Shown: positions 1-64,000 of the stretch, in pieces
Layout of the letters: the number at the start of each line of letters is the position of its first letter
How positions within the stretch are numbered: position 1 is the first letter of the stretch
Assembly (NCBI RefSeq): GCF_001412215.1
Contig: NZ_LLWP01000011.1
Coordinates: 62,001 to 126,000 of the forward strand
Direction: 5' to 3'
Source: Pedobacter sp. Hv1
Lineage (GTDB): Bacteria; Bacteroidota; Bacteroidia; Sphingobacteriales; Sphingobacteriaceae
DNA length: 64,000 nucleotides
Made by a program: the position numbers and the translations under genes
Notes under the pieces: generated by a model
The model's database searches: none
Seen by the model: only the letters and a program-made list of their open reading frames with translations
What the model was told of the DNA's origin: nothing

Positions 1-618
1 GTTATAGATAACTTCAATATTTGGGGTGTTCAATACGCGATGAACCATAGCTTTAGAAGCTCTGAACTCATCTCTACGTACCAACATGTATACTTTTTTA
101 CACAATTTAGCTAAATAGGTAGCTTCTTCTGCTGCTGTATCTCCAGCACCCACAATGGCTACATCTTGTCCTTTAAAGAAAAAACCATCGCAAACGGCAC
201 ATGCCGAAACACCAAAACCATTATATTGTTGTTCGCTTGGTAAACCTAACCATTTGGCGGTAGCACCAGTAGCAATAATTACGGTATCAGCAGTAATTGT
301 TTTAATTTCGTCTACCACTACTTTATGTGGCAATTGCGAGAAATCTACAGAACTTACATAACCAAAACGAATTTGGGTACCAAAACGTTCTGCTTGTTTC
401 CTAAAATCTTCCATCATCTCTGGGCCCATAATTCCATCAGGGTAACCTGGAAAATTATCTACATCGGTAGTTTGTGTTAACTGACCGCCCATTTCCATTC
501 CGGTGTACATTACAGGTTTCAAATCTGCACGTGCAGCATAAATTGCTGCAGTATATCCTGCCGGACCTGATCCTATAATTAAACAATTTACGTGTTCTAT
601 TTCTTGTTGTTCTGACAT
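1..618 (-). CDS. trxB: Thioredoxin reductase, N-terminal 206 residues (cut by window edge)
   Basis: FAD- and NADPH-dependent enzyme that reduces thioredoxin in the cytoplasm. The frame stays open from the ATG at 616-618 to the left edge. Visible are the FAD-binding GSGPAG motif (about residues 16-21), the redox-active CAVC motif (140-143) and the start of the NADPH domain with GAGDTA (157-162). Family members are about 310-320 residues, so roughly the last third lies outside the window. A good promoter precedes it. The CAVC pair and the domain order leave little doubt. Confidence 0.95.
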   Translation of the reverse strand, partial: MSEQQEIEHVNCLIIGSGPAGYTAAIYAARADLKPVMYTGMEMGGQLTQTTDVDNFPGYPDGIMGPEMMEDFRKQAERFGTQIRFGYVSSVDFSQLPHKVVVDEIKTITADTVIIATGATAKWLGLPSEQQYNGFGVSACAVCDGFFFKGQDVAIVGAGDTAAEEATYLAKLCKKVYMLVRRDEFRASKAMVHRVLNTPNIEVIYN

Positions 619-637
619 TTTATTTTACTTGAGTATA

Positions 638-667
638 CAAATTTAAGGTTTAATTTACGAATGGCAA
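638..667 (-). promoter_or_regulatory. Bacteroidota-type promoter of trxB
   Basis: On the minus strand TAAATTTG (638-645) fits the -7 box TAnnTTTG, and a TTG (665-667) lies 19 bp upstream as the -33 element. The start codon is about 20 nt downstream of the -7 box. Confidence 0.55.
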
Positions 668-717
668 AGTGCCGTTAGCAAGCCAAAAGTAAAAAGATGG
701 GGCAAAGCATGAAGCTT

Positions 718-1884
718 TTATTTAACTGCCTTATTTGCTTTAAGTAAGCGTACAAAATTACCTCCTAGTATTTTGGTAACTTCTGCTGTTGTATAACCAC
801 GTTTAAGCAAAGCAGCAGTTATTTTAGGATAATCTGCCACGCTATTGATACCTAATGGAAATGATTCAGCACCATCAAAATCTGCACCCATACCTACATG
901 GTCAACCCCAATCATTTTAACAATGTAATCCACATGATCAATCAATATTTCGATAGCAGGTCTTGTGGCATCTGCATCTTTTGGGTGTAGGGCAATTAAG
1001 GTGTCTATGGCATTGCTACGTCCGTATTTTGCACTTAACGATTTTAATTCTTCCTCATATTTTGCAAAAAATGCTTTTTGCTTGGTATTATAGGTAGAAT
1101 CTAAAAAACCACTATAGAAGTTTAGCGAAATTACACCTCCATTTTTACCTACCGCTTTAATTTGTTCGTCTTTTAAATTTCTAGGCACAGGGTTTAAGCC
1201 GTAAACACAACTGTGTGATACCAATATAGGTTTACTCGACTCTTTGATGGCATCAAAAAAAGTGTGTTCACCCACATGAGACAGATCTACCAATACCCCC
1301 AGTTCATTTAGTTTATGAACTACTTGTTTGCCAAAATCATTTAAGCCAGCATTTTCTTTTTTCACTTTACCAGAAGTCTCCTCGGCTGCCGAGCTGGCCC
1401 AGGGTGTGCTGTTGTTCCAAGTCAAAGTCAAATAGATCATTCCTCTCTGGGCCAATTTTTCTAGATAATCCAAACGATTTTCAATCATATGTCCACCTTC
1501 TACCCCTATCATTGCTGCCAATTTCTGTTCTTTAACAGCTTGTTCCAATTCAGCAGCATTCCGTACCAGGGCAATTCTTTTTGGGTAGCGTTTAATCAAA
1601 CTATACAGCGAATCAATTTCTTGATTGGCCACATCATAGCCTCCTTTTTCATCGCACCAAATAGAAAACACCTGTACATCTAACCCACCTTGTTTTGCTC
1701 TTACCAAATCAAAATTTCCAGTTTTCTGTAATTTTCCAATATCAATCCCCGATTTAATCTGGTTAAACAAAATATCGCCATGTGTATCTACCACTATCGC
1801 CTTATCATGAATTTGCTTGGCAGATTGTGCAGCACAAAACATACTAATAAGTGCTAAAAATAAGGTTGAGGTATATTTTTTCAT
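718..1884 (-). CDS. Membrane dipeptidase, peptidase family M19, exported
   Basis: A 388-residue zinc dipeptidase of the renal dipeptidase family, expected to cleave dipeptides in the periplasm. Residues 1-20 form a signal peptide ending AAQ. Zinc and active-site motifs of the M19 TIM barrel are present: HGD (H35, D37), an E in the GVEGGH motif, and later histidines in LSHVGEH and LVSHSC. The length is near normal for bacterial M19 enzymes. It is the last gene of a minus-strand run; its ATG abuts the stop of the MORN-like gene upstream. The substrate, for example peptidoglycan-derived or D-amino-acid dipeptides, cannot be read from the sequence. Confidence 0.9.
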   Translation of the reverse strand: MKKYTSTLFLALISMFCAAQSAKQIHDKAIVVDTHGDILFNQIKSGIDIGKLQKTGNFDLVRAKQGGLDVQVFSIWCDEKGGYDVANQEIDSLYSLIKRYPKRIALVRNAAELEQAVKEQKLAAMIGVEGGHMIENRLDYLEKLAQRGMIYLTLTWNNSTPWASSAAEETSGKVKKENAGLNDFGKQVVHKLNELGVLVDLSHVGEHTFFDAIKESSKPILVSHSCVYGLNPVPRNLKDEQIKAVGKNGGVISLNFYSGFLDSTYNTKQKAFFAKYEEELKSLSAKYGRSNAIDTLIALHPKDADATRPAIEILIDHVDYIVKMIGVDHVGMGADFDGAESFPLGINSVADYPKITAALLKRGYTTAEVTKILGGNFVRLLKANKAVK

Positions 1885-2493
1885 TTAATTGATGGTTCCG
1901 CTAGCTTTACTTTGGTTTCTATTTTCTTTTTGGAGTACGCCCATGATATAAACTTCCCTTTTCTTTCCTCTATTGTAAAACCATTCTCCATCTTTTTTAT
2001 CCATCACAAAATTTCCTGTTTGAATTACATTCCCATTGCTATCATAATAAGCAAACAAGCCATTTTTCTTTCCTGCCACATAAGTGGTAATATTGAGGAG
2101 ATTGCCATTCGGATAAAACATCATCCATTTTCCAACTTCCAAGCCATTTTCAAATCTACCGGTTTGAGCAACATATCTCGTTTTATCTTTTAAATAAAAG
2201 GCGGTATTATTCTGGTAATTAAAGTCTCTATAATCATTATAATATACAAAATTGCCATGTTCAATTTTCAGGGCCCCATCTTTATAAGAGCCTGTCATCT
2301 CCAACTCATCATATAGACTATACTTTTTTAGTGTCCATATATTTTCAGATTCAATTTTACCGTACACCCCATACGATGTAGCAATATTAGCGTTGTTTAC
2401 CACTTGATTTCCACGAAAATAAATAGGTTTTGCTTGGGCAAAGGCTGTAATGCTTAAAATAATAAAAACGATAAAAATAGAAAACTTCTTCAT
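1885..2493 (-). CDS. Exported MORN/YwqK-like repeat protein
   Basis: About 202 residues. The ATG at 2491-2493 is chosen because it begins a clear signal peptide (MKKFSIFIV... AFAQA); an in-frame TTG two codons upstream is less likely. The mature part carries repeated G-x-W/F-x-x-Y/F-x-x-G-x units (GKWMMFYPNGN, GLFAYYDSNGN, GEWFYNRG), as in MORN-like or YwqK-type proteins. The YwqK label of antitoxin is historical and no toxin partner is seen here. It sits between the carboxylase and the dipeptidase with no gaps, so it is probably cotranscribed. Function unknown; likely a surface or periplasmic binding protein. Confidence 0.7.
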   Translation of the reverse strand: MKKFSIFIVFIILSITAFAQAKPIYFRGNQVVNNANIATSYGVYGKIESENIWTLKKYSLYDELEMTGSYKDGALKIEHGNFVYYNDYRDFNYQNNTAFYLKDKTRYVAQTGRFENGLEVGKWMMFYPNGNLLNITTYVAGKKNGLFAYYDSNGNVIQTGNFVMDKKDGEWFYNRGKKREVYIMGVLQKENRNQSKASGTIN

Positions 2494-2499
2494 GTTCAA

Positions 2500-4128
2500 T
2501 TAGGTTTGGATAATCCCTACATTAAATGCTTTTTTAATTGGCGACTGGTTAGCGGCTTCAATTCCCATTGAAATTACCTTACGGGTTTCTAAAGGATCGA
2601 TCACTCCATCTACCCATAAACGCGAAGCTGCGTAATATGGTGTGGTCTGGCTGTTATATCTATCAGTTATTTCATTTAATAGTGCCGATTCTTTCTCAGG
2701 CGTAATGGTTTCGCCTTTTGCTTTAAGCGATGCCTCTTGAATTTGCAACAATACTTTTGCTGCCTGTGCCCCACCCATTACGGCAATTTTTGCACTTGGC
2801 CAAGCATAAATCAAACGTGGATCGTAGGCTTTACCACACATGGCATAATTACCTGCACCATAAGAGTTACCGATTACGATGGTGAATTTTGGTACTACAG
2901 AATTGGCTACAGCATTAACCATTTTGGCACCATCTTTTATTATTCCACCTTGTTCAGACCTACTGCCCACCATAAAACCAGTTACATCTTGTAAAAACAC
3001 CAATGGAATTTTCTTTTGGTTGCAGTTCATGATAAACCTGCTTGCTTTATCGGCACTATCAGAATAGATTACCCCACCAAATTGCATCTCTCCCTTCTTA
3101 GATTTCACTACTTTGCGTTGATTGGCTACAATGCCAACTGCCCAACCATCAATTCTGGCCAAACCACAAATGATACTTTGGCCAAACAGCTGTTTATATT
3201 CTTCAAACTCAGAGTTATCAACCAAACGAAGAATCACCTCTCTCATGTCATAAGGTTTCTCTCTATTGTCTGGTAAAATTCCGTAGAGTTCTTTTTCATT
3301 CAATTTTGGCGATGCTGATTTAATTCTATCAAAACCTGCATTTTCTGGTGCACCCAACATGCTCATGATATTTCTAATACTATCTAAACAAGCTTTATCA
3401 TTGGGTTGTTTATAATCGGTAACACCAGAAATTTCGCAATGTGTGGTTGCCCCACCCAAGGCTTCATTGTCAATATCTTCGCCTATGGCAGATTTTACCA
3501 AATAAGATCCTGCTAAAAACACAGATCCAGTTCCTTCAACAATCATCGCCTCATCGCTCATAATGGGTAAATAAGCACCCCCAGCCACGCAAGAACCCAT
3601 AATGGCAGAGATCTGTACTATTCCTTCTGAAGACATGATGGCATTGTTTCTGAACATGCGCCCAAAGTGCTCTTTATCTGGAAAAATTTCATCTTGCATG
3701 GGCAAATACACACCTGCACTATCTACCAAATAAATAACAGGCAATCTATTTTCCATTGCAATTTCTTGCGCCCTCAAGTTTTTCTTGGCTGTCATCGGGA
3801 ACCAGGCCCCCGCTTTAACAGTAGCATCGTTGGCCACAATTAAACATTGCCTGCCAGCAACATAACCAATTCCAGTTACCACCCCAGCACTCGGACAACC
3901 ACCTTGTTCGGCGTACATTCCGTCGGCCGCAAACGCACCTAATTCTAAAAACTCACTTCCCTCATCGGTAAGGTAGGCTATGCGTTCTCTGGCTAAAAGC
4001 TTGCCTTTTTCTTTTTGTTTAGCTGCATTTTTTTCACCGCCACCTGCATATATTTTTTTAAGCCTGGTTTTAAGGTCATAAACCATTTGCTTGTTTACAT
4101 CTTCGTTTTTATTGAATTCTATATTCAT
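2500..4128 (-). CDS. Acyl-CoA carboxylase, carboxyltransferase (beta) subunit
   Basis: A 542-residue biotin-dependent carboxyltransferase with the two crotonase-like halves of the family. It transfers CO2 from carboxybiotin to an acyl-CoA in the cytoplasm. The segment ANDATVKAGAWFP followed by AQEIAMENRLP and the GSCVAGGAYLP oxyanion motif resemble methylcrotonyl-CoA carboxylase beta subunits more than propionyl-CoA ones, but the substrate is uncertain. The biotin carboxylase/biotin carrier subunit is not adjacent and must be encoded elsewhere. It leads a tight minus-strand run with the next two genes. A methylmalonyl-CoA epimerase at 36.5 kb shows that propionate metabolism exists in this organism. 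Confidence 0.9.
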   Translation of the reverse strand: MNIEFNKNEDVNKQMVYDLKTRLKKIYAGGGEKNAAKQKEKGKLLARERIAYLTDEGSEFLELGAFAADGMYAEQGGCPSAGVVTGIGYVAGRQCLIVANDATVKAGAWFPMTAKKNLRAQEIAMENRLPVIYLVDSAGVYLPMQDEIFPDKEHFGRMFRNNAIMSSEGIVQISAIMGSCVAGGAYLPIMSDEAMIVEGTGSVFLAGSYLVKSAIGEDIDNEALGGATTHCEISGVTDYKQPNDKACLDSIRNIMSMLGAPENAGFDRIKSASPKLNEKELYGILPDNREKPYDMREVILRLVDNSEFEEYKQLFGQSIICGLARIDGWAVGIVANQRKVVKSKKGEMQFGGVIYSDSADKASRFIMNCNQKKIPLVFLQDVTGFMVGSRSEQGGIIKDGAKMVNAVANSVVPKFTIVIGNSYGAGNYAMCGKAYDPRLIYAWPSAKIAVMGGAQAAKVLLQIQEASLKAKGETITPEKESALLNEITDRYNSQTTPYYAASRLWVDGVIDPLETRKVISMGIEAANQSPIKKAFNVGIIQT

Positions 4129-4233
4129 GCGAGCAAGTTAGATGATAATTTTTTAAAACTAAAACCTGTAATGGTATTTGGTTTTTCAAAAAGAAACACA
4201 TGCTAAATTAACGTTTTATTCGTTTCTAATGGT

Positions 4234-4947
4234 ATGCGCTATTTATTTTTGATTTCAGGCCTATTTCTATGCCAATTTAGTTTTGCGCAATCTTTCGTTT
4301 TCCCCAAACTTCCGGTTCAAAGCAACGCAATCTCGGCGCTTATCCCCCAAAACTGGAAAGCCATTGACACTGCTTTTGGCGACTTGAACAATGATCAAAC
4401 CGAAGATATGGCTTTGATCTTGGAATACCATCAAGCTGTTTCAGAAAAACGGGCCTATGGCGATGGAGATACCGAACTGATCAAAGAATTTCAAAAACCC
4501 AGAATATTGGCTGTTTATTTTAAAGATATCAAATCGGGTAAATACATTTTTGCCTTACAAAACAACAATTTCATTCTTCGATCTCAAGAAGGGGGTATAT
4601 TAGGCGAACCTTTAAAAAAACTAAACATCCAAGACAATAAGTTGAATATGGTTTTTGAAGGAGGCAACGAATGGCGTTGGAAACTAGATTACGTTTTTAA
4701 ATTCCAGCATAAAGATTGGGATTTAATACAGGCCAGCCACACTTATTACAATTCCAGTTCTGGAGAAATGACCATTAAAGCTTACGATTTTACCAATAGA
4801 AAAGTAAAACAAACCAAGGGAAATTTATTTACAAGAAACAATACCAATGAGGTAAGCGAAGAAATACTATATTTCTCTCAACTGAGAACCCTAAATAACT
4901 TTAAAAAACCATGGACTTGGGAAATTACCAAGGACAATTTTTTATAG
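4234..4947 (+). CDS. Secreted protein of unknown function, FG-GAP-like segment
   Basis: 237 residues with a clear signal peptide (MRYLFLISGLFLCQFSFAQS). Just after the start of the mature part is FGDLNNDQTEDMALIL, which resembles the calcium-binding D-x-N-x-D-x-x-D loop of FG-GAP/VCBS repeat proteins, but only one such unit is seen. The rest is mixed beta-strand sequence without a motif I recognise. It is divergent from the carboxylase and convergent with the LOG-family gene, with only about 10 bp between stops. Real gene by signal peptide and length; function unknown. Confidence 0.7.
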   Translation: MRYLFLISGLFLCQFSFAQSFVFPKLPVQSNAISALIPQNWKAIDTAFGDLNNDQTEDMALILEYHQAVSEKRAYGDGDTELIKEFQKPRILAVYFKDIKSGKYIFALQNNNFILRSQEGGILGEPLKKLNIQDNKLNMVFEGGNEWRWKLDYVFKFQHKDWDLIQASHTYYNSSSGEMTIKAYDFTNRKVKQTKGNLFTRNNTNEVSEEILYFSQLRTLNNFKKPWTWEITKDNFL

Positions 4948-4957
4948 CTACCCTCGG

Positions 4958-5542
4958 TTAGCTTAGGTTTCTATCTCTAAACCAAACCTCGTCTGGTGCA
5001 GCAGTAAAGTTTTTCATCTTGTTAACCAAAACCTCAGCATCCGTTTCGTTAAAAACCAAGTCTCTGTTGGTCTGTTTTAAGAACCGATTTTCAACCATTA
5101 CATCCATTTGTAAAAACAAAGGATCGTAAAACCCATTTACATTTAATACACCAATTGGTTTGGCATGTAAGCCCAATTGTAGCCAAGTTAACACTTCAAA
5201 AAGTTCTTCTAGGGTACCAAAGCCACCAGGTAAAATCACAAACCCATCTGCTAAATCGGCCATTTTTTGTTTACGTTGGTGCATATTTTCTGTAACGATC
5301 ATTTCAGTTACCCCTTTATGCCCTACTTCCTTATCCATTAAAAACTGAGGGATAACACCAGTTACCGTACCGCCCAACCTTAGTATTTCGTTAGCAATTA
5401 CACCCATTACGCCTACACTACCGCCACCATAAACCATGTTGATGTTTTGGCTAACCATTACCTGGGCTAAATTTTCAATTGCTTGTTGTAAAACAGGATC
5501 TCCATTAAAGTTAGAGCCACAATACACACAGAGTGATTTCAT
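4958..5542 (-). CDS. LOG-family (TIGR00730) nucleotide 5'-monophosphate phosphoribohydrolase
   Basis: A 194-residue Rossmann-fold protein. The family hydrolyses nucleotide or cytokinin riboside 5'-monophosphates to base plus ribose phosphate; it was formerly labelled lysine decarboxylase. The family signature PGGFGTLEE is at residues 105-113, preceded by the glycine-rich loop YGGGSVGVMG (about 38-47) and MHQRK at about 87-91. Length is typical. Monocistronic, with a low-complexity inverted-repeat region upstream. The biological substrate in bacteria is usually unknown. Confidence 0.9.
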   Translation of the reverse strand: MKSLCVYCGSNFNGDPVLQQAIENLAQVMVSQNINMVYGGGSVGVMGVIANEILRLGGTVTGVIPQFLMDKEVGHKGVTEMIVTENMHQRKQKMADLADGFVILPGGFGTLEELFEVLTWLQLGLHAKPIGVLNVNGFYDPLFLQMDVMVENRFLKQTNRDLVFNETDAEVLVNKMKNFTAAPDEVWFRDRNLS

Positions 5543-5576
5543 TACTTTTGATTAAAAGCCAAAAATAATAAAATTA

Positions 5577-5738
5577 GTTCATTTGCTCAAAGTTCATTGG
5601 TTCATTAAGTTAGTTCACTAAGCATAAGCTCATTAGGTTTAGTTCATTAATCATTGATACCAATGAACAATTGAACCATTGAACAATTGACACCAATGAA
5701 CTAATGATACTAATGAACCAATGACACCAATGAACCTA
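5577..5738. repeat. Low-complexity imperfect inverted repeat built of TTCATTGG / CCAATGAA words
   Basis: The left part is built from TTCATT(A/G)G and AGTTCA words and the right part from CCAATGAAC and TAATGAAC words, so the two halves can pair into an imperfect long hairpin. The block runs up to the stop codon of the TonB receptor gene. Related words recur at 52.76 kb. It may act as a terminator for the receptor gene; it is not coding. Confidence 0.65.
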
Positions 5739-8324
5739 AAAAGCATAACGCAATGTAGCGCCGTAAGTTCTTGGATCGCCGAGTACGCCTGCATATAGGC
5801 CAGAGTTACCTGCTGCAGCCTGTAATTGTTCGTAGTAGTTTTTATTGGCAATATTTCTGCTCCACACAAAAATTGAGAACTTTTCTGATTTGAATCCTAA
5901 TCTAGCATTCAATAACGAATAGCCATCTATGTTTAACACACGAGAAGGTGTAGGATTTGAAGAATAGCCTGAACGGTAACTTGCATCGGCAGCAATAAAA
6001 TACCGACCAGGTTTAGTAGCTAAATTACCAGCAGTACTGAGTTCGGTACCTCCAGAAACATTCCATTTAGAGATACCTGGCAACCTGCCACCAGAAGCGT
6101 CTTTAAAGGCAACCTGCGTAGCTGTTCCATTGATAGTTTCTGTATGTCCGGTTTCTTCTAAAGGCAATGGCGCATTGGTGAATTTCACATATTTACCATC
6201 AAGATAAGCTACTGCCGCATTTAAAGTTAAAAACCTTTCCAATTGATATGTTCCATCTATTTCCAGGCCTTTTACATTCACTTTTTCGGCATTGGCCAAG
6301 TAACCTCTATTTACACCTAATTGTGGCGATTGTACATTGGTTTGGTAATCTTTAATATCAGTATCAAAAGCAGTAATGTTTACAATAGCACCTTTAAATG
6401 GCTTAGTTTTAGCACCCAATTCATAATGTTGTACATATTCTGGTTTTACTACTGCTAGCGATAAATCGGCCTGCCCGTTAGTTGTTGTTGGTAAACCACC
6501 TACATTCACACCAACCGGTTTATAGGCAGTAGAGAAAGTTCCATAAACATTTAACCGATCATTTGGTCGGTATGATACCGTAATATTACCCGATAAGTTG
6601 TTGTTCTCTGTACTGGTATTAAACTGCTGGTTACTATATACAGCCGCTTTAAGAGACAATAAGGTAGCATCTGTAGTTTGCAGGCCACCATAGGTTGCTC
6701 TATCATAGTTCACATCTTTTTTATCATAGGTAAACCTTAAACCAGGTAAAACGTGTAGGTGCTTTAAAAACTCCCAATCGGCCTGTGCAAATACAGCTGT
6801 ACTTAACGATTTGATAGTAGAGTTCGTTTTAATGCCAAAACCATCTAATAAACCAGGGGTTGAATACAAGGCCTGCGTACCCGTGTTACTTGTTTGTACA
6901 AATCGCCATTGGTCTTTTCCTACTTCTTCTGTTTGGTTTAATCCTTTCAAATTCTGACTAAGTGCAAATACACCAATTACACCACTTAGTTTATCATTTA
7001 TTTGACCAGCATACCTCAGTTCTTGCGAATATTGATCGTGACGAGAATTACCTTGAGATTTAGTCAAAGCTGACAATTCTGAGAAATCTCTATCGTTTGT
7101 AGGATCCCAATTCCAGAATCGCCATGCAGTAGTAGAGGTTAATGTTCCTTTACCAATCTTGTAATCTACATTTACAGCTATACCACCAATTGATTGATTA
7201 TGTCGCCAAGGTGTATTGGTATTGATCTCTCTAGAAAAAGGGTCTATTTTAGGTTGCTGATAACCTAAATCGGTAACAATTTTAGCATATTGACGATAAG
7301 CACTTCTTTCTGTTGTAGTAACACCAGCAATAACCAATGGATAACCCGCAGGGTGCTGAATACTTACATCGCCACTTAACAACACTTGCAATTTATCTGA
7401 TGGGGTGTAATACAATTGCCCTTTAAAGCCAAGGTTATTTTGCCCACTATATTTACGTTCTTCTCTGGTGTTCCAAATTGTACCATCTCTTTGTGTACCT
7501 GAAATGGATATTTTTGCAGCAAGGTTTTTGGCTATCCCACCCGAAACTGATGTTTTGGCCTGTATAAAATTATAATTTCCAATACCTAATTCTACTTTTG
7601 CCGATGGTGTTTGTGTGGGTTTGGTAGTGGTAATGTTAAATGCACCTGCAGTAGTATTTTTACCAAATAAAGTACCTTGAGGCCCACGTATAATTTCTAT
7701 TTGTTCTATATCTAAAAAGTCTGTAGAGGTAGCAGCCGGACGAGCATGGTAAACTCCATCTACATAAAACCCAACACCGGGGTCAATACCATCGTTGGTT
7801 AAACCAAATGTTGAACCCAAACCTCTGATATTTAGTGTGGTATTTCTAGCATTTGAGGCATATAACTGTACCGAAGGAACCAATTCTTTTAAACGGTTTA
7901 CATTAAAAGCACCTGCATTTTCTGCGGCCTGTCCGCCAATAACGGTAATTGGAATAGGCACATTCTGCAATACCTCAGAGCGTCTTCTTGAGGTTACCAC
8001 AATCTGATCTAGTAATGCATCTTCAACCAGCACTAGTTCAAAAGGTGTATCCTGTAATTTTAAAATCTGAAAATCTTGAGGTTTATATCCAACTGAACTC
8101 ACTTGAAGATAAAATGGCAACTCTTGTTTGGAGTTGATGCTAAAAACACCATTATCGTCGGCACTTACAGCGATATTGGTGCCTCTTATCTTTACAGTAG
8201 CACGTGGTACCGGACTACCATTTGCACGTTTGATGATACCTGTTATGGGACTTTGCGCAAAAGCAATGTTTGCAAAAAATAAGAACAAAAAAAGAATGAA
8301 AAATGATACGTAATTGTGCTTCAT
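5736..8324 (-). CDS. TonB-dependent outer-membrane receptor without SusD partner
   Basis: An 862-residue outer-membrane transporter that imports a substrate using TonB energy. Order: signal peptide (1-24), carboxypeptidase-regulatory-like beta domain (about 25-100), TonB-box-like stretch DQIVVTSRRR (106-115), plug (about 115-230) with IEIIRGPQGTLFGKN, then the 22-strand barrel ending in aromatic YAF. The QNVPIPITVI plug entry and overall size resemble the TonB receptors abundant in sphingomonads and other Proteobacteria rather than SusC. No SusD-like gene, FecI/FecR pair or catabolic gene is adjacent; an AraC regulator is encoded upstream on the same strand. Substrate unknown. Confidence 0.9.
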   Translation of the reverse strand: MKHNYVSFFILFLFLFFANIAFAQSPITGIIKRANGSPVPRATVKIRGTNIAVSADDNGVFSINSKQELPFYLQVSSVGYKPQDFQILKLQDTPFELVLVEDALLDQIVVTSRRRSEVLQNVPIPITVIGGQAAENAGAFNVNRLKELVPSVQLYASNARNTTLNIRGLGSTFGLTNDGIDPGVGFYVDGVYHARPAATSTDFLDIEQIEIIRGPQGTLFGKNTTAGAFNITTTKPTQTPSAKVELGIGNYNFIQAKTSVSGGIAKNLAAKISISGTQRDGTIWNTREERKYSGQNNLGFKGQLYYTPSDKLQVLLSGDVSIQHPAGYPLVIAGVTTTERSAYRQYAKIVTDLGYQQPKIDPFSREINTNTPWRHNQSIGGIAVNVDYKIGKGTLTSTTAWRFWNWDPTNDRDFSELSALTKSQGNSRHDQYSQELRYAGQINDKLSGVIGVFALSQNLKGLNQTEEVGKDQWRFVQTSNTGTQALYSTPGLLDGFGIKTNSTIKSLSTAVFAQADWEFLKHLHVLPGLRFTYDKKDVNYDRATYGGLQTTDATLLSLKAAVYSNQQFNTSTENNNLSGNITVSYRPNDRLNVYGTFSTAYKPVGVNVGGLPTTTNGQADLSLAVVKPEYVQHYELGAKTKPFKGAIVNITAFDTDIKDYQTNVQSPQLGVNRGYLANAEKVNVKGLEIDGTYQLERFLTLNAAVAYLDGKYVKFTNAPLPLEETGHTETINGTATQVAFKDASGGRLPGISKWNVSGGTELSTAGNLATKPGRYFIAADASYRSGYSSNPTPSRVLNIDGYSLLNARLGFKSEKFSIFVWSRNIANKNYYEQLQAAAGNSGLYAGVLGDPRTYGATLRYAF

Positions 8325-8391
8325 TGTAATGACTGATATAAAAGATTGGATGGATAATTAAATAATCTACTATTTCTATAGAATATATAGA

Positions 8392-8421
8392 CAAATGTAT
8401 TTTAAAAATCTCAACAACCAA
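8392..8421 (-). promoter_or_regulatory. Promoter of the TonB receptor gene
   Basis: On the minus strand TACATTTG (8392-8399) fits the -7 box TAnnTTTG, with TTG (8419-8421) 19 bp upstream. The implied 5' UTR is about 60 nt. Confidence 0.55.
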
Positions 8422-8429
8422 ATTTTATT

Positions 8430-8453
8430 TGGAATTAATTTCAAATAATTCCA
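8430..8453. promoter_or_regulatory. Inverted repeat upstream of the receptor promoter, candidate operator
   Basis: Perfect 8-bp arms TGGAATTA and TAATTCCA separated by 8 bp, placed 9 bp upstream of the -33 element of the receptor promoter. The position suits an activator site. Which regulator binds is unknown; the neighbouring AraC protein is one candidate. Confidence 0.35.
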
Positions 8454-8620
8454 CATACAAAATTTAATATCGAAACCTAATTACAAAACCAAAGCACAAA
8501 TGGTTTAATAAAGAGTAGGATGAATATAAAACTGAATACATCAAACTTCTACCAGACCAGGTAGTTATAGACTCGATTGTTCTAAATCAACAGTTGAGGC
8601 AGATCAGTGAATTAAAAAAA

Positions 8621-8670
8621 AGCAACAACAAAATTTAACGATTGGTATCCATTAAAAATTTGTTGTTGCT
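8621..8670 (-). terminator. Rho-independent terminator of the AraC gene
   Basis: Arms AGCAACAACAAATTT (read on the minus strand) and AAATTTTGTTGTTGCT pair almost perfectly and are followed on the minus strand by eight T residues. Confidence 0.8.
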
Positions 8671-8718
8671 AAATAAAATACCGCATAAGAATAACTACAG
8701 TATGGAGAATTTTGCCAT

Positions 8719-9549
8719 TCAGATGGTAATTAGGCGTTGTTTAATCTCATTTGGTGTACATGAAGTCTGCTTTTTTACAAACTGATGAAAAGTTGCTGTA
8801 CTATCAAAATTCAATTGATAAGAAATCTCTTTCTGCGATAGCTTGCCATGAGCTAACATTCGTTTAATCTCTAATAACAACCGATCATGAATTACCTGTA
8901 ATACAGTTTTACCCGTTTTTCTCTTTACAATGGCATTGAGCTTTTTATAAGGGATGTCTAAAAATTCCTCATAGGCCTTTATCGCACGATTTGTTCTAAA
9001 ATTATCCTCTAAAAAGGACGAAAATCTGCTGAATACCTCTGTATCTTCAGAAGAGAGCCTTTTGAGGTCATCAACATCACTATTGATAACTTTCAATAGC
9101 AAAATGGAAAGGTAATGTAAAGATATCTGTCTATTTGCCGGCAGAGAATAATCATTATGCAGATCAACATTTATAGCCAAATCATAAAACTCTTTAAATC
9201 GTTCCCTACTCAGTTCCAATTGCCAAATGTCGTTTAAAACATAAGGATCTATTGATAAAGTGGCCAAACAATCTATAGAGAATCTAACGATTACACCATT
9301 AGAACCCTTTCCTTGGTCCATTAAATGAACTTGGTTTGGACTGATGAGGTATATGGTGTTAGAAGTGATTTCATGTTTTTTAAAATCGATCAATTGTTCA
9401 CCACTACCCTGCTCAAATAATATCAGTTCATAGTAATTATGGCGATGCAGTGTGCTACAATCGCAGTTATTCAAATGATCTATTGTTTTTACAACAATGT
9501 CTACACCATCATTTGGTAGATGATATAAGGGAATATTGATTTCGTCCAT
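8719..9549 (-). CDS. AraC-family transcriptional regulator
   Basis: 276 residues: an N-terminal cupin-like sensing domain (about 15-110, with HRHNYYELILFEQGSGE) followed by a linker and a C-terminal AraC/XylS double helix-turn-helix (about 180-276), including the second-helix region QKEISYQLNFDSTATFHQFV and the characteristic FxKxxxCTPNEIK ending. It binds DNA in the cytoplasm in response to a small molecule. It lies upstream of the TonB receptor gene and downstream of the outer-membrane barrel gene, all on one strand but in separate units, so it may control the receptor; this is inference from position. Confidence 0.9.
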   Translation of the reverse strand: MDEINIPLYHLPNDGVDIVVKTIDHLNNCDCSTLHRHNYYELILFEQGSGEQLIDFKKHEITSNTIYLISPNQVHLMDQGKGSNGVIVRFSIDCLATLSIDPYVLNDIWQLELSRERFKEFYDLAINVDLHNDYSLPANRQISLHYLSILLLKVINSDVDDLKRLSSEDTEVFSRFSSFLEDNFRTNRAIKAYEEFLDIPYKKLNAIVKRKTGKTVLQVIHDRLLLEIKRMLAHGKLSQKEISYQLNFDSTATFHQFVKKQTSCTPNEIKQRLITI

Positions 9550-9647
9550 TCACAATATGATAGAAAATAATTTGCATTCTTTTTGTTTAGCATTAAGGTC
9601 TAGTTCACTGACCTAAAAAGAGTTAACTGCAATAAAAACTATACGGG

Positions 9648-10550
9648 CTAGAAATGATAGCTAAAACCTACACCTGCACTATAACCAAATGATTTAACCC
9701 CATTCAACTGTGTTTGTACAGCAGAACGCGATACATAATAAGCTTCATCGGTACCCTTAAAAGCTTTAGCATAAATTGAACCAAAATGGAGTGCAAGTCC
9801 AAATTTCTGGCTTAAAGTATAAATTACTTTCAATTGTCCTCGTAAGGAGAATGCATTAGCCTGATGCTTAAAACTAACAGGTTTTGCAAATTCTTCAATC
9901 AAGTTCCAATTTGCTTTGGCGTTATAATCTAATAAACTGGCCGACAAACTGATGTGATATTTAAGTTTTTGTGTCTGTAGGTTTAGGTCAGTGCCCAATA
10001 TAATACCTTGCCAATTATTTTGATAGCTACTTTTTAACAATTGTTCTGCTGCAACGCCTTCTCGCCCTAGCAAGAAAACTTTTTGTTTTCTAAAGTCGTA
10101 GCCTAAAAATGGGCTAATACTAATACCAGGCGTACTGTACAAAGTATAACCAATGGCTAAGGCAAGCGAAAGGTCGGTACCTTTATTAGCCTTAAAAAAC
10201 TCTTGGTAAAATATCCCTTGTCTATCATCCTGACTATAATCGGTATCGGTTACACGACCTGAAGTAATATCCATCATCGCAAAATCCAATTTGGTAATGA
10301 GCTTATTTGTGATGCCATATTTTAGATTTAGGCCAAACTGTGGTCCTTTTAATTTTTCCCACTCCAGTTCAGATAAGACATTAGGATTTTTTCCTTCTTT
10401 GTTTCCAGCAATAGACCATTTAAGGTTAGTTTGGTTATAAGCAACATAAGGCTGTACATCGAATTTCCCTTTGGGGCTATCTTGTGCAAAACAAGGCTCA
10501 AAAAAGCCAAATAGCCATACAATAGCTAAAGCCTTAGTATAGTTTTTCAT
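9648..10550 (-). CDS. Putative outer-membrane beta-barrel protein, unknown function
   Basis: 300 residues with a signal peptide ending FAQ (about residue 23). The mature part alternates hydrophobic and polar residues in short beta-strand-like segments and ends GVGFSYHF, a C-terminal aromatic signature of outer-membrane barrels. No specific family is recognised. It stands alone between the astacin-like protease gene and the AraC regulator on the same strand. Function cannot be assigned. Confidence 0.6.
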   Translation of the reverse strand: MKNYTKALAIVWLFGFFEPCFAQDSPKGKFDVQPYVAYNQTNLKWSIAGNKEGKNPNVLSELEWEKLKGPQFGLNLKYGITNKLITKLDFAMMDITSGRVTDTDYSQDDRQGIFYQEFFKANKGTDLSLALAIGYTLYSTPGISISPFLGYDFRKQKVFLLGREGVAAEQLLKSSYQNNWQGIILGTDLNLQTQKLKYHISLSASLLDYNAKANWNLIEEFAKPVSFKHQANAFSLRGQLKVIYTLSQKFGLALHFGSIYAKAFKGTDEAYYVSRSAVQTQLNGVKSFGYSAGVGFSYHF

Positions 10551-10589
10551 AGGTAGTTAAAACTCTAATCTCATAAATAATAAAGATAC

Positions 10590-10626
10590 CCAAAAACCGC
10601 AGCAATAATATCACTGCGGCTTTTGG
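10590..10626 (-). terminator. Terminator downstream of the astacin-like gene
   Basis: Inverted arms CCAAAAaCCGCAG and CTGCGGcTTTTGG (13 bp, one mismatch) with an 11-nt loop lie just after the stop codon, followed on the minus strand by a short T-rich arm. Confidence 0.65.
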
Positions 10627-10650
10627 GGTACCACAATTTACTATTTGTGA

Positions 10651-11442
10651 TTATTTAGGATAAACTGAGGCAATAAATGTTTTATCGGTACTAGATAGCA
10701 CGGTATTGTTTCCAACAGAATATGTACCAATAGTTAAAGATTCTGGTACAGAATAGTGCATAATTGAAAACTTATCGTAGGCACTGTAATTGGTTTGGCC
10801 TGTGCTGTATTTTGCAAAAATATTGTTATCAACGCTGGCTTTGCTCCAATAGTTAGGAGCACCGGCATAATAGGCGTAAACTTTTGGTTTGTCCCAAGGA
10901 ATAGCAACCAATGGATGTTGGTGTTCGTGGATCATACCCAATGCATGGCCAAACTCATGAATGGTTGTGCGACTAAACTCGGCATCCGAAGTACTGCTAT
11001 TGAACCAGCCAAAGTTCATTGTTGCTTGTGATGAAGCAATAGAAAGTGCATCCTTACCTATGTAAGACCACGATCCATCGTTTGCAAAAGTTACACGAAT
11101 AGCAGCAGTATTGTCATTGGTTACAAATTGGAAATCAATATTTGCATATTTTTCCCATTCACTTGCAAATTGGATCACCTTATTGCGTACAAATGTTGTA
11201 CCTCCGTTCAAACTCACTTTGATCTTGGTTCCATTTGCCCATTGCTTTGTTTTAATAGTGGCACCTCTTGGGGTTACGCCTTCGGGATAAAGCTCGGTAC
11301 AGATATGGATATCTGCAAATTCGGGTGCATTAGCCGTAGTTTGGATTTCTGGTGTAGGCTGCTCTGTTTCTTTATCTTTCTTACAGGCAGCAAGCATAGC
11401 AACAAATGCCATTAGTAATAGCGTGGTTCTAAAGTTTTTCAT
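10651..11442 (-). CDS. Astacin-like zinc metalloprotease (M12A), lipoprotein
   Basis: 263 residues. Residues 1-20 are a lipoprotein signal with lipobox LAAC (Cys20), so the protein is probably anchored in the outer membrane or exposed at the surface. The zinc motif HEFGHALGMIHEH (162-174) matches HExxHxxGxxHE of astacins, and SIMHYS further on supplies the Met-turn with its tyrosine. The catalytic domain covers most of the mature protein with no added domains or visible propeptide. Expected to cleave extracellular proteins or peptides. Flanked upstream by the dispersed-repeat region. Confidence 0.9.
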   Translation of the reverse strand: MKNFRTTLLLMAFVAMLAACKKDKETEQPTPEIQTTANAPEFADIHICTELYPEGVTPRGATIKTKQWANGTKIKVSLNGGTTFVRNKVIQFASEWEKYANIDFQFVTNDNTAAIRVTFANDGSWSYIGKDALSIASSQATMNFGWFNSSTSDAEFSRTTIHEFGHALGMIHEHQHPLVAIPWDKPKVYAYYAGAPNYWSKASVDNNIFAKYSTGQTNYSAYDKFSIMHYSVPESLTIGTYSVGNNTVLSSTDKTFIASVYPK

Positions 11443-11823
11443 AATTTTTGTTTTAAAATTTTAGGTTAGTTAAGTTTTAGTACATTATTAATAGATGGTT
11501 ATTATTAAAAGTAGCGGTTTCAAGTTAGAATACGGCAAATAAGGGGATCCTTTCTACCGGAATAGTTGGGTTTGTATGCATAAAATATAGAATTAGTAGA
11601 TAATACACAACTATGTTACATAAATAGCCATAACAATATTTGCTTATATCAAAACTAATTGTTAAAAAATCTTTTCTTTTAGTGATTTCATCCTTTTTAT
11701 ATTGAAAATCATCCAAAGGCAGTTCAATGCTATTTAAAGGGGTATTTTAACAGAAAACAAAATATATTTTCACAAAAAAAGCGAAATACCATATTTAATA
11801 TTATTTATTGTATTAGAGAAAGG
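11443..11823. other. AT-rich intergenic DNA upstream of the astacin-like gene
   Basis: About 380 bp with no supported gene. A 63-codon open frame at 11525-11716 on the minus strand has neither signal nor family resemblance. It presumably contains the protease promoter, but no clear TAnnTTTG box was found. Confidence 0.5.
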
Positions 11824-12059
11824 CTTAGGAAAGCAGGTTTCCATTCTCTTTTAAAGTTAGTTGGGCTTTACATTCCCGTTTAGCGAACACAGGTCTATGC
11901 TACTATTTAGGGTTGTAGTACGCCAAGAACCGCTGGCTTTGTGATATAAACCTGATTGGAGTGGATGCCGATTTTTCTTCGGTAGCAACGAAAAGCAGGA
12001 CAGGACTAAGCTAAGAACTACTGATATTGTTTTTCTGAAACCTCCATAAATATGATTTT
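11824..12059 (+). repeat. Dispersed intergenic repeat, copy 1 (internally deleted)
   Basis: Begins TTAGGAAAGCAGGTTT and ends with a tail (AAGAACTACTGATATTG, then ATAAATATGATTT) shared with the copies at 58 kb. Compared with the other copies it lacks about 44 bp after GGGCTTTACATTCC, at about 11876, which in the others forms a hairpin. About 236 bp long. Confidence 0.85.
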
Positions 12060-12072
12060 TCCTTTATAAGAA

Positions 12073-12336
12073 TTCTGGAAAGCAGGTTGCTGCATGCTTT
12101 TTAATGTTAGTCGGGCTTTACATTCCAATCTTTTTCTGCTTCGCAACAAAAAGGATTTTCATTGCAATCCCGTTTATAGAACGCGGGGCTATGCTATTAT
12201 TTAAGTTACTTTTGCCAAGAACCAATAACTTTGTAAAATAAACCTGATTGGAGTGAATGCCGATTTTTCTTCGGCAGAAACGAAAAGCAGGGCTGAATAG
12301 ACCGAAGAGCCACTAACAATGTTTTTCAAAAACTCA
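12073..12336 (+). repeat. Dispersed intergenic repeat, copy 2
   Basis: About 264 bp, same orientation as copy 1. Contains in order GGAAAGCAGGTT, GTCGGGCTTTACATTCC, the hairpin module (CTTTTTCTGC with GCAACAAAAAGG), CAATCCCGTTTAT, GCCAAGAACC, AACCTGATTGGAGTG and the small hairpin GCCGA-N7-TCGGC. Very similar to copy 3. Confidence 0.9.
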
Positions 12337-12348
12337 TTAGCTAAGGGT

Positions 12349-12613
12349 TTAGGAAAGCAAGTTTCTACGTGCTTTTTAAAGTTAGCCGGGCTTTACATTC
12401 CAATCTTTTTGTGCTTCGCAACAAAAAGGATTTTCATTGCAATCCCGTTTATAGAACGCGGGACTATGCTATTATTTAAGTTGCTTTTGCCAAGAACCAA
12501 TGACTTTGTAAAATAAACCTGATTGGAGTGGATGCCGATTTTTCTTCGGCAGCAACAAAAAGCAGGGTTGAATAGACCGAAGCACCACTAACAATGTTTT
12601 CCTAAAACTCAAT
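12349..12613 (+). repeat. Dispersed intergenic repeat, copy 3
   Basis: About 265 bp, nearly the same as copy 2 over its whole length including the CTTTTTGTGC/GCAACAAAAAGG hairpin and the GCCGA/TCGGC hairpin. It ends about 30 bp before the guaB terminator. Confidence 0.9.
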
Positions 12614-12640
12614 AAGTAGGATTTATATATGAAAACAAAA

Positions 12641-12669
12641 AGCGGAGCTATCGTAACCGATGCCCCGCT
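12641..12669 (-). terminator. Terminator of guaB
   Basis: Read on the minus strand, AGCGGGGC pairs with GCtCCGCT across a loop and is followed by TTTTTG, just after the guaB stop codon. Confidence 0.7.
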
Positions 12670-12694
12670 ATATTTAATTTTCTGATTAATAAAA

Positions 12695-14212
<1,518 letters not shown>

Positions 14213-14288
14213 TCATTCAATATAAAAATATCATTACACTTTGTTCTGCATAAAAGAAATTAGCACCTTTAAGCAGCAATTCCCAATC

Positions 14289-16127
14289 ATGAAAAAACTC
14301 ATCTTAATCTTAGCCATTTCTTTTTTCGCTTTACACTCTTTTGCACAGAATTTTAAATATGCTTTTGTAACCGATACCCATATAGGGACAGCCACGGGCG
14401 AGGAAGATTTGAGAAGAACTGTTGCCGATATCAATAAACAAAATGATATAGATTTTACCATAGTAACTGGCGATGTAACCGAAATGGGTACCAATGACGA
14501 ACTCAAATTGGCCAAAGAAATTCTATCTGGATTGAAAAAACCCTTTTATGTAATTCCAGGAAATCATGATACAGGCTGGTCTGAATCTGGTGGTGTAACT
14601 TTTATCAAAGAATTTGGCAGCGATAAATTTACTTTTGACCATAATGGCTATCGCTTTATTGCTTGTGCCTCTGGACCCTATGTACGCATGTCTGATGGAC
14701 ATATTCCTCGTGATGCCACTGTTTGGCTGGATGATATATTAAAAAAAACACCTGCTAAAATGCCTATTGTTTTTATTAACCACTACCCTATTGACAATAG
14801 TTTAGACAATTGGTACGAAGCCACAGACCGGTTAAAAAAATACAATATCCAATATGCCATTTGTGGACATGGACATCAAAATAAGGCCTACAATTTTGAA
14901 GGGATAGAAAGTACCATGGGCCGATCGAACTTAAGGGCAAAGGATAGCATTGGCGGTTATAACATTGTAAACATGACAAAGGATACTGTTTATTTTGCTA
15001 CCAAAAAACCTTCTGAAACTTTATTACCTGTTTGGAGAAAAATTGCCTTAAAACCTTTTGTACATCAAACTTTAAAGGCTTACGAAAGACCAGATTATTC
15101 GGTTAATCAAAAATATAGTGGGGTAAAAGAAGTGTGGACCTACCATTCAAATGCCAACGTAGTCAATACACCTGCTTATACCAACAAACTAGCCATTTTT
15201 GGCAATAGTGTGGGTTTGGTAGAAGCCTTAGATTTAAAAACAGGCAAAAAAGCATGGACATTTAATACCAAGGGCGCCATCTATTCTTCTCCAGTGGTAG
15301 CCCAACATCTGGTTATTCTTGGTTCTGGAGATGGAAACATTTACGCGTTAAATGCCACTACTGGTAAGGTGATTTGGAAAGTAGAAACGGCTAATGCGGT
15401 ATTGGGTTCTCCGATTATCGACGGCAACCAGGTATTAATTGGTTCGAGTGACCATACTTTTAGATCGCTAGATATTCAAACAGGTAAAACAAATTGGAAA
15501 TTTGAAGAGGTAGAAGGAACAATTGTGGGCAAACCACTTCTCTATCAAGGTAAAGTTATTTTTGGTTCTTGGGGAAGACACTTGTATGCATTAGATGCTA
15601 AATCTGGCCATTTACTTTGGAAATGGAATAATGGCAGCGCCAACAGAATGTTTTCGCCAGCTATGGTTACTCCAGTAGCGACCAATGGCATTATCTATAT
15701 TGCTGCCCCAGATAGGTATTTAACAGCTATAGATGCTAAAAATGGACAGACTTTATGGCGAAACAAGGAAGCTACTGTAAGAGAATCGATTGGCTTATCT
15801 ACAGATAGCACCCTCATTTACGGCAAAACCATGCAAGATGAAGTGGTTGCCTACAAAACACAGGTTACAGACCCTGGAATTGCTTGGAAACTCAACTTAG
15901 GCTTTGGTTATGAACATGTACCCTCTATGCTGATAGAAAAAGACGGCAAAGTCTTTTTCGGGACAAAAAATGGAGTAGTATATGCCTTCGACCCTAAAAA
16001 ACAACAAGCTTTATGGGCTCACAAAATAGACAACTCCATGATCAATACCGTTAACGTAATGAATAGCAAAAACATTTTGGTGAGTACAATGGATGGAAAA
16101 GTAACTTTATTACAGAGTAAAGAATAA
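14289..16127 (+). CDS. Exported calcineurin-like phosphoesterase fused to a PQQ-type beta-propeller
   Basis: 612 residues. The ATG at 14289 is preferred because it starts a signal peptide (MKKLILILAISFFALHSFAQ); the frame is open further upstream. Residues about 22-250 form a metallophosphoesterase with the metal motifs DTH, GDVTE, GNHD, NHYP and GHGHQ. From about residue 265 to the end, repeated blades of the type ALDxxTGKxxWK form a PQQ-like (WD-like) beta-propeller. A periplasmic enzyme whose propeller probably binds a partner or a polymer; substrate unknown. Its stop codon abuts that of the convergent GNAT gene. Confidence 0.85.
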   Translation: MKKLILILAISFFALHSFAQNFKYAFVTDTHIGTATGEEDLRRTVADINKQNDIDFTIVTGDVTEMGTNDELKLAKEILSGLKKPFYVIPGNHDTGWSESGGVTFIKEFGSDKFTFDHNGYRFIACASGPYVRMSDGHIPRDATVWLDDILKKTPAKMPIVFINHYPIDNSLDNWYEATDRLKKYNIQYAICGHGHQNKAYNFEGIESTMGRSNLRAKDSIGGYNIVNMTKDTVYFATKKPSETLLPVWRKIALKPFVHQTLKAYERPDYSVNQKYSGVKEVWTYHSNANVVNTPAYTNKLAIFGNSVGLVEALDLKTGKKAWTFNTKGAIYSSPVVAQHLVILGSGDGNIYALNATTGKVIWKVETANAVLGSPIIDGNQVLIGSSDHTFRSLDIQTGKTNWKFEEVEGTIVGKPLLYQGKVIFGSWGRHLYALDAKSGHLLWKWNNGSANRMFSPAMVTPVATNGIIYIAAPDRYLTAIDAKNGQTLWRNKEATVRESIGLSTDSTLIYGKTMQDEVVAYKTQVTDPGIAWKLNLGFGYEHVPSMLIEKDGKVFFGTKNGVVYAFDPKKQQALWAHKIDNSMINTVNVMNSKNILVSTMDGKVTLLQSKE

Positions 16128-16580
16128 CTATTCTGGCTCGCAGTGCTGTCTCAATTGTTTTGGTCCTTGTGGCCAGATAAATGCTGTAGTTTGTTTTTTC
16201 CAACCCATGCTCTTGTAAAAATTATCTGCACCCGGGGCTGCACTTAAATTTACAAAATGATAATCAACCAATTGATTGTTCAAGGTAGTGACTAGATATT
16301 TCCCTAGTCCCTGCCCTTGGTAGTCTGGGTCTACAACAATATCGGCTAACATGGCATAATATCTTCCATCGCCCACCACCCTGCCAAAGGCAATCACTTT
16401 GTCGTCTTTAAACACAAAAAGTGTAGTGGTACTATTCTTAAATGCAGCAGCAATCTCTTCTGCTTTACGGTGTTTCCATTCAATTTTAAAGAAGAGAGAA
16501 ATGATATAATCCCAATCTATTTGAGCAAGATCTGGATTGATTTGATAAGTATAGGCTGGGTTTTCTTGAGGGATGTTCAT
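16128..16580 (-). CDS. GNAT family N-acetyltransferase
   Basis: 150 residues with the acetyl-CoA-binding signature VVDPDYQGQGLGKYLV (the Q/RxxGxG/A motif) and a following NLSAAPGADNFYKSMGW, typical of small GNAT enzymes. It transfers acetyl groups from acetyl-CoA to an amine; the substrate is unknown. Single gene, stop to stop with the phosphoesterase fusion on the other strand. Confidence 0.88.
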   Translation of the reverse strand: MNIPQENPAYTYQINPDLAQIDWDYIISLFFKIEWKHRKAEEIAAAFKNSTTTLFVFKDDKVIAFGRVVGDGRYYAMLADIVVDPDYQGQGLGKYLVTTLNNQLVDYHFVNLSAAPGADNFYKSMGWKKQTTAFIWPQGPKQLRQHCEPE

Positions 16581-16667
16581 TATCGATTAAAAATAGGGCG
16601 TTTGGAATACTTAGTTGATCTTAATGAGATTAACCAATTTAATGATGATATATTGTAAAGAGTGTTT

Positions 16668-17942
16668 CTATTTTTTACCAACCACAACTTTGGTCATTGC
16701 ATCCCAATTTAAATAGGTATTGGCAATGGCTTTAATTTCTTCGGCACTTATTGTTTTCACTTTGTGGATATACTTGCTGTAATAACTGTAATCTAAATCT
16801 GAAAAATAGATGTTCTTAAATTTATCGGCATGCGAAAAAGCATTTTCTAAACTACCCAACATAGAACCAAGCATATAATTACGTACCAAGTCTAATTCTT
16901 CTTCAGCTACCAATTCGGTTTTTAATAGGTTGATTTCTTTTTCTATTTCTTGTAAAGCACTGGCGCAAACATCGGTTCCTACCTCTGTAGCAATAAAGAA
17001 ATAACCTGCATCTTTTAAAGAGGCAATACCAGAACCAATGCCATAGGTATAACCTTTGTCTTCGCGTATATTGGCCATTAAACGAGAACCAAAATATCCA
17101 CCCAACAAGGTATTCAAGATTTGCAAAGAAGAAAAATCATCATGCTTACGGTTAATGCTTAAATTACCCATCCTGATAGCAGACTGAACCGCATCTGGTT
17201 TTTCAATGTAGATGTCTTCGCCTGTAAGGGCTGCAAAACTAAATTGATTGAGGGTAGAGGCTTCATGGTTTGCCCAAGCTTTACCAAAAGATTGGTTAAG
17301 TAGATTAAATTCTACATCTTCAAATTTACCAGCAGCTATAATGGTACAGTTTTCTGGTTTAAATGCAGCTTTAAAATAAACTAAAAGATCTGCTCTTTTC
17401 AGTTCATCATAGTCAGCTAAACCGATATCAGAACCATAGGCTGTTGCTCCAAAAATGGTATTGGCAAAAGTTTTACGGGCCAGAAAATCGTTCTTCTGTA
17501 AATTGACACTCAATTTTTGCTTTTGGTTCTGAATAAAAATATCCAATTCGTTTTGCGGAAAAATACTTTCATTTAAAATTGACCATACAATTGGCAATAC
17601 CGCAACCAAATGTTTATTTAAACTGTATAAGGTAATTGTAGTATGGTCTGCCGCATATTCTGTTTGCAAAAAAGCACCATAATAATCTACCTTATCTGCT
17701 ATTTCTTTTGCTGATAATGTTTGCGTTCCATTATTGATCAAGCTATTTACCGTTACAGCTTGTAGGGGTTGGTTTTGATCCCAGTTTACATTTTGAAATA
17801 TAAACTCGATGCGAACCAATTCTTGCTGACCGGCATTTACAGTAAAAACTTTAATGCCATTGTCTAATTGTTGTGCCTTTGGCGCAATAAAATTAATTTC
17901 ATCAACCTGTTTAGAAGCAGGTGCAAGCGTACGGTTAAGCAT
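16668..17942 (-). CDS. M16-family peptidase-like protein, non-catalytic partner
   Basis: 424 residues with the two-domain M16 (insulinase/processing-protease) fold. In the place of the zinc motif HxxEH it has no histidine-glutamate pair, so it is probably the inactive half of a heterodimer, while the R/Y substrate-binding region (GGYFGSRLMANIREDKGYTYG) in the second domain is well kept. Its ATG overlaps the last 8 bp of the upstream catalytic M16 gene, so the two are translationally coupled. This pair arrangement is known for M16B peptidases. Confidence 0.9.
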   Translation of the reverse strand: MLNRTLAPASKQVDEINFIAPKAQQLDNGIKVFTVNAGQQELVRIEFIFQNVNWDQNQPLQAVTVNSLINNGTQTLSAKEIADKVDYYGAFLQTEYAADHTTITLYSLNKHLVAVLPIVWSILNESIFPQNELDIFIQNQKQKLSVNLQKNDFLARKTFANTIFGATAYGSDIGLADYDELKRADLLVYFKAAFKPENCTIIAAGKFEDVEFNLLNQSFGKAWANHEASTLNQFSFAALTGEDIYIEKPDAVQSAIRMGNLSINRKHDDFSSLQILNTLLGGYFGSRLMANIREDKGYTYGIGSGIASLKDAGYFFIATEVGTDVCASALQEIEKEINLLKTELVAEEELDLVRNYMLGSMLGSLENAFSHADKFKNIYFSDLDYSYYSKYIHKVKTISAEEIKAIANTYLNWDAMTKVVVGKK

Positions 17943-19173
17943 TGGCTAAATAATATAAGGTAGAAGATTTTTCTTTAACAAAAGTTGTTGCAGCAGCTTG
18001 CTTAATCTGTGCTGCAGTAATGGCTAGGTATTTATCAATTTCTATATTCAAAAGCTGCGCATCGCCCAATAGTTCGTAATAGGCTAAATTCATTGCTTTA
18101 TCCAACAAATTCATCTCGGCAAAAAGCATAATCGATTCTGATTTATTTTTCACCTTGGTCAACTCTTCCTCGCTTACCAAGCTATTGGTCATTTGTTGTA
18201 GTTCTTTCCAAATTGCTTTCTCAGCAGTTTCCATTTCTACTCCTGTAACCAGTTTTCCTTCAACCACAAATAAACCTTCGTCTAAACTGCTAGAAATGTA
18301 AGCATTGATATCGCTGAACAATTGTTGTTCTTTTAATAAACTGTTGTATAACCTTGAAGATTGGCCTTGCGACAATACATCAGACATTAAATCATAAACC
18401 TGATAGGTCTGGTCATTTCTTGCAGGCATTTTAAACGCAATATAAATCGAATTTAAAGGTACATTTTCGTTAACTGTTAACGTTCTTGCCTCGGTTTGCG
18501 CTAATTCTTTTGGTAAATTACGGTGGTATTTCTCACCTGCCGGGATGGGTTCAAACCATTTTTCGGCCATTTTTTTAACTTCTTCGGTTTTTACATTGCC
18601 CCCAACTACCATAATGGCATTTTGTGGGTTGTAATGTTTTTTGAAAAATGCTTTCACATCTTCCATTTTGGCATTTTCTATTTGGGCCAGATCCTGTCCA
18701 ATGGTTGCCCATCTGTAAGGGTGTGTTTGGTATGCAAGTGGACGCAATTTCAACCATACATCGCCATAAGGCTGGTTAAGGTAACGTTGTTTAAACTCTT
18801 CCATTACCACATTTCTTTGCGTATCCAAACTCTTTTCAGAAAAGGCAAGGCTTAACATCCGATCACTTTCGAGCCAAAAAGCAGTTTCGATGTTTACTGC
18901 AGGTAAGGTAATGTAGTAATTGGTAATGTCGTTGCTCGTAAATGCGTTATTTTCGCCTCCCACACGTTGTAAAGGCTCATCATAACTAGGAATATTAACA
19001 GAACCACCAAACATCAGATGTTCAAACAGATGTGCAAAGCCAGTTCTCCCCTCTTCTTCATCTCTTGCCCCAACATCATATAAAATATTTAAAACTGCCA
19101 TAGGTGTTGTTGGGTCTTCGTGAACCAGAACTTTTAAACCATTAGCTAGCGTAAAACGATTAAAATCTACCAT
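17935..19173 (-). CDS. M16-family zinc peptidase, catalytic subunit
   Basis: 412 residues from the ATG at 19173 (MVDFNRFTLANGLKVLVHED, the usual M16 start); an upstream in-frame ATG would add 23 residues without resemblance. The inverted zinc motif HLFEH is at 48-52, followed by the family's NAFTSNDITNYY and an acidic third-ligand region (VVMEEFKQRY). Expected to degrade peptides; there is no signal peptide, so it is likely cytoplasmic. It forms a coupled operon with the inactive M16 partner that overlaps its 3' end. Confidence 0.93.
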   Translation of the reverse strand: MVDFNRFTLANGLKVLVHEDPTTPMAVLNILYDVGARDEEEGRTGFAHLFEHLMFGGSVNIPSYDEPLQRVGGENNAFTSNDITNYYITLPAVNIETAFWLESDRMLSLAFSEKSLDTQRNVVMEEFKQRYLNQPYGDVWLKLRPLAYQTHPYRWATIGQDLAQIENAKMEDVKAFFKKHYNPQNAIMVVGGNVKTEEVKKMAEKWFEPIPAGEKYHRNLPKELAQTEARTLTVNENVPLNSIYIAFKMPARNDQTYQVYDLMSDVLSQGQSSRLYNSLLKEQQLFSDINAYISSSLDEGLFVVEGKLVTGVEMETAEKAIWKELQQMTNSLVSEEELTKVKNKSESIMLFAEMNLLDKAMNLAYYELLGDAQLLNIEIDKYLAITAAQIKQAAATTFVKEKSSTLYYLANA

Positions 19174-19308
19174 ATCAATTTTTAGAGCAGTAAAGATATA
19201 TAAAAAGGTAAGATGTGGAATGCAAAATGGAAGATGTATCAATTAAATGATAATTGTCTAACGCAATCTCTTCTCGTGTTTTTTTACATCCCATAAACCT
19301 TATAGCTT

Positions 19309-19337
19309 TTGCCTTACATCGCTTTTAGCTATCTTTG
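19309..19337 (+). promoter_or_regulatory. Promoter of mqnC lying directly before the start codon
   Basis: TTG (19309-19311) and TATCTTTG (19330-19337) with an 18-bp spacer match the Bacteroidota promoter. The mqnC ATG is at 19342, only 4 nt after the -7 box, so the transcript may have no leader. Confidence 0.65.
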
Positions 19338-19341
19338 TAAT

Positions 19342-20466
19342 ATGAATACTGCCGAATTATTACAGCGGGCTTTAAAATTCGACTTTTTAACCAAAGAAGA
19401 AGGCGTTTTTTTATACCATAATGCAGATACTGCAGCATTGGCCTACGTAGCTAACGAATTAAGAAAAATTCAAGTACCAAGTGGTAAAGTTACGTGGCAA
19501 ATAGACCGTAATGTAAATACAACCAATGTTTGTATTGCCAACTGTAAATTCTGCAATTTCTTTCGCAGACCGGGGCACGATGAGAGTTACATTACGGACA
19601 TTGAAACCTACAAAGTTAAAATTGAAGAGACTTTTCGTTTAGGTGGCGACCAATTGTTGTTACAAGGTGGCCATCACCCAGATTTAGGATTAAATTTTTA
19701 TGCCAATCTTTTTAAAGAGCTCAAAGAATTATATCCTGATTTAAAGTTACATGCCTTAGGTCCACCTGAAATTGCCCACGTGGCTAAATTAGAGGGCATT
19801 TCACATACTGAAGTTTTAAAAGAACTGAAAGCCAATGGAATGGATTCTTTACCAGGGGCAGGTGCCGAAATTTTAAATGACAGGGTAAGGCGTTTAATTT
19901 CTAAAGGTAAATGTGGTGGACAAGAATGGTTGGATGTAATGCGTGCGGCACATCAATTAGACATTACCACTTCTGCAACGATGATGTTTGGCCATGTAGA
20001 AACTATTGAAGAACGTTTTGAGCATTTGGTATGGATTAGAGAAGTTCAGAGTGAGAAACCTGAGCATGCCAAAGGCTTCTTGGCCTTTATTCCTTGGCCT
20101 TTCCAAGATGATGGTACTCTATTGAAACGTTTGAGAGGAATTAGTAATAATGTAAGTGGCGATGAATATGTAAGAATGTTGGCTTTAAGTCGCATTATGC
20201 TACCTAACGTTAAAAACATACAGGCCAGCTGGTTAACAGTGGGCAAATCAGTTGCCCAAATGTGCCTTCATGCGGGTGCAAATGATTTCGGATCAATCAT
20301 GATCGAAGAAAATGTTGTTTCTGCAGCAGGTGCACCACACCGTTTTACGGCGCAAGGTATTCAGAATGCAATTAAAGAAGCAGGTTTTGAGCCACAACTC
20401 CGTGGACAACAATACAACTACCGCGATTTACCAGCTCATTTAGAAGAGCAAGTCATTACCTATTAA
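19342..20466 (+). CDS. mqnC: Cyclic dehypoxanthinyl futalosine synthase
   Basis: 374 residues from the ATG at 19342; the frame opens 11 codons earlier but the extra residues do not look like the family and overlie the promoter. A radical-SAM enzyme of the futalosine route of menaquinone synthesis, cytoplasmic. The iron-sulfur cluster cysteines C64, C68 and C71 lie in NVCIANCKFC, and the C-terminal region SWLTVGKSVAQ...GANDFGSIMIEENVV is typical of MqnC rather than of the related MqnE. Other mqn genes are not in the window. Confidence 0.93.
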   Translation: MNTAELLQRALKFDFLTKEEGVFLYHNADTAALAYVANELRKIQVPSGKVTWQIDRNVNTTNVCIANCKFCNFFRRPGHDESYITDIETYKVKIEETFRLGGDQLLLQGGHHPDLGLNFYANLFKELKELYPDLKLHALGPPEIAHVAKLEGISHTEVLKELKANGMDSLPGAGAEILNDRVRRLISKGKCGGQEWLDVMRAAHQLDITTSATMMFGHVETIEERFEHLVWIREVQSEKPEHAKGFLAFIPWPFQDDGTLLKRLRGISNNVSGDEYVRMLALSRIMLPNVKNIQASWLTVGKSVAQMCLHAGANDFGSIMIEENVVSAAGAPHRFTAQGIQNAIKEAGFEPQLRGQQYNYRDLPAHLEEQVITY

Positions 20467-20493
20467 AACAATCTTAAAGGTTAAAGCATAAAA

Positions 20494-20523
20494 AAGGGAA
20501 GAAAGTATGCACTTCCTTCCCTT
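20494..20523. terminator. Bidirectional terminator between mqnC and the ferritin-like gene
   Basis: Arms AAGGGAAGAAAGT and ACTTCCTTCCCTT (13 bp, one mismatch) with a 4-nt loop between two convergent genes. Confidence 0.75.
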
Positions 20524-20544
20524 AACTTAAACCCAATGAAAAAC

Positions 20545-21411
20545 TTATAATTTAAATCCTGTTTTCAAGAATAGATTAGCAATAACTACTACGCTAGCTT
20601 TATCTAACGGCTCATCAAAACTTTCTACAGCAACGGCTTTTGTTACGCCTGCATTGCCATTAATTCCAGTAATGTTTACACCTGCTTGTGTGGTTAAATC
20701 TTCACCCGCATAAACTGCATCTACTTGTGGAACACCTGAATCGTTTGCCTGACCAGCAGCACCTAAACTTACCCATGGTTTGTAAATTGCTGCCCCACCT
20801 GCCAATGCTGTACGCATTTGACGAATGTGAGAAGCGTGACGTGCTTCTACAGAATGGATCTGTAAAGCAGTAGTAAGTACAGCATTACCAGCCAAAACTC
20901 CTGCCTGACCTTTGTATGCCCTTACTCCTGTATCTTCGAATCCTTGTGCCACAGCCAAAAATGTTCCATAATTGCTATATACATCAGCAAATGTTCCACC
21001 AGCTGTAAAATCTGTCATTGCATAGGTAATTTCTGGTCTAGCAGCAGCACCCAAAGCACCTTTCAACAAGTTAACGTGTGCATTTTCGTGATCGCGGATC
21101 AATGTAATTGCCGCTGTTGCAGCTCCAGCCGGAATGGTTAAAGTTGGTGCAGCAACCAAAGCATGGTTATAAAAATGATATTCTAAATATTCTAAGGCCA
21201 ACGCAAAATTCAATACATCTGTAACTGCAGCTGGCGTACTTTGACCATATGCTTTTTGAAATACAGAACCTAATGCCAATGGCATTGCAGCAAGAGTTAT
21301 TTTTTTACCCATGTTAAAAAACTCTTTCATTGCTGCTCTTCTCGGGTTTAATCTTTCATAGATCTCACCGTCAACTTTTTCAATTTCTTCTAATATATTT
21401 ACGATATTCAT
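20545..21411 (-). CDS. Exported ferritin-like domain protein (desiccation-related type)
   Basis: 288 residues. After an arginine-containing N-region and a hydrophobic stretch (about 33-55, MGKKITLAAMPLALGSVFQKAYGQ) comes a ferritin-like helical bundle with repeated E-x-x-H pairs (LEYLEYHFYN, RDHENAHVNLL, FEDTGVRAYKG, SVEARHASHIRQM), as in the ferritin_2/Pcc13-62-like family. Such proteins are linked to desiccation or stress; iron or manganese binding is plausible but not shown. The paralogue next door is encoded just upstream on the same strand. Confidence 0.85.
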   Translation of the reverse strand: MNIVNILEEIEKVDGEIYERLNPRRAAMKEFFNMGKKITLAAMPLALGSVFQKAYGQSTPAAVTDVLNFALALEYLEYHFYNHALVAAPTLTIPAGAATAAITLIRDHENAHVNLLKGALGAAARPEITYAMTDFTAGGTFADVYSNYGTFLAVAQGFEDTGVRAYKGQAGVLAGNAVLTTALQIHSVEARHASHIRQMRTALAGGAAIYKPWVSLGAAGQANDSGVPQVDAVYAGEDLTTQAGVNITGINGNAGVTKAVAVESFDEPLDKASVVVIANLFLKTGFKL

Positions 21412-21428
21412 GATTTCTAATTTTAGGA

Positions 21429-22133
21429 TTAAAGATTAATTACGTTAATTTTCGTTTTGATATATTTTCCTGCGGCACCTAAAACAACATCTGGTGTTAA
21501 AGCCATATCAAGACCATTTGAAGCAGTAACCTGTGGAGCAGTAGCAAAAGTTCCATTAGAAATCAGATCTCTTACATAAGCAGCATGGCGAGCTTCTACC
21601 GAAACTATTTTACCAGCAGCCAACAAATAAGTTGTGTTTTTTAAACGAACACCTGCACCATTGTAGGCACCCACACCTAAATCTTCAAAAGCCATAGCTG
21701 CATTTAACACACTGCTACGATCTGTAAAGTTGATGCTAGAAAAATCTACAGATAAATTACCAATTGCTGCTGTACCTAAAGCATTTTTAAAAAATTCTCT
21801 ATGGGCTATTTCATGAAATTGAATATCTTGGAAGTATTGTTTTTCTGCAGCGCTAAAGCCAGAAGGTGGAGCAGCTGCAACCTGAATATAAAATGCAGCC
21901 TCTAATTGTTCTAAGGCATACGCATAGTTCAAGACACCGAAGTCATCTTTAAAATCTAATGTAACACCAAAGTCTGTGTTTACAACTCTGTCTTTTTTAC
22001 AACCTGCTGCTGTTAAAGCAACAATGGCGGCTCCTGCTCCTGCGTATTGCAAGAAGGAACGACGCTCTAATTTAGCATCCAAAATGTTGCTTTCTTTTTG
22101 CAGTACATCTTGATTTTCGTTTAAACTTTCCAT
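21429..22133 (-). CDS. Ferritin-like domain lipoprotein
   Basis: 234 residues. The N-terminus has RRSFLQYAGAGAAIVALTAAGC, which looks like a Tat-type signal combined with a lipobox (AAGC), so the protein is probably folded before export and lipid-anchored. The mature part repeats the ferritin-like motifs of its neighbour (LEQLEAAFYIQ, FHEIAHREFF, FEDLGVGAYNG, SVEARHAAYVRDL). Only 17 bp separate the two genes, so they form an operon of two diverged paralogues. Confidence 0.87.
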   Translation of the reverse strand: MESLNENQDVLQKESNILDAKLERRSFLQYAGAGAAIVALTAAGCKKDRVVNTDFGVTLDFKDDFGVLNYAYALEQLEAAFYIQVAAAPPSGFSAAEKQYFQDIQFHEIAHREFFKNALGTAAIGNLSVDFSSINFTDRSSVLNAAMAFEDLGVGAYNGAGVRLKNTTYLLAAGKIVSVEARHAAYVRDLISNGTFATAPQVTASNGLDMALTPDVVLGAAGKYIKTKINVINL

Positions 22134-22279
22134 AAGAATAATTTTAATTTTAAGGTTCTAGTTAAAAGGTCATATATATGTCATCTACGAAAGCAATTTG
22201 ACTTTGGTTTTTGAGATCGAAGAAATATTTTCTATTCCTTCTATTTTTTGATAAATTGAGCCCTATTAAAAACTACGCC

Positions 22280-23059
22280 GTGTTAAATGCCATAATTGTT
22301 GATGATGAAGAGTTTGCCCGTTCCTCCCTTTATTTTCTTTTACAAGAAAATTGCGAGAACGTTCATGTTGCAGGTATTGCAAAATCGGTAAGTGAAGCAC
22401 GTAATTTGTTAAGTCAACATGCTATAGATCTCATCTTTCTTGACATTGCCATGCCCAGCGAAAACGGCTTTGAGCTTATTCCACAGGCCCAAAATGCAAA
22501 TGCCACGGTGATATTTACTACTGCTTATGATCAATATGCACTAAAAGCCATTAAAGCAAATGCATTAGATTACCTGCTGAAACCAATTGATATTGATGAG
22601 CTTAAAGAAGCTGTTCATAAAGCGGTTAAATATATCAAGTTAAACAAGGCAGAAAACAACAGAAACGAAAGTCTTAAAAATCTGGCCAACGATTTAAATG
22701 ACAAAACCAGTATCAAAAAAATAACTTTACCAAGTGGCCAAGGTTATCGATTGGTAGATATTGATGACATTATCCATATTGAAGCGGACAGCAATTACTC
22801 TGTATTTCATTTAACCAACCTAGAGAAAATTGCAGTATCTAAAATATTGAAAGAATACGAAGAAATATTGCCCGAGAACAGGTTTGTACGTATCCATAAA
22901 TCTAGTATTGTAAATCTGAAGTTTGTAAAAGAATACAATAGCAAAAATGGGCTTCAGGTTGTACTTAACAACGGAGAAACCATTACTGTTTCTAGAAGGA
23001 GAGCGAGTGACTTTTTTGATAAGATTAAATCCTATACCAATATCCAAGGTGAAAATTAG
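22280..23059 (+). CDS. LytTR-family response regulator
   Basis: 259 residues from a GTG at 22280 (MLNAIIVDDEEFARSS); the frame opens at a TTG at 22211, but the added residues do not fit the receiver domain. Receiver domain about 1-120 with acidic pocket D8/D9 and phospho-acceptor D55; LytTR DNA-binding domain about 155-255. It receives phosphate from a histidine kinase and binds DNA as a transcription factor. The sensor kinase gene starts inside its last codons (11-bp overlap), so they are a coupled pair. Confidence 0.92.
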   Translation: MLNAIIVDDEEFARSSLYFLLQENCENVHVAGIAKSVSEARNLLSQHAIDLIFLDIAMPSENGFELIPQAQNANATVIFTTAYDQYALKAIKANALDYLLKPIDIDELKEAVHKAVKYIKLNKAENNRNESLKNLANDLNDKTSIKKITLPSGQGYRLVDIDDIIHIEADSNYSVFHLTNLEKIAVSKILKEYEEILPENRFVRIHKSSIVNLKFVKEYNSKNGLQVVLNNGETITVSRRRASDFFDKIKSYTNIQGEN

Positions 23060-25991
23060 GGCCTACCTATATATTTTAGTTTGCCTATCGATTGTAATGC
23101 TATCGTCGAACAGCAAAACCTTTGCACAAATTGCTTATTTGCCACATTACACCACAAAAAATGGATTACCAAGCAACAACTGTTATTACACCTTACAAGA
23201 TAAAAAGGGCTATATCTGGGTGGCTACAGATGCTGGGGTAAGCCGATTTGATGGTACGGTATTCGAAAATTTCTCTGTAGATGATGGATTGCCTGATAAT
23301 CAAATCTTACAATTAAGAGAAGACAGTAAAGGCAGGATATGGTTTTTAGCACTTAATGGGCAATTAAGTTATTTCTTTAATGGAAAAATCTACAATCAAA
23401 ACAATAGCGAAAAACTACAACAACTCAATTTTAATGCTGTAGTGGTTTCTTTCTTTGAGGATAGCAAGGGAAGAATCTGGTTTGGCACCAATAAAAACGT
23501 AATTGGCCTATGGGACGAGAAAACGCTGATCAAATATAGCTCACCAAATACTGAAAACCAGTTCATCAATACCTTTATCCACGAAGATAAACAAGGAAAT
23601 ATCTGGGCCTATAGTACACAAGCGGTGCATTTATTTATCAGGAATAATTTTGTGTTGATTAAGGATACATTGCTTCCACTTTCTTATAAAACCATACTCA
23701 ATAGGCCAGATAAATCGATGTATTTTTTAGACAAACAAGGTCTAAACCTAAAAGTAGGCACCTTTAACAAATTGGTATTTAAAATAGATACGCTTTTATT
23801 GAACAATAGCCCTGGGTATATCTATTTAAATGACAAAACGCTTTGGCTAAGTAATAACAATGGCGTATTTGTAATAGATTTTGATGGAAAAACAAAACAG
23901 ATCTTAAAAGATGTTGATGTAAACCAAGTGATCAAAGACAATAACCAAAATATGTGGTTTACCACAAAAAATGGAATTTATAGGTTACCTGATGTTAAAG
24001 AACGGCTGTATATTTTTAACAAGAACAATGGTTTAAGTAACGACATGATCAAGAGCATTACTAAAGATGCACAAAACCGGTTATGGCTAGGCTTAAACAG
24101 CGCCAATATTAATATCCTCAACCTAAAAAGTAAAAAATTAGAAAAAATCTCCCTACCCAATCCTAAGAAGTACAATCTGGTTAAACAATTACTTTTCGAT
24201 CAGAAAAATAAAAATATCTTGTTTGCTTCCGATTATGGCTTAGGTGCTGTATCGTCAAGTTTTCCATTAAAACCTACAATTAGCCATTTAAGAGAGACCA
24301 ACAACTCTGTATTTGTAATTAAAAACTTCAGCATTGATACTACCCAAAAAATGGCCTTGGCCTTATCTTCTGGGGTAGTAATTATCAATGATAGGCTTCA
24401 TAAATTTGAGTTTACCTCTTCTAATTATAAAGAAAAGCAAGATTTTTTTAAAGATCGCTCCTACCGGGTGTATTATGATCAACAACAAAATCTATGGTTC
24501 TCTAACCTTAATGGAGTATCTGAATTCAATTCGGAAAAGTTAAATAAGGTTTATGAAAACAACCTGCTTTTAACCAAAAGGATCAACGATATGCAACAGT
24601 TGAGCAATGGAAGTTTAGCCATGGCAACAGATGGATATGGTATCTTATTGATCAAAAATGGAACATTGATTAAACACCTTACCCAAAAAGATGGTTTAAA
24701 CAACAATATTATCAATAAATTATTTGTACAGAACGATTACCTATGGGCCATTAGTAGAACTGGGATCAATAGAATTACCTTTAAAAATGATAAAGTAACC
24801 GTTAACACATTTGATTATGCCAACGATTTGTTGTCTGATGATTTAAATGACCTCTATATCGATACTGATACTGCTTATTTTGCCACAAACAATGGCCTGG
24901 TCTATTTTGCCCACAACCAGAAGACCCAACAAACCAAGGCCCCAAAAACCTATATTTCGTCTGTTACCAACAATAAAGAAACATTAGATTTAAGTGCTGC
25001 TAGTTTTGTACTTAGCCCTGGGCAACATAATATTACATTTAACTACAGCGCAATTGATTTTAAAAACAGACGAATAGTTTACAGATACCGATTAAAAGCA
25101 GATGCAAACTGGTCTGAAACCAAAAACAGAAGGGTCGAATTGTCTTCACTTGAACCAGGAGAATATACTTTTGAAGTGAGTGCCAAAAGCCAAGATAGCG
25201 AATGGAGCAAGCCAGATCAAATCCACTTTATCATAGAAAAAAACTTTTGGCAAACCTGGTGGTTTATCATTGTGCTATTGATTATTGGCGGTTATCTATT
25301 ATATATCATTACTGTTCGCATAACCAAAAGGCAAAAAAACAAGGAACAAGAGCAGTTGTTGTTAAAGAACAGGATATTAATGTTAGAACAAAGGGCTTTA
25401 CAAGCGATGATGAATCCCCATTTTGTTTTCAATGTGATGAATTCTATTCAACATTATATCAATACAAAAAATACGTCTTCGGCCAATAAGGTATTAACGG
25501 GTTTCGCCAAATTAATTAGAAAAAACCTAGAAATATGTACCAAAAGTTACATCAATATTGAAGAAGAGATTGAATACCTTAATCTTTACCTAAGTTTAGA
25601 GAAGTATCGTTTCGGCGAGAAATTTGAATACCACATTCATATGGATGCAGACATAGATAAAGAAGAGACCTATATTCCTTCGATGATCTTACAACCCTAT
25701 ATTGAGAATGCGATATGGCATGGCATTATGCCGATAGAAGAAGGTGGTAAAGTACAGATTAACATTGCTCGAAAAAATGAAAATTATTTATGGATTAAAA
25801 TCATAGATAATGGTGTGGGGATCAATAATTCTTTGGCCAATAAAAACACCAAACATCAGAGCAAAGGAATGGAGCTTACTCAAGAAAGAATAAACCTGCT
25901 CAACCAAATCGAAGCAAAACCTATACAGATTTTCATCGAACAGAACGGTAATAGTGGCACAACAATCACAATTTCTGTCCCTTTAAACTAA
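23049..25991 (+). CDS. Sensor histidine kinase with two-component-regulator beta-propeller and LytS-type kinase core
   Basis: 980 residues from a GTG at 23049 that starts a signal/membrane segment (MKIRAYLYILVCLSIVMLSS); longer in-frame starts lie within the regulator gene. Order: signal segment (1-28), periplasmic propeller with repeated Reg_prop units (such as GYIWVATDAGVSRFDG) to about residue 620, Y_Y_Y domain (about 631-735), one transmembrane helix (about 735-757), His_kinase domain with H791 in MNPHFVFNVMNSIQ, and an HATPase with LQPYIENAIWHGI. Senses an external signal, unknown. Pairs with the LytTR regulator it overlaps. Confidence 0.92.
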   Translation: MKIRAYLYILVCLSIVMLSSNSKTFAQIAYLPHYTTKNGLPSNNCYYTLQDKKGYIWVATDAGVSRFDGTVFENFSVDDGLPDNQILQLREDSKGRIWFLALNGQLSYFFNGKIYNQNNSEKLQQLNFNAVVVSFFEDSKGRIWFGTNKNVIGLWDEKTLIKYSSPNTENQFINTFIHEDKQGNIWAYSTQAVHLFIRNNFVLIKDTLLPLSYKTILNRPDKSMYFLDKQGLNLKVGTFNKLVFKIDTLLLNNSPGYIYLNDKTLWLSNNNGVFVIDFDGKTKQILKDVDVNQVIKDNNQNMWFTTKNGIYRLPDVKERLYIFNKNNGLSNDMIKSITKDAQNRLWLGLNSANINILNLKSKKLEKISLPNPKKYNLVKQLLFDQKNKNILFASDYGLGAVSSSFPLKPTISHLRETNNSVFVIKNFSIDTTQKMALALSSGVVIINDRLHKFEFTSSNYKEKQDFFKDRSYRVYYDQQQNLWFSNLNGVSEFNSEKLNKVYENNLLLTKRINDMQQLSNGSLAMATDGYGILLIKNGTLIKHLTQKDGLNNNIINKLFVQNDYLWAISRTGINRITFKNDKVTVNTFDYANDLLSDDLNDLYIDTDTAYFATNNGLVYFAHNQKTQQTKAPKTYISSVTNNKETLDLSAASFVLSPGQHNITFNYSAIDFKNRRIVYRYRLKADANWSETKNRRVELSSLEPGEYTFEVSAKSQDSEWSKPDQIHFIIEKNFWQTWWFIIVLLIIGGYLLYIITVRITKRQKNKEQEQLLLKNRILMLEQRALQAMMNPHFVFNVMNSIQHYINTKNTSSANKVLTGFAKLIRKNLEICTKSYINIEEEIEYLNLYLSLEKYRFGEKFEYHIHMDADIDKEETYIPSMILQPYIENAIWHGIMPIEEGGKVQINIARKNENYLWIKIIDNGVGINNSLANKNTKHQSKGMELTQERINLLNQIEAKPIQIFIEQNGNSGTTITISVPLN

Positions 25992-26436
25992 AAATTACCG
26001 TTTACTCAATTATTACTACCACTTACTAAATTTTCTCCAATCATTCTAATATTAGCATTAAACTTGTTATAAGATATTAAACAAACATTAATTGTTTGTT
26101 CAAAAAACGTTCTTATAGGATTGACAAAGATATTTTTTAACCTAACCTAAAATCATATCTCAATTCAGGTTTCATTTGTGTGTTAAAAGCGTCCCGAAAA
26201 ATCGAGACGCTTTTTTTGTTTCTAACGCTAAGCATATTTAACTAAATTGATTTTATTATACGTAAACAACTGCTTTTCAGGCTAAGAAAAAAATGAAAAA
26301 AAGTTTCAAAAAAAATCTTTTTATTCTAATTTTGAATCAAATAAAAAAACAAAAAAAGAGGTTTCTTTCTATTTAAAAAGATTTTTTATAATTTAGAGTA
26401 CCTTTAAAATTTCCTATTATTAATATTTTTTGTGTT
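25992..26436. other. Intergenic region after the sensor kinase
   Basis: 445 bp with no gene. It holds a small inverted repeat AACAAACA-N5-TGTTTGTT (26080-26100), the kinase terminator (26186-26213) and a very A-rich tract (about 26285-26365) in front of the acidic-protein gene. No clear promoter box was found for that gene. Confidence 0.6.
26186..26213 (+). terminator. Rho-independent terminator of the kinase operon
   Basis: AAAGCGTCcCGA, loop AAAA, TCGaGACGCTTT followed by further T residues. One mismatch in the stem. Lies about 200 bp after the kinase stop codon. Confidence 0.85.
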
Positions 26437-26643
26437 ATGAAAACGCCGAAAAAACCGATCCAGAAAAACCCAGTGAACAAGCCTCTTTCCGACAAGGAAT
26501 CAGATGATGAAGATGATGATATCCAAGACAATGAGATATTAGATGAAGAGGACGATGATGATTTCGACGTTCCATTAGACGACATCGATACTTCTTATAA
26601 CTTCGATGACGACGACGATGATGATGATGACGATAGATACTAA
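26437..26643 (+). CDS. Small highly acidic protein with a poly-aspartate tail
   Basis: 68 residues. The first 17 residues are basic and proline-rich (MKTPKKPIQKNPVNKP); the rest is Asp/Glu-rich and ends in a run of ten Asp followed by Arg-Tyr. No fold or family function is recognised. It has its own strong terminator 30 bp downstream and an upstream terminator, so it is an independent unit, which argues for a real gene. Such charge-patterned proteins can be disordered cation- or protein-binding factors; this is speculation. Confidence 0.65.
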   Translation: MKTPKKPIQKNPVNKPLSDKESDDEDDDIQDNEILDEEDDDDFDVPLDDIDTSYNFDDDDDDDDDDRY

Positions 26644-26672
26644 GAAAAAATATATCATAAATATATAATTTG

Positions 26673-26699
26673 AAAAAGCATCCTTTATGGGTGCTTTTT
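26673..26699 (+). terminator. Terminator of the acidic-protein gene
   Basis: AAAAAGCATCC, loop TTTAT, GGGTGCTTTTT: an 11-bp stem with one G-T pair followed by a T-rich stretch. Confidence 0.85.
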
Positions 26700-26721
26700 A
26701 TTTTAATCTAACTGCTACTAA

Positions 26722-27840
26722 ATGAAGATTATACTTGTTAAGGATACGGCGACCCAAAAAGATTTTTTAAATGTTGTAAATGACATCTATAAAGACGATA
26801 AAGCTTTTATACGTCCTTTAGATCAAGACATTACAAAGGTATTTGATCCAAACAGTAATCCTTTTTTTAAACATGGGCAGTGTGTGCGATGGATCTTAAA
26901 AGACAATAACCACCAAACCATTGGTAGAATAGCTGCTTTTATCAACGAAAAAAAAGCATTCAACTACGAACAACCAACTGGCGGAATGGGCTTTTTTGAA
27001 TGTATCAATAACCAAGAGGCCGCTTTTTTATTATTTGACACCGCAAAAGACTGGCTTCAAGAAAATGGCATGAAAGCAGTTGAAGGCCCAATCAATTTTG
27101 GAGAAAATGATACTTTTTGGGGTTTATTGGTAGAAGGCTTTACTCCTCCATCTTACGGAATGAATTACCATTTACCTTACTACCACCAATTTTTTGTCGA
27201 TTATGGCTTTGAAACCGCTTATGAGCAATTGACAAACCACATTAACTTGACCATCCCTTTTCCTGCTCGTTTTACAAAAATTGCAAATTGGGTAGCTGCT
27301 AAACCCGACTACACTTTCGAGCATTTCAAAAAAGACAATGCAGATAAGTACATTAATGATTTAATGGAAATCTATAATGATGGCTGGCAAGACTTTGAAA
27401 ATTTCGTTCCAATCAAAAAAGAAACCTTAAAAGAGAGTTTCAAACAGATGGAAGTGATCATGGATGAAAATCTAATTTGGTTTGCCTATGCCAATGGTGA
27501 GCCTGCTTCCTTTGTAGTGATCATTCCAGATGCCAATCAAATGATCAAAGGCTTAAATGGCAAACTGGGTTTGTTAGAGAAAATAAAATTTGCCTACAGA
27601 CGCTGGGTTGGAGTTACTAGAATGAGAGCCATTGTAATGGGCACAAAAACTTCCTTCCAGAAACTAGGCTTAGAATCTGCGCTATTCATCAAATTAGGAG
27701 AGTATGTACTCCCTAAAAACCAATATACAGAATTAGAGTTATCTTGGGTAGGCGATTTTAATGAAAAGATGATTGCCATTCATCAAGCTACTGGTGCCAC
27801 TTTTGGAAAGCGACACCTTACCATGCGCAAAATCTTTTAG
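26722..27840 (+). CDS. GNAT-fold protein of the YghO-like family, function unknown
   Basis: 372 residues, soluble, no signal peptide. The N-terminal half has the look of a GNAT domain (GRIAAFINEKK, GMGFFECINNQEAAFLLFDTAKDWL, GPINFGENDTFWG), a pattern found in large conserved proteins labelled N-acetyltransferase or YghO-like. The catalytic details cannot be read. It lies convergent with a small XRE regulator; their stop codons abut with no base between them. Conserved hypothetical in this phylum as far as I recognise it. Confidence 0.75.
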   Translation: MKIILVKDTATQKDFLNVVNDIYKDDKAFIRPLDQDITKVFDPNSNPFFKHGQCVRWILKDNNHQTIGRIAAFINEKKAFNYEQPTGGMGFFECINNQEAAFLLFDTAKDWLQENGMKAVEGPINFGENDTFWGLLVEGFTPPSYGMNYHLPYYHQFFVDYGFETAYEQLTNHINLTIPFPARFTKIANWVAAKPDYTFEHFKKDNADKYINDLMEIYNDGWQDFENFVPIKKETLKESFKQMEVIMDENLIWFAYANGEPASFVVIIPDANQMIKGLNGKLGLLEKIKFAYRRWVGVTRMRAIVMGTKTSFQKLGLESALFIKLGEYVLPKNQYTELELSWVGDFNEKMIAIHQATGATFGKRHLTMRKIF

Positions 27841-28170
27841 TTACTTATTTCTAATTTCTTCGTAAAGATCAATTACTTTCTTTTGAAGTTTGATGATCTC
27901 TTCTTCTTGACTAGCAAGTTTACTTTTCAATACTGTAATCTCTTCTGGGTTATACGATCGCTGAATCTCTCCATCTTCAGAAATGATCTCTAATGTCGAA
28001 ACTTCAAATAAGTCGGCTATCTGGTCTAGTCTGGAAATATTAATATCCGTAATACCTGTTTCAATTTTAGAAAAGGCAGGAATTGAAATCTGTAATCTTT
28101 TAGCTACTTCTCCTTGGCTCCAACCATTTTTCTGGCGTAGTTGTCTAATATTTTTACCAATGATATTCAT
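27841..28170 (-). CDS. XRE-family helix-turn-helix regulator with C-terminal coiled coil
   Basis: 109 residues from the ATG at 28170 (a GTG one codon earlier is possible). Residues about 4-60 are a Cro/C1-type HTH (IRQLRQKNGWSQGEVAKRL, then FSKIETGITDINISRL). Residues about 72-109 are heptad-like (VLKSKLASQEEEIIKLQKKV), a short coiled coil that probably dimerises the protein. Encoded just downstream of mpl on the same strand, with about 40 bp between. Target unknown. Confidence 0.88.
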   Translation of the reverse strand: MNIIGKNIRQLRQKNGWSQGEVAKRLQISIPAFSKIETGITDINISRLDQIADLFEVSTLEIISEDGEIQRSYNPEEITVLKSKLASQEEEIIKLQKKVIDLYEEIRNK

Positions 28171-28212
28171 CACAATAGATTATTTAATGTTTTATAAGGT
28201 TAGTTGTTCCCC

Positions 28213-29565
28213 TTAAACATTCAACTCTAATGCCAATTTAATCAAATCCATGCCACCATAATTGCCAGAACTCATCAACAAGAGGTTTGTATGTTCAAAA
28301 TTAAGCCCTCTTAAGTAGCTTTCTAATGCTCCCGCTTCGTTAAAAAATAGGATGTTTTCATCATTAAAAGATGTTCTAACATCATCTCCGCTTAGCGGCT
28401 CCATTTTTTTATGTTTAAACGTCTTTTCGTCTATATAAACGATCGCAACATCGGCTGCTTGCATGCTATCGCGATACTGTTGCAAAAATTCTTTATTTAA
28501 ACTACTAAACGTGTGAAGCTCTATACAAGCCACCAACTTTCTATCTTCAAATTGTGCTTTTACGGCATCAATTGTAGCTTTTAGCTTTGATGGAGAGTGG
28601 GCAAAGTCTTTATAAACACTGGTATTTTTTGCACTGTTTAATAGCTCTAACCTCTTGGCTGCACCCGTAAATGAAGCAATGGCCTGATCAAAATCTGCCT
28701 CCGCTATATTTAGTTGTTTACACACCAATTTTGCTGCATTTAGGTTCATTAAATTATGATCACCGAACACTTGTAAAGGGGTATGTTGAGGCAAAAGATA
28801 TGTTACGCCATCTATTACATTATGGGCCGGAATCGAGTAAGGGATCTTTGTAATATTTTCTTCTGAGTTTATAACAATTTTTCTTAATTCTAAATCTTTT
28901 TCACAATAAATCAATATTCCATTGGGGAATATCGTCTCGATAAATTTATTAAACTGGGAAATATAATCCTCAAATGTTGGGAACACATTGATATGGTCCC
29001 AAGCAATCCCGCTAATTACTGCAATATTTGCTTTGTATAAATGGAACTTTGGTCTTCGATCTATCGGCGATGCCAAGTATTCATCTCCTTCAATAATAAT
29101 TACAGGAGCAGAGTCGGTTACTTTAACCATGGTTTCAAAACCGGCGAGTTGCGCACCCACCAAGTAATCAAAATCTCTATGGTAATAATTCAACACATGC
29201 AAGATCATTGAGGTGATGGTTGTCTTACCATGGCTCCCCCCTATTACCACCCTTAGCTTATCTTTAGACTGCTCGTAAATATATTCGGGATACGAATATA
29301 TTTTCAAACCCATTTCTTGAGCTTTCAATAATTCTGGATTATCTAAACGGGCATGCATCCCTAAAATAATCGCATCAATATCAGGTGTAATATTTTCTTC
29401 AAACCAGCCATTTTCCTTAGGTAGGAGACCATAACTAGCTAACCGGGTGTTAGATGGTTCAAAAATCACATCATCTGAACCAGTTACCTTAAAACCTTTT
29501 TTATGGAGTGCGATGGCCAAATTGTGCATTGCACTACCGCCAATAGCTATAAAATGTATCCGCAT
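28213..29565 (-). CDS. mpl: UDP-N-acetylmuramate:L-alanyl-gamma-D-glutamyl-meso-diaminopimelate ligase
   Basis: 450 residues. Recycles peptidoglycan tripeptide by ligating it to UDP-MurNAc in the cytoplasm, using ATP. The Mur-ligase fold is evident: an N-terminal nucleotide-sugar domain with HFIAIGGSAMHNLA, the ATP loop GGSHGKTTITSM (about 109-120), and the C-terminal domain with DFAHSPSKLKATI. The first lines (IGGSAMHNLAIAL, GSDDVIFEPS) are characteristic of Mpl rather than MurC. Encoded ahead of the XRE regulator gene. Confidence 0.95.
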   Translation of the reverse strand: MRIHFIAIGGSAMHNLAIALHKKGFKVTGSDDVIFEPSNTRLASYGLLPKENGWFEENITPDIDAIILGMHARLDNPELLKAQEMGLKIYSYPEYIYEQSKDKLRVVIGGSHGKTTITSMILHVLNYYHRDFDYLVGAQLAGFETMVKVTDSAPVIIIEGDEYLASPIDRRPKFHLYKANIAVISGIAWDHINVFPTFEDYISQFNKFIETIFPNGILIYCEKDLELRKIVINSEENITKIPYSIPAHNVIDGVTYLLPQHTPLQVFGDHNLMNLNAAKLVCKQLNIAEADFDQAIASFTGAAKRLELLNSAKNTSVYKDFAHSPSKLKATIDAVKAQFEDRKLVACIELHTFSSLNKEFLQQYRDSMQAADVAIVYIDEKTFKHKKMEPLSGDDVRTSFNDENILFFNEAGALESYLRGLNFEHTNLLLMSSGNYGGMDLIKLALELNV

Positions 29566-29647
29566 ATCTAAATAATTTTGAATGATCGAATTTTGAATAG
29601 GGTGCTACTTACCTGAAATTCTTTCATTCTCTCATTTCATCATTCGT

Positions 29648-30490
29648 TTATTCTTTTTTTAAAAACTGGGCAGCAACCCAATCTCCAATTTTCTTGTGGT
29701 CAACATAAGTAAGATTAAATTCGGCGCAATGCGTTTTAATCATTTCTAAATCTGGATGTTCGTAAAAACCACTAAATAGTATTGTTCCTTTATTTTTAAG
29801 TACCGCCGCATAACTGGCAATCTGATCTAACAATATATTTCTATTGATATTGGCTAAGATCAGATCAAAATCAACTGCTGGTATGGCTTCTTTGCTACCA
29901 CAAAGTGAAATCAAGTTTGGAATATCATTTAATGCTGCATTTTCAATGGCGCTTCGGTAACATACCTCATCGTTATCAATGGCAATAATTTCTTTGGCCC
30001 CTCTTTTAGCAACCAAAATGCCCAATATGCCTGTACCAGCACCCATATCTAAAACCACTTTATCTTTTACTTCGGTTTCGAGAATATACAACATCATCAT
30101 GGTGGTAGTTTGGTGATGACCAGTACCAAATGCCATTTTCGGGTCTATTACAATCTCGTATTGATATTGTGGTTGATGTTCGTGAAAAGTTGCACGCACA
30201 TAACAATCCTCATTTATAATTAAGGGGCTAAAATTCTTTTCCCACTCTTCATTCCAGTTTTGAGGCTCAATAGAATTGATGGTATAGGTATACTGTAATT
30301 CATCTCCAAAACTCATCAGCACATCGTTCAAAGCAGTTTCATTAAACTGCGCAGTTACAATAAATGCATCAAAGCCAGTAGTAGTATCTTCAAAAGTATC
30401 AAAACCAATATCTGCCAGTTCAGCAATCAAAAGATCTTTCTGGTACTCTTGAACGTCGTTAAAGCTAAAAGCTACTTGGGTATAATCCAT
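29648..30490 (-). CDS. prmA: Ribosomal protein L11 methyltransferase
   Basis: 280 residues. SAM-dependent methylation of ribosomal protein L11. N-terminal substrate-recognition domain (about 1-95) and a Rossmann methyltransferase domain with VLDMGAGTGILGILVAKRGA (SAM motif I) and the NINRNILL motif that replaces NPPY-like sequences in PrmA. Its ATG shares one base with the tpiA stop codon, so it is translated with tpiA. Confidence 0.93.
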   Translation of the reverse strand: MDYTQVAFSFNDVQEYQKDLLIAELADIGFDTFEDTTTGFDAFIVTAQFNETALNDVLMSFGDELQYTYTINSIEPQNWNEEWEKNFSPLIINEDCYVRATFHEHQPQYQYEIVIDPKMAFGTGHHQTTTMMMLYILETEVKDKVVLDMGAGTGILGILVAKRGAKEIIAIDNDEVCYRSAIENAALNDIPNLISLCGSKEAIPAVDFDLILANINRNILLDQIASYAAVLKNKGTILFSGFYEHPDLEMIKTHCAEFNLTYVDHKKIGDWVAAQFLKKE

Positions 30491-31251
30491 TAGTAATTAA
30501 AGGTTTTAACGATATCTACAAAATCGCGAGATTTTAAAGATGCACCACCAATTAAACCACCATCTATGTCGTGTTGTGCAAATAATTCTGCCGCATTTTT
30601 AGGGTTACAGCTACCTCCGTATAAAATTGTGGTATCATCTGCAATGTTCATCCCATATTTTGCCTCAACTTTTGCCCTGATAAAGGCATGGATATCTTGT
30701 GCTTGTTCTGGTGTAGCCGTTAAACCTGTTCCAATAGCCCAAACTGGCTCATAAGCCAAAACTATTTTAGAAAAATCTTCAGCACTTAAACCAAATACAC
30801 CATTTTCTAATTGCGATTCTAAAACTTGATAATAACTGCCGTTATTTCTTTCGTCTAAAGTCTCTCCAATACAAAATAATGGAGTTAAGTGATTTACCAA
30901 AGCGATTTTTGTTTTTTCGGCTAACAAAGCATCAGTTTCGGCAAAATATTGCCTACGCTCTGAGTGGCCAATAATTACATACTCACAACCTGTAGATTTT
31001 ACCATTTTTGCTGAGATTTCGCCAGTATAAGCACCACTCTCATTCTGATGGCAGTTTTGGGCACCAATCTTTACAATACCGGCCGACAACTGTGTCAAAC
31101 TATTTAAATGAATGTAAGGAGCACAAATTACAGCAATCTGATCGCCTTTTTTTTCATCTCTAACCATGTTCACAATCTCAGAGAATAAGGATATGCCTTC
31201 GCTATAATCCATATTCATTTTCCAGTTACCTGCAACTATTTTCTTTCTCAT
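30490..31251 (-). CDS. tpiA: Triose-phosphate isomerase
   Basis: 253 residues, a full-length glycolytic enzyme interconverting DHAP and glyceraldehyde-3-phosphate. Visible are GNWKMN with the substrate lysine, [11 protein letters not shown] with the catalytic histidine, and [11 protein letters not shown] with the catalytic glutamate, then the phosphate loop YGGSCNPKN and GLIGGASL. It lies in a minus-strand run: GlmU-like, tpiA (3 bp gap) and prmA (1 bp overlap). Confidence 0.98.
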
Positions 31252-31254
31252 AAT

Positions 31255-32427
31255 TTAAAATCTTCTGTATTGTTTTGTAAGTTCAAAAACATGCGATAAA
31301 ATAGCAGTTTCTGTTGTATCTAATTCTGTATCTCTTCTTTCGTAAACCTTCACCGCTGTTTCTAACATCTTTGGCAGGCTATAAACGTCAAAGCCATGTA
31401 CACCACCCCAAGCAAAATCAGGGATAAAGTTACGTGGAAAGCCTGCACCAAAAATATTGGCACTTACCCCAGCAACTGTTCCGGTATTAAACATAGTATT
31501 AATGGCACATTTGGCATGATCGGCCATAATTAACCCGCAAAACTGTAAACCTGTTTCGCGAAAGGTCTCTTGATCATAATCCCACAGCTTCACATCACCA
31601 TAATTATTTTTAAGGTTCGAGTTATTGCTGTCTGCTCCAATATTACACCATTGGCCTAAAACTGCATTACCCAAGTAACCTTCGTGCCCTTTTGATGAAT
31701 AGCCCCAAATTACACTGTTATTGATTTCTCCACCAACCCTGCTCAATGGCCCGATGGTGGTTTTACCATAGATCTTGGCGCCCATTTTAACCTGCGATCC
31801 ATTACATAATGCAAACGAACCTCTAATGTGACAACCTTCCCAAACCTGGGTATTTTTGCCCAAATAGATTGGCCCTTGCAAACTATTAAAGGTAGAGCAC
31901 TCTGCGGTTGCACCTTCTTCTACAAAAATTTGGTCGCCCAAAAAGGTATTAGTAGCACTTAATGTAGCAGAAGACCTGCCTTTGGTTAACAGCTCAAAAT
32001 CCTTAAGTAATTCTTGATGGTTATAGCTAAAGATGTTTTCTGGAAAAACAAGCTGAACAAAGTTTTGCTCATATTTTACAATCGCTAGCTTTTCTAACGC
32101 TTCGGTATAACTCAATGAATGATTTTGTGTATGGTAGGCAATTACCAATCCATCTTTTACCAAAACCTCGTTCTCATTAAGCCCTAAAACTGCATCTAGT
32201 AATTGCTGATCTGGACATATCGAACCATTGATCAATAAATTTGCTGCTATAGGAGCATATTTTACACTTAAATAGTCTTGGGTTTTAAAACCGAATGATG
32301 CATTTAAATATTTTGCCCATTTCTCTGCTATAGTTAAAATACCAATCCTTAAATCGGCTACAGGCCTTGTAAATGTCAATGGCCTTAGCGATAGCCAAGA
32401 CTTGTCATCAAATAGATTGATCATCAT
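31255..32427 (-). CDS. GlmU-like sugar nucleotidyltransferase/acyltransferase, Bacteroidetes type
   Basis: 390 residues. The N-terminal half is a reduced nucleotidyltransferase-like domain opening with LFDDKSWLSLRPLTFTRPVADLR, and the C-terminal half (about 185-350) is a left-handed beta-helix with hexapeptide repeats (IYLGKNTQVWEG, VKMGAKIYGKTTIG, IGADSNNSNL). This matches the Bacteroidetes family annotated as UDP-GlcNAc diphosphorylase/glucosamine-1-phosphate acetyltransferase. It differs from classical GlmU in the N-terminal motif, so the exact activity is uncertain. First gene of the run ending with prmA. Confidence 0.85.
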   Translation of the reverse strand: MMINLFDDKSWLSLRPLTFTRPVADLRIGILTIAEKWAKYLNASFGFKTQDYLSVKYAPIAANLLINGSICPDQQLLDAVLGLNENEVLVKDGLVIAYHTQNHSLSYTEALEKLAIVKYEQNFVQLVFPENIFSYNHQELLKDFELLTKGRSSATLSATNTFLGDQIFVEEGATAECSTFNSLQGPIYLGKNTQVWEGCHIRGSFALCNGSQVKMGAKIYGKTTIGPLSRVGGEINNSVIWGYSSKGHEGYLGNAVLGQWCNIGADSNNSNLKNNYGDVKLWDYDQETFRETGLQFCGLIMADHAKCAINTMFNTGTVAGVSANIFGAGFPRNFIPDFAWGGVHGFDVYSLPKMLETAVKVYERRDTELDTTETAILSHVFELTKQYRRF

Positions 32428-32446
32428 AAGCTACAAAAATAAAAAA

Positions 32447-32471
32447 AGTCCCGAGCAAATGCTTCGGGACT
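32447..32471 (-). terminator. Terminator of rpmE2
   Basis: Arms AGTCCCGA and TCGGGACT flank a 9-nt loop; on the minus strand the stem is followed by seven T residues. It separates rpmE2 from the GlmU-like gene. Confidence 0.85.
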
Positions 32472-32498
32472 TCTAAAAATTTTATGATATCGCTAAAA

Positions 32499-32747
32499 TT
32501 ATTTTTTAGCGTAACGAGTTTTAAATTTATCGATACGACCTGCTGTATCTACCAACTTCATTTTACCAGTATAAAAAGGGTGTGAAGTGTGTGAAATCTC
32601 TAATTTATAAAGAGGATACTCATTACCATCTTCCCATTTAATAGTTTCTTTAGTTTCAACGCAAGATTTAGTCAAAAACTGATATTCGTTAGACATATCT
32701 TTAAATACTACGAATCTGTAGTTTGATGGATGCAAATCTTTTTTCAT
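32499..32747 (-). CDS. rpmE2: 50S ribosomal protein L31, type B
   Basis: 82 residues starting [19 protein letters not shown] and containing [20 protein letters not shown], typical of type B L31. The cysteine pairs that hold zinc in type A L31 are absent (only one Cys), so this is the zinc-independent form. It has its own terminator and a leader of over 100 nt if the weak -7 box upstream is right. Confidence 0.97.
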
Positions 32748-33002
32748 TTGAATATTATTTTAAGTTTTATTTATCTGAAACATCAAGAACATACTGATTG
32801 CAATTTGCTGGCAACAATGCTTATGATCGTTTCTATTTGTCTTTTTATTTATCGTCTCTTTTTAGAGGATGCAAATATGAGGATTTTATTTGTTAATTAC
32901 AACACCAAAAACAATTTAAAATGATAAGTTTTTAAACTGCTATTTTAAAATTAAAAATAAATTTAGCTTACATTTAATTTCCTAATGGTAAAATCATAAC
33001 CA

Positions 33003-34628
33003 ATGAACAGAAGAAATTTTCTAAAAAACAGTTCTGCCGCAGGGCTCATCACTACTTTCGGTATCTCCGACAGTTTAGCTGCTTCAACGCTTGCAGACAA
33101 AGATAGCTCAAATTTTCTTGATCATTTTGAATTAAATGAAGTCACCATCCAGCAATTACAAGAGCAGATGCGTAATGGTAAATTATCTTCAAAGGCATTA
33201 ACAAAACTTTACCTCAAACGCATTGACGAAATTGACAGCAAAGGGATTAAGCTCAATGCTGTCATTGAAATCAATCCTGATGCCATTGCAATCGCAGAAA
33301 AATTGGACCGAGAAAGAAAAGCCGGAAAGATAAGGGGTCCACTTCACGGTATCCCTATTTTGATTAAAGATAACATTGATACTGCCGATCAAATGCAAAC
33401 TACTGCTGGGGCATTGGCATTGCAAGGAAACATCGCATCGGCAGATGCCTATATTGTAAAAAAACTGCGCGAAGCTGGAGCTGTGCTACTGGGCAAAACA
33501 AATTTGAGTGAGTGGGCAAATTTCAGGTCAACCAGGTCTTCAAGTGGATGGAGTAGCCGTGGTGGGCAAACAAAAAATCCAAATATTTTAGACCGAAGCC
33601 CAAGTGGTTCGAGTGCTGGTTCTGGATCTGCCGTATCAGCCAATCTATGTGCTGTAGCCATTGGTACCGAAACAAATGGATCTATCATTACCCCTTCTGC
33701 TTACAACGGTATTGTAGGTTTAAAGCCTACTGTAGGTCTATTGAGCAGAAGTGGTATTATTCCCATCTCTAGTACACAAGATACCCCAGGGCCTATGGCC
33801 AGAAATGTGACTGATGCAGCTATTCTACTCTCGGCTTTAACCGGAGTAGACAACAATGACGAGGTTACAAAAAATAGCAATGGCAAAGCACAAAAGGATT
33901 ACACTCAATTTTTAACCAAAGATGCATTTAAAGGCAAAAAGATAGGTATAGAGAAGTCCTTTCTAAGAGGGCATGAAGCTGTAGTGAAACTCTATAAAAA
34001 AGCCATTGAGCAATTGAAGGTTCTTGGTGCCGAAGTAATTGAAATAGATTTTGTAAGTCAATTTAGCAGCCTTGGTGGAGCAAGTTATACTGTGCTTTTA
34101 TGTGAGTTTAAAGATGGTGTAAACAGCTATTTATCAAAGGCAAATGCAAAGGTAAAAACACTAAAAGACGTAATTGCTTTTAATACAGCAAATGAAGCGA
34201 AAGCCATGCCCTATTTTAAACAAGAACTTTTAGAATCTAGTCAAAACTCTCCAGATCTCAATAGTACCGCTTATAAAGATGCCGTTAACAAAACCATCTC
34301 TGCCAGAAAGTTAATAGATGATATCTTAAAAAAAGATAACCTTGACGCAGTTATAGGCACAAGCTTTGGCATTCCGAATTGCATCGATCTCTTTAAAGGT
34401 GATTATGGTGGCGACTTTTACTTCTGTTCTCCGGCGGCAATGGCAGGTTTTCCACACATCACTGTTCCAATGGGTAAAGTTTTTGAACTTCCAATAGGAC
34501 TTTCAATTGTAGCCAGTGCATACGAAGAACCTAAAGTTTTAGCCATGGCCTATGCCTTTGAGCAAGCAACACAACATAGATCGGCACCAAAATTCATTAA
34601 ATCCTCTAATTTTTCTTCCGGCATTTAA
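33003..34628 (+). CDS. Exported amidase (amidase signature family)
   Basis: 541 residues. The N-terminus MNRRNFLKNSSAAGLITTFG has the twin-arginine look of a Tat signal, so the enzyme is probably exported folded. The amidase-signature triad is present: Lys in ILIKDNID, the glycine/serine-rich SPSGSSAGSGSAVS, and the nucleophile serine in TETNGSIITPS. It hydrolyses an amide bond; substrate unknown. Monocistronic, with rpmE2 divergent upstream. Confidence 0.92.
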   Translation: MNRRNFLKNSSAAGLITTFGISDSLAASTLADKDSSNFLDHFELNEVTIQQLQEQMRNGKLSSKALTKLYLKRIDEIDSKGIKLNAVIEINPDAIAIAEKLDRERKAGKIRGPLHGIPILIKDNIDTADQMQTTAGALALQGNIASADAYIVKKLREAGAVLLGKTNLSEWANFRSTRSSSGWSSRGGQTKNPNILDRSPSGSSAGSGSAVSANLCAVAIGTETNGSIITPSAYNGIVGLKPTVGLLSRSGIIPISSTQDTPGPMARNVTDAAILLSALTGVDNNDEVTKNSNGKAQKDYTQFLTKDAFKGKKIGIEKSFLRGHEAVVKLYKKAIEQLKVLGAEVIEIDFVSQFSSLGGASYTVLLCEFKDGVNSYLSKANAKVKTLKDVIAFNTANEAKAMPYFKQELLESSQNSPDLNSTAYKDAVNKTISARKLIDDILKKDNLDAVIGTSFGIPNCIDLFKGDYGGDFYFCSPAAMAGFPHITVPMGKVFELPIGLSIVASAYEEPKVLAMAYAFEQATQHRSAPKFIKSSNFSSGI

Positions 34629-34779
34629 GTAAATATATAAGTTGGCATTTTCATTGCTATCAATGGTGTAATTCAAATGGTTGACGACTTTTTATCAGCC
34701 GAAACATTAAAAAAATCAATTTATTTATGGAATTTCATTAAAAAATTGATCATTTAAGTACACATAAAGAAATTATAGA

Positions 34780-35484
34780 ATGAAAAATTTAACAAAAAAC
34801 ACCATCTACAAAACTATCTTAAGTCTATTTTTAATACTTGGTACCACCAGCTTGGTAAAGGCTGATGTGATTAGACTCACTATAAAAGAAGAAGTTGCCA
34901 ATTGTACTGGCGTTGCACCACAAACCTGTTTCCAAGTCAAATATAAAAACAGCAAAAACTGGGAATTCTTTTATGGCCAGATTGAAGGTTTTAATTATAA
35001 ACCGGGTTATAGATATGTAATTGATGTAACCAGAACAAAAAGAAAAAATGTTCCAGCAGATGCCAGTGCCTATACCTACAAGTTAAAAAAGGTGATTAAA
35101 AAACAAAAGATGGCTACAAAAAAAGCAGACAACTGGGCTTTTGTAACCAAACACAATTGGAAACTGATCCAGATGAATGGTGTTACACCAAAAAACACAA
35201 GTGCATACCTATCTTTTCAGGCTGATAAAAATGCAATGACCGGATCAGGTGGATGTAACAGAATTTTTGGAGGTTTCGAGTTAAAAGACAACCAAATTAC
35301 TTTTAAAGGAATAGCCAGTACAAAAATGGCCTGTGCCGATGCTGAAAAAAGTAAGTTAGAAAGCGATTTCTTAAAACTATTATCAGACAATAGCTTTAGG
35401 TACGATGTCGCTGACCAAACTTTAAACTTCTACAAAGACAACAAACTAGTCTTGATGTTTGGGATGGCCCCATTAACTAAATAG
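34780..35484 (+). CDS. DUF4377 and META domain protein, exported
   Basis: 234 residues with a signal peptide (about 1-28, ending VKA). The first mature domain (about 30-105) has the DUF4377 pattern with two cysteines (NCTGVAPQTCFQVKY) and a WEFFYGQIEGFNYKPGYRY core. The second (about 120-230) is a META/HslJ-like domain (NWKLIQMNG, MTGSGGCNRIFGGFEL, STKMACADAEKSKLESDFL). META proteins are linked to stress and antibiotic tolerance; the role here is unknown. Convergent with the next gene across a shared terminator. Confidence 0.85.
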   Translation: MKNLTKNTIYKTILSLFLILGTTSLVKADVIRLTIKEEVANCTGVAPQTCFQVKYKNSKNWEFFYGQIEGFNYKPGYRYVIDVTRTKRKNVPADASAYTYKLKKVIKKQKMATKKADNWAFVTKHNWKLIQMNGVTPKNTSAYLSFQADKNAMTGSGGCNRIFGGFELKDNQITFKGIASTKMACADAEKSKLESDFLKLLSDNSFRYDVADQTLNFYKDNKLVLMFGMAPLTK

Positions 35485-35496
35485 ACTAAAACTATA

Positions 35497-35524
35497 AAAG
35501 TCCAGCTAACCCAAGCTGGACTTT
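35497..35524. terminator. Bidirectional terminator
   Basis: AAAGTCCAGCT and AGCTGGACTTT, a perfect 11-bp stem with a 6-nt loop between two convergent genes. Confidence 0.85.
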
Positions 35525-35530
35525 ATCTTT

Positions 35531-35815
35531 TTAACTATATTTTTTCCAAGTTTCAATCTTGGCCTTTTGTCTACTTAAGTAAGCATCAGCAATTACTTCT
35601 GCAGAACTTTGATCTGCATTGCTTTCTAATAACTCTTTTAGCTTGTATTGATCTACATCTGCTCGATATAAAATCTGTAGCAGTTTAGAAAAATCTTCTT
35701 CAATTAAATAGGCAAAAGAATTCACCATCAATTGGCGCAATTGCTCTTCAGACAAGTTATTGTCTATTTCAAAATCTTTATTGATGATTTTAATTAATGA
35801 ATGGATATCGCTCAT
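35531..35815 (-). CDS. Small conserved-looking protein of unknown function
   Basis: 94 residues, predicted all-helical, acidic, soluble, no signal or motif that I recognise. It follows the racemase gene on the same strand after 24 bp and ends at a good terminator, so it looks like the last gene of the epimerase-racemase run. The codon use looks like its neighbours. Function unknown. Confidence 0.7.
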   Translation of the reverse strand: MSDIHSLIKIINKDFEIDNNLSEEQLRQLMVNSFAYLIEEDFSKLLQILYRADVDQYKLKELLESNADQSSAEVIADAYLSRQKAKIETWKKYS

Positions 35816-35839
35816 TTTAAAATTGTATTCAATTGATAT

Positions 35840-36520
35840 TTAACCTAATGCAAAACTAACTGCCGCTGCCGCATGGATTTTAGTGGTGTCAAAAACAGGT
35901 ACAGCAACATCTTCTTGACTAATCATCATCGGAATTTCTGTACAACCTAATATAATTCCCTCTGCCCCTTTGGCAATGAGTTCGTTGATAATGGTCAAAT
36001 ATCTGGCCTTCGTTTCGGCCTTAATTATTCCCCTTCCCAATTCCTCTTTTAAAGTATGTTGTATATAATCCCTTGTTGCTTCACTTTCCAGGATAATCAC
36101 CTCTAGTTGCTGCTCGCTTAGTTTATTTTTATAAAAATCTAGTTCCATGGTTACTTTTGTACCCATCAATCCAACTTTCTTAAGCCCTTTTTTATTAATC
36201 TCAGTTGCCGTCACTTTTGCAATATGGATAAGGGGCAATTGTATTTCGACTTCCAGCTCATCGGCAAATAGATGCGCTGTATTGGCACATAGTACAATAG
36301 CCTCAGCCCCACTAGCTTTTAAACTTTTACAAGCATTTAATAAAAGTTCATAAGCCCTATCCCAACCCTTTTCATGGATATCTGCAAAATTTAAGGAATA
36401 AATGATACACTCTGCAAAATTAAGTCCACCCAACTTTTCATTAATTCCTTCATTCATCAATCGGTAATAATCTAAGGTAGAAACCCAGCTTACCCCACCT
36501 ACTAATCCAATTTTCTTCAT
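35840..36520 (-). CDS. Aspartate/glutamate racemase family protein
   Basis: 226 residues from the ATG at 36520 (MKKIGLVGGVSWVSTLDYY); a slightly longer frame would overlap the epimerase stop. The two catalytic cysteines are visible in VLCANTAHLF and IILGCTEIPMM. It racemises an amino acid such as aspartate or glutamate in the cytoplasm, of the YgeA/RacX type; the substrate is not defined by sequence. It directly follows the methylmalonyl-CoA epimerase gene by 2 bp. Confidence 0.92.
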   Translation of the reverse strand: MKKIGLVGGVSWVSTLDYYRLMNEGINEKLGGLNFAECIIYSLNFADIHEKGWDRAYELLLNACKSLKASGAEAIVLCANTAHLFADELEVEIQLPLIHIAKVTATEINKKGLKKVGLMGTKVTMELDFYKNKLSEQQLEVIILESEATRDYIQHTLKEELGRGIIKAETKARYLTIINELIAKGAEGIILGCTEIPMMISQEDVAVPVFDTTKIHAAAAVSFALG

Positions 36521-36522
36521 TG

Positions 36523-36924
36523 CTAGCTTATTTCTTGACAAAGCTCTACTAAAACACCATTTGTTCCCTTTGGGTGTACAAAACAGATCAACTTATTGTC
36601 TGCCCCTTTTTTCGGTTCTTCATTTAAAAGGATAAAACCTTCTGCTTTCAATCGGGCCATTTCGGCATAGATATCAGTAACATCAAAAGCAATATGATGG
36701 ATTCCCTCTCCCTTTTTGGCCAAAAATTTAGCAATGGCGCTATCTTCAGTTGTACTACTTAAAAGTTCTATTTTATTTTCGCCAACTTTAAAAAAGGCAG
36801 TATTCACGTTTTCAGACTCTACCAATTCCTGTTTATAACAAGCTGTTCCGAGCAGTTTTTCGTAAATATCACAGGCTTTAAAAAGGTCGTTTACAGCAAT
36901 ACCAATATGTTCAATTTTATTCAT
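36523..36924 (-). CDS. mce: Methylmalonyl-CoA epimerase
   Basis: 133 residues of the vicinal-oxygen-chelate fold. Interconverts (2R)- and (2S)-methylmalonyl-CoA in propionate/succinate metabolism. Metal ligands are seen in IEHIGIAVNDL, GIHHIAFDV and the C-terminal GVLVELCQ. Length is typical. First gene of a minus-strand run with the racemase and a small unknown gene. It fits with the acyl-CoA carboxyltransferase at the left end of the window. Confidence 0.93.
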   Translation of the reverse strand: MNKIEHIGIAVNDLFKACDIYEKLLGTACYKQELVESENVNTAFFKVGENKIELLSSTTEDSAIAKFLAKKGEGIHHIAFDVTDIYAEMARLKAEGFILLNEEPKKGADNKLICFVHPKGTNGVLVELCQEIS

Positions 36925-36994
36925 AAACTTTTAAACAGTTAAACAAATGTAAAAATGCAGGTTTTAACTATACCGTCATAGCTATAATTTATAA

Positions 36995-37022
36995 TTGTTA
37001 GGAAACTTTTTTCGTATCTTTG
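36995..37022 (+). promoter_or_regulatory. Promoter of the isc operon
   Basis: TTG (36995-36997) and TATCTTTG (37015-37022) with a 17-bp spacer; the iscS ATG is 26 bp after the -7 box. No IscR-like site was identified. Confidence 0.6.
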
Positions 37023-37048
37023 TGTATTAATAAGAACAGATACAAATA

Positions 37049-38260
37049 ATGGAACTTCCAATTTACTTAGATAATAATGCTACCACACCACTCGATCCGA
37101 GAGTGTTAGAGGCGATGTTGCCCTATTTTACGAACAAATTTGGCAATGCAGCTAGTCGCAACCACGCATTTGGTTGGGTAGCAGAAGAAGGTGTTGATTA
37201 TGCTCGCGAGCAGGTGGCAAAATTGATTGGTTGTACAGAAAAAGAAATCATCTTTACCTCTGGTGCTACAGAAGCCGATAATTTAGGTATTAAAGGTGTT
37301 TTTGAGATGTACCAAGATAAGGGTAATCATATCATTACTGCAACAACAGAACACAAAGCTGTACTAGATACTTGTAAACATTTAGAAAAATTAGGTGCTA
37401 AGGTTACTTATTTAAAAGTAAAAGAAGATGGCTTAATTGATTTACAGGAATTAGAAGCTGCAATGACCGAAAAAACCATTCTAGTTTCCATTATGTATGG
37501 AAATAACGAAATTGGTGTGGTACAGCCGATTAAAGAAATTTCAGCTATTGCACATAAACACGGTGCTTTATTTATGACCGATGCTACACAAGCAGTAGGT
37601 AAAATTCCAGTGAATGTAAATGAAGATGGAATTGACTTAATGGCATTTAGTGCACATAAAATGTACGGACCAAAAGGTGTTGGTGTGTTATATGTACGCA
37701 GAAAAAATCCAAGAGTTAAAGTTACTGCTCAAATAGATGGCGGTGGACATGAGCGTGGGATGCGTTCTGGAACCTTAAATGTACCAGGTATTGTTGGTTT
37801 AGGTAAAGCTTGTGAGTTGTGTCGTTTAGAAATGGACGAAGAAGCTAAACGTTTATCAGCTTTACGCGATAAATTAGAAGCTGCGCTAACTACTTTAGAA
37901 GAAAGTTATGTAAATGGTAACACAGAACATCGTTTGCCACATGTTGCTAACATCTCTTTTAAATATGTTGAGGGTGAAGGTTTAATGATGGCAATGAAAG
38001 ATTTAGCAGTATCTTCTGGTTCTGCTTGTACTTCAGCTTCTCTAGAACCATCGTACGTTTTAAAAAGCTTAGGTTTATCTGATGACTTGGCACACTCTTC
38101 AATCCGTTTCGGATTAGGTCGTTTTACTACGGAAGAAGAAGTTGATTACGCAATAGAAAATACTAAAAAAGCCGTTAACCATTTAAGAGACCTTTCTCCA
38201 CTTTGGGAAATGTTTAAAGATGGAATTGATTTGAGTAAAATTGAGTGGGCTGAGCACTAA
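37049..38260 (+). CDS. iscS: Cysteine desulfurase
   Basis: 403 residues. PLP-dependent enzyme that takes sulfur from cysteine for iron-sulfur cluster assembly. The PLP lysine is in [12 protein letters not shown] and the catalytic cysteine in [14 protein letters not shown]; the ISC-type start [17 protein letters not shown] is typical. iscU and iscA follow on the same strand, giving a minimal iscSUA set. Confidence 0.97.
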
Positions 38261-38261
38261 A

Positions 38262-38374
38262 ACAGTAATCGGTTTACAGTTCGCAGTTGAGTACAAATAA
38301 CTGAGAATTGATAACTGGAAGCTGATAACTAATTAAAAATTCATCTCTGCAAAGAGATTTAAAGAAAATACAAA
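38262..38374. repeat. Short-word intergenic repeat between iscS and iscU
   Basis: Contains AGTTCGCAGTTGAGTA and then AACTGAGAATTGATAACTGG-type words, a degenerate repetition of AACTG/CAGTT. Noncoding; resembles the other word-repeat spacers in this window. Confidence 0.45.
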
Positions 38375-38788
38375 ATGGCATATTCAGAAAAAGTAATGGA
38401 ACATTATACCAACCCTCGCAACGTTGGTACTTTAAATAAAGACAGCAAATCTGTAGGAACAGGTTTAGTTGGCGCACCTGAGTGTGGAGACGTGATGCGT
38501 CTTCAAATTGAAGTAGATGGAAATAATGTAATTACTGATGCTAAATTTAAAACATTTGGCTGTGGTTCGGCAATTGCATCATCTTCTTTAGCTACAGAGT
38601 GGTTAAAAGGAAAAACAATTGACGAAGCTTTAGCTATCGATAACATGGACATTGTAGAAGAATTGGCTTTACCTCCAGTTAAAATTCACTGTTCTGTATT
38701 GGCAGAAGATGCAATTAAATCTGCAATTAACGATTACCGCGTTAAAAATGGTTTAGAGGCATTCGAATTGGCTAAATCACACCATTAA
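38375..38788 (+). CDS. iscU: Iron-sulfur cluster assembly scaffold
   Basis: 137 residues. Scaffold on which [2Fe-2S] clusters are built. The three conserved cysteines are in GAPECGDVM, TFGCGSAIAS and the LPPVKIHCS motif, which is also the HscA chaperone recognition site. The spacer to iscS is 114 bp and carries a word repeat. Full length for the family. Confidence 0.97.
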   Translation: MAYSEKVMEHYTNPRNVGTLNKDSKSVGTGLVGAPECGDVMRLQIEVDGNNVITDAKFKTFGCGSAIASSSLATEWLKGKTIDEALAIDNMDIVEELALPPVKIHCSVLAEDAIKSAINDYRVKNGLEAFELAKSHH

Positions 38789-38875
38789 CAAAGTAATAAG
38801 TATCTAGTACTAAGTAGTAAGACATATCTGTTACTCTACTTTAATCTTGACACTTTATACTTAAATCTTAATACT
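38789..38875. repeat. Short-word intergenic repeat between iscU and iscA
   Basis: AGTAATAAGTATCTAGTACT-like words on the left and CTTTATACTTAAATCTTAATAC on the right in 87 bp, giving partial self-complementarity. Noncoding; shares words with spacers at 52.8 and 53.65 kb. Confidence 0.45.
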
Positions 38876-39202
38876 ATGATTACCATAACTGATAAAGCAA
38901 AAAGCAAAATTGATCACCTAATGCAAGATTCTGAATTAGGTTCTGATTACTTTTTACGTATTTCTGTAAAAGGTGGTGGTTGTTCTGGCTTATCTTACAA
39001 CTTAGATTTTGATAACGAGGCCAAAACCGGAGATCAATTTTTTGAGGACCGTGGAATTAAAATAGCCCTAGACATGAAATCATTTTTATACCTAGCAGGT
39101 ACTGAACTTGATTTTACCGATGGCTTAAACGGCAAAGGATTTAATTTTATTAACCCAAATGCAAGCCGCTCTTGTGGCTGTGGAGAAAGTTTTTCTGTTT
39201 AA
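38876..39202 (+). CDS. iscA: Iron-sulfur cluster assembly protein, HesB/IscA family
   Basis: 108 residues with the three conserved cysteines: GGGCSGLSYNL and the C-terminal SCGCGESF. An A-type carrier that delivers iron-sulfur clusters to target proteins. Last gene of the isc set; a strong terminator lies 20 bp after it. No hscB, hscA or ferredoxin gene follows. Confidence 0.96.
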   Translation: MITITDKAKSKIDHLMQDSELGSDYFLRISVKGGGCSGLSYNLDFDNEAKTGDQFFEDRGIKIALDMKSFLYLAGTELDFTDGLNGKGFNFINPNASRSCGCGESFSV

Positions 39203-39221
39203 TATAATTTCTCATAACTAG

Positions 39222-39249
39222 AAAAGGCATCGAAATATTGATGCCTTTT
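39222..39249 (+). terminator. Terminator of the isc operon
   Basis: AAAAGGCATC, 8-nt loop, GATGCCTTTT followed by more T residues; a 10-bp perfect stem. Confidence 0.88.
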
Positions 39250-39474
39250 TTTATGCCTTGTTTTTTTTAACATTCTTGGTTCATGCCTACACGAACCAAG
39301 ATGGAATCTTACTCCTATCCATACTATCATAATTTATACACAAGTCAATCCTATTGATTAATTTTGTTATCCTATCATTTTTTTAACGTACTCATTTTCT
39401 AACCCAATCGCTTTTGCATTTTTAACACTAAAAGTTTATCATTGTTAGTTCAAAGCATAACAAATATTTAACAC

Positions 39475-41382
39475 ATGGTCTCATTTAACGAATTTTCTAC
39501 TGTACCAAGCCTATTACGTAACGTAGTAGAAAATATTCATCAACCTGAAGAAACTTTTTTAATTCACAAGAAAAACACAACTTGGGAAGAGATTTCTTTT
39601 AAAGACACTTTACAAAGAGCAGATTCAGTTTCTGCCTTCTTCTTAGCCAAAGGAATTGTAAAAGGAGATCGATTAGGGCTCATGATCGAAAATTCGCCAG
39701 AATATGTTTACTATGATCAAGGGATCCAACAGATCGGCGTCATCAATGTGTCTATCTATCCAACCCTATCAGAGCATGAAGTTGCTTATATCATTAATGA
39801 TTCTGGAATAAAGGCAATTTTGGTAGGCAATCCTTTCTTATTTAAAAAAGTATTAAAAGTTGCCGACAACTGTCAAGAACTCAAATATATTATTCCAACA
39901 TTTGCTGGTTTCGAGAAAATTAGTATTCCTGAAGATACCAATCTCGAAGTAATTGATTTCAACACCATCTTACAACAAACCGTAAGTGAGGCAGAACAAC
40001 AAGAAATTACCAAACGTAGAGCAGAGGTACTCCCTACAGACATTTCTTCGTTAATTTATACCTCTGGCACCACAGGAACACCCAAAGGTGTAATGTTAAC
40101 GCATAACAATTTTGTAGAAAATGTAAATGTTTGTCTACAACAGATTCCTGTGATTGACGAAACTGAGACATTTTTATCATTCTTACCACTTTCGCACGTT
40201 TTTGAGCGTACCGCTACTTACCATGTATGTTGTGCTCAGGGCTGTAAAATTGCATTTGCACAAAGTTTAGAACTATTGGCAAAGAACATGGGTGAAGTTA
40301 GGCCAACTGTGATGTCTTGTGTACCTCGCTTGTTAGAACGTATTCACGACAAAGCCATCAAATCTGGTACAGCTGGTGGTGGTTTAAAAGCAAATATCTT
40401 TACCTGGGCTTTAGAAACAGGAAAAAATTATCGCCAAACCAAAGAAGCAGGGAAAAACCCAAGTTTGATTTTAAGTACAAAAAAAGCAATTGCAGAGAAG
40501 TTGGTATTTAGCAAAATCAAAGAAAAAACTGGTGGTCGATTGAAATTTATGATTTCTGGTGGTGCTGCCCTACCCAAAAATGTGGGCGAGTTCTTTGGCG
40601 ACTTGGGTATTAAAATATTAGAAGGATTTGGTTTAACTGAAACTTCGCCTGTAATGTCTGTAACCGAATACCATCGTCAGGTTTATGGAACTGTGGGACG
40701 TGTTATTCCTGGTATTGAAGTGGGTATTCAAGATGTAGAAAGCAAAGCGATCATCAATATCCAAACCCACCATACCTTTAATGAAGATTTTGAATGTGCA
40801 GAGGGTGAAGTTATTGTACGTGGGCATTGTGTAATGAAAGGTTATTTTAATAAACCAGCAGAAACTGCCGAAGCCATAGACAAAGACAAATGGTTTCATA
40901 CCGGTGATATTGGCCGTTTTTACAAAGGCAACCTCCAAATTACTGATAGACTTAAAAATATGATCGTTAATGCTTATGGCAAAAATGTATATCCAACACC
41001 AGTTGAAAACATCTATTTAAAAAGTCCTAAAATTGATCAGCTGTTCTTAATTGGCGATAAACGTGAGTTCATTACAGCCATTATCATCCCTAATAAAGAG
41101 ACTTTACAAGAAACCTTCAACTTAACTGAGGCATTCTTTCAAGAAGCCGATGATTTTATCAGAAATCCGGAAATCATTGAATGGATCGCAAGTGATATCA
41201 AAAAAATCTCTAACGAATTGGCAAAATTTGAACGTATCAAGAACTTTAAGATCAAGCGTAATCCATTTAGCATTGATGAGGGTGAGATTACCCCTACCAT
41301 GAAAGTCAAACGTCGTATAGTAGAAAAGAAATACCTTGAGGCCATCAATGAGATGTACCAAGAAGGTGTTGAGGCTGACTAG
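39475..41382 (+). CDS. Long-chain acyl-CoA synthetase (AMP-dependent ligase)
   Basis: 635 residues of the ANL superfamily. Activates fatty acids to acyl-CoA through an acyl-adenylate. The nucleotide loop YTSGTTGTPKGVMLTH (about 197-212), the GFGLTETSPV motif and the hinge region FHTGDIGRF...ITDRLKNMI are all present. Size and the two long linkers match the FadD-like family (AMP-binding_C_5-like ending). Single gene; an REP-like palindrome lies 9 bp downstream. Confidence 0.94.
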   Translation: MVSFNEFSTVPSLLRNVVENIHQPEETFLIHKKNTTWEEISFKDTLQRADSVSAFFLAKGIVKGDRLGLMIENSPEYVYYDQGIQQIGVINVSIYPTLSEHEVAYIINDSGIKAILVGNPFLFKKVLKVADNCQELKYIIPTFAGFEKISIPEDTNLEVIDFNTILQQTVSEAEQQEITKRRAEVLPTDISSLIYTSGTTGTPKGVMLTHNNFVENVNVCLQQIPVIDETETFLSFLPLSHVFERTATYHVCCAQGCKIAFAQSLELLAKNMGEVRPTVMSCVPRLLERIHDKAIKSGTAGGGLKANIFTWALETGKNYRQTKEAGKNPSLILSTKKAIAEKLVFSKIKEKTGGRLKFMISGGAALPKNVGEFFGDLGIKILEGFGLTETSPVMSVTEYHRQVYGTVGRVIPGIEVGIQDVESKAIINIQTHHTFNEDFECAEGEVIVRGHCVMKGYFNKPAETAEAIDKDKWFHTGDIGRFYKGNLQITDRLKNMIVNAYGKNVYPTPVENIYLKSPKIDQLFLIGDKREFITAIIIPNKETLQETFNLTEAFFQEADDFIRNPEIIEWIASDIKKISNELAKFERIKNFKIKRNPFSIDEGEITPTMKVKRRIVEKKYLEAINEMYQEGVEAD

Positions 41383-41390
41383 TTCTTCAT

Positions 41391-41414
41391 CATTGCGAGG
41401 CACGAAGCAATCTT
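41391..41414. repeat. REP-like palindrome
   Basis: CATTGCGAGGCACGAAGCAATCTT: ATTGC...GCAAT arms around a short GC-richer core. I recognise the ATTGCGAGG...GAAGCAAT core as a recurring intergenic palindrome in Bacteroidota and some other genomes. Only one copy was seen in this window. Confidence 0.6.
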
Positions 41415-41511
41415 AGCATTACTTTTCATTTAATAGTTTCTTTATAGCTAATAACTAAAAGGAATGTCAATATTGAGCTCGCATTTATTACCACAAACGC
41501 TAGTAAATCAT

Positions 41512-41519
41512 TACTTTTG
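41512..41519 (+). promoter_or_regulatory. -7 promoter box of lysS
   Basis: TACTTTTG fits TAnnTTTG and lies 16 bp before the lysS ATG. No TTG at the usual distance. Confidence 0.45.
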
Positions 41520-41535
41520 CAAAAATATACGATAA

Positions 41536-43257
41536 ATGAGTACAGGATTATCAGAACAGGAATTATTACGTCGCGATTCATTAAAACAGCTTCGCGAACT
41601 GGGTATTGACCCTTATCCTGCAGAAGCTTATGAAATTAATGCCAATGCAGCAGACATTTTAGCCAACTACGAAAAAGATAAAACAGCCTATAAGACCATT
41701 AGCCTTGCAGGCAGAATTATGGGGCGTAACATTATGGGAGCAGCATCTTTTGCTGAACTACAGGATGCTACAGGCCGTATCCAGATTTATCTAAAGAGAG
41801 ATGAGCTTTGTCCGGATGAGGATAAGACGCTTTATAACACTGTATTTAAGAAACTATTGGATATTGGTGATTTTATCGGAATCAAAGGATATGTGTTTAC
41901 TACACAAACTGGCGAAATTTCGATCCATGTTACCCAATTTACCGTACTTTCTAAATCATTACGTCCACTACCTATCGTAAAACGTGATGACGATGGAAAC
42001 GTTTATGATGGATTTACCAATCCAGAATTGCGTTACAGAATGCGTTATGTAGATCTAACGGTTAATCCTGATTACAAACAGATCTTTATCAACCGCTCTA
42101 AGGTAATCAATACCATGCGCAACTATTTCGATAGCCAAGGCTGGATGGAGGTTGAAACCCCTATTTTACAGGCGGTACATGGTGGTGCAGCTGCTCGTCC
42201 TTTCGAAACGCATCACAATACTTTAGATATGCCTTTGTTCTTGCGTATTGCCAATGAACTTTATCTAAAAAGATTAATTGTTGCAGGTTTTGATGGCGTT
42301 TACGAGTTCGGAAAAATGTTCAGAAATGAAGGTATGGACCGTACACACAATCCAGAGTTTACTTCAATGGAAATCTATGTGGCCTATAAGGATTATATCT
42401 GGATGATGGGCATGGTAGAAGAATGTTTGGAAAAAATCGCAACCACCATCCATGGGCAACCAGTAGTTAAAGTTGGGCAGCACGAAATTAATTTTGCCGG
42501 ACCATACGAGAAATTAACCATGTATGAGTCTATTGAAAAATATACGGGTATTGATGTTTCTGCAATGACTGAAACTGAAATTGCCGGAAAATGTAAAGAA
42601 TTAGGTATTGAGATTGACGATTCAATGGGTCGTGGTAAACTGATTGATGAATTGTTCAGTGAGAAAGTTGAAGCAAATTTAATACAGCCTACCTACATTA
42701 CCGATTATCCTTTGGAAATGACTCCATTGGCTAAAAAACACCGTAGCAAAGAAGACTTGGTTGAGCGTTTCGAGCTATTTGTAATGGGTAAGGAAATTGG
42801 AAATGCTTACTCAGAACTCAATGATCCAATTGACCAAAAAGAACGTTTTGAAGAACAATTGAAATTAGCTGCCAGAGGTGATGATGAGGCGATGGCCATG
42901 GATGATGATTTTGTTCGTGCATTAGAGTACGGAATGCCTCCAACTTCTGGTCTGGGAATTGGTATCGATCGTTTGGTGATGTTGATGACCAATCAATCAA
43001 CCATTCAAGAAGTATTGTTCTTCCCGCAGATGCGTGCTGAGAAAAAAGCCAAAGTAACCACAGATCAAGATTTTGTAGATGCTGGTGTAGCTGCAGACTG
43101 GGTACAGGTGATCCGTAAAATGGGTTTCAACACCGTTGAAGAGCTGAAAGCTGGAAATCCGAACAAAGTATTTAACGATTTAGGTGGAATGCGCAAAAAA
43201 CTAAAATTGGAATTGGCCATGCCTACAAAAGATGAGGTAACGGCTTGGTTCTCTTAA
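41536..43257 (+). CDS. lysS: Lysyl-tRNA synthetase, class II
   Basis: 573 residues. Charges tRNA-Lys. N-terminal OB-fold anticodon-binding domain (about 55-155) and class II catalytic core with FRNEGMDRTHNPEFTSMEIY (motif 2) and GLGIGIDRLVML (motif 3). It is about 70 residues longer than the E. coli enzyme: residues about 504-573 form an extra C-terminal tail (VDAGVAADWVQVIRKMGF...KLELAMPTKDEV) that looks like a small helical, possibly helix-hairpin-helix-like, domain. Monocistronic. Confidence 0.97.
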   Translation: MSTGLSEQELLRRDSLKQLRELGIDPYPAEAYEINANAADILANYEKDKTAYKTISLAGRIMGRNIMGAASFAELQDATGRIQIYLKRDELCPDEDKTLYNTVFKKLLDIGDFIGIKGYVFTTQTGEISIHVTQFTVLSKSLRPLPIVKRDDDGNVYDGFTNPELRYRMRYVDLTVNPDYKQIFINRSKVINTMRNYFDSQGWMEVETPILQAVHGGAAARPFETHHNTLDMPLFLRIANELYLKRLIVAGFDGVYEFGKMFRNEGMDRTHNPEFTSMEIYVAYKDYIWMMGMVEECLEKIATTIHGQPVVKVGQHEINFAGPYEKLTMYESIEKYTGIDVSAMTETEIAGKCKELGIEIDDSMGRGKLIDELFSEKVEANLIQPTYITDYPLEMTPLAKKHRSKEDLVERFELFVMGKEIGNAYSELNDPIDQKERFEEQLKLAARGDDEAMAMDDDFVRALEYGMPPTSGLGIGIDRLVMLMTNQSTIQEVLFFPQMRAEKKAKVTTDQDFVDAGVAADWVQVIRKMGFNTVEELKAGNPNKVFNDLGGMRKKLKLELAMPTKDEVTAWFS

Positions 43258-43277
43258 CATAAGCATAACAAAAACTT

Positions 43278-43313
43278 AAAGGCTTACTGTATTAAATACG
43301 GTAAGCCTTTTTT
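43278..43313 (+). terminator. Terminator of lysS
   Basis: AAAGGCTTAC...GTAAGCCTTT with a paired inner GTATT/AATAC and a T-run; a long, nearly perfect stem. Confidence 0.9.
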
Positions 43314-43344
43314 AATTTTAGGCCGTTGCTAAAATAATATATTT

Positions 43345-43557
43345 ATGAATAGTTCAAGCTTAGAAATTACCGAGAACCAATATTGTATCAAACTGAGTAA
43401 AGATGCATTTGACCTTTCACTTGTTCGTCAACTCATCAAACGCATACAGGCAGAAGAATTATTCTTCAATCGTAAAAATGATAACCTTGATGATGATATC
43501 ATCAGTAGAAATGGTTCAGAGTACGAAGAAAACTTTGATCGTTTGTGCGATAAATAG
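43345..43557 (+). CDS. Small protein of unknown function
   Basis: 70 residues, acidic, soluble (MNSSSLEITENQYCIKLSK..., ending in FDRLCDK). The start has a plausible spacing after the lysS terminator, and the pattern of a beta hairpin followed by helix resembles short antitoxin-like or hypothetical proteins, but no family is recognised and no toxin gene follows. A convergent gene lies beyond a word-repeat spacer. Confidence 0.55.
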   Translation: MNSSSLEITENQYCIKLSKDAFDLSLVRQLIKRIQAEELFFNRKNDNLDDDIISRNGSEYEENFDRLCDK

Positions 43558-43661
43558 TAGGAAATTCTAAATAGTAAGTTTTAAGTAATAAGTTCTAAGT
43601 TTTACGTTGTAAATGTTGATTTACGATTACGTAAAACTTAAAACGTACAATTTCTTATTTC
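43558..43661. repeat. Short-word repeat with hairpin between convergent genes
   Basis: AGTAAGTTTTAAGTAATAAG-type words on the left; then AAGTTTTACGT and ACGTAAAACTT (11-bp perfect arms, about 43598-43634) around a partly paired loop. Likely serves as a bidirectional terminator. Noncoding. Confidence 0.55.
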
Positions 43662-44204
43662 TTAACGACTATAACGAACTTGTTGTTGTTTATCCATTAA
43701 TCCCATCTGATCTTTCATTTGTTTGATCTGATCGGCCAATAACTTGTTTTTATCCGCTTTTTTGGCTTCAGTCAAATACATTTGAGCTTCTCTCTTATTT
43801 CGTTTACCCATGGCAATACCTGCTAAACTTAATTTAGCTAAGGCCACATTATGATCCATGTGTAAACCTAAACTTAGAGCCTGTTTGAAATACTTTTCAG
43901 ATTTCATTGGTGCTTTTCTAGATTCGATCAATCCAATTAATAGATTGTAATAACCATGCTGAACTCTATTCAGTTCTTTTTCGTAATTTTTGATCCTTCC
44001 CAAAAAGGTTTCGGCTTTAGCCATATTGTCTTTACGCAAAAACCATTGTGCAATTAACATGTTCTCATTGTAAAAATAAGTGATGAAGATGAAGATGCTT
44101 AGAAAGATCAAAAGTATCCCCCAGCCCCAAAAACTGAAGATCATTAGTGCAATAGCAGCACCCACAAAAGCAAAACCTATAATAAGACGTAGTAAATTTG
44201 GCAT
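43662..44204 (-). CDS. Membrane protein with two helices and a TPR-like tail
   Basis: 180 residues from the ATG at 44204 (MPNLLRLIIGFAFVGAA); a start 7 codons upstream is possible. Two adjacent transmembrane helices (about 4-24 and 27-45), then a soluble helical region with TPR-like repeats (YYNLLIGLIESRKAPMKSEKYFKQALSLG, NVALAKLSLAGIAMGKRNKREAQMYLTEAKKAD). Probably a scaffold at the inner face of the membrane. Function unknown; single gene. Confidence 0.72.
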   Translation of the reverse strand: MPNLLRLIIGFAFVGAAIALMIFSFWGWGILLIFLSIFIFITYFYNENMLIAQWFLRKDNMAKAETFLGRIKNYEKELNRVQHGYYNLLIGLIESRKAPMKSEKYFKQALSLGLHMDHNVALAKLSLAGIAMGKRNKREAQMYLTEAKKADKNKLLADQIKQMKDQMGLMDKQQQVRYSR

Positions 44205-44364
44205 AGTTATAAAATATTTGTGCAAATATCGTGTTTATATACCAAAAAATAGATTTAAAATTTATAATTTCAACAAAAATTAAACTCAAAACTAACGCAA
44301 GCCTTACCCATAAAATTAAACCATTTACACAAAAGGTACTCTTACCAACACAAAATTATTCAAC

Positions 44365-44889
44365 ATGAGAAATATATTTACTGCCCTTATTTTATTATTC
44401 GCCATCAATGCTGGCGCACAAGAATTGAACAAAAAATTTGAAGACCCAAATAGACACAAACAAGTGATGTTAAACCTATGTACAAGAGAAGGAATTACCA
44501 GCTTTGCCGAGTTTAAAGAAAGCTACGACCCGAACTATAAAGCCTATGTACCCGATTCTACCGCTTTACCAGAATTGAGTAAACTATTGAAAGGCAAAAA
44601 AATCACCATCGTTTTAGGTACTTGGTGTGGTGATAGCAAATTTCAGGTTCCACATTTTCTAAAAATTATGGATGCCCTAAAAATAGCTGAAGATAAAATT
44701 ACTTATATCGCTGTTGATGGATCAAAACATGCAGAAAATGGATTGATCGACAATATGAAAATTACCAATGTACCTACTTTCATCTTCACCGACAAAAAAG
44801 GTGTTGAAGTTGGCCGAGTTACAGAAAGACCAATTGAAACGTTAGAAAAAGACATGATTAAAGCGTTAGCTGAAGCGAAAACAAAATAA
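44365..44889 (+). CDS. Exported thioredoxin-fold protein with a single active-site cysteine
   Basis: 174 residues with a signal peptide (about 1-18, ending AGA). Thioredoxin-like segment TIVLGTWCGDSKFQVPHF: W87-C88-G-D-S91, so the second cysteine of CxxC is replaced by serine, and the cis-proline region is NVPTFIF. This form can act by a monothiol mechanism or bind rather than oxidise. It sits one base before ung and is probably cotranscribed with it. Confidence 0.83.
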   Translation: MRNIFTALILLFAINAGAQELNKKFEDPNRHKQVMLNLCTREGITSFAEFKESYDPNYKAYVPDSTALPELSKLLKGKKITIVLGTWCGDSKFQVPHFLKIMDALKIAEDKITYIAVDGSKHAENGLIDNMKITNVPTFIFTDKKGVEVGRVTERPIETLEKDMIKALAEAKTK

Positions 44890-44890
44890 A

Positions 44891-45571
44891 ATGGCTACTG
44901 CTTTAGAACCTGGATGGCTAAAAGTTTTAGGTCCAGAACTAGAAAAACCTTATATGAAGGAACTTAAATCCTTTTTGCTTGAAGAAAAGCAAAAAGGATT
45001 TACTGTTTATCCCAAAGGCTCAGATATATTCAATGCCTTTAACCACACCCCTTTTGATCAAGTTAAAGTAGTTATTTTAGGTCAAGACCCTTATCATGGC
45101 CCAGGACAAGCGCATGGTTTATCTTTTTCTGTGCAGAAGGGTATCACCGTTCCACCTTCTTTAAAAAACATGTATAAAGAATTGGCAGCGGAGTTTAAAG
45201 ACTTTAAAATTCCAAACCATGGCAATTTAACAGCTTGGGCAGATCAGGGCGTATTGCTACTCAATGCAACGTTAACGGTAAGAGCCCATGAAGCCGGTTC
45301 GCACCAAAACAAAGGATGGGAAAATTTCACCAACCATGTTATCGCCGAACTGTCGGCACAAAGAAGTGGCCTCGTATTTTTACTTTGGGGCAGGTTTGCA
45401 CAACAAAAAGAAAGCTTGATCGATACCAACAAGCACCACGTACTGAAAGCAGCACACCCTTCTCCTTTTTCTGCCTACAATGGGTTCTTTGGTTCTAACC
45501 ACTTTGCTAAAACTAACGAAATCTTAACTCAAGAAGGCTTAAGCCACATTCATTGGCAAATAGAAGATTAA
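44891..45571 (+). CDS. ung: Uracil-DNA glycosylase
   Basis: 226 residues. Removes uracil from DNA as the first step of base-excision repair. The water-activating loop GQDPYHGPGQAHGLSFSV (family 1 motif) and HPSPFSAYNGF near the C-terminus are diagnostic. Start one base after the upstream stop codon. Full length. Confidence 0.98.
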   Translation: MATALEPGWLKVLGPELEKPYMKELKSFLLEEKQKGFTVYPKGSDIFNAFNHTPFDQVKVVILGQDPYHGPGQAHGLSFSVQKGITVPPSLKNMYKELAAEFKDFKIPNHGNLTAWADQGVLLLNATLTVRAHEAGSHQNKGWENFTNHVIAELSAQRSGLVFLLWGRFAQQKESLIDTNKHHVLKAAHPSPFSAYNGFFGSNHFAKTNEILTQEGLSHIHWQIED

Positions 45572-45577
45572 TCTCGC

Positions 45578-45600
45578 TTTTACCATCTAAGACATCTTAG
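45578..45600 (+). repeat. Left inverted repeat of the GxxExxY cassette
   Basis: 23 nt matching the reverse complement of 46102-46124 at 21 positions. It contains the perfect hairpin CTAAGA-CA-TCTTAG (45587-45600) and starts TTTTACCA. Confidence 0.75.
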
Positions 45601-45671
45601 AAAACCTAAGTATTTATTGAAATAATAATTATATTAGTCTATCCCTATTGATCAATTTAAAATAATTAAAT

Positions 45672-46082
45672 ATGATTAATAAAGCTTTTTTAGATGATCT
45701 AGAGTATAGGGTTACTGGTGCCTGTATTGAAGTTCATAAAATATTGGGCCCTGGTTTACTTGAAAGCATTTACCATCAATGCTTAGCTAGAGAGCTTCAA
45801 GTAAGAGATATAAATTTCAGTTCTGAATGCAAGATCCAGATTGTATATAAAGGTACACTAATTGATAGCTCATTAAGAGCGGATCTATTTATTGAAGACT
45901 GCTCGGTACTCGAATTAAAAGCAATTGATAACATTCTTCCTATTCATGAGGCTCAAATTCTAACTTATATGCGAATTCTAAAGGCGCCAAAGGGACTTCT
46001 TATTAATTTTAACTGTACAAATATTATCCAATTTGGCAAAAAGCCTTTTGTAAATGAATTTTACCACCCATTTTTAGAATGA
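45672..46082 (+). CDS. GxxExxY protein, PD-(D/E)xK nuclease-like
   Basis: 136 residues. The family signature is seen at G28-P-G-L-L-E31-S-I-Y34, and the nuclease-like core at R69-A-D71 with E81-L-K83 (VLELKAID). The family is related to the PD-(D/E)xK nuclease superfamily; its function is unknown. It is bounded by imperfect inverted repeats at 45578-45600 and 46102-46124 that have nothing to do with ung or the regulator next to them, so the whole 547 bp looks like an inserted cassette. Alternative: an ordinary stand-alone gene between convergent terminators. Confidence 0.88.
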   Translation: MINKAFLDDLEYRVTGACIEVHKILGPGLLESIYHQCLARELQVRDINFSSECKIQIVYKGTLIDSSLRADLFIEDCSVLELKAIDNILPIHEAQILTYMRILKAPKGLLINFNCTNIIQFGKKPFVNEFYHPFLE

Positions 46083-46101
46083 TAGTTTAAACTAAGATGT
46101 C

Positions 46102-46124
46102 CTAAGATTTCTTAGGTGGTAAAA
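46102..46124 (-). repeat. Right inverted repeat of the GxxExxY cassette
   Basis: Inverted relative to 45578-45600 (21 of 23 positions). Contains a perfect hairpin CCTAAGA-TT-TCTTAGG (46101-46116) and an extra CTAAGA 10 bp to the left (46092). Confidence 0.75.
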
Positions 46125-46136
46125 TTTTATTCAAAA

Positions 46137-46607
46137 TTAATACTCCAAAGGCACAATCGGCTCTTTTTTGGTGGTAGACATGATCATCATGGTCTGGAAA
46201 GTTTTTACTACAGATATTTTGCTGATCTTATCCATAATTAAACGTTCGTAGGCTTTAATATCATTGACATAAACTTTCAATAAAAAATCTGCCTGACCTG
46301 TAACGTGATGGCATTCAGTAATTTCATTGATTTGATTTACCTCATCTAAAAAAATCTGAATGGTATTGTTTTTATGAAAGTCTAATTGTACTTGGATAAA
46401 AGTTTTAATTCCTAACCCCAATTTTTCTTCATCAACTAATGCATGGTAGCTTTTAATATAACCTGACATTTCAAGTTTGCGCACTCTTTCTAAAGTTGGA
46501 GCTGGCGATAAGCCAATCTCTTGCGATAAAAGCAAATTGGTAATCCTACCGTTTTCTTGTAAAAGTTTAAGGATTTTAAAATCGGTTTTGTCTAATTCTG
46601 TGGCCAT
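46137..46607 (-). CDS. Lrp/AsnC-family transcriptional regulator
   Basis: 156 residues. N-terminal helix-turn-helix (about 5-60: DFKILKLLQENGRITNLLLSQEIGLSPAPTLERV) and a C-terminal RAM/AsnC ligand-binding domain (about 70-150: ITECHHVTGQADFLLKVYV). Regulates amino-acid or nitrogen genes in response to a ligand, as an oligomer. It is divergent from mntR; about 140 bp lie between the starts. Confidence 0.92.
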   Translation of the reverse strand: MATELDKTDFKILKLLQENGRITNLLLSQEIGLSPAPTLERVRKLEMSGYIKSYHALVDEEKLGLGIKTFIQVQLDFHKNNTIQIFLDEVNQINEITECHHVTGQADFLLKVYVNDIKAYERLIMDKISKISVVKTFQTMMIMSTTKKEPIVPLEY

Positions 46608-46709
46608 AAATATTTGTGTTGTTACCCAAAGGTAGGATACTAACGCTACTTAGCCAAATTTTATTCTACAAACTCACAATAAATTTACTTTTTATTTTAC
46701 AATATAATT

Positions 46710-46742
46710 TTTAGATTTGTCTAAATTTATAGTTAGACTAAC
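46710..46742 (+). promoter_or_regulatory. mntR promoter with overlapping palindromic operators
   Basis: TTTAGATTTGTCTAAA (46710-46725) is TTTAGA-N4-TCTAAA and includes the -7 box TAGATTTG (46712-46719). A second short palindrome GTTAGACTAAC (46732-46742) follows before the ATG. Occupation of the first would cover the promoter, so autorepression by the encoded regulator is likely. The same 16-bp form is found before the TonB receptor (52089-52104). Confidence 0.65.
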
Positions 46743-46746
46743 AAAA

Positions 46747-47397
46747 ATGCAATCTTACACCGAAGAGAATTATCTTAAAATAATTTACCACTTATCAGTA
46801 ATCAGTAATCCTGTTCAAACCAATGCCATTGCCGAGCGCATCCAAACTAAGGCCGCATCGGTAACGGATATGTTGAAGAAACTTTCTGAGAAAGAACTGG
46901 TTGATTATGTAAAGTATCAAGGTGTTACTTTAACTGAAAAAGGAAAACTAACTGCGATTAGCATTGTAAGAAAACATCGCCTTTGGGAAGTTTTTTTAGT
47001 AGAGAAGCTCAACTTTAAATGGGATGAAGTTCATGAAGTTGCAGAAGAACTAGAACATATCAAATCTACTTTATTGGTAGAACGTTTAGATGAATTTTTA
47101 GAGTTTCCAAAAGTAGATCCTCATGGTGATCCCATTCCGGATCAATATGGAAATTTTGCAGATTTATCTTTTGTAAAATTGAGCAAACTCAAAGTAGGCG
47201 AAAGAGGGACAATTACAGGGGTAAGTGAACACTCCTCTCCTTTTTTAAGGCACTTAGAAAAATTAGGATTAACCTTAGGCAAAAAGATAGAAGTATCTGA
47301 AATTATCGATTTTGATGGCTCTGTAGAACTCTTAATCGATCAGCAAAAATTAAACATCAGTAGAGAAGTAGCTAAACATATCCTAATTAACAAGTAA
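46747..47397 (+). CDS. mntR: Metal-dependent regulator of the DtxR/MntR family
   Basis: 216 residues from the ATG at 46747 (MQSYTEENYLKIIYHLS, the family's usual beginning); an in-frame TTG upstream lies in the operator. Winged-helix domain (about 1-65), metal-binding/dimerisation domain (about 65-140, HRLWEVFLVEKLNFKWDEVHEVAEELEHI) and a C-terminal SH3-like FeoA domain (about 145-216). Binds Mn2+ or Fe2+ and represses transport genes. Followed after 2 bp by the Nramp transporter, so it controls at least its own operon. Mn rather than Fe is inferred from the Nramp partner. Confidence 0.92.
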   Translation: MQSYTEENYLKIIYHLSVISNPVQTNAIAERIQTKAASVTDMLKKLSEKELVDYVKYQGVTLTEKGKLTAISIVRKHRLWEVFLVEKLNFKWDEVHEVAEELEHIKSTLLVERLDEFLEFPKVDPHGDPIPDQYGNFADLSFVKLSKLKVGERGTITGVSEHSSPFLRHLEKLGLTLGKKIEVSEIIDFDGSVELLIDQQKLNISREVAKHILINK

Positions 47398-47399
47398 AT

Positions 47400-49259
47400 A
47401 TGAGCCAGAAGCAATCTTTAAGCGAAGTACACGAAAGTGTAGCCACAGATAAACGTAAAGGTTGGAGAAGGTTAATGGCCTTTATAGGCCCTGCCTACTT
47501 GGTTAGTGTAGGTTACATGGATCCTGGAAACTGGGCCACAGATATAGCTGGAGGTAGTAAATTTGGCTACCAACTGATCTGGGTATTGTTAATGTCTAAT
47601 TTGATTGCCCTCTTATTGCAATCGTTAAGTGCCAGACTAGGTATTGTTCGCGGATTGGATCTGGCCCAAGCTTCTCGAAATGCCTATCCAAAATGGGTTA
47701 ATTTTCCGCTCTTTATTTTGGCACAGACTGCAATTATTGCCTGCGACTTGGCCGAAATTATTGGAATGGCGATAGGTTTAAATCTCTTATTTGGTTTGCC
47801 CTTAATCTGGGGAATTTCCATTACCATTTTTGACACCGTATTGTTATTGTTCCTGCTCAACAAAGGAATGAGAAAAATGGAAGCATTTATAGTTTCTATG
47901 GTGTTTATTGTAGGTATTTCATTTTTGATAGAAATGTTTATTGTAGAGCCTTCTTTAAAAGAAATTGCAAAAGGATTTGAACCCTCTATGTTATCTGGCG
48001 AAGCTTTATACATTGCCATTGGTATTATTGGCGCTACCGTAATGCCACATAACTTATACCTACATTCTTCTTTGGTACAAACCAGAAAGTTCGAAAGAGA
48101 CAACAAAGGCATTAAAGAAGCTATTAAATTTAATTTTATTGATACTGCGGTTGCCTTAAACCTTGCTTTTTTTGTGAATGCGGCAATTTTAATCTTAGCT
48201 GCTGCTGCCTTTTTTAAAAATGGTTTTCACGAAGTTGCAGAGATCCAAGATGCACACCGATTATTGAGTAATATCTTCGGTAATGTAGCTCCTGCCCTTT
48301 TTGCCATTGCTTTAATTGCAGCCGGACAAAGCTCTACTGTTACTGGTACCTTAGCCGGACAAATTATTATGGAAGGGCACTTGAACCTAAGGATACAACC
48401 TTGGCTACGTAGGTTAATTACACGTTTATTAGCTATTGTTCCTGCATTTTGTACCATTTTATTTTTTGGCGACGATGCACTGGGAGGCTTGTTGATCTTA
48501 AGTCAGGTTGTTTTGAGCTTACAGCTAGGCTTTGCCATTATTCCATTGATCCATTTGACCTCTGATAAAAAGGAAATGAAAGACTTTACCATTAAAACAT
48601 GGGTAAAAGTATTGGCCTGGATGAGTGCCGTAGTTATTATCAGTTTAAACATCAAATTGGTGATAGAAGAGATCAATACTTGGATAGCAGCGGCAGATGG
48701 TTGGTACATCTACGTAATTGTAATTCCAATGGCCATTTTAATTGGTTTATTACTCCTCTATATTTTTGTTTATCCGCTAATCAGTAAAAAGCAAAGAGTG
48801 GGCAATATCCCACATGGCAATGCTTTAGAAATAGCACATATTGAGAAAATCAATTACAAAAAAATTGGCATTACGGTAGATTTCTCTGCGAATGACCGAA
48901 ACACCATTCGACATGCCTTAATCCAAGGTGGAAAAGATGCACATTACCATTTGATCCATGTTGTAGAAACAGCAGCAGCACGCTACCACGGAAAAACAGT
49001 AATGGATCACGAAACACAATCTGATACTGAAAATCTTGAAAAATATCAGCTGAATTTAGCTGAGCTAGGTTACAAGGCTACACCACATATTGGTTTCGGT
49101 GGTACAGCAAAAGCCATTGCCGAAATCAGCAACCAAAACCATATTGAATTATTGGTAATGGGGGCGCATGGGCACAAAGGTTTAAAAGATTTGATTTTCG
49201 GAACTACTGTAGATTCGGTCCGTCATAAAGTAACGATACCTGTATTAATTGTCCGTTAG
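47400..49259 (+). CDS. mntH: Nramp-family divalent metal transporter fused to a UspA domain
   Basis: 619 residues. About 11 transmembrane helices (about 25-460) of the Nramp family with the metal-site motifs DPGN (41-44) and MPHN (215-218). Proton-coupled import of Mn2+ or Fe2+ through the inner membrane. The last 140 residues (about 485-619) are a universal stress protein domain with the nucleotide-binding motif GAHGHKGLKDLIFGTTVDSV. The fusion suggests regulation by ATP or another nucleotide. Coupled with mntR upstream. Its stop codon overlaps that of the convergent thioredoxin gene. Confidence 0.92.
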   Translation: MSQKQSLSEVHESVATDKRKGWRRLMAFIGPAYLVSVGYMDPGNWATDIAGGSKFGYQLIWVLLMSNLIALLLQSLSARLGIVRGLDLAQASRNAYPKWVNFPLFILAQTAIIACDLAEIIGMAIGLNLLFGLPLIWGISITIFDTVLLLFLLNKGMRKMEAFIVSMVFIVGISFLIEMFIVEPSLKEIAKGFEPSMLSGEALYIAIGIIGATVMPHNLYLHSSLVQTRKFERDNKGIKEAIKFNFIDTAVALNLAFFVNAAILILAAAAFFKNGFHEVAEIQDAHRLLSNIFGNVAPALFAIALIAAGQSSTVTGTLAGQIIMEGHLNLRIQPWLRRLITRLLAIVPAFCTILFFGDDALGGLLILSQVVLSLQLGFAIIPLIHLTSDKKEMKDFTIKTWVKVLAWMSAVVIISLNIKLVIEEINTWIAAADGWYIYVIVIPMAILIGLLLLYIFVYPLISKKQRVGNIPHGNALEIAHIEKINYKKIGITVDFSANDRNTIRHALIQGGKDAHYHLIHVVETAAARYHGKTVMDHETQSDTENLEKYQLNLAELGYKATPHIGFGGTAKAIAEISNQNHIELLVMGAHGHKGLKDLIFGTTVDSVRHKVTIPVLIVR

Positions 49260-49714
49260 TTTTTATTGGTAAAATGTTTCAATACCTCAATCAATTCATT
49301 TGCTTTCACAAATTCATGTTGTTGATATAAAATTCTGTTTTGACCATCTAAGATACAACTGGTTGGAAAAGCTAGTTTTCCATTTTGGTTGCCAAGTGCA
49401 AAAGCCAAATCATGCACCCCCTTATTGGCCTTGAACTCAAATTTTTGATTGGCATAGGTAATTGTCGATTTTTCTTCTGCATCCAATCGTACAAAATAAT
49501 ACTCATCCCTCAATAGCTTAGCAACAGTTTTATCTTTAAATACCACCTCATCCATCGCTTTGCAATAACTGCACCAATTGGTATGTATAAACACAAAAAC
49601 CGGTTTAGGTTTAAGCTTTTGCAAACTATCTAATTGATTAAAATGAATAGCTGTCTGTTGTGCTTTTACAATTGATGCACAACAAAGCAATACCATGGTG
49701 ATTATTATTTTCAT
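49256..49714 (-). CDS. Exported thioredoxin-family protein with CxxC
   Basis: 152 residues from the ATG at 49714, which begins a signal peptide (MKIIITMVLLCCASIVKAQQ); the longer frame would precede it with about 21 non-signal residues. Redox motif W47-C48-S-Y-C51 in the DUF255/thioredoxin_7-like pattern, then FPTSCILD with the cis-proline. Likely a periplasmic thiol reductase or oxidase. Encoded just after the TonB receptor on the same strand (gap about 69 bp from its own start), so it may be part of the same unit. Confidence 0.85.
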   Translation of the reverse strand: MKIIITMVLLCCASIVKAQQTAIHFNQLDSLQKLKPKPVFVFIHTNWCSYCKAMDEVVFKDKTVAKLLRDEYYFVRLDAEEKSTITYANQKFEFKANKGVHDLAFALGNQNGKLAFPTSCILDGQNRILYQQHEFVKANELIEVLKHFTNKN

Positions 49715-49783
49715 TTGTTCTTTTTTTATTTCAACCATAAGCCCCCTAACTTTATTGGTTAGAGGGCCATTGCTCATTAAAAA

Positions 49784-52057
49784 TTATTTTATCGTTAACC
49801 GTACACCTAAAAAACCTCTAATACCTTGATTTGGTGCATAAACATAACTTGGATCAAAGGTTAAACCATAAGGATTATCTGCCGTTGGAATAACTTGGCC
49901 ACCTGCATTGAACTTAACATTTTTATCGAAGGGATCGTTTGCTCTGGCAATGATAAATGGGGTGCCTTTATTTGGTGTAAAATTGAGTAAGTTTTTTACC
50001 CCACCATAAATTTCAATATTTTTAAATCCATCATAAACCAATTGAATGTTCTGGATACTCCAGGTTGGCGAATAAGGCCTACGTGGATCCAAATCGCCTA
50101 ACAATGGCAAACGCATCGGACTATAGACATTGCCTGTATAATCAATACCTAAGTTCAATTGATTAATTTTGTAAGATATAGCCCAAGTACCAGAAAATTT
50201 CTCAGTCAATATTTGCTGCTGTTTGATGCCTTTCTCTACAAAACCGACATCTTGATAGGTTAAACCCGCGGTAATCTTTAGCCCAGAACTGAAAGCTACG
50301 TCAACATTGGCCGTTAAACCTTTACTTACCGCATGCCCATCCAAATTATCGTATCTGATTTCATTAGGATTGGTATCAAAATCGCCTATAATCCGATTGT
50401 TGAAATAGGTATAAAAGGCCGAAAGATCTAAACCTACAAACGATCCATTTTTTAGATAGATTTTTTTCAGGAAGTTTAAATTTACATTATAGGTACGTTC
50501 TGGTTTTAATTCATTACTAATTACCACTTCTCGAGCACCGGTTAATGCTGCATGGTCTTCCGTAAAAATATTCACTACCCTAAAACCTGTACCTGCATTT
50601 AATCTGATAATATTTTTTTCATTGACACTCCATTTATAGGCCAATCGAGGTGTAAATATATTTCCATGAACGGAGTTGTAATCGTACCTCAAGCCCGCCA
50701 AAATAGAATGGGTTTTGGCTACCTTAATCTCATCTTGAATAAAAATACCGGGTAAAAATATTTTTTCAGGACTATTCACCAAATCTTTTGAAGCAGTTGC
50801 CGGAGTATTGTCGTCGTAATAAGTATAACGCAAAGCTGTACCGATCAACAAGTCATTGATTCCAATCTTTTTATCCCAGGTTAGCTGACCAAATGCAATT
50901 TTCTGTTGTGCAATATATGATGTAGTTCCATATCTACTGTCTTGGTCATGGTCGGTAAGTGAAAAAGCCAAAAATATCTTTTCTTCAATAGGAAGTTGGT
51001 AGTTACCAATCAGTTCAAATCTTCTGGTATAAATGCTTTCACCATAACGTTGATCGCCACCCCTAAATGATTTGTTCCAATTCATTTCGCCTCCCCAGCG
51101 GTCTTCATATAAATATCGCCCTGCTAAAGAAAACAACCTGTTCTTTTTACAGTCGATGTTCCATTTCTGGAATATTGAAATTCGGTCTTGAAGTGTCACA
51201 TCCGTAAATCCATCGTGGTTATGGTCTACCCTGTTTCCAAATTTAAAATAATTGAGGCCTGTTAAAAAGGATACTTTTTTATTCAAATTGAGCTTAAATC
51301 CCAAATCGGCATTGTACTCTCCATAACCTGTTGCCATGGCATCTGCAGAAAATAAGGCTGCATTTTGCACCTTTTTGGTAATGATATTGATCAACCCACC
51401 AACGGCCTCACTTCCATAAAGCGAGGAAGCGGGGCCTTTCACCACCTCAATCCGTTCAACCAAAGCATTCGGAATGCCTGATAAGCCATAAACTGTAGAT
51501 AAGCTACTCACAATTGGCATTCCATCTATCAATACCATGGTGTATGGACCCTCTAGCCCGTTGATATGGATATCACCCGTATTGCAGATATTGCAATTGA
51601 GCTGAGGCCTTACGCCATTTACATTTTGCAAAGCGTCGAATATGCTGGGTGTAGGGTTCTTTTTAAAGAATTTTGCTGTATAGATTTCAACCGGAACTGG
51701 ACTTTCGAGTCTATTCACCTCTTTTTGTGTTCCGGTTACGACCACTTCATTTAAGTTTTCATCTAAAGACTCCAACTTTAGCTGGGCCAGAGTAGTATCT
51801 TTTTTCAAGTCGAGTTTGACAGTCAAACTTCGATAACCAAGCATACTTACTTTTAAATAATAGATGCCAGCTTTTACTTTATCTAGGGTAAATTTTCCAG
51901 CACTATCTGTAATTGTGGTGCGTTTAAGCTCCAACAAAGAAACTGTTGCTTTTTGAGCAGGCTCATTGGTGGTTACCAAACCCTGTACTTTAAACTGCTG
52001 GGCTTGAGCTTGATGAAATATAAAAATGAAAAGAAATAAGAGTATGATTTTTTGCAT
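49784..52057 (-). CDS. TonB-dependent receptor with CxxC in the plug, probable metal-regulated
   Basis: 757 residues. Signal peptide (1-20), carboxypeptidase-regulatory-like domain (about 22-98), TonB-box-like NEVVVTGTQ (103-111), plug (about 112-230) and barrel. The plug contains C155 and C158 in NCNICNTGDIHINGLEG, then YTMVLIDGMPIVSSL and IEVVKGPASSLYGSEAVGG. Import of a metal or metal complex through the outer membrane is inferred from its promoter, which carries the same 16-bp palindrome as mntR-mntH. Substrate (Mn, Fe, Cu or a complex) unproved. No SusD. Confidence 0.9.
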   Translation of the reverse strand: MQKIILLFLFIFIFHQAQAQQFKVQGLVTTNEPAQKATVSLLELKRTTITDSAGKFTLDKVKAGIYYLKVSMLGYRSLTVKLDLKKDTTLAQLKLESLDENLNEVVVTGTQKEVNRLESPVPVEIYTAKFFKKNPTPSIFDALQNVNGVRPQLNCNICNTGDIHINGLEGPYTMVLIDGMPIVSSLSTVYGLSGIPNALVERIEVVKGPASSLYGSEAVGGLINIITKKVQNAALFSADAMATGYGEYNADLGFKLNLNKKVSFLTGLNYFKFGNRVDHNHDGFTDVTLQDRISIFQKWNIDCKKNRLFSLAGRYLYEDRWGGEMNWNKSFRGGDQRYGESIYTRRFELIGNYQLPIEEKIFLAFSLTDHDQDSRYGTTSYIAQQKIAFGQLTWDKKIGINDLLIGTALRYTYYDDNTPATASKDLVNSPEKIFLPGIFIQDEIKVAKTHSILAGLRYDYNSVHGNIFTPRLAYKWSVNEKNIIRLNAGTGFRVVNIFTEDHAALTGAREVVISNELKPERTYNVNLNFLKKIYLKNGSFVGLDLSAFYTYFNNRIIGDFDTNPNEIRYDNLDGHAVSKGLTANVDVAFSSGLKITAGLTYQDVGFVEKGIKQQQILTEKFSGTWAISYKINQLNLGIDYTGNVYSPMRLPLLGDLDPRRPYSPTWSIQNIQLVYDGFKNIEIYGGVKNLLNFTPNKGTPFIIARANDPFDKNVKFNAGGQVIPTADNPYGLTFDPSYVYAPNQGIRGFLGVRLTIK

Positions 52058-52076
52058 GATGCGTGTATTAGTTTAG

Positions 52077-52104
52077 CAAAAATATAAATTTAGACTGATC
52101 TAAA
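52077..52104 (-). promoter_or_regulatory. TonB receptor promoter with MntR-like operator
   Basis: On the minus strand TATTTTTG (52077-52084) fits the -7 box, and TTTAGACTGATCTAAA (52089-52104), the form TTTAGA-N4-TCTAAA, sits just upstream within the promoter spacer. A half-site-like TTTAGATTAATTTA follows at 52110-52123. The -33 element is weak. Confidence 0.6.
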
Positions 52105-52205
52105 AAATAATTTAGATTAATTTATTTCAAAATAATAGACAACACTAAATATTATAGCCTTGAGCTGATTGAAATAGGCCATTATTTTTTGCTAAAAGTA
52201 GGATA

Positions 52206-52244
52206 TTATTTTTTAAATGCAACAATATTGCATTTAAAAAATAA
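52206..52244. repeat. Perfect 17-bp inverted repeat between the TonB receptor and smpB
   Basis: TTATTTTTTAAATGCAA, loop CAATA, TTGCATTTAAAAAATAA, with no mismatch. It lies 62 bp before the smpB start and about 150 bp before the receptor start. It may be an operator or an RNA hairpin; a terminator role is unlikely because the genes diverge. Confidence 0.85.
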
Positions 52245-52306
52245 ACAATATATTCTTCTACCAGAAGGGCTAGAGAAATAACCAAGAAATAACGATATTT
52301 GTAATT

Positions 52307-52756
52307 ATGTCAAAAGATATCCAAATCAAGAACAAAAGAGCTTATTTCGACTACCATATATTAGACAGTTATGTTGCTGGAATTGCGCTACTTGGCACTG
52401 AGATTAAAGCCGTTAGACAAGGAAAAGCCAATATGACCGATGCTTTTTGCATGTTTATTGACGATATATTGTATGTAAGAAATCTACATATTTCTGAATA
52501 TAGCCACAGTTCTTTTCATCATCATGACATTAAAAGAGATCGGGTTTTGCTTTTACACAAGAAAGAACTGAAGAAATTAAAGATCAAAGGCGAAGAAAAA
52601 GGCTTCACCATTGTGCCTTTAAGAATTTTTACCAATGAGCGAGGTTTCGCCAAAATGGAAATTGCGATTGCACAGGGTAAAAAGGAATTCGACAAACGTG
52701 ACAGCATCAAAGACCGCGAAAGCAAACGCGAAATGGATAGAGCGATGAAGGTTTAG
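52307..52756 (+). CDS. smpB: SsrA-binding protein
   Basis: 149 residues. Binds tmRNA and is needed for trans-translation and release of stalled ribosomes. The start IQIKNKRAYFDYHILDSY, the VAGIALLGTEIKAVRQGKANMTD motif and the C-terminal basic tail (KKEFDKRDSIKDRESKREMDRAM) are all present. Single gene. The tmRNA gene itself was not seen in the window. Confidence 0.97.
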   Translation: MSKDIQIKNKRAYFDYHILDSYVAGIALLGTEIKAVRQGKANMTDAFCMFIDDILYVRNLHISEYSHSSFHHHDIKRDRVLLLHKKELKKLKIKGEEKGFTIVPLRIFTNERGFAKMEIAIAQGKKEFDKRDSIKDRESKREMDRAMKV

Positions 52757-52844
52757 TTCATTGGTATTATGAGTTCATTGGTATCATTGGTTTATTTCAG
52801 AATTCCAATCTTGATACTTGATACTTACTACTTGATACTCTACA
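52757..52844. repeat. Short-word intergenic repeat between smpB and pcm
   Basis: TTCATTGGTAT-type words at the left (like the block at 5.6 kb), then repeated CTTGATACTTGATACTTACT-type words. Noncoding, between two convergent genes. Confidence 0.5.
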
Positions 52845-53501
52845 TTACCAAGCCTGATCACCTACCAATGGTACAAATCTGAAGGTATCTAGTTCAATTT
52901 TATCGTAATCGTTTTCGTTGACACGGATGACTGTAATCATTTTTTGAGATTTCTCGTCCCCTACCGGAATTACTAAAATCCCTCCAATTTTAAGTTGCTT
53001 CAATAAAATCTCTGGAACAAATGGTGCACCTGCTGTTACAATAATTTTTGCATAAGGTGCGTGTTCTTCAATCCCCTTAGAACCATCACCCAAGAAGAAA
53101 TTAGCCTTATAACCCATCCCTGGCAGTACTTTTAGGGTATGGTTGTAGATATTTGGCTGACGTTCTATGGTGTAAACTTTAGCCCCCAACTCCATTAAAA
53201 TACAAGTCTGGTAACCTGAGCCCGTTCCAATTTCTAGCACTTTATCTCCTTTTTGAATATGTAAGAGTTCGGTTTGATAAGCTACAGTGTAAGGTTGAGA
53301 AATGGTTTGGCCATCGCCTATCGGGAAAGCAATATCTTTATAGGCCTGGTTCCAAAAAGTTTCATCGAAAAAGAAATGACGGGGCACTTTGCCGATTGCT
53401 TTTAAAACTCCCTCGTCTGCAATTCCTCTTTCTCTAAGCAATTCAACCAACTTTTTTCTCGCACCCTTTTCTCTGTAATTATCTATAAACTTATATGCCA
53501 T
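52845..53501 (-). CDS. pcm: Protein-L-isoaspartate O-methyltransferase
   Basis: 218 residues from the ATG at 53501 (an in-frame TTG three codons earlier is possible). Repairs isoaspartyl residues in aged proteins using SAM. The characteristic GDGQTISQPYTVAYQTELL motif is followed by the SAM-binding VLEIGTGSGYQTCILMEL. Length is typical. Single gene convergent with smpB. Confidence 0.95.
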   Translation of the reverse strand: MAYKFIDNYREKGARKKLVELLRERGIADEGVLKAIGKVPRHFFFDETFWNQAYKDIAFPIGDGQTISQPYTVAYQTELLHIQKGDKVLEIGTGSGYQTCILMELGAKVYTIERQPNIYNHTLKVLPGMGYKANFFLGDGSKGIEEHAPYAKIIVTAGAPFVPEILLKQLKIGGILVIPVGDEKSQKMITVIRVNENDYDKIELDTFRFVPLVGDQAW

Positions 53502-53579
53502 TCTAGTCAAAAATAGCGTTTTAAACGCTTATTTTAGCAAATAATTATGAGTTTATATTGGGGTTAACGATAACCTCCA

Positions 53580-53688
53580 CGAAATCAATCTAAAAAGTTA
53601 AAGACAAAAGATCAAGTGTAAAGGAGCATTGATTGTGACTAAGCACTCAGTCTTGATACGTGATACTTTGTACTTTATACTTCATACC
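53580..53688. repeat. Short-word spacer between priA and pcm
   Basis: The right part has TCTTGATACGTGATACTTTG and TACTTTATACTTCATAC words. Noncoding, after the priA stop; resembles the 38.8 and 52.8 kb spacers. Confidence 0.4.
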
Positions 53689-56166
53689 CTAATAAGGATC
53701 CACATCAATTTGCGTAATTACACTCTTAAAGTCTTTTTGTGCGTTAAAATCTTTAATGGTTTCTTTTAATACTGCTTTTACCTTTTGAATTGCAGCATTT
53801 TTTTCTGTTTTAATAATGATTTGTTTGATGTAGTAATTTCTTATCCTAGCTACCAGTGGTTGTTCTGGTCCTAAAATCCGATTGCCCAATTGCGATTTCA
53901 AGGCATTGGCCAAGGTTTGTGCGGCAACATTGAGCACATTGGCATCCTTATGTTTAACGTTGATAAAGATTAAACGTGTAAAAGGTGGGTAATTGAACTG
54001 CTTGCGTTCGGCCATTTCATCCTGATACATTTCTAAGTAATTATTCGCCATCACTTGTTTGATAATCCGATGCGAATCGTCATAAGCTTGAATACAAACT
54101 TTGCCCTGTTTATCTCTCCTACCAGCTCTTCCGGCTACCTGGGCCAACAATTGGTAACTTCTTTCAAAAGCCCTAAAATCGGGATAGTTCAATAAGGTAT
54201 CGGCATTGATTACCCCAATAAGACTTACATTGTCAAAATCCAAACCTTTGGCCACCATCTGCGTACCAATTAAAATCTGCGTTTTTTTATCCTGAAAATC
54301 AGAGATGATCTGTTGCATCCCATTTTTGGTTCTGGTACTGTCTAAATCCAGTCGGGCTATTTTAACATCTGGAAAGATCAAACTTAGCTCTTCTTCTATC
54401 CGTTCTGTTCCAAAACCTTTTTGCTCAATGTGTACCGAGCCACAGGCCGGGCAGGTATTGATGCTATTTTGGTGGTAGCCACAATAATGGCAATGGAGTT
54501 TACCACTGGTTTTATGAAAAGTTAAACTGACATCGCAATTGACACATTTCGGGGCATAACCACAAGTTGCACAAATTAAGATGGTAGCATAACCCCTCCT
54601 ATTTTGAAATAAGATGATCTGTTCTTTATTCTCCAATGCAGTTGACATATCATCTATCAATACACTGGTAAAATAAGATGTCATTTTTTTACGCTTGGTT
54701 TCTTCTGCAATACTCACCACTTCTTGCAAAGGCAATTGAACTCCACCAAATCTTTCGTTCAATACCACTAAGCCATATTTATCCGTTTCGGCATTATGGT
54801 AACTCTCTATTGATGGGGTTGCCGAACCTAAAACAACTTTGGTTTGATGCAGGTGTCCAAGAAAAACTGCAGCGTCTCTGGCTTGGTACCTAGGCGCTGG
54901 CTCATGCTGTTTATATGATGATTCATGTTCTTCATCAACAACAATCAGTTTGAGGTCTTTAAATGGCAGAAATACAGCAGAGCGTGCACCAAGCACCACT
55001 TGATAAGAACCATTCAATACCTTATTCCAGATCTCTACTCTTTCATTGTCGTTAAATTTAGAGTGATAGACTCCAATTTTATCTCCAAAATAACGTTTAA
55101 TCCGTTCTACAATCTGGGTAGTTAAAGCAATTTCCGGCAATAGAAACAGAACCTGTCCGCCATGGCTAATTGCTTTTTCTATCAATTTAATATACAGTTG
55201 CGTTTTACCCGATGCGGTAATGCCATGCAACAACACTACATCTTTGGTAGCAAACTGAGTTTCTATTTCATTAAAGGCTTTTTGTTGTGCTGTACTCAAT
55301 TCAAAGTTAACCTCAAACTCGTCATCACCAGTATTTAAACGACTTACCTGCCTTTTCTCAACCCTAAAAATCTCTTTATCAATTAAAGCTTTTAAAGCGC
55401 CTTGTCCACTTCCACTTTCTTCGAGCAGTTGTTGTTTTGGAATAGTACTTTCAATTTTACTCAATTTGAGATAAGCCAGCAAGGCATCCAATTGTTTGGG
55501 CGCTTTTTCTAAAATTTCAAAAAGCTGTTTTAAATTCTGCTCTTCTCTATAAAAAGGATTGAGCGTAATAAATGATTTGAGTAGTGGTTTATATTTTTCA
55601 ATTACTTCTTCGGCAACATAGATTACTTCTTTTGCTATTAACGAATTAATGATGGGATAAACAGTTTTTTGCCCCAGAAGCTCAACCACATCATCAATAC
55701 TGATGCGTTGTTGTTTATGTAGCACCGAAACAATTAGACTCTCTTTTTCTGTTAATTCTAATTCTTCGGGTAATTCATCTCTCAGCACTAGAATGGTTTC
55801 GCTGGCCAATTTTAAACCGGTAGGCAAAGCTGCAGCCATTACCTCGCCTTCATTGCACAAATAATAAGAAGTAATCCAATCCCAAAATTCAAATTGTTTT
55901 GGGGTAATTACAGGCCATTCGTCAACAACATCTATGATATATTTTGCCTGATAAAATTCTGGGGGTTGATCTCCAATACTTTTTACTAGGGCAGTATATA
56001 TTTTGTGTTTGCCAAACTGAACCACCACACGTTTACCTACAGCTACCCTATCATTCAGTTCAAATGGAACCCGGTAAGTATAATTGATGGCTAATGACAA
56101 AGGCAAGATCACTTCTACAAAAAGTGTTTCCCGCTCAGAAAAATCTATGGGGCTTGCAAACTGCAT
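53689..56166 (-). CDS. priA: Primosomal protein N', replication restart helicase
   Basis: 825 residues. 3'-to-5' helicase that reloads the replisome at stalled forks. N-terminal DNA-binding domain, Walker A GITASGKTQ (about 314-322), DEEH box in VVDEEHESSYK, and the zinc-binding insertion with eight cysteines (CATCGYAPKCVNC ... CHYCGYH ... CPACGS), then the helicase C-terminal domain. Its ATG shares one base with the DUF423 stop codon, so the two are coupled. Confidence 0.96.
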   Translation of the reverse strand: MQFASPIDFSERETLFVEVILPLSLAINYTYRVPFELNDRVAVGKRVVVQFGKHKIYTALVKSIGDQPPEFYQAKYIIDVVDEWPVITPKQFEFWDWITSYYLCNEGEVMAAALPTGLKLASETILVLRDELPEELELTEKESLIVSVLHKQQRISIDDVVELLGQKTVYPIINSLIAKEVIYVAEEVIEKYKPLLKSFITLNPFYREEQNLKQLFEILEKAPKQLDALLAYLKLSKIESTIPKQQLLEESGSGQGALKALIDKEIFRVEKRQVSRLNTGDDEFEVNFELSTAQQKAFNEIETQFATKDVVLLHGITASGKTQLYIKLIEKAISHGGQVLFLLPEIALTTQIVERIKRYFGDKIGVYHSKFNDNERVEIWNKVLNGSYQVVLGARSAVFLPFKDLKLIVVDEEHESSYKQHEPAPRYQARDAAVFLGHLHQTKVVLGSATPSIESYHNAETDKYGLVVLNERFGGVQLPLQEVVSIAEETKRKKMTSYFTSVLIDDMSTALENKEQIILFQNRRGYATILICATCGYAPKCVNCDVSLTFHKTSGKLHCHYCGYHQNSINTCPACGSVHIEQKGFGTERIEEELSLIFPDVKIARLDLDSTRTKNGMQQIISDFQDKKTQILIGTQMVAKGLDFDNVSLIGVINADTLLNYPDFRAFERSYQLLAQVAGRAGRRDKQGKVCIQAYDDSHRIIKQVMANNYLEMYQDEMAERKQFNYPPFTRLIFINVKHKDANVLNVAAQTLANALKSQLGNRILGPEQPLVARIRNYYIKQIIIKTEKNAAIQKVKAVLKETIKDFNAQKDFKSVITQIDVDPY

Positions 56167-56549
56167 TATTTATCTTTTAGCGCTGCCAAAAACAGACTGA
56201 TCCACCCTAAAATAAAGCACAATCCACCAAGTGGTGTAATTGGTCCAATAAATTGTACCGATAAATGATAGGCATCTTTTAAGGCCAAAATGTACAACGA
56301 ACCAGAGAAAAGTACAATACCAAGTGTAAAAAACACGAAGGCAAAACCGATCAATTTATTTTTATACCGGGCAAAAGTAGAGAGATATAATAACGCAAAA
56401 ACATGATAGAATTGATACTCCACCCCTTTTTGCCAAATTTCTAGAGATGATGAACTGATTAATGTTTTTAAACTGTGTGCACCAAATGCACCTAAAACTA
56501 CTGCCAAAGCTCCAAAAAGAGCAGCAGTAAGGATAATACGTTTGTTCAT
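56166..56549 (-). CDS. DUF423 family membrane protein
   Basis: 127 residues with four predicted transmembrane helices (start ILTAALFGALAVVLGAFGAHSLK; further helices around 45-65, 70-90, 100-122). The GAFGAHSL motif and the PxGGLCFILGW region are typical of DUF423. Function unknown in the family. First gene of a two-gene unit with priA. Confidence 0.92.
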   Translation of the reverse strand: MNKRIILTAALFGALAVVLGAFGAHSLKTLISSSSLEIWQKGVEYQFYHVFALLYLSTFARYKNKLIGFAFVFFTLGIVLFSGSLYILALKDAYHLSVQFIGPITPLGGLCFILGWISLFLAALKDK

Positions 56550-56640
56550 GAATTAACGACTTTATACAAGTGCTAAATTAAGAAAATGCCCTTATAATCT
56601 CTGTAATCCCAAAATTAAATTAAATTTGTAGGTAATAGCC

Positions 56641-58236
56641 ATGAAAAGAATATATATCACATTAGGAATATTACTGACAGGAGTGATTGCAATGGCTTAC
56701 TTGTATTTTTCTAACTTAAATACAGAAACAAATGCAAATGATTTATCGCTAAATACAGTAGCTTCAAATTCTGGAATCATTTTCAGTTTTGAAAACGACA
56801 AAAGCTTTTATGAAATTTTAAGTGGTCAAGATTTATTTCAGCACATTTTAGGTGAAACTAAGTCTAAGCAGTTTGCTGCACTAAGAGATCATTTAATGAG
56901 TCAACAAGAAATTGTAAATGCCTTAAATGGTCAAAAAATTTATATTGGCCTCATTCCAGGGTCAGAAAATACAATTGATTTTTTAATCGGCACCCAACTC
57001 AATTCGAATACCAATTCTCAAAAATTATTCAACAGTTTAAACACCGGTCAAACCAAGGTCAATAAGGTGGGCGAAATCTATCAACTCACTTTTACAGATA
57101 GCACAAAATGTTTTATAGGCATTAAAAATACAATGATTGTATTGTCAAATATACTTTTACCTATCCAGAATGCCTTAAAGGCCCAAAAGACCGAAAAACA
57201 GGATTTCGTTAACTACATTAAGAACAATAGCCGTTTCAACAAAAATACTTTGGCCAGTCTTTATCTTGATTTTAACCAAATGCCTTTATTTCTCAAAAGC
57301 ATTTTGAACAGCAACCTTAATGGCGAGTTGAGTATATTTAACAAACAAAATACTTATGCAGCCCTAAGTTATAACTTTAGCAAGGAGAAGCTCTTATTTA
57401 ATGGCAACACACAGGTTAATGATGAGCACAATTATTATAAACTATTTGATCATATTTCTGAGCAAAAAATAACCATCAACACTATTCTGCCTCAAAAAAC
57501 TGCCAATTACACTATTTATGCCATTTCTGACTATGACAACTGGCATAAAAATTTATTGGAGCTGATGACAAAAAATAAAGAAATAGATAAGGTCAATCAA
57601 ACCATCGCTACCATCAATCAAAAATATAGAATTGACCTAGACCAGATTCTTCCAAAATATTTTAAAAATGAACTGGTTACTTTTCAATTGAGTAGTGGTG
57701 AAAAATTTGCAGCAATTGCATTGAGCAACGGAGAAAAGGTAGCACAGTTATTAATGGATCTAAGTGGTAATTATGCCCCAGAAATTAAGGTATTTAAAGA
57801 AGCAGGAATTGCCTATGCTTATTTTGGAGAACCATTTAAAAAATTTGAAAGACCTTTTTATGCTGTGGTTAACAATTATCTGGTAATGGCCAATAATGCC
57901 AGCAGTATCCAAGTATTTTTAAATAGTTATGAAAATAATTCGCTATTAATTAGCGATGAAGATTATCAAGATTTCAGCAATCAGCTTTCTTCATCTGCTA
58001 CCATTTCATTCTATGTCAACCATAAAAATTCGAACGATATTTTTGGCAGAAACCTCAAACAACCTTATTTCAAACAGTACCAAGCTAAAGCTGGTTTTAA
58101 ATCTTTTGATGCCTTTTCTTATCAACTTTCTGGAGATAAAGGGAAATTCTTAAGCAATGTATTATTGTATAAAAAACTAGAGAAAATAACTCCCAAAGAT
58201 ACTTTGTCAGTTCAAGCGATACCAATCAACAAGTAA
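56641..58236 (+). CDS. Membrane-anchored or exported protein of unknown function
   Basis: 531 residues with one N-terminal hydrophobic segment (about 4-24, IYITLGILLTGVIAMAYLYF), then a large extracytoplasmic domain without recognised motifs, rich in Asn, Lys and beta-strand-like sequence. The layout of repeated beta-rich blocks and the ending resemble DUF3352-like proteins, but I cannot confirm that. Stand-alone, divergent from DUF423/priA and convergent with tsaB across the repeat block. Function unknown. Confidence 0.7.
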   Translation: MKRIYITLGILLTGVIAMAYLYFSNLNTETNANDLSLNTVASNSGIIFSFENDKSFYEILSGQDLFQHILGETKSKQFAALRDHLMSQQEIVNALNGQKIYIGLIPGSENTIDFLIGTQLNSNTNSQKLFNSLNTGQTKVNKVGEIYQLTFTDSTKCFIGIKNTMIVLSNILLPIQNALKAQKTEKQDFVNYIKNNSRFNKNTLASLYLDFNQMPLFLKSILNSNLNGELSIFNKQNTYAALSYNFSKEKLLFNGNTQVNDEHNYYKLFDHISEQKITINTILPQKTANYTIYAISDYDNWHKNLLELMTKNKEIDKVNQTIATINQKYRIDLDQILPKYFKNELVTFQLSSGEKFAAIALSNGEKVAQLLMDLSGNYAPEIKVFKEAGIAYAYFGEPFKKFERPFYAVVNNYLVMANNASSIQVFLNSYENNSLLISDEDYQDFSNQLSSSATISFYVNHKNSNDIFGRNLKQPYFKQYQAKAGFKSFDAFSYQLSGDKGKFLSNVLLYKKLEKITPKDTLSVQAIPINK

Positions 58237-58274
58237 GCACAAACAATTTGCTTTACTGAATTCTTACTAACAGC

Positions 58275-58554
58275 AAATCATATTTATAGAAATTTCAGAA
58301 AAACAGTGTCAGTAGTTCTTAGGTAGGCTAGCCCCGCTTTCCACTCCTGCCGAAGAAAATCGGCATCCGCTCCAATCAGGTTTATATCACAAAGCCACAG
58401 GTTCTTGGCATACTGCAGCCCTAAATAGTTGCACAGACCTGCATATACTAAACGGGATTGTAATGGAAATCCTTTTTGTTGCCAAGCACAAAAAGATTGG
58501 AATGTAAAGCCCGACTAACGTTAAAAAGCACACAACAACCTGCTTTCCCGAATC
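58275..58554 (-). repeat. Dispersed intergenic repeat, copy 4
   Basis: About 280 bp, opposite orientation to the copies at 12 kb. Read on the minus strand it has the same order of blocks: GGAAAGCAGGTTG, GTCGGGCTTTACATTCC, the TTTTTGTGC/GCAACAAAAAGG hairpin, CAATCCCGTTTA, GCCAAGAACC, AACCTGATTGGAGCGG and GCCGA/TCGGC. Nearly identical to copy 5, period 292 bp. Confidence 0.9.
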
Positions 58555-58566
58555 TCTTCTAGTCAC

Positions 58567-58846
58567 AAATCATATTTATAGAAATTTCAGAAAAACAGTG
58601 TCAGTAGTTCTTAGGTAGGTCTAGCCCCGCTTTCCACTCCTGCCGAAGAAAAATCGGCATCCGCTCCAATCAGGTTTATATTACCAAGCAAGCAGTTCTT
58701 GGCATACTGCAGCCCTAAATAGTTGCACAGACCTGCATATACTAAACGGGATTGCAATGGAAATCCTTTTTGTTGCCAAGCACAAAAAGATTGGAATGTA
58801 AAGCCCGACTAACGTTAAAAAGCACACAACAACCTGCTTTCCCGAA
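58567..58846 (-). repeat. Dispersed intergenic repeat, copy 5
   Basis: About 280 bp, tandem copy of the previous one with few differences (for example TACCAAGCAAGCAGTTC in place of TCACAAAGCCACAGGTTC). On the plus strand its leading edge AAATCATATTTATAG is the same as that of copy 4. Confidence 0.9.
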
Positions 58847-58860
58847 TCTCTTCTAGTCAC

Positions 58861-58890
58861 AAATCATATTTATAGAAATTTCAGAAAAAC
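58861..58890 (-). repeat. Truncated sixth repeat edge
   Basis: AAATCATATTTATAG and the next 15 bp are identical to the same edge of copies 4 and 5, then the similarity stops. Marks the end of an incomplete tandem unit. Confidence 0.8.
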
Positions 58891-58938
58891 TATATCAGCA
58901 CTTCTTTGGTCAGTAGATCAGATTTGTGTTTAGTACAA

Positions 58939-59628
58939 CTAATTGGTTTTACTTTTCGGGGTGGTAAATACAAAATCCTTTAGATAAAAAGGCTCAAAAT
59001 AGGCTACATCTTCAAAATTTTGGTTATCGAAAGCTTCTTTTGCCAAGCTGCTCATATTGGCAGCAGAGTTGAAGTTTAAATTGGAAAAATGTGCATTTTG
59101 ATGGTCTAAAACAGGAATACATTTTTCGGCACCATCGCCAATAAAAGTGACATAATGTTGGTTCAGTTCTAAAATAAAACTTTTCTCGTCTACAATTTTA
59201 GCATTTACGGCTTCTATTTCTTGGAGTTTATTGGTATAAACCGCTGTAAAAACCTCCATTCGTCTGGCGTCAATCATAGGGCAAATCAATCCACCATAAT
59301 TTGGGTGTTGGAGTAAAAATCCATTGGCCATCATCTTCAAAGTTGGGATAGCAATAAAGGGCTTATCCAATGCAAAACACAATCCTTTAGCGGTAGACAC
59401 ACCAATACGTAAACCTGTATATGAACCCGGACCTTTACTCACTGCAATGGCATCTAAATCTTTATACTTTAATCCAGCTGTTTGCATTACCTCTTCTATA
59501 AACAATGTTAAACTAGAGGCATGGATATTTTGTGCTGCTTGCTCTTTTAATGCAATTGTTTCTCCGTTGATAGCCAGAGCAACTGAGCAAACTGGTGTAG
59601 CTGTTTCAATTTGTAGGATAGTAGCCAT
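58939..59628 (-). CDS. tsaB: tRNA threonylcarbamoyladenosine biosynthesis protein TsaB
   Basis: 229 residues. With TsaD and TsaE it forms threonylcarbamoyladenosine at position 37 of ANN-decoding tRNAs. The ASKHA start ILQIETATPVCSVALA and the diagnostic VSKGPGSYTGLRIGVSTAKGL are present. Single gene upstream of the repeat block, with 60 bp between it and yidD. Confidence 0.95.
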   Translation of the reverse strand: MATILQIETATPVCSVALAINGETIALKEQAAQNIHASSLTLFIEEVMQTAGLKYKDLDAIAVSKGPGSYTGLRIGVSTAKGLCFALDKPFIAIPTLKMMANGFLLQHPNYGGLICPMIDARRMEVFTAVYTNKLQEIEAVNAKIVDEKSFILELNQHYVTFIGDGAEKCIPVLDHQNAHFSNLNFNSAANMSSLAKEAFDNQNFEDVAYFEPFYLKDFVFTTPKSKTN

Positions 59629-59688
59629 TGTTAAAATTAAAAAGTTAAAGTTAAAAGTTTAACGCAAAAAATTCTCCATCTTAAAATT

Positions 59689-59919
59689 TTAAGGTACGGG
59701 ATCGTGCCCATGTTTACCCCAAGGATGACAACTTCCAATTCGCTTTAAGGTTAACCACCCGCCTTTAAATGGACCATGTTTTTTAATCGCTTCTACACCA
59801 TATTGCGAACAAGTAGGTGTAAACCTGCAATTGGCACCCAATAAAGGAGATAAAAATAGTTGGTATAACTTGATAATACCCAAAAACAACCAAGAGAAGA
59901 AAAGTTTAATTATTTTCAT
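59689..59919 (-). CDS. yidD: Membrane protein insertion efficiency factor
   Basis: 76 residues. The family signature [22 protein letters not shown] and [12 protein letters not shown] are diagnostic. Amphipathic membrane-associated helper of YidC-mediated insertion. Its start overlaps the end of rnpA by 14 bp; the order rpmH-rnpA-yidD is the common one. Confidence 0.96.
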
Positions 59920-60349
59920 TGCTAGGTTGAGGATTTAATGTGATTGGATCTACAATATTAGCAGTATCAGCAGAAATTTGTTGAATAAGCTTTTTAAGGC
60001 CCTGTGTCAATTTCTTTTCAAAGAAACCATAATCGTACTTTTCTTTACCAATATATTGTAAGGATAAGAGCAATAGATCTTCTTGCTTGCTTAAAAAAGA
60101 ATAGAGTTGAAGTTCTTTTTGTACTCGATAAACCTCACGTGTTCGTCTTTTGATCAAATTACGATCGACTGCACGTTTGTAACGCTTTTTGGCAACGTTA
60201 ATTACTACTTGCGCAGGGTATTGATGAGGTTCAGCTACAAAAAAATAGGTAATCCGAAAGGGATATAACAAAAAAGAAGAACCGTTTTTAAATAGCAAGT
60301 CTAATGACTTTTTGCTACATAACCGTTCTTCTTTGTTAAATTTGTTCAT
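59906..60349 (-). CDS. rnpA: Ribonuclease P protein component
   Basis: 147 residues from the ATG at 60349 ([20 protein letters not shown]), preferred to the longer frame because it fits the family start. Helps the RNA subunit of RNase P mature tRNA 5' ends. The RNR-like motif is visible as [15 protein letters not shown], plus [25 protein letters not shown]. Lies downstream of rpmH and overlaps yidD. Confidence 0.94.
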
Positions 60350-60411
60350 GTTTTTGATTGCAATTGTGCAGCATTTACTGACTGCTAACACCTAAAAGGT
60401 GGCAATCAAAA

Positions 60412-60570
60412 TTATGCTTTATGACGACGCTCGTCAGAAACTGATAATCTTTTTCTTCCTTTTGCACGGCGAGAAGCTAATACTCTTCTACCGTTTGCTG
60501 TAGCCATTCTTTCGCGGAAGCCATGCTTGTTTCTTCTCTTTCTTTGCGAAGGTTGGAATGTTCTTTTCAT
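60412..60570 (-). CDS. rpmH: 50S ribosomal protein L34
   Basis: 52 residues, translated by hand: starts [18 protein letters not shown] and contains [20 protein letters not shown], the universal L34 sequence. It lies 62 bp upstream of rnpA on the same strand, the usual order in bacteria. A good promoter precedes it. Confidence 0.98.
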
Positions 60571-60612
60571 AACTGTATAATATCTTAACTAGAGTTTTTT
60601 AAATAAGAGGTG

Positions 60613-60643
60613 CAAATATAACGTGATTTTTCTATAAATGCAA
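60613..60643 (-). promoter_or_regulatory. Promoter of rpmH-rnpA-yidD
   Basis: On the minus strand TATATTTG (60613-60620) is the -7 box and TTG (60641-60643) lies 20 bp upstream. The leader before rpmH is about 40 nt. Confidence 0.6.
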
Positions 60644-60739
60644 GTGTGATTTCTTTTTATTTTTCATAGAAATACAAATTTAGTATTTTCTATCCATTCT
60701 ATGCCTCTTTTATAAGCCATAAAAATGTCGATTAAGGCA

Positions 60740-61474
60740 TTAAAGTCCCAATGCTGCTTTCAATTTCACATATCCTGTTTTGCTTACAGGCAGCCAAATA
60801 CCAGATTTTAAAAGTACCACATAGCTCTCTTTTTCTTTCAACTCTATCTTGGTCACCTCTACCAAATTAATGATATAGGAACGGTGAATACGAATAAACT
60901 GATTTGGATCGAGCGTTTGTTCGAAAAAGCTCATGGTTTTATTTTTATGGAAATTACCTTCGGTGGTACTCAATTTCACATAATCATCATCGGCTTCAAT
61001 GTAATGCAAGTCGGTAACTGGAATAATTTTAATTACTCCAGCATTTTTAACCACTATCCTATTGTTTTGTGCTGGCGATAAAGCGGCTGTTTCCAATAAT
61101 TCATTACTGGTTTCGCCCTTGGCCAATTTAGCTGGTAATTTTTGCATGGCTTGGTCAAACCGGTTTTTTTCTATGGGCTTCAACAAATAATCAACGGCAT
61201 TTACTTCAAATGCTTTAATTGCATATTCGTCAAAGGCTGTTGTAAAAATTACTGCGGGATGGTTTTCTACCAGTTCCAACATCTCAAAACCACTAATTTT
61301 TGGCATTTGGATATCCAGAAAAATAAAATCTGGTTGGTGTTGACCAATTGCTTTTAACCCTTCAAAACCATCTACACATTCAGCAACTATTTCTATATCA
61401 GGATACGATTTTAAATAATGTTTAACCACATCCCTAGCTAAGGCTTCATCATCAATTAGTATCGTTCTTATCAT
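60740..61474 (-). CDS. LytTR-family response regulator
   Basis: 244 residues from the ATG at 61474 (MIRTILIDDEALARD); the frame is open upstream inside the kinase gene. Receiver domain with D8/D9 and D54 as phospho-acceptor (IFLDIQMP), LytTR DNA-binding domain about 140-240 (IRIHRSYIINL, VKLSTTEG). Its start overlaps the kinase gene by 23 bp. A direct-repeat site with 21-bp period lies upstream of the operon. Confidence 0.93.
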   Translation of the reverse strand: MIRTILIDDEALARDVVKHYLKSYPDIEIVAECVDGFEGLKAIGQHQPDFIFLDIQMPKISGFEMLELVENHPAVIFTTAFDEYAIKAFEVNAVDYLLKPIEKNRFDQAMQKLPAKLAKGETSNELLETAALSPAQNNRIVVKNAGVIKIIPVTDLHYIEADDDYVKLSTTEGNFHKNKTMSFFEQTLDPNQFIRIHRSYIINLVEVTKIELKEKESYVVLLKSGIWLPVSKTGYVKLKAALGL

Positions 61475-62513
61475 CTTTTTGGGGTATTTTAAGGGTAGTA
61501 ATATATAAATTATCGTCCTGTGTTTCTGTTTGTAACAGGTTACTATCTGCAAATAGCAGGTACAATCTACGACGTATTGCCGACAAACCAAAACCTGTAC
61601 CTTTTGTAGCTGTCATTTCTGGATCGTATGGGTTAGCCACACAAACAACCAAAGTTCTATTTTCCAATTTAACCCTAATGGTAATTGTGATTGCTGCAGA
61701 GGTGTTATACAAGCCAAATTTAATGGCATTTTCTACAATAGGTTGCAATAAAGTGCCCGGCAAACACAAGCCTAAAGTGTCTTCTTCAATCTGTACATCT
61801 AAATTTAACCGATGGCTAAAGCGCACTTTTTCTATATCTAGATAAAGTTGGATGTATTCCATTTCTTCTGCCACATTTACCCAAACCTCATCATCTCGTT
61901 TTAGCGTTCCTCTTAAAAAAGCAGCCAATTTGGTAATCATGGTGCCCGCTTCTGTTGGGTTTACAATTGTTAAGGCATAAACCGAATTTAAGCTATTGAA
62001 CAAAAAGTGCGGTTGCAACTGATGTCTTAATTTATTCAATTCTGCTTCTTTAGCCAAATTTTGTGCGGCTAACAAACGTCCTTGAGTTTCTGATTGTTCT
62101 TCTAACCTGTACCATAAAATGTTTGCCAAAGCGCACCAAGTTAAAGACAGAAAAGCAACTATGGCCCTAAATGGCAAAGAAAAATCCAAAAAGAGCTCGT
62201 AAAGCTTCTGCTTAATGAAAAGGTAATTGAGTGCATACTTGGATGTAAAAATTACGATAACGGTTAATATGGCAGTTAACAATAAAAGAAATAACATGCG
62301 CTCGTTTTTAGGCTGATAATAGCCTAACATATTGCTGATAACGATACAGCCAATGGCCAACAGACCATTACTAATGATGCTATCGGCCAAAGCTATTTGC
62401 CAACTAAAGTTGAGCGTATAATAAATAAATAAAGCACAGACTCCCATCCAACAGGCAAGTATGACACTGGAGACAAGCTTTATTTGCTTTACTGATAATG
62501 GAGTTGTCGTCAC
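61452..62513 (-). CDS. Membrane sensor histidine kinase, LytS-like
   Basis: 353 residues from a GTG at 62513; no ATG is available upstream in frame. Four transmembrane helices (about 11-31, 43-64, 73-94, 115-136), a short linker, the His_kinase domain with H169 in QLQPHFLFNSLNSVYAL, and an HATPase with LLQPIVENAIKFGLY. Phosphorylates the LytTR regulator encoded right after it. The sensing region is only the membrane part, as in cell-envelope sensors. Confidence 0.9.
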   Translation of the reverse strand: MTTTPLSVKQIKLVSSVILACWMGVCALFIYYTLNFSWQIALADSIISNGLLAIGCIVISNMLGYYQPKNERMLFLLLLTAILTVIVIFTSKYALNYLFIKQKLYELFLDFSLPFRAIVAFLSLTWCALANILWYRLEEQSETQGRLLAAQNLAKEAELNKLRHQLQPHFLFNSLNSVYALTIVNPTEAGTMITKLAAFLRGTLKRDDEVWVNVAEEMEYIQLYLDIEKVRFSHRLNLDVQIEEDTLGLCLPGTLLQPIVENAIKFGLYNTSAAITITIRVKLENRTLVVCVANPYDPEMTATKGTGFGLSAIRRRLYLLFADSNLLQTETQDDNLYITTLKIPQKDDKNDTN

Positions 62514-62540
62514 GACATGAAGTTTAGGTTAAAAGTTTGT

Positions 62541-63347
62541 TTAATAGTTCCTAATATCTACCCCACCAAACAAGGCTATTCCTCTAATGATTAACATCTT
62601 GTTCTGTCCTTCTACCGCTGGCTGTATACTTCTTTTATCATCCATACCTCCAAAAATTGCGGTTACTTCAGGTTTTACTTGCCATCCTGGTGGAATGATG
62701 ATCTTGCAGCCACCAAAAATTGCAGTTACATCTATGATAATTTCACCTTCAAAATCTGCTTGCGTTAAATTCAGGTCGCAACCTCCGAAAACCGCTATAA
62801 TTTCTCCTCCTTTAAAATTCTTAGAAAAAACGTTCTGCTGGCTTCCTCCAAAAACATTTACTGATTCTAGATGATCATTGGAAGTTGTTTTTTTTTCGTC
62901 GCTTGGACCAGGTTCATCTCCTGAGTAGGTTTGAAAAGAATCTGCTTGCCCACCAAATCTATTTCTCCACTTCTCCTCTCTTTTTTTCCATTTGCGTTCT
63001 CTATTGCCAAAATCGCTTTTCGGTTTTACAATGAGGTAAAAACCTAGGCACACCAACATAATAGGTAGCACCACATGCGACATATTGATATCGTCTATTG
63101 CCTTATCTAAGGTAAAATAGGTACCTATTAGCACCATTACAAACCAACCACTGTTTCTAAAATTATGCTTAAAGCCTACAAATAGTCCAATTGCTATCAG
63201 CAGTGTACTCCAGCTAAATAGCCATCCTGGTAAATCGAGCCCCACATTTCTAAGGAGTAAAAGTGAACCTATTACAACTATAAATAAACCGGCCCAAACC
63301 TTGCCAGAGCGGTTCATCATTTGATTATTTTGATTAGTATTTTCCAT
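62541..63347 (-). CDS. LiaF-like membrane protein with FGG-repeat C-terminal domain
   Basis: 268 residues. About four transmembrane helices in the first 110 residues (the DUF5668/LiaI-LiaF-like part, with VWAGLFIVVIGSLLLLRNVG), a charged linker (about 115-160), and a C-terminal LiaF-like beta domain with repeated FGG motifs (VFGGSQQNVF, AVFGGCDLNL, AIFGGCKIII, AIFGGMDDKR, ALFGGVDIR). LiaF proteins tune cell-envelope stress kinases. First gene of the operon with the kinase and the regulator. Confidence 0.9.
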   Translation of the reverse strand: MENTNQNNQMMNRSGKVWAGLFIVVIGSLLLLRNVGLDLPGWLFSWSTLLIAIGLFVGFKHNFRNSGWFVMVLIGTYFTLDKAIDDINMSHVVLPIMLVCLGFYLIVKPKSDFGNRERKWKKREEKWRNRFGGQADSFQTYSGDEPGPSDEKKTTSNDHLESVNVFGGSQQNVFSKNFKGGEIIAVFGGCDLNLTQADFEGEIIIDVTAIFGGCKIIIPPGWQVKPEVTAIFGGMDDKRSIQPAVEGQNKMLIIRGIALFGGVDIRNY

Positions 63348-63367
63348 GTTCTTCTGTATTGTATAGT

Positions 63368-63375
63368 CAAATGTA
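63368..63375 (-). promoter_or_regulatory. -7 promoter box of the LiaF-like/kinase/regulator operon
   Basis: On the minus strand TACATTTG fits TAnnTTTG, about 20 bp before the ATG. The only TTG upstream (63402-63404) is 26 bp away, so the -33 part is weak, as in promoters that need an activator. Confidence 0.5.
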
Positions 63376-63420
63376 GGTTGAATACGAACATGAGCCTATA
63401 GCAATCTTGCGTTTGTAAGT

Positions 63421-63489
63421 TAATTATCGGTAAAAAGCATTAATTATTCGGTAAAAAATATTTTATTTTTTGGCTATCCGTTTACCGAA
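63421..63489. promoter_or_regulatory. Direct repeats with 21-bp period, candidate LytTR sites
   Basis: CGGTAAAAA occurs at 63429-63437 and at 63450-63458, exactly 21 bp apart, each inside a longer TTAATTAT...CGGTAAAAA repeat; TTTACCGAA at 63481-63489 is the same word inverted. The distance matches LytTR targets. Confidence 0.5.
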
Positions 63490-63646
63490 GTTAATAAAAC
63501 ACCATACGATAAGCGATACAGATGCAAAACTGCTCAATTTAAGGTTATAAATGGTTAATATCAGCAAAATAGTTTTTTGTATTTAGCAGTACCTTACCTT
63601 CTCCTAAAACCTTCATATTTTAACTTTAACAGCAAACAAATTGATC

Positions 63647-64000
63647 ATGAACGGAAAGCAGCTACATTTATATCTCTTGTCTTTATTTTTTACTACCATT
63701 CTCTTTTGCACAAAAGAAAGTTGGGCTCAGGGTAAAATTGAAGATTACCAAAGGGCCGAATCATTAAATGGCCAGATCCAAAATAAAATATATCATGCCC
63801 CCAATAGTTTCAAATGGCTTATCAAAAAGCAACAATATTTCTATCAGGTATTAACTGAAAAAGGAACGGAATTTATTTTGGTAGATGTGAAAGATTTGAG
63901 CAGAAAACCTGCATTTGATCAAGGAAAACTGGCCGCTGAACTTTCGACCATTACAAAAACACAACTTAATCCTTATCAACTTCCAATAAGCAACGTAACC
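63647..64000 (+). CDS. N-terminal part of a probable S9-family peptidase
   Basis: 118 residues up to the edge. A signal peptide (about 1-28, ending SWAQ) is followed by DYQRAESLNGQIQNKIYHA and FKWLIKKQQYFYQ, then FILVDVKDLSRKPAFDQ, which resemble the propeller domain of dipeptidyl-peptidase-type S9 proteins. The catalytic domain is beyond the window. Divergent from the LiaF-like operon; the candidate LytTR sites lie between the two. Family assignment is by general resemblance only. Confidence 0.6.
   Translation, partial: MNGKQLHLYLLSLFFTTILFCTKESWAQGKIEDYQRAESLNGQIQNKIYHAPNSFKWLIKKQQYFYQVLTEKGTEFILVDVKDLSRKPAFDQGKLAAELSTITKTQLNPYQLPISNVT

Follow-up and report, generated by a model that had tools for sequence, protein, structure and literature searches.

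The window analysed here, a stretch of 64,000 nucleotides from the genome of Pedobacter sp. Hv1, harbours five tandem repeat units, three at 11825-12606 (locus 1) and two in the opposite orientation at 58294-58846 (locus 2), as an earlier sequence-only reading had described and as coordinates and profile matches agree. Each unit consists of two inverted half-modules around a linker of about 53 nt, and within each half a foot of the form TAxxC before a hairpin covaries with an end of the form GCxxT about 29 nt after it, the xx bases being Watson-Crick partners (AA:TT, GC:GC or GA:TC). The core of the module is known (Flavo-1: PMC2864571, PMC9723704, PMC9029176), and the foot/end rule, to judge from the literature consulted, is new. 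We tentatively favour a reading of the units as a REP/BIME-like family of paired palindromic elements, old and retained, which would act as folded single-stranded DNA.

Locus 1 occupies the spacer between two genes of the minus strand that we take to be guaB (12695-14164) and an astacin-like gene (10651-11442), and locus 2 (58.29-58.85 kb) is flanked by a 531-aa ORF and, convergent with it, a tsaB-like ORF; the names guaB, tsaB, rnpA and astacin are presumptive, in part those of the sequence-only reading, and do not come from a family search. At locus 1 the units start 292-294 nt and 275 nt apart (250 nt for the block past the deletion that removed most of the large hairpin of unit 1), and unit 2 shares 92% identity with unit 3 over 273 nt. 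A half-module profile (R1, a covariance model built from 34 copies picked for short loops, with a structure set after covariation had been seen) finds nine halves and one truncated half in the window, all within loci 1 and 2, and no further halves beyond these loci (next match E = 0.78; Table 1). The hairpin module and the smaller GCCGA/TCGGC hairpin of the sequence-only reading are both present, the former mostly lost from unit 1, but they are not separate elements: they are inverted versions of one module, and self-comparison agrees. Nor do the units lack terminal inverted repeats, which had been thought not obvious; short and imperfect ones are present, in unit 3 TTTAGGAAAGC ... GTTTTCCTAAA, where the arms (12348-12374 and 12580-12606) are 70% complementary. 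At locus 2, partial units flank the unit pair on both sides.

Table 1 Repeat units, half-modules and remnants in the window
Feature	Position in window	Strand	Basis
Unit 3, two inverted Flavo-1 half-modules with terminal inverted repeats	12348..12606	-	ends by eye
Unit 3 half A: foot TAAAC, Flavo-1 hairpin, spacer, end GCTTTCC	12345..12456	-	R1 87.4 bits; RF01705 12380-12454, 58.4 bits
Unit 3 half B: foot TAAAC, short hairpin GCCGA/TCGGC, end GTTTTCC	12509..12609	+	R1 68.2 bits; RF01705 30.4 bits, below gathering
Unit 2	12073..12333	-	R1 profile; ends by eye
Unit 2 half A	12070..12181	-	R1 86.8 bits; RF01705 58.7 bits
Unit 2 half B	12234..12334	+	R1 73.4 bits; RF01705 33.0 bits, below gathering
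Unit 1, half A hairpin mostly deleted	11825..12040	-	ends by eye
Unit 1 truncated half A	11821..11887	-	R1 29.2 bits
Unit 1 half B	11942..12042	+	R1 73.8 bits; RF01705 35.8 bits, below gathering
Locus 2 unit a	58294..58552	+	R1 profile; ends by eye
Locus 2 unit a half A	58444..58555	+	R1 86.8 bits; RF01705 63.4 bits
Locus 2 unit a half B	58291..58389	-	R1 62.3 bits
Locus 2 unit b	58586..58846	+	R1 profile; ends by eye
Locus 2 unit b half A	58738..58849	+	R1 87.3 bits; RF01705 62.9 bits
Locus 2 unit b half B	58583..58683	-	R1 71.2 bits
Remnant, right unit end, before unit a	58246..58262	+	by eye vs unit junction
Remnant, left unit end, after unit b	58874..58910	+	blastn to unit positions 1-37, 84% identity, E = 6e-4

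An Rfam search placed RF01705 (Flavo-1; Weinberg 2010) in four of the five units, at half A hairpins scoring 58.4-63.4 bits against a gathering cut-off of 42; in every unit of locus 1 it also matches the smaller hairpin weakly, on the opposite strand (30.4-35.8 bits, below gathering). The GCCGA/TCGGC hairpin is thus a Flavo-1 module too, shorter and oppositely oriented. The sequence-only reading had named an Rfam match as evidence against itself, and RF01705 is such a match; its statement that the repeat is undescribed remains true of the unit as a whole and fails for the core. The hairpin is the same in both cases, but the Rfam model represents a single 76-nt hairpin as RNA, and inverted pairing, outer ends, spacer and foot/end pairs are absent from its consensus structure.

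The half-module spans about 110-210 nt and comprises the foot TAxxC, a hairpin with a variable loop, a spacer of near-fixed length and unconstrained sequence, and the end GCxxTCCAAAA. Conservation sets in some 17 nt ahead of the foot, reaches about 12 nt into the end motif and falls off beyond that point, and the length of the spacer differs among lineages. A type II variant, identified by eye (L279, L318, L413), has a longer foot/end pairing (GCRTG/CAYGC or similar) and a side hairpin in the spacer. Genes that we take from their sequence to be UvrA-like and MFS-like adjoin top-scoring Flavo-1 copies in five genomes (L278, L279, L061, L062, L064); this site is old and retained, and is of type II where read (L279). 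The hairpin loops can themselves hold further sequence: an inverted pair of about 60 nt (TGTCATGCTGAGGCACGAAGCATCTG ... its complement) is present in one of two sister species and absent or replaced in the other (L352 and L348 of genome G061 against L295, L327 and L344 of genome G136), and other loops carry other palindromes. Flavo-1 loops act as landing sites for REP-like repeats.

The foot/end rule can be seen at 55 sites of G136 chosen by their Flavo-1 matches, where the bases before the hairpin are mostly TAAAC or TAGCC and the stretch after it often ends in GCTTTCCAAAA or GCGCTCCAAAA at a near-fixed distance. With the inner end bases masked, 51 of the 55 have a usable end, which is AA:TT in 30, GC:GC in 12 and GA:TC in one, with eight unfitting in the masked register. 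In a larger set of 210 R1 hits, 193 were kept and 17 dropped for a gap at the foot or hairpin base or as duplicates; their feet are TAAAC in 156, TAGCC in 25 and others in 12. Masked placement gave a clear end in 138 of the 193, with both pairs Watson-Crick in 118 and not in 20, against a mean of 80.8 and a maximum of 91 in 2000 shuffles. The fitting copies divide into AA:TT (95), GC:GC (20) and GA:TC (3), and the combinations AA:GC and GC:TT do not occur among the 138 clear copies. In 18 of the 20 unfitting copies a foot AA faces AT, CT or GT in the masked register, and those inspected are one-base register shifts that retain TTT; the remaining two depart from the rule by a single base (GA:CC and AC:GC). 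The end motif starts 28-31 nt after the hairpin in 135 of 142 copies.

The covariation acts in cis. Among 48 outward pairs examined, 11 combine halves of different foot class (eight of them from G136), and in these mixed units 19 of 22 halves match their own end and none of the 22 its partner's, the covarying end bases having been masked here as in the placement test. Shared ancestry is thus not the cause of the covariation, and the rule holds within the module, not within the element or the lineage. In genome G056, from another family of the class, the 15 best-scoring of 32 hits all have TAGCC, the hairpin and an AGCT end about 5 nt on (by eye); these copies form one foot class, and the rule is therefore displayed there without covariation.

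Paired compensatory changes, which the sequence-only reading had proposed as a mark of structured RNA, turned out to be abundant in alignment A1. Of the 340 cells for ten named pairs, 99.1% are standard; nine of the ten pairs have changes on both sides, and the covariation score was reached by none of 500 shuffles, partners slid out of register being 29-58% paired; one of five measures (further pair types) was matched by 30 of 500 shuffles. Alignments A2 and A3 were fitted to R1, so that their counts lean to pairs: 1937 cells are Watson-Crick (97%), 38 G-U (1.9%), 10 A-C and 11 other.

Paired bases also change slowly in place, as seen between the sister species G136 and G061, whose aligned stretches are mostly 93-97% identical and in which 51 of 63 G136 halves have an aligned orthologue. 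Substitutions affect 2/298 positions in foot/end pairs and 25/700 in hairpin pairs, against 142/2019 in the terminal loop and upper stem, 63/1017 in the rest of the module, 141/1553 in the spacer and 588/5896 (10%) in the flank; the spacer is thus substituted as fast as the flank, though its length is kept. One-sided changes gave 9 G-U and 7 A-C with no strand preference, and one locus (L295/L352) shows a clean compensatory change from T-A to C-G. Most G061 windows were chosen because of a hit; in the subset of 20-kb windows free of that selection, foot/end pairs changed in 0/48, hairpin pairs in 8/111 and flank in 94/956, so that in the least-biased subset the foot/end constraint stands and hairpin pairs are not clearly slower than flank. 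Such slow change implies that copies are still read by something, or that defective copies were lost or missed. GNA internal loops had seemed conserved in the alignment and were considered as a conserved contact; this candidate was rejected, as the 5' internal loops changed at 23/297 positions between the sisters, like flank.

The family extends well beyond the two loci to which, had the sequence-only reading been wrong, its copies would have been limited. In the source genome (4.9 Mb, 23 contigs) a BLAST search with one unit gave 27 matches, the RF01705 model 43, with 23 above the gathering cut-off (four of them in the window), and R1 at least 86 halves at 50 loci, a floor since 150 of 2794 candidates were scored. 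With 150 candidates scored per genome, G136 and G061 hold at least 143 and at least 137 halves. Neighbouring halves within 300 nt of each other in the source genome are mainly outward (-,+; 23 pairs, with a linker of 51-55 nt in 18), followed by (+,-) in 10, (++) in 2 and (--) in 1; 46 of the 86 halves are in outward pairs and 40 are not. Among 63 sites with both neighbours, 39 lie in tandem, 18 in convergent and 6 in divergent spacers, solo halves in tandem spacers run 15 with and 6 against the direction of the genes, and five sites overlap an ORF of at least 90 aa in a simple ORF scan. There is no replichore strand bias among 78 solo halves of G136 (13/14 vs 26/25, with the origin assumed at the contig start). 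No phage matches were found, and the plasmid matches amount to a single 61-nt stretch, 81% like the hairpin, on the Paraclostridium plasmid NZ_CP079741.1 (6931-6991).

Genus-wide, 86 of 145 genomes, source included, have an R1 match and 59 have none (26 candidates scored per genome under strict filters). Of 35 other genus genomes searched first, 20 carry Flavo-1 and 15 do not; guaB identity to the source is 80-84% in 19 of the 20 carriers and 74-76% in 14 of the 15 others, the exceptions being G022 (83%, none) and G015 (74%, two matches). In the larger genus set G123 and G165, with guaB identities of 72% and 70%, have 22 and 16 R1 matches. From these identities and matches we conclude that the family resides mainly, not only, in one subclade.

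Occupancy of individual sites depends on the species. Among 29 orthologous loci of locus 2, R1 has no match at E up to 0.01; in four of them a TsaB match still follows the 531-aa gene, at a gap (tblastn ends) of about 35 nt (L376), 100 nt (L377), 12 nt (L379) and 1.4 kb (L382), compared with 702 nt in the source. The occupied spacer as against the short spacers of three relatives fits an insertion. After guaB, 7 of 29 orthologous loci carry a half, always antisense to guaB, which overlaps a conserved terminator-like hairpin in six and lies beyond it in L266; the unit profile has no match after guaB in 14 named Pedobacter or Nubsella loci. In the window the terminator-like hairpin is at 12635-12665 (GCGGGGCATCGGTTACGATAGCCCCGC), and the antisense Flavo-1 overlap occurs in L250-L252, L255, L268 and L269; the guaB terminator may be derived from an old module. 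For window segment 8298-12690, which holds the genes that look AraC-like, outer-membrane-like and astacin-like, blastn gives hardly any match in the loci of the 14 relatives; there guaB is mostly followed, after about 0.4-1.4 kb, by the gene at 5737-8297.

Most sites compared are common to G136 and G061. Occupancy differs at two (L296/L355 and L367/L362), each with other sequence in place, so that no target duplication could be read there, and no clean empty site with a target duplication was found among the sites compared. Clean insertion in empty sites of relatives, by which mobility was to be recognized according to the sequence-only reading, was accordingly not seen; the short spacers at locus 2 fit insertion. 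In G061 a 449-aa ORF (L349:10230-11901) replaces the left half of a paired unit of G136 (L326:669-943). Array copy number differs between the sisters at several sites, e.g. L306/L307, and one hit at G136 3714545 corresponds to two in G061 (C2 229259/229559; matched by position, unaligned). Tandem neighbours can be nearly identical (97% at locus 2), and copies at different loci are at most about 88% alike in the source genome and samples of five others, with one exception, a 1.6-kb segmental duplicate including flanks in G136 (L282/L284); this duplicate apart, recent dispersal was not seen in the sampled genomes. The near-identity of tandem neighbours and the ceiling between loci together imply that arrays grow locally and that the dispersal seen is old.

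No transposase was recognized by eye beside the elements in the 25 largest ORF clusters (729 ORFs from 182 partly overlapping loci). In 51 Y1_Tnp loci (186 kb) R1 hits occur in four, either at the locus edge or separated from the gene by at least about 1 kb, and 20 regions around long Y1 genes contain one Flavo-1, about 1 kb off. In genome G049 an IS200-type gene with YIKNQKVHH is preceded, at about 190 nt, by a weak type-II-like Flavo-1 hairpin (L106:1408-2150). REP-type Y1 genes of Pedobacter (motif Y..xNP) have their own short palindrome family within 300 nt in 12 of 21 cases, different from gene to gene (L059, L120, L122, L124, L126-L128, L130, L132, L135-L137), and no repeated palindromes were found beside the remaining nine. 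A RAYT as the mover was therefore rejected for the loci examined, since Flavo-1 is nearly absent from RAYT regions and other palindromes stand beside the gene in 12 of 21. G044 and G050, Flavo-1-bearing genomes outside the genus, lack a Y1_Tnp match. Co-occurrence of Flavo-1 and long Y1_Tnp genes in the 35 genus genomes was likewise dismissed as a functional link; it follows clade, because guaB identity splits carriers from non-carriers.

The three readings offered from the sequence alone, nonautonomous mobile DNA, a structured RNA and a nucleoid or recombination site, are together supported in part: the locus 2 spacers fit insertion and compensatory changes are abundant, and halves on both strands together with rare G-U pairs speak against a plain RNA. 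A structured RNA seems to us unlikely, though it deserves serious attention; it would be an sRNA or a 3'-UTR element with the foot/end pairs as part of its fold, and the repeats would be spread copies of an RNA gene or UTR module. RF01705 is typed as an sRNA in Rfam, Flavo-1 is rated a probable RNA in PMC2864571, and the account of it in a 2022 review lists it among the most abundant bacterial sRNA families, with no function given (PMC9029176). The strong compensatory changes, the slow change of paired bases in resident copies, the position mostly after genes, with the 15 to 6 excess of solo halves in gene direction, and the preponderance of G-U over A-C (38 to 10 on the Flavo-1 strand, in alignments fitted to the model) would also suit an RNA. 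However, paired units have a half on each strand, G-U makes up just 1.9% of cells, one-sided sister changes (9 G-U and 7 A-C) reveal no strand preference, and a helix of three pairs that had to close across a hairpin plus about 29 free nt would scarcely be stable by itself; according to PMC9723704, Flavo-1 copies of F. psychrophilum are sense or antisense to transcribed regions without order, and many lie outside them.

A chromosomal site for protein binding or topology, kept by the host whatever its origin, as BIMEs bind gyrase, IHF or Pol I, is a less probable account still. It would explain slow change at resident loci, intergenic positions with few in divergent spacers, and the paired inverted layout with a near-fixed linker, but it has no need for covarying single-strand pairs across about 29 free nt, and the 59 genus genomes without a match in the survey indicate that the element is dispensable to the host. 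Least credible, and very improbable in our view, is a MITE of a DDE transposon with short terminal inverted repeats and incidental hairpins. Inverted repeats of the type TTTTGGAAAGC/GCTTTCCAAAA, a length of 250-290 nt and the occupied as against short spacers at locus 2 are what such an element would have. Nevertheless, 40 of 86 halves lie outside any outward pair, no target duplication was seen at the sites compared, none of which is cleanly empty, and the ends of mixed units differ in the very bases of the would-be inverted repeats, each following its own foot, so that the mixed-unit test already disfavours a MITE.

The reading as a REP/BIME-like family of folded single-stranded DNA agrees with several features of known systems. 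The units are multicopy intergenic palindromes, found solo and in inverted pairs, and share with REP, BIME and REPIN elements their clusters, tandem arrays and a guide directly 5' of the hairpin, as far as the descriptions in PMC6006769 and PMC3733652 go. In contrast to the REP/BIME foot GT[AG]G, Flavo-1 halves have TAAAC or TAGCC, the module is longer, with internal loops and a conserved end motif about 29 nt away, and it does not flank a cognate RAYT gene, 12 of 21 REP-type Y1 genes adjoining other palindromes. With the ends of IS200/IS605 (Y1 HUH) elements, as presented in PMC6006769, it has in common a hairpin, a guide at its 5' foot and a 3' motif that pairs with the guide, the end presumably being the cleavage site; there the cleavage site interacts with a tetranucleotide guide located 5' of the hairpin foot, the REP guide sits at the same place, and a Bacteroidetes RAYT subclass (2.6) is flanked by "atypical secondary structures". 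Unlike IS200/IS605, Flavo-1 has no transposase that we could find between or beside modules, forms inverted pairs and shows no replication strand bias. An orientation bias with respect to replication is typical of IS200/IS605. No description of paired Flavo-1 units or of a foot/end rule was found in the literature consulted on Flavo-1, RAYT/REPIN and Pedobacter or Flavobacterium repeats.

On the favoured reading, which rests on anatomical analogy with IS200/IS605 and REP ends, a Y1-type HUH enzyme, or another single-strand nuclease, would bind the hairpin and be shown the cut position by the foot acting as guide. Two modules placed back to back would make a unit with outward ends, an old single-strand transposition may have spread the family, unequal exchange could then have built local tandem arrays, and resident copies would remain under constraint. 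Counted against a single-stranded DNA element are the slow change of resident copies, more than a dead transposon needs, the dependence of spacer length on lineage, and the lack of an adjoining transposase, of replichore bias, of recent dispersal and of a clean empty site. A bolder proposal, possible although we lean against it, is that Flavo-1, rather than being a family of RNAs, serves as recognition module for a so far unrecognised single-stranded DNA system in Bacteroidota, with a guide/end spacer set by lineage and two-ended units of independently evolving halves, kept working by a non-RAYT enzyme.

Should Flavo-1 prove to be folded DNA that carries a guide and an end resembling a cut site, many sequences annotated as "sRNAs" in Bacteroidota would be something else, and the guide rule would give a direct, mutable prediction. 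The palindrome-collecting loops, moreover, make the modules landing sites for further elements.
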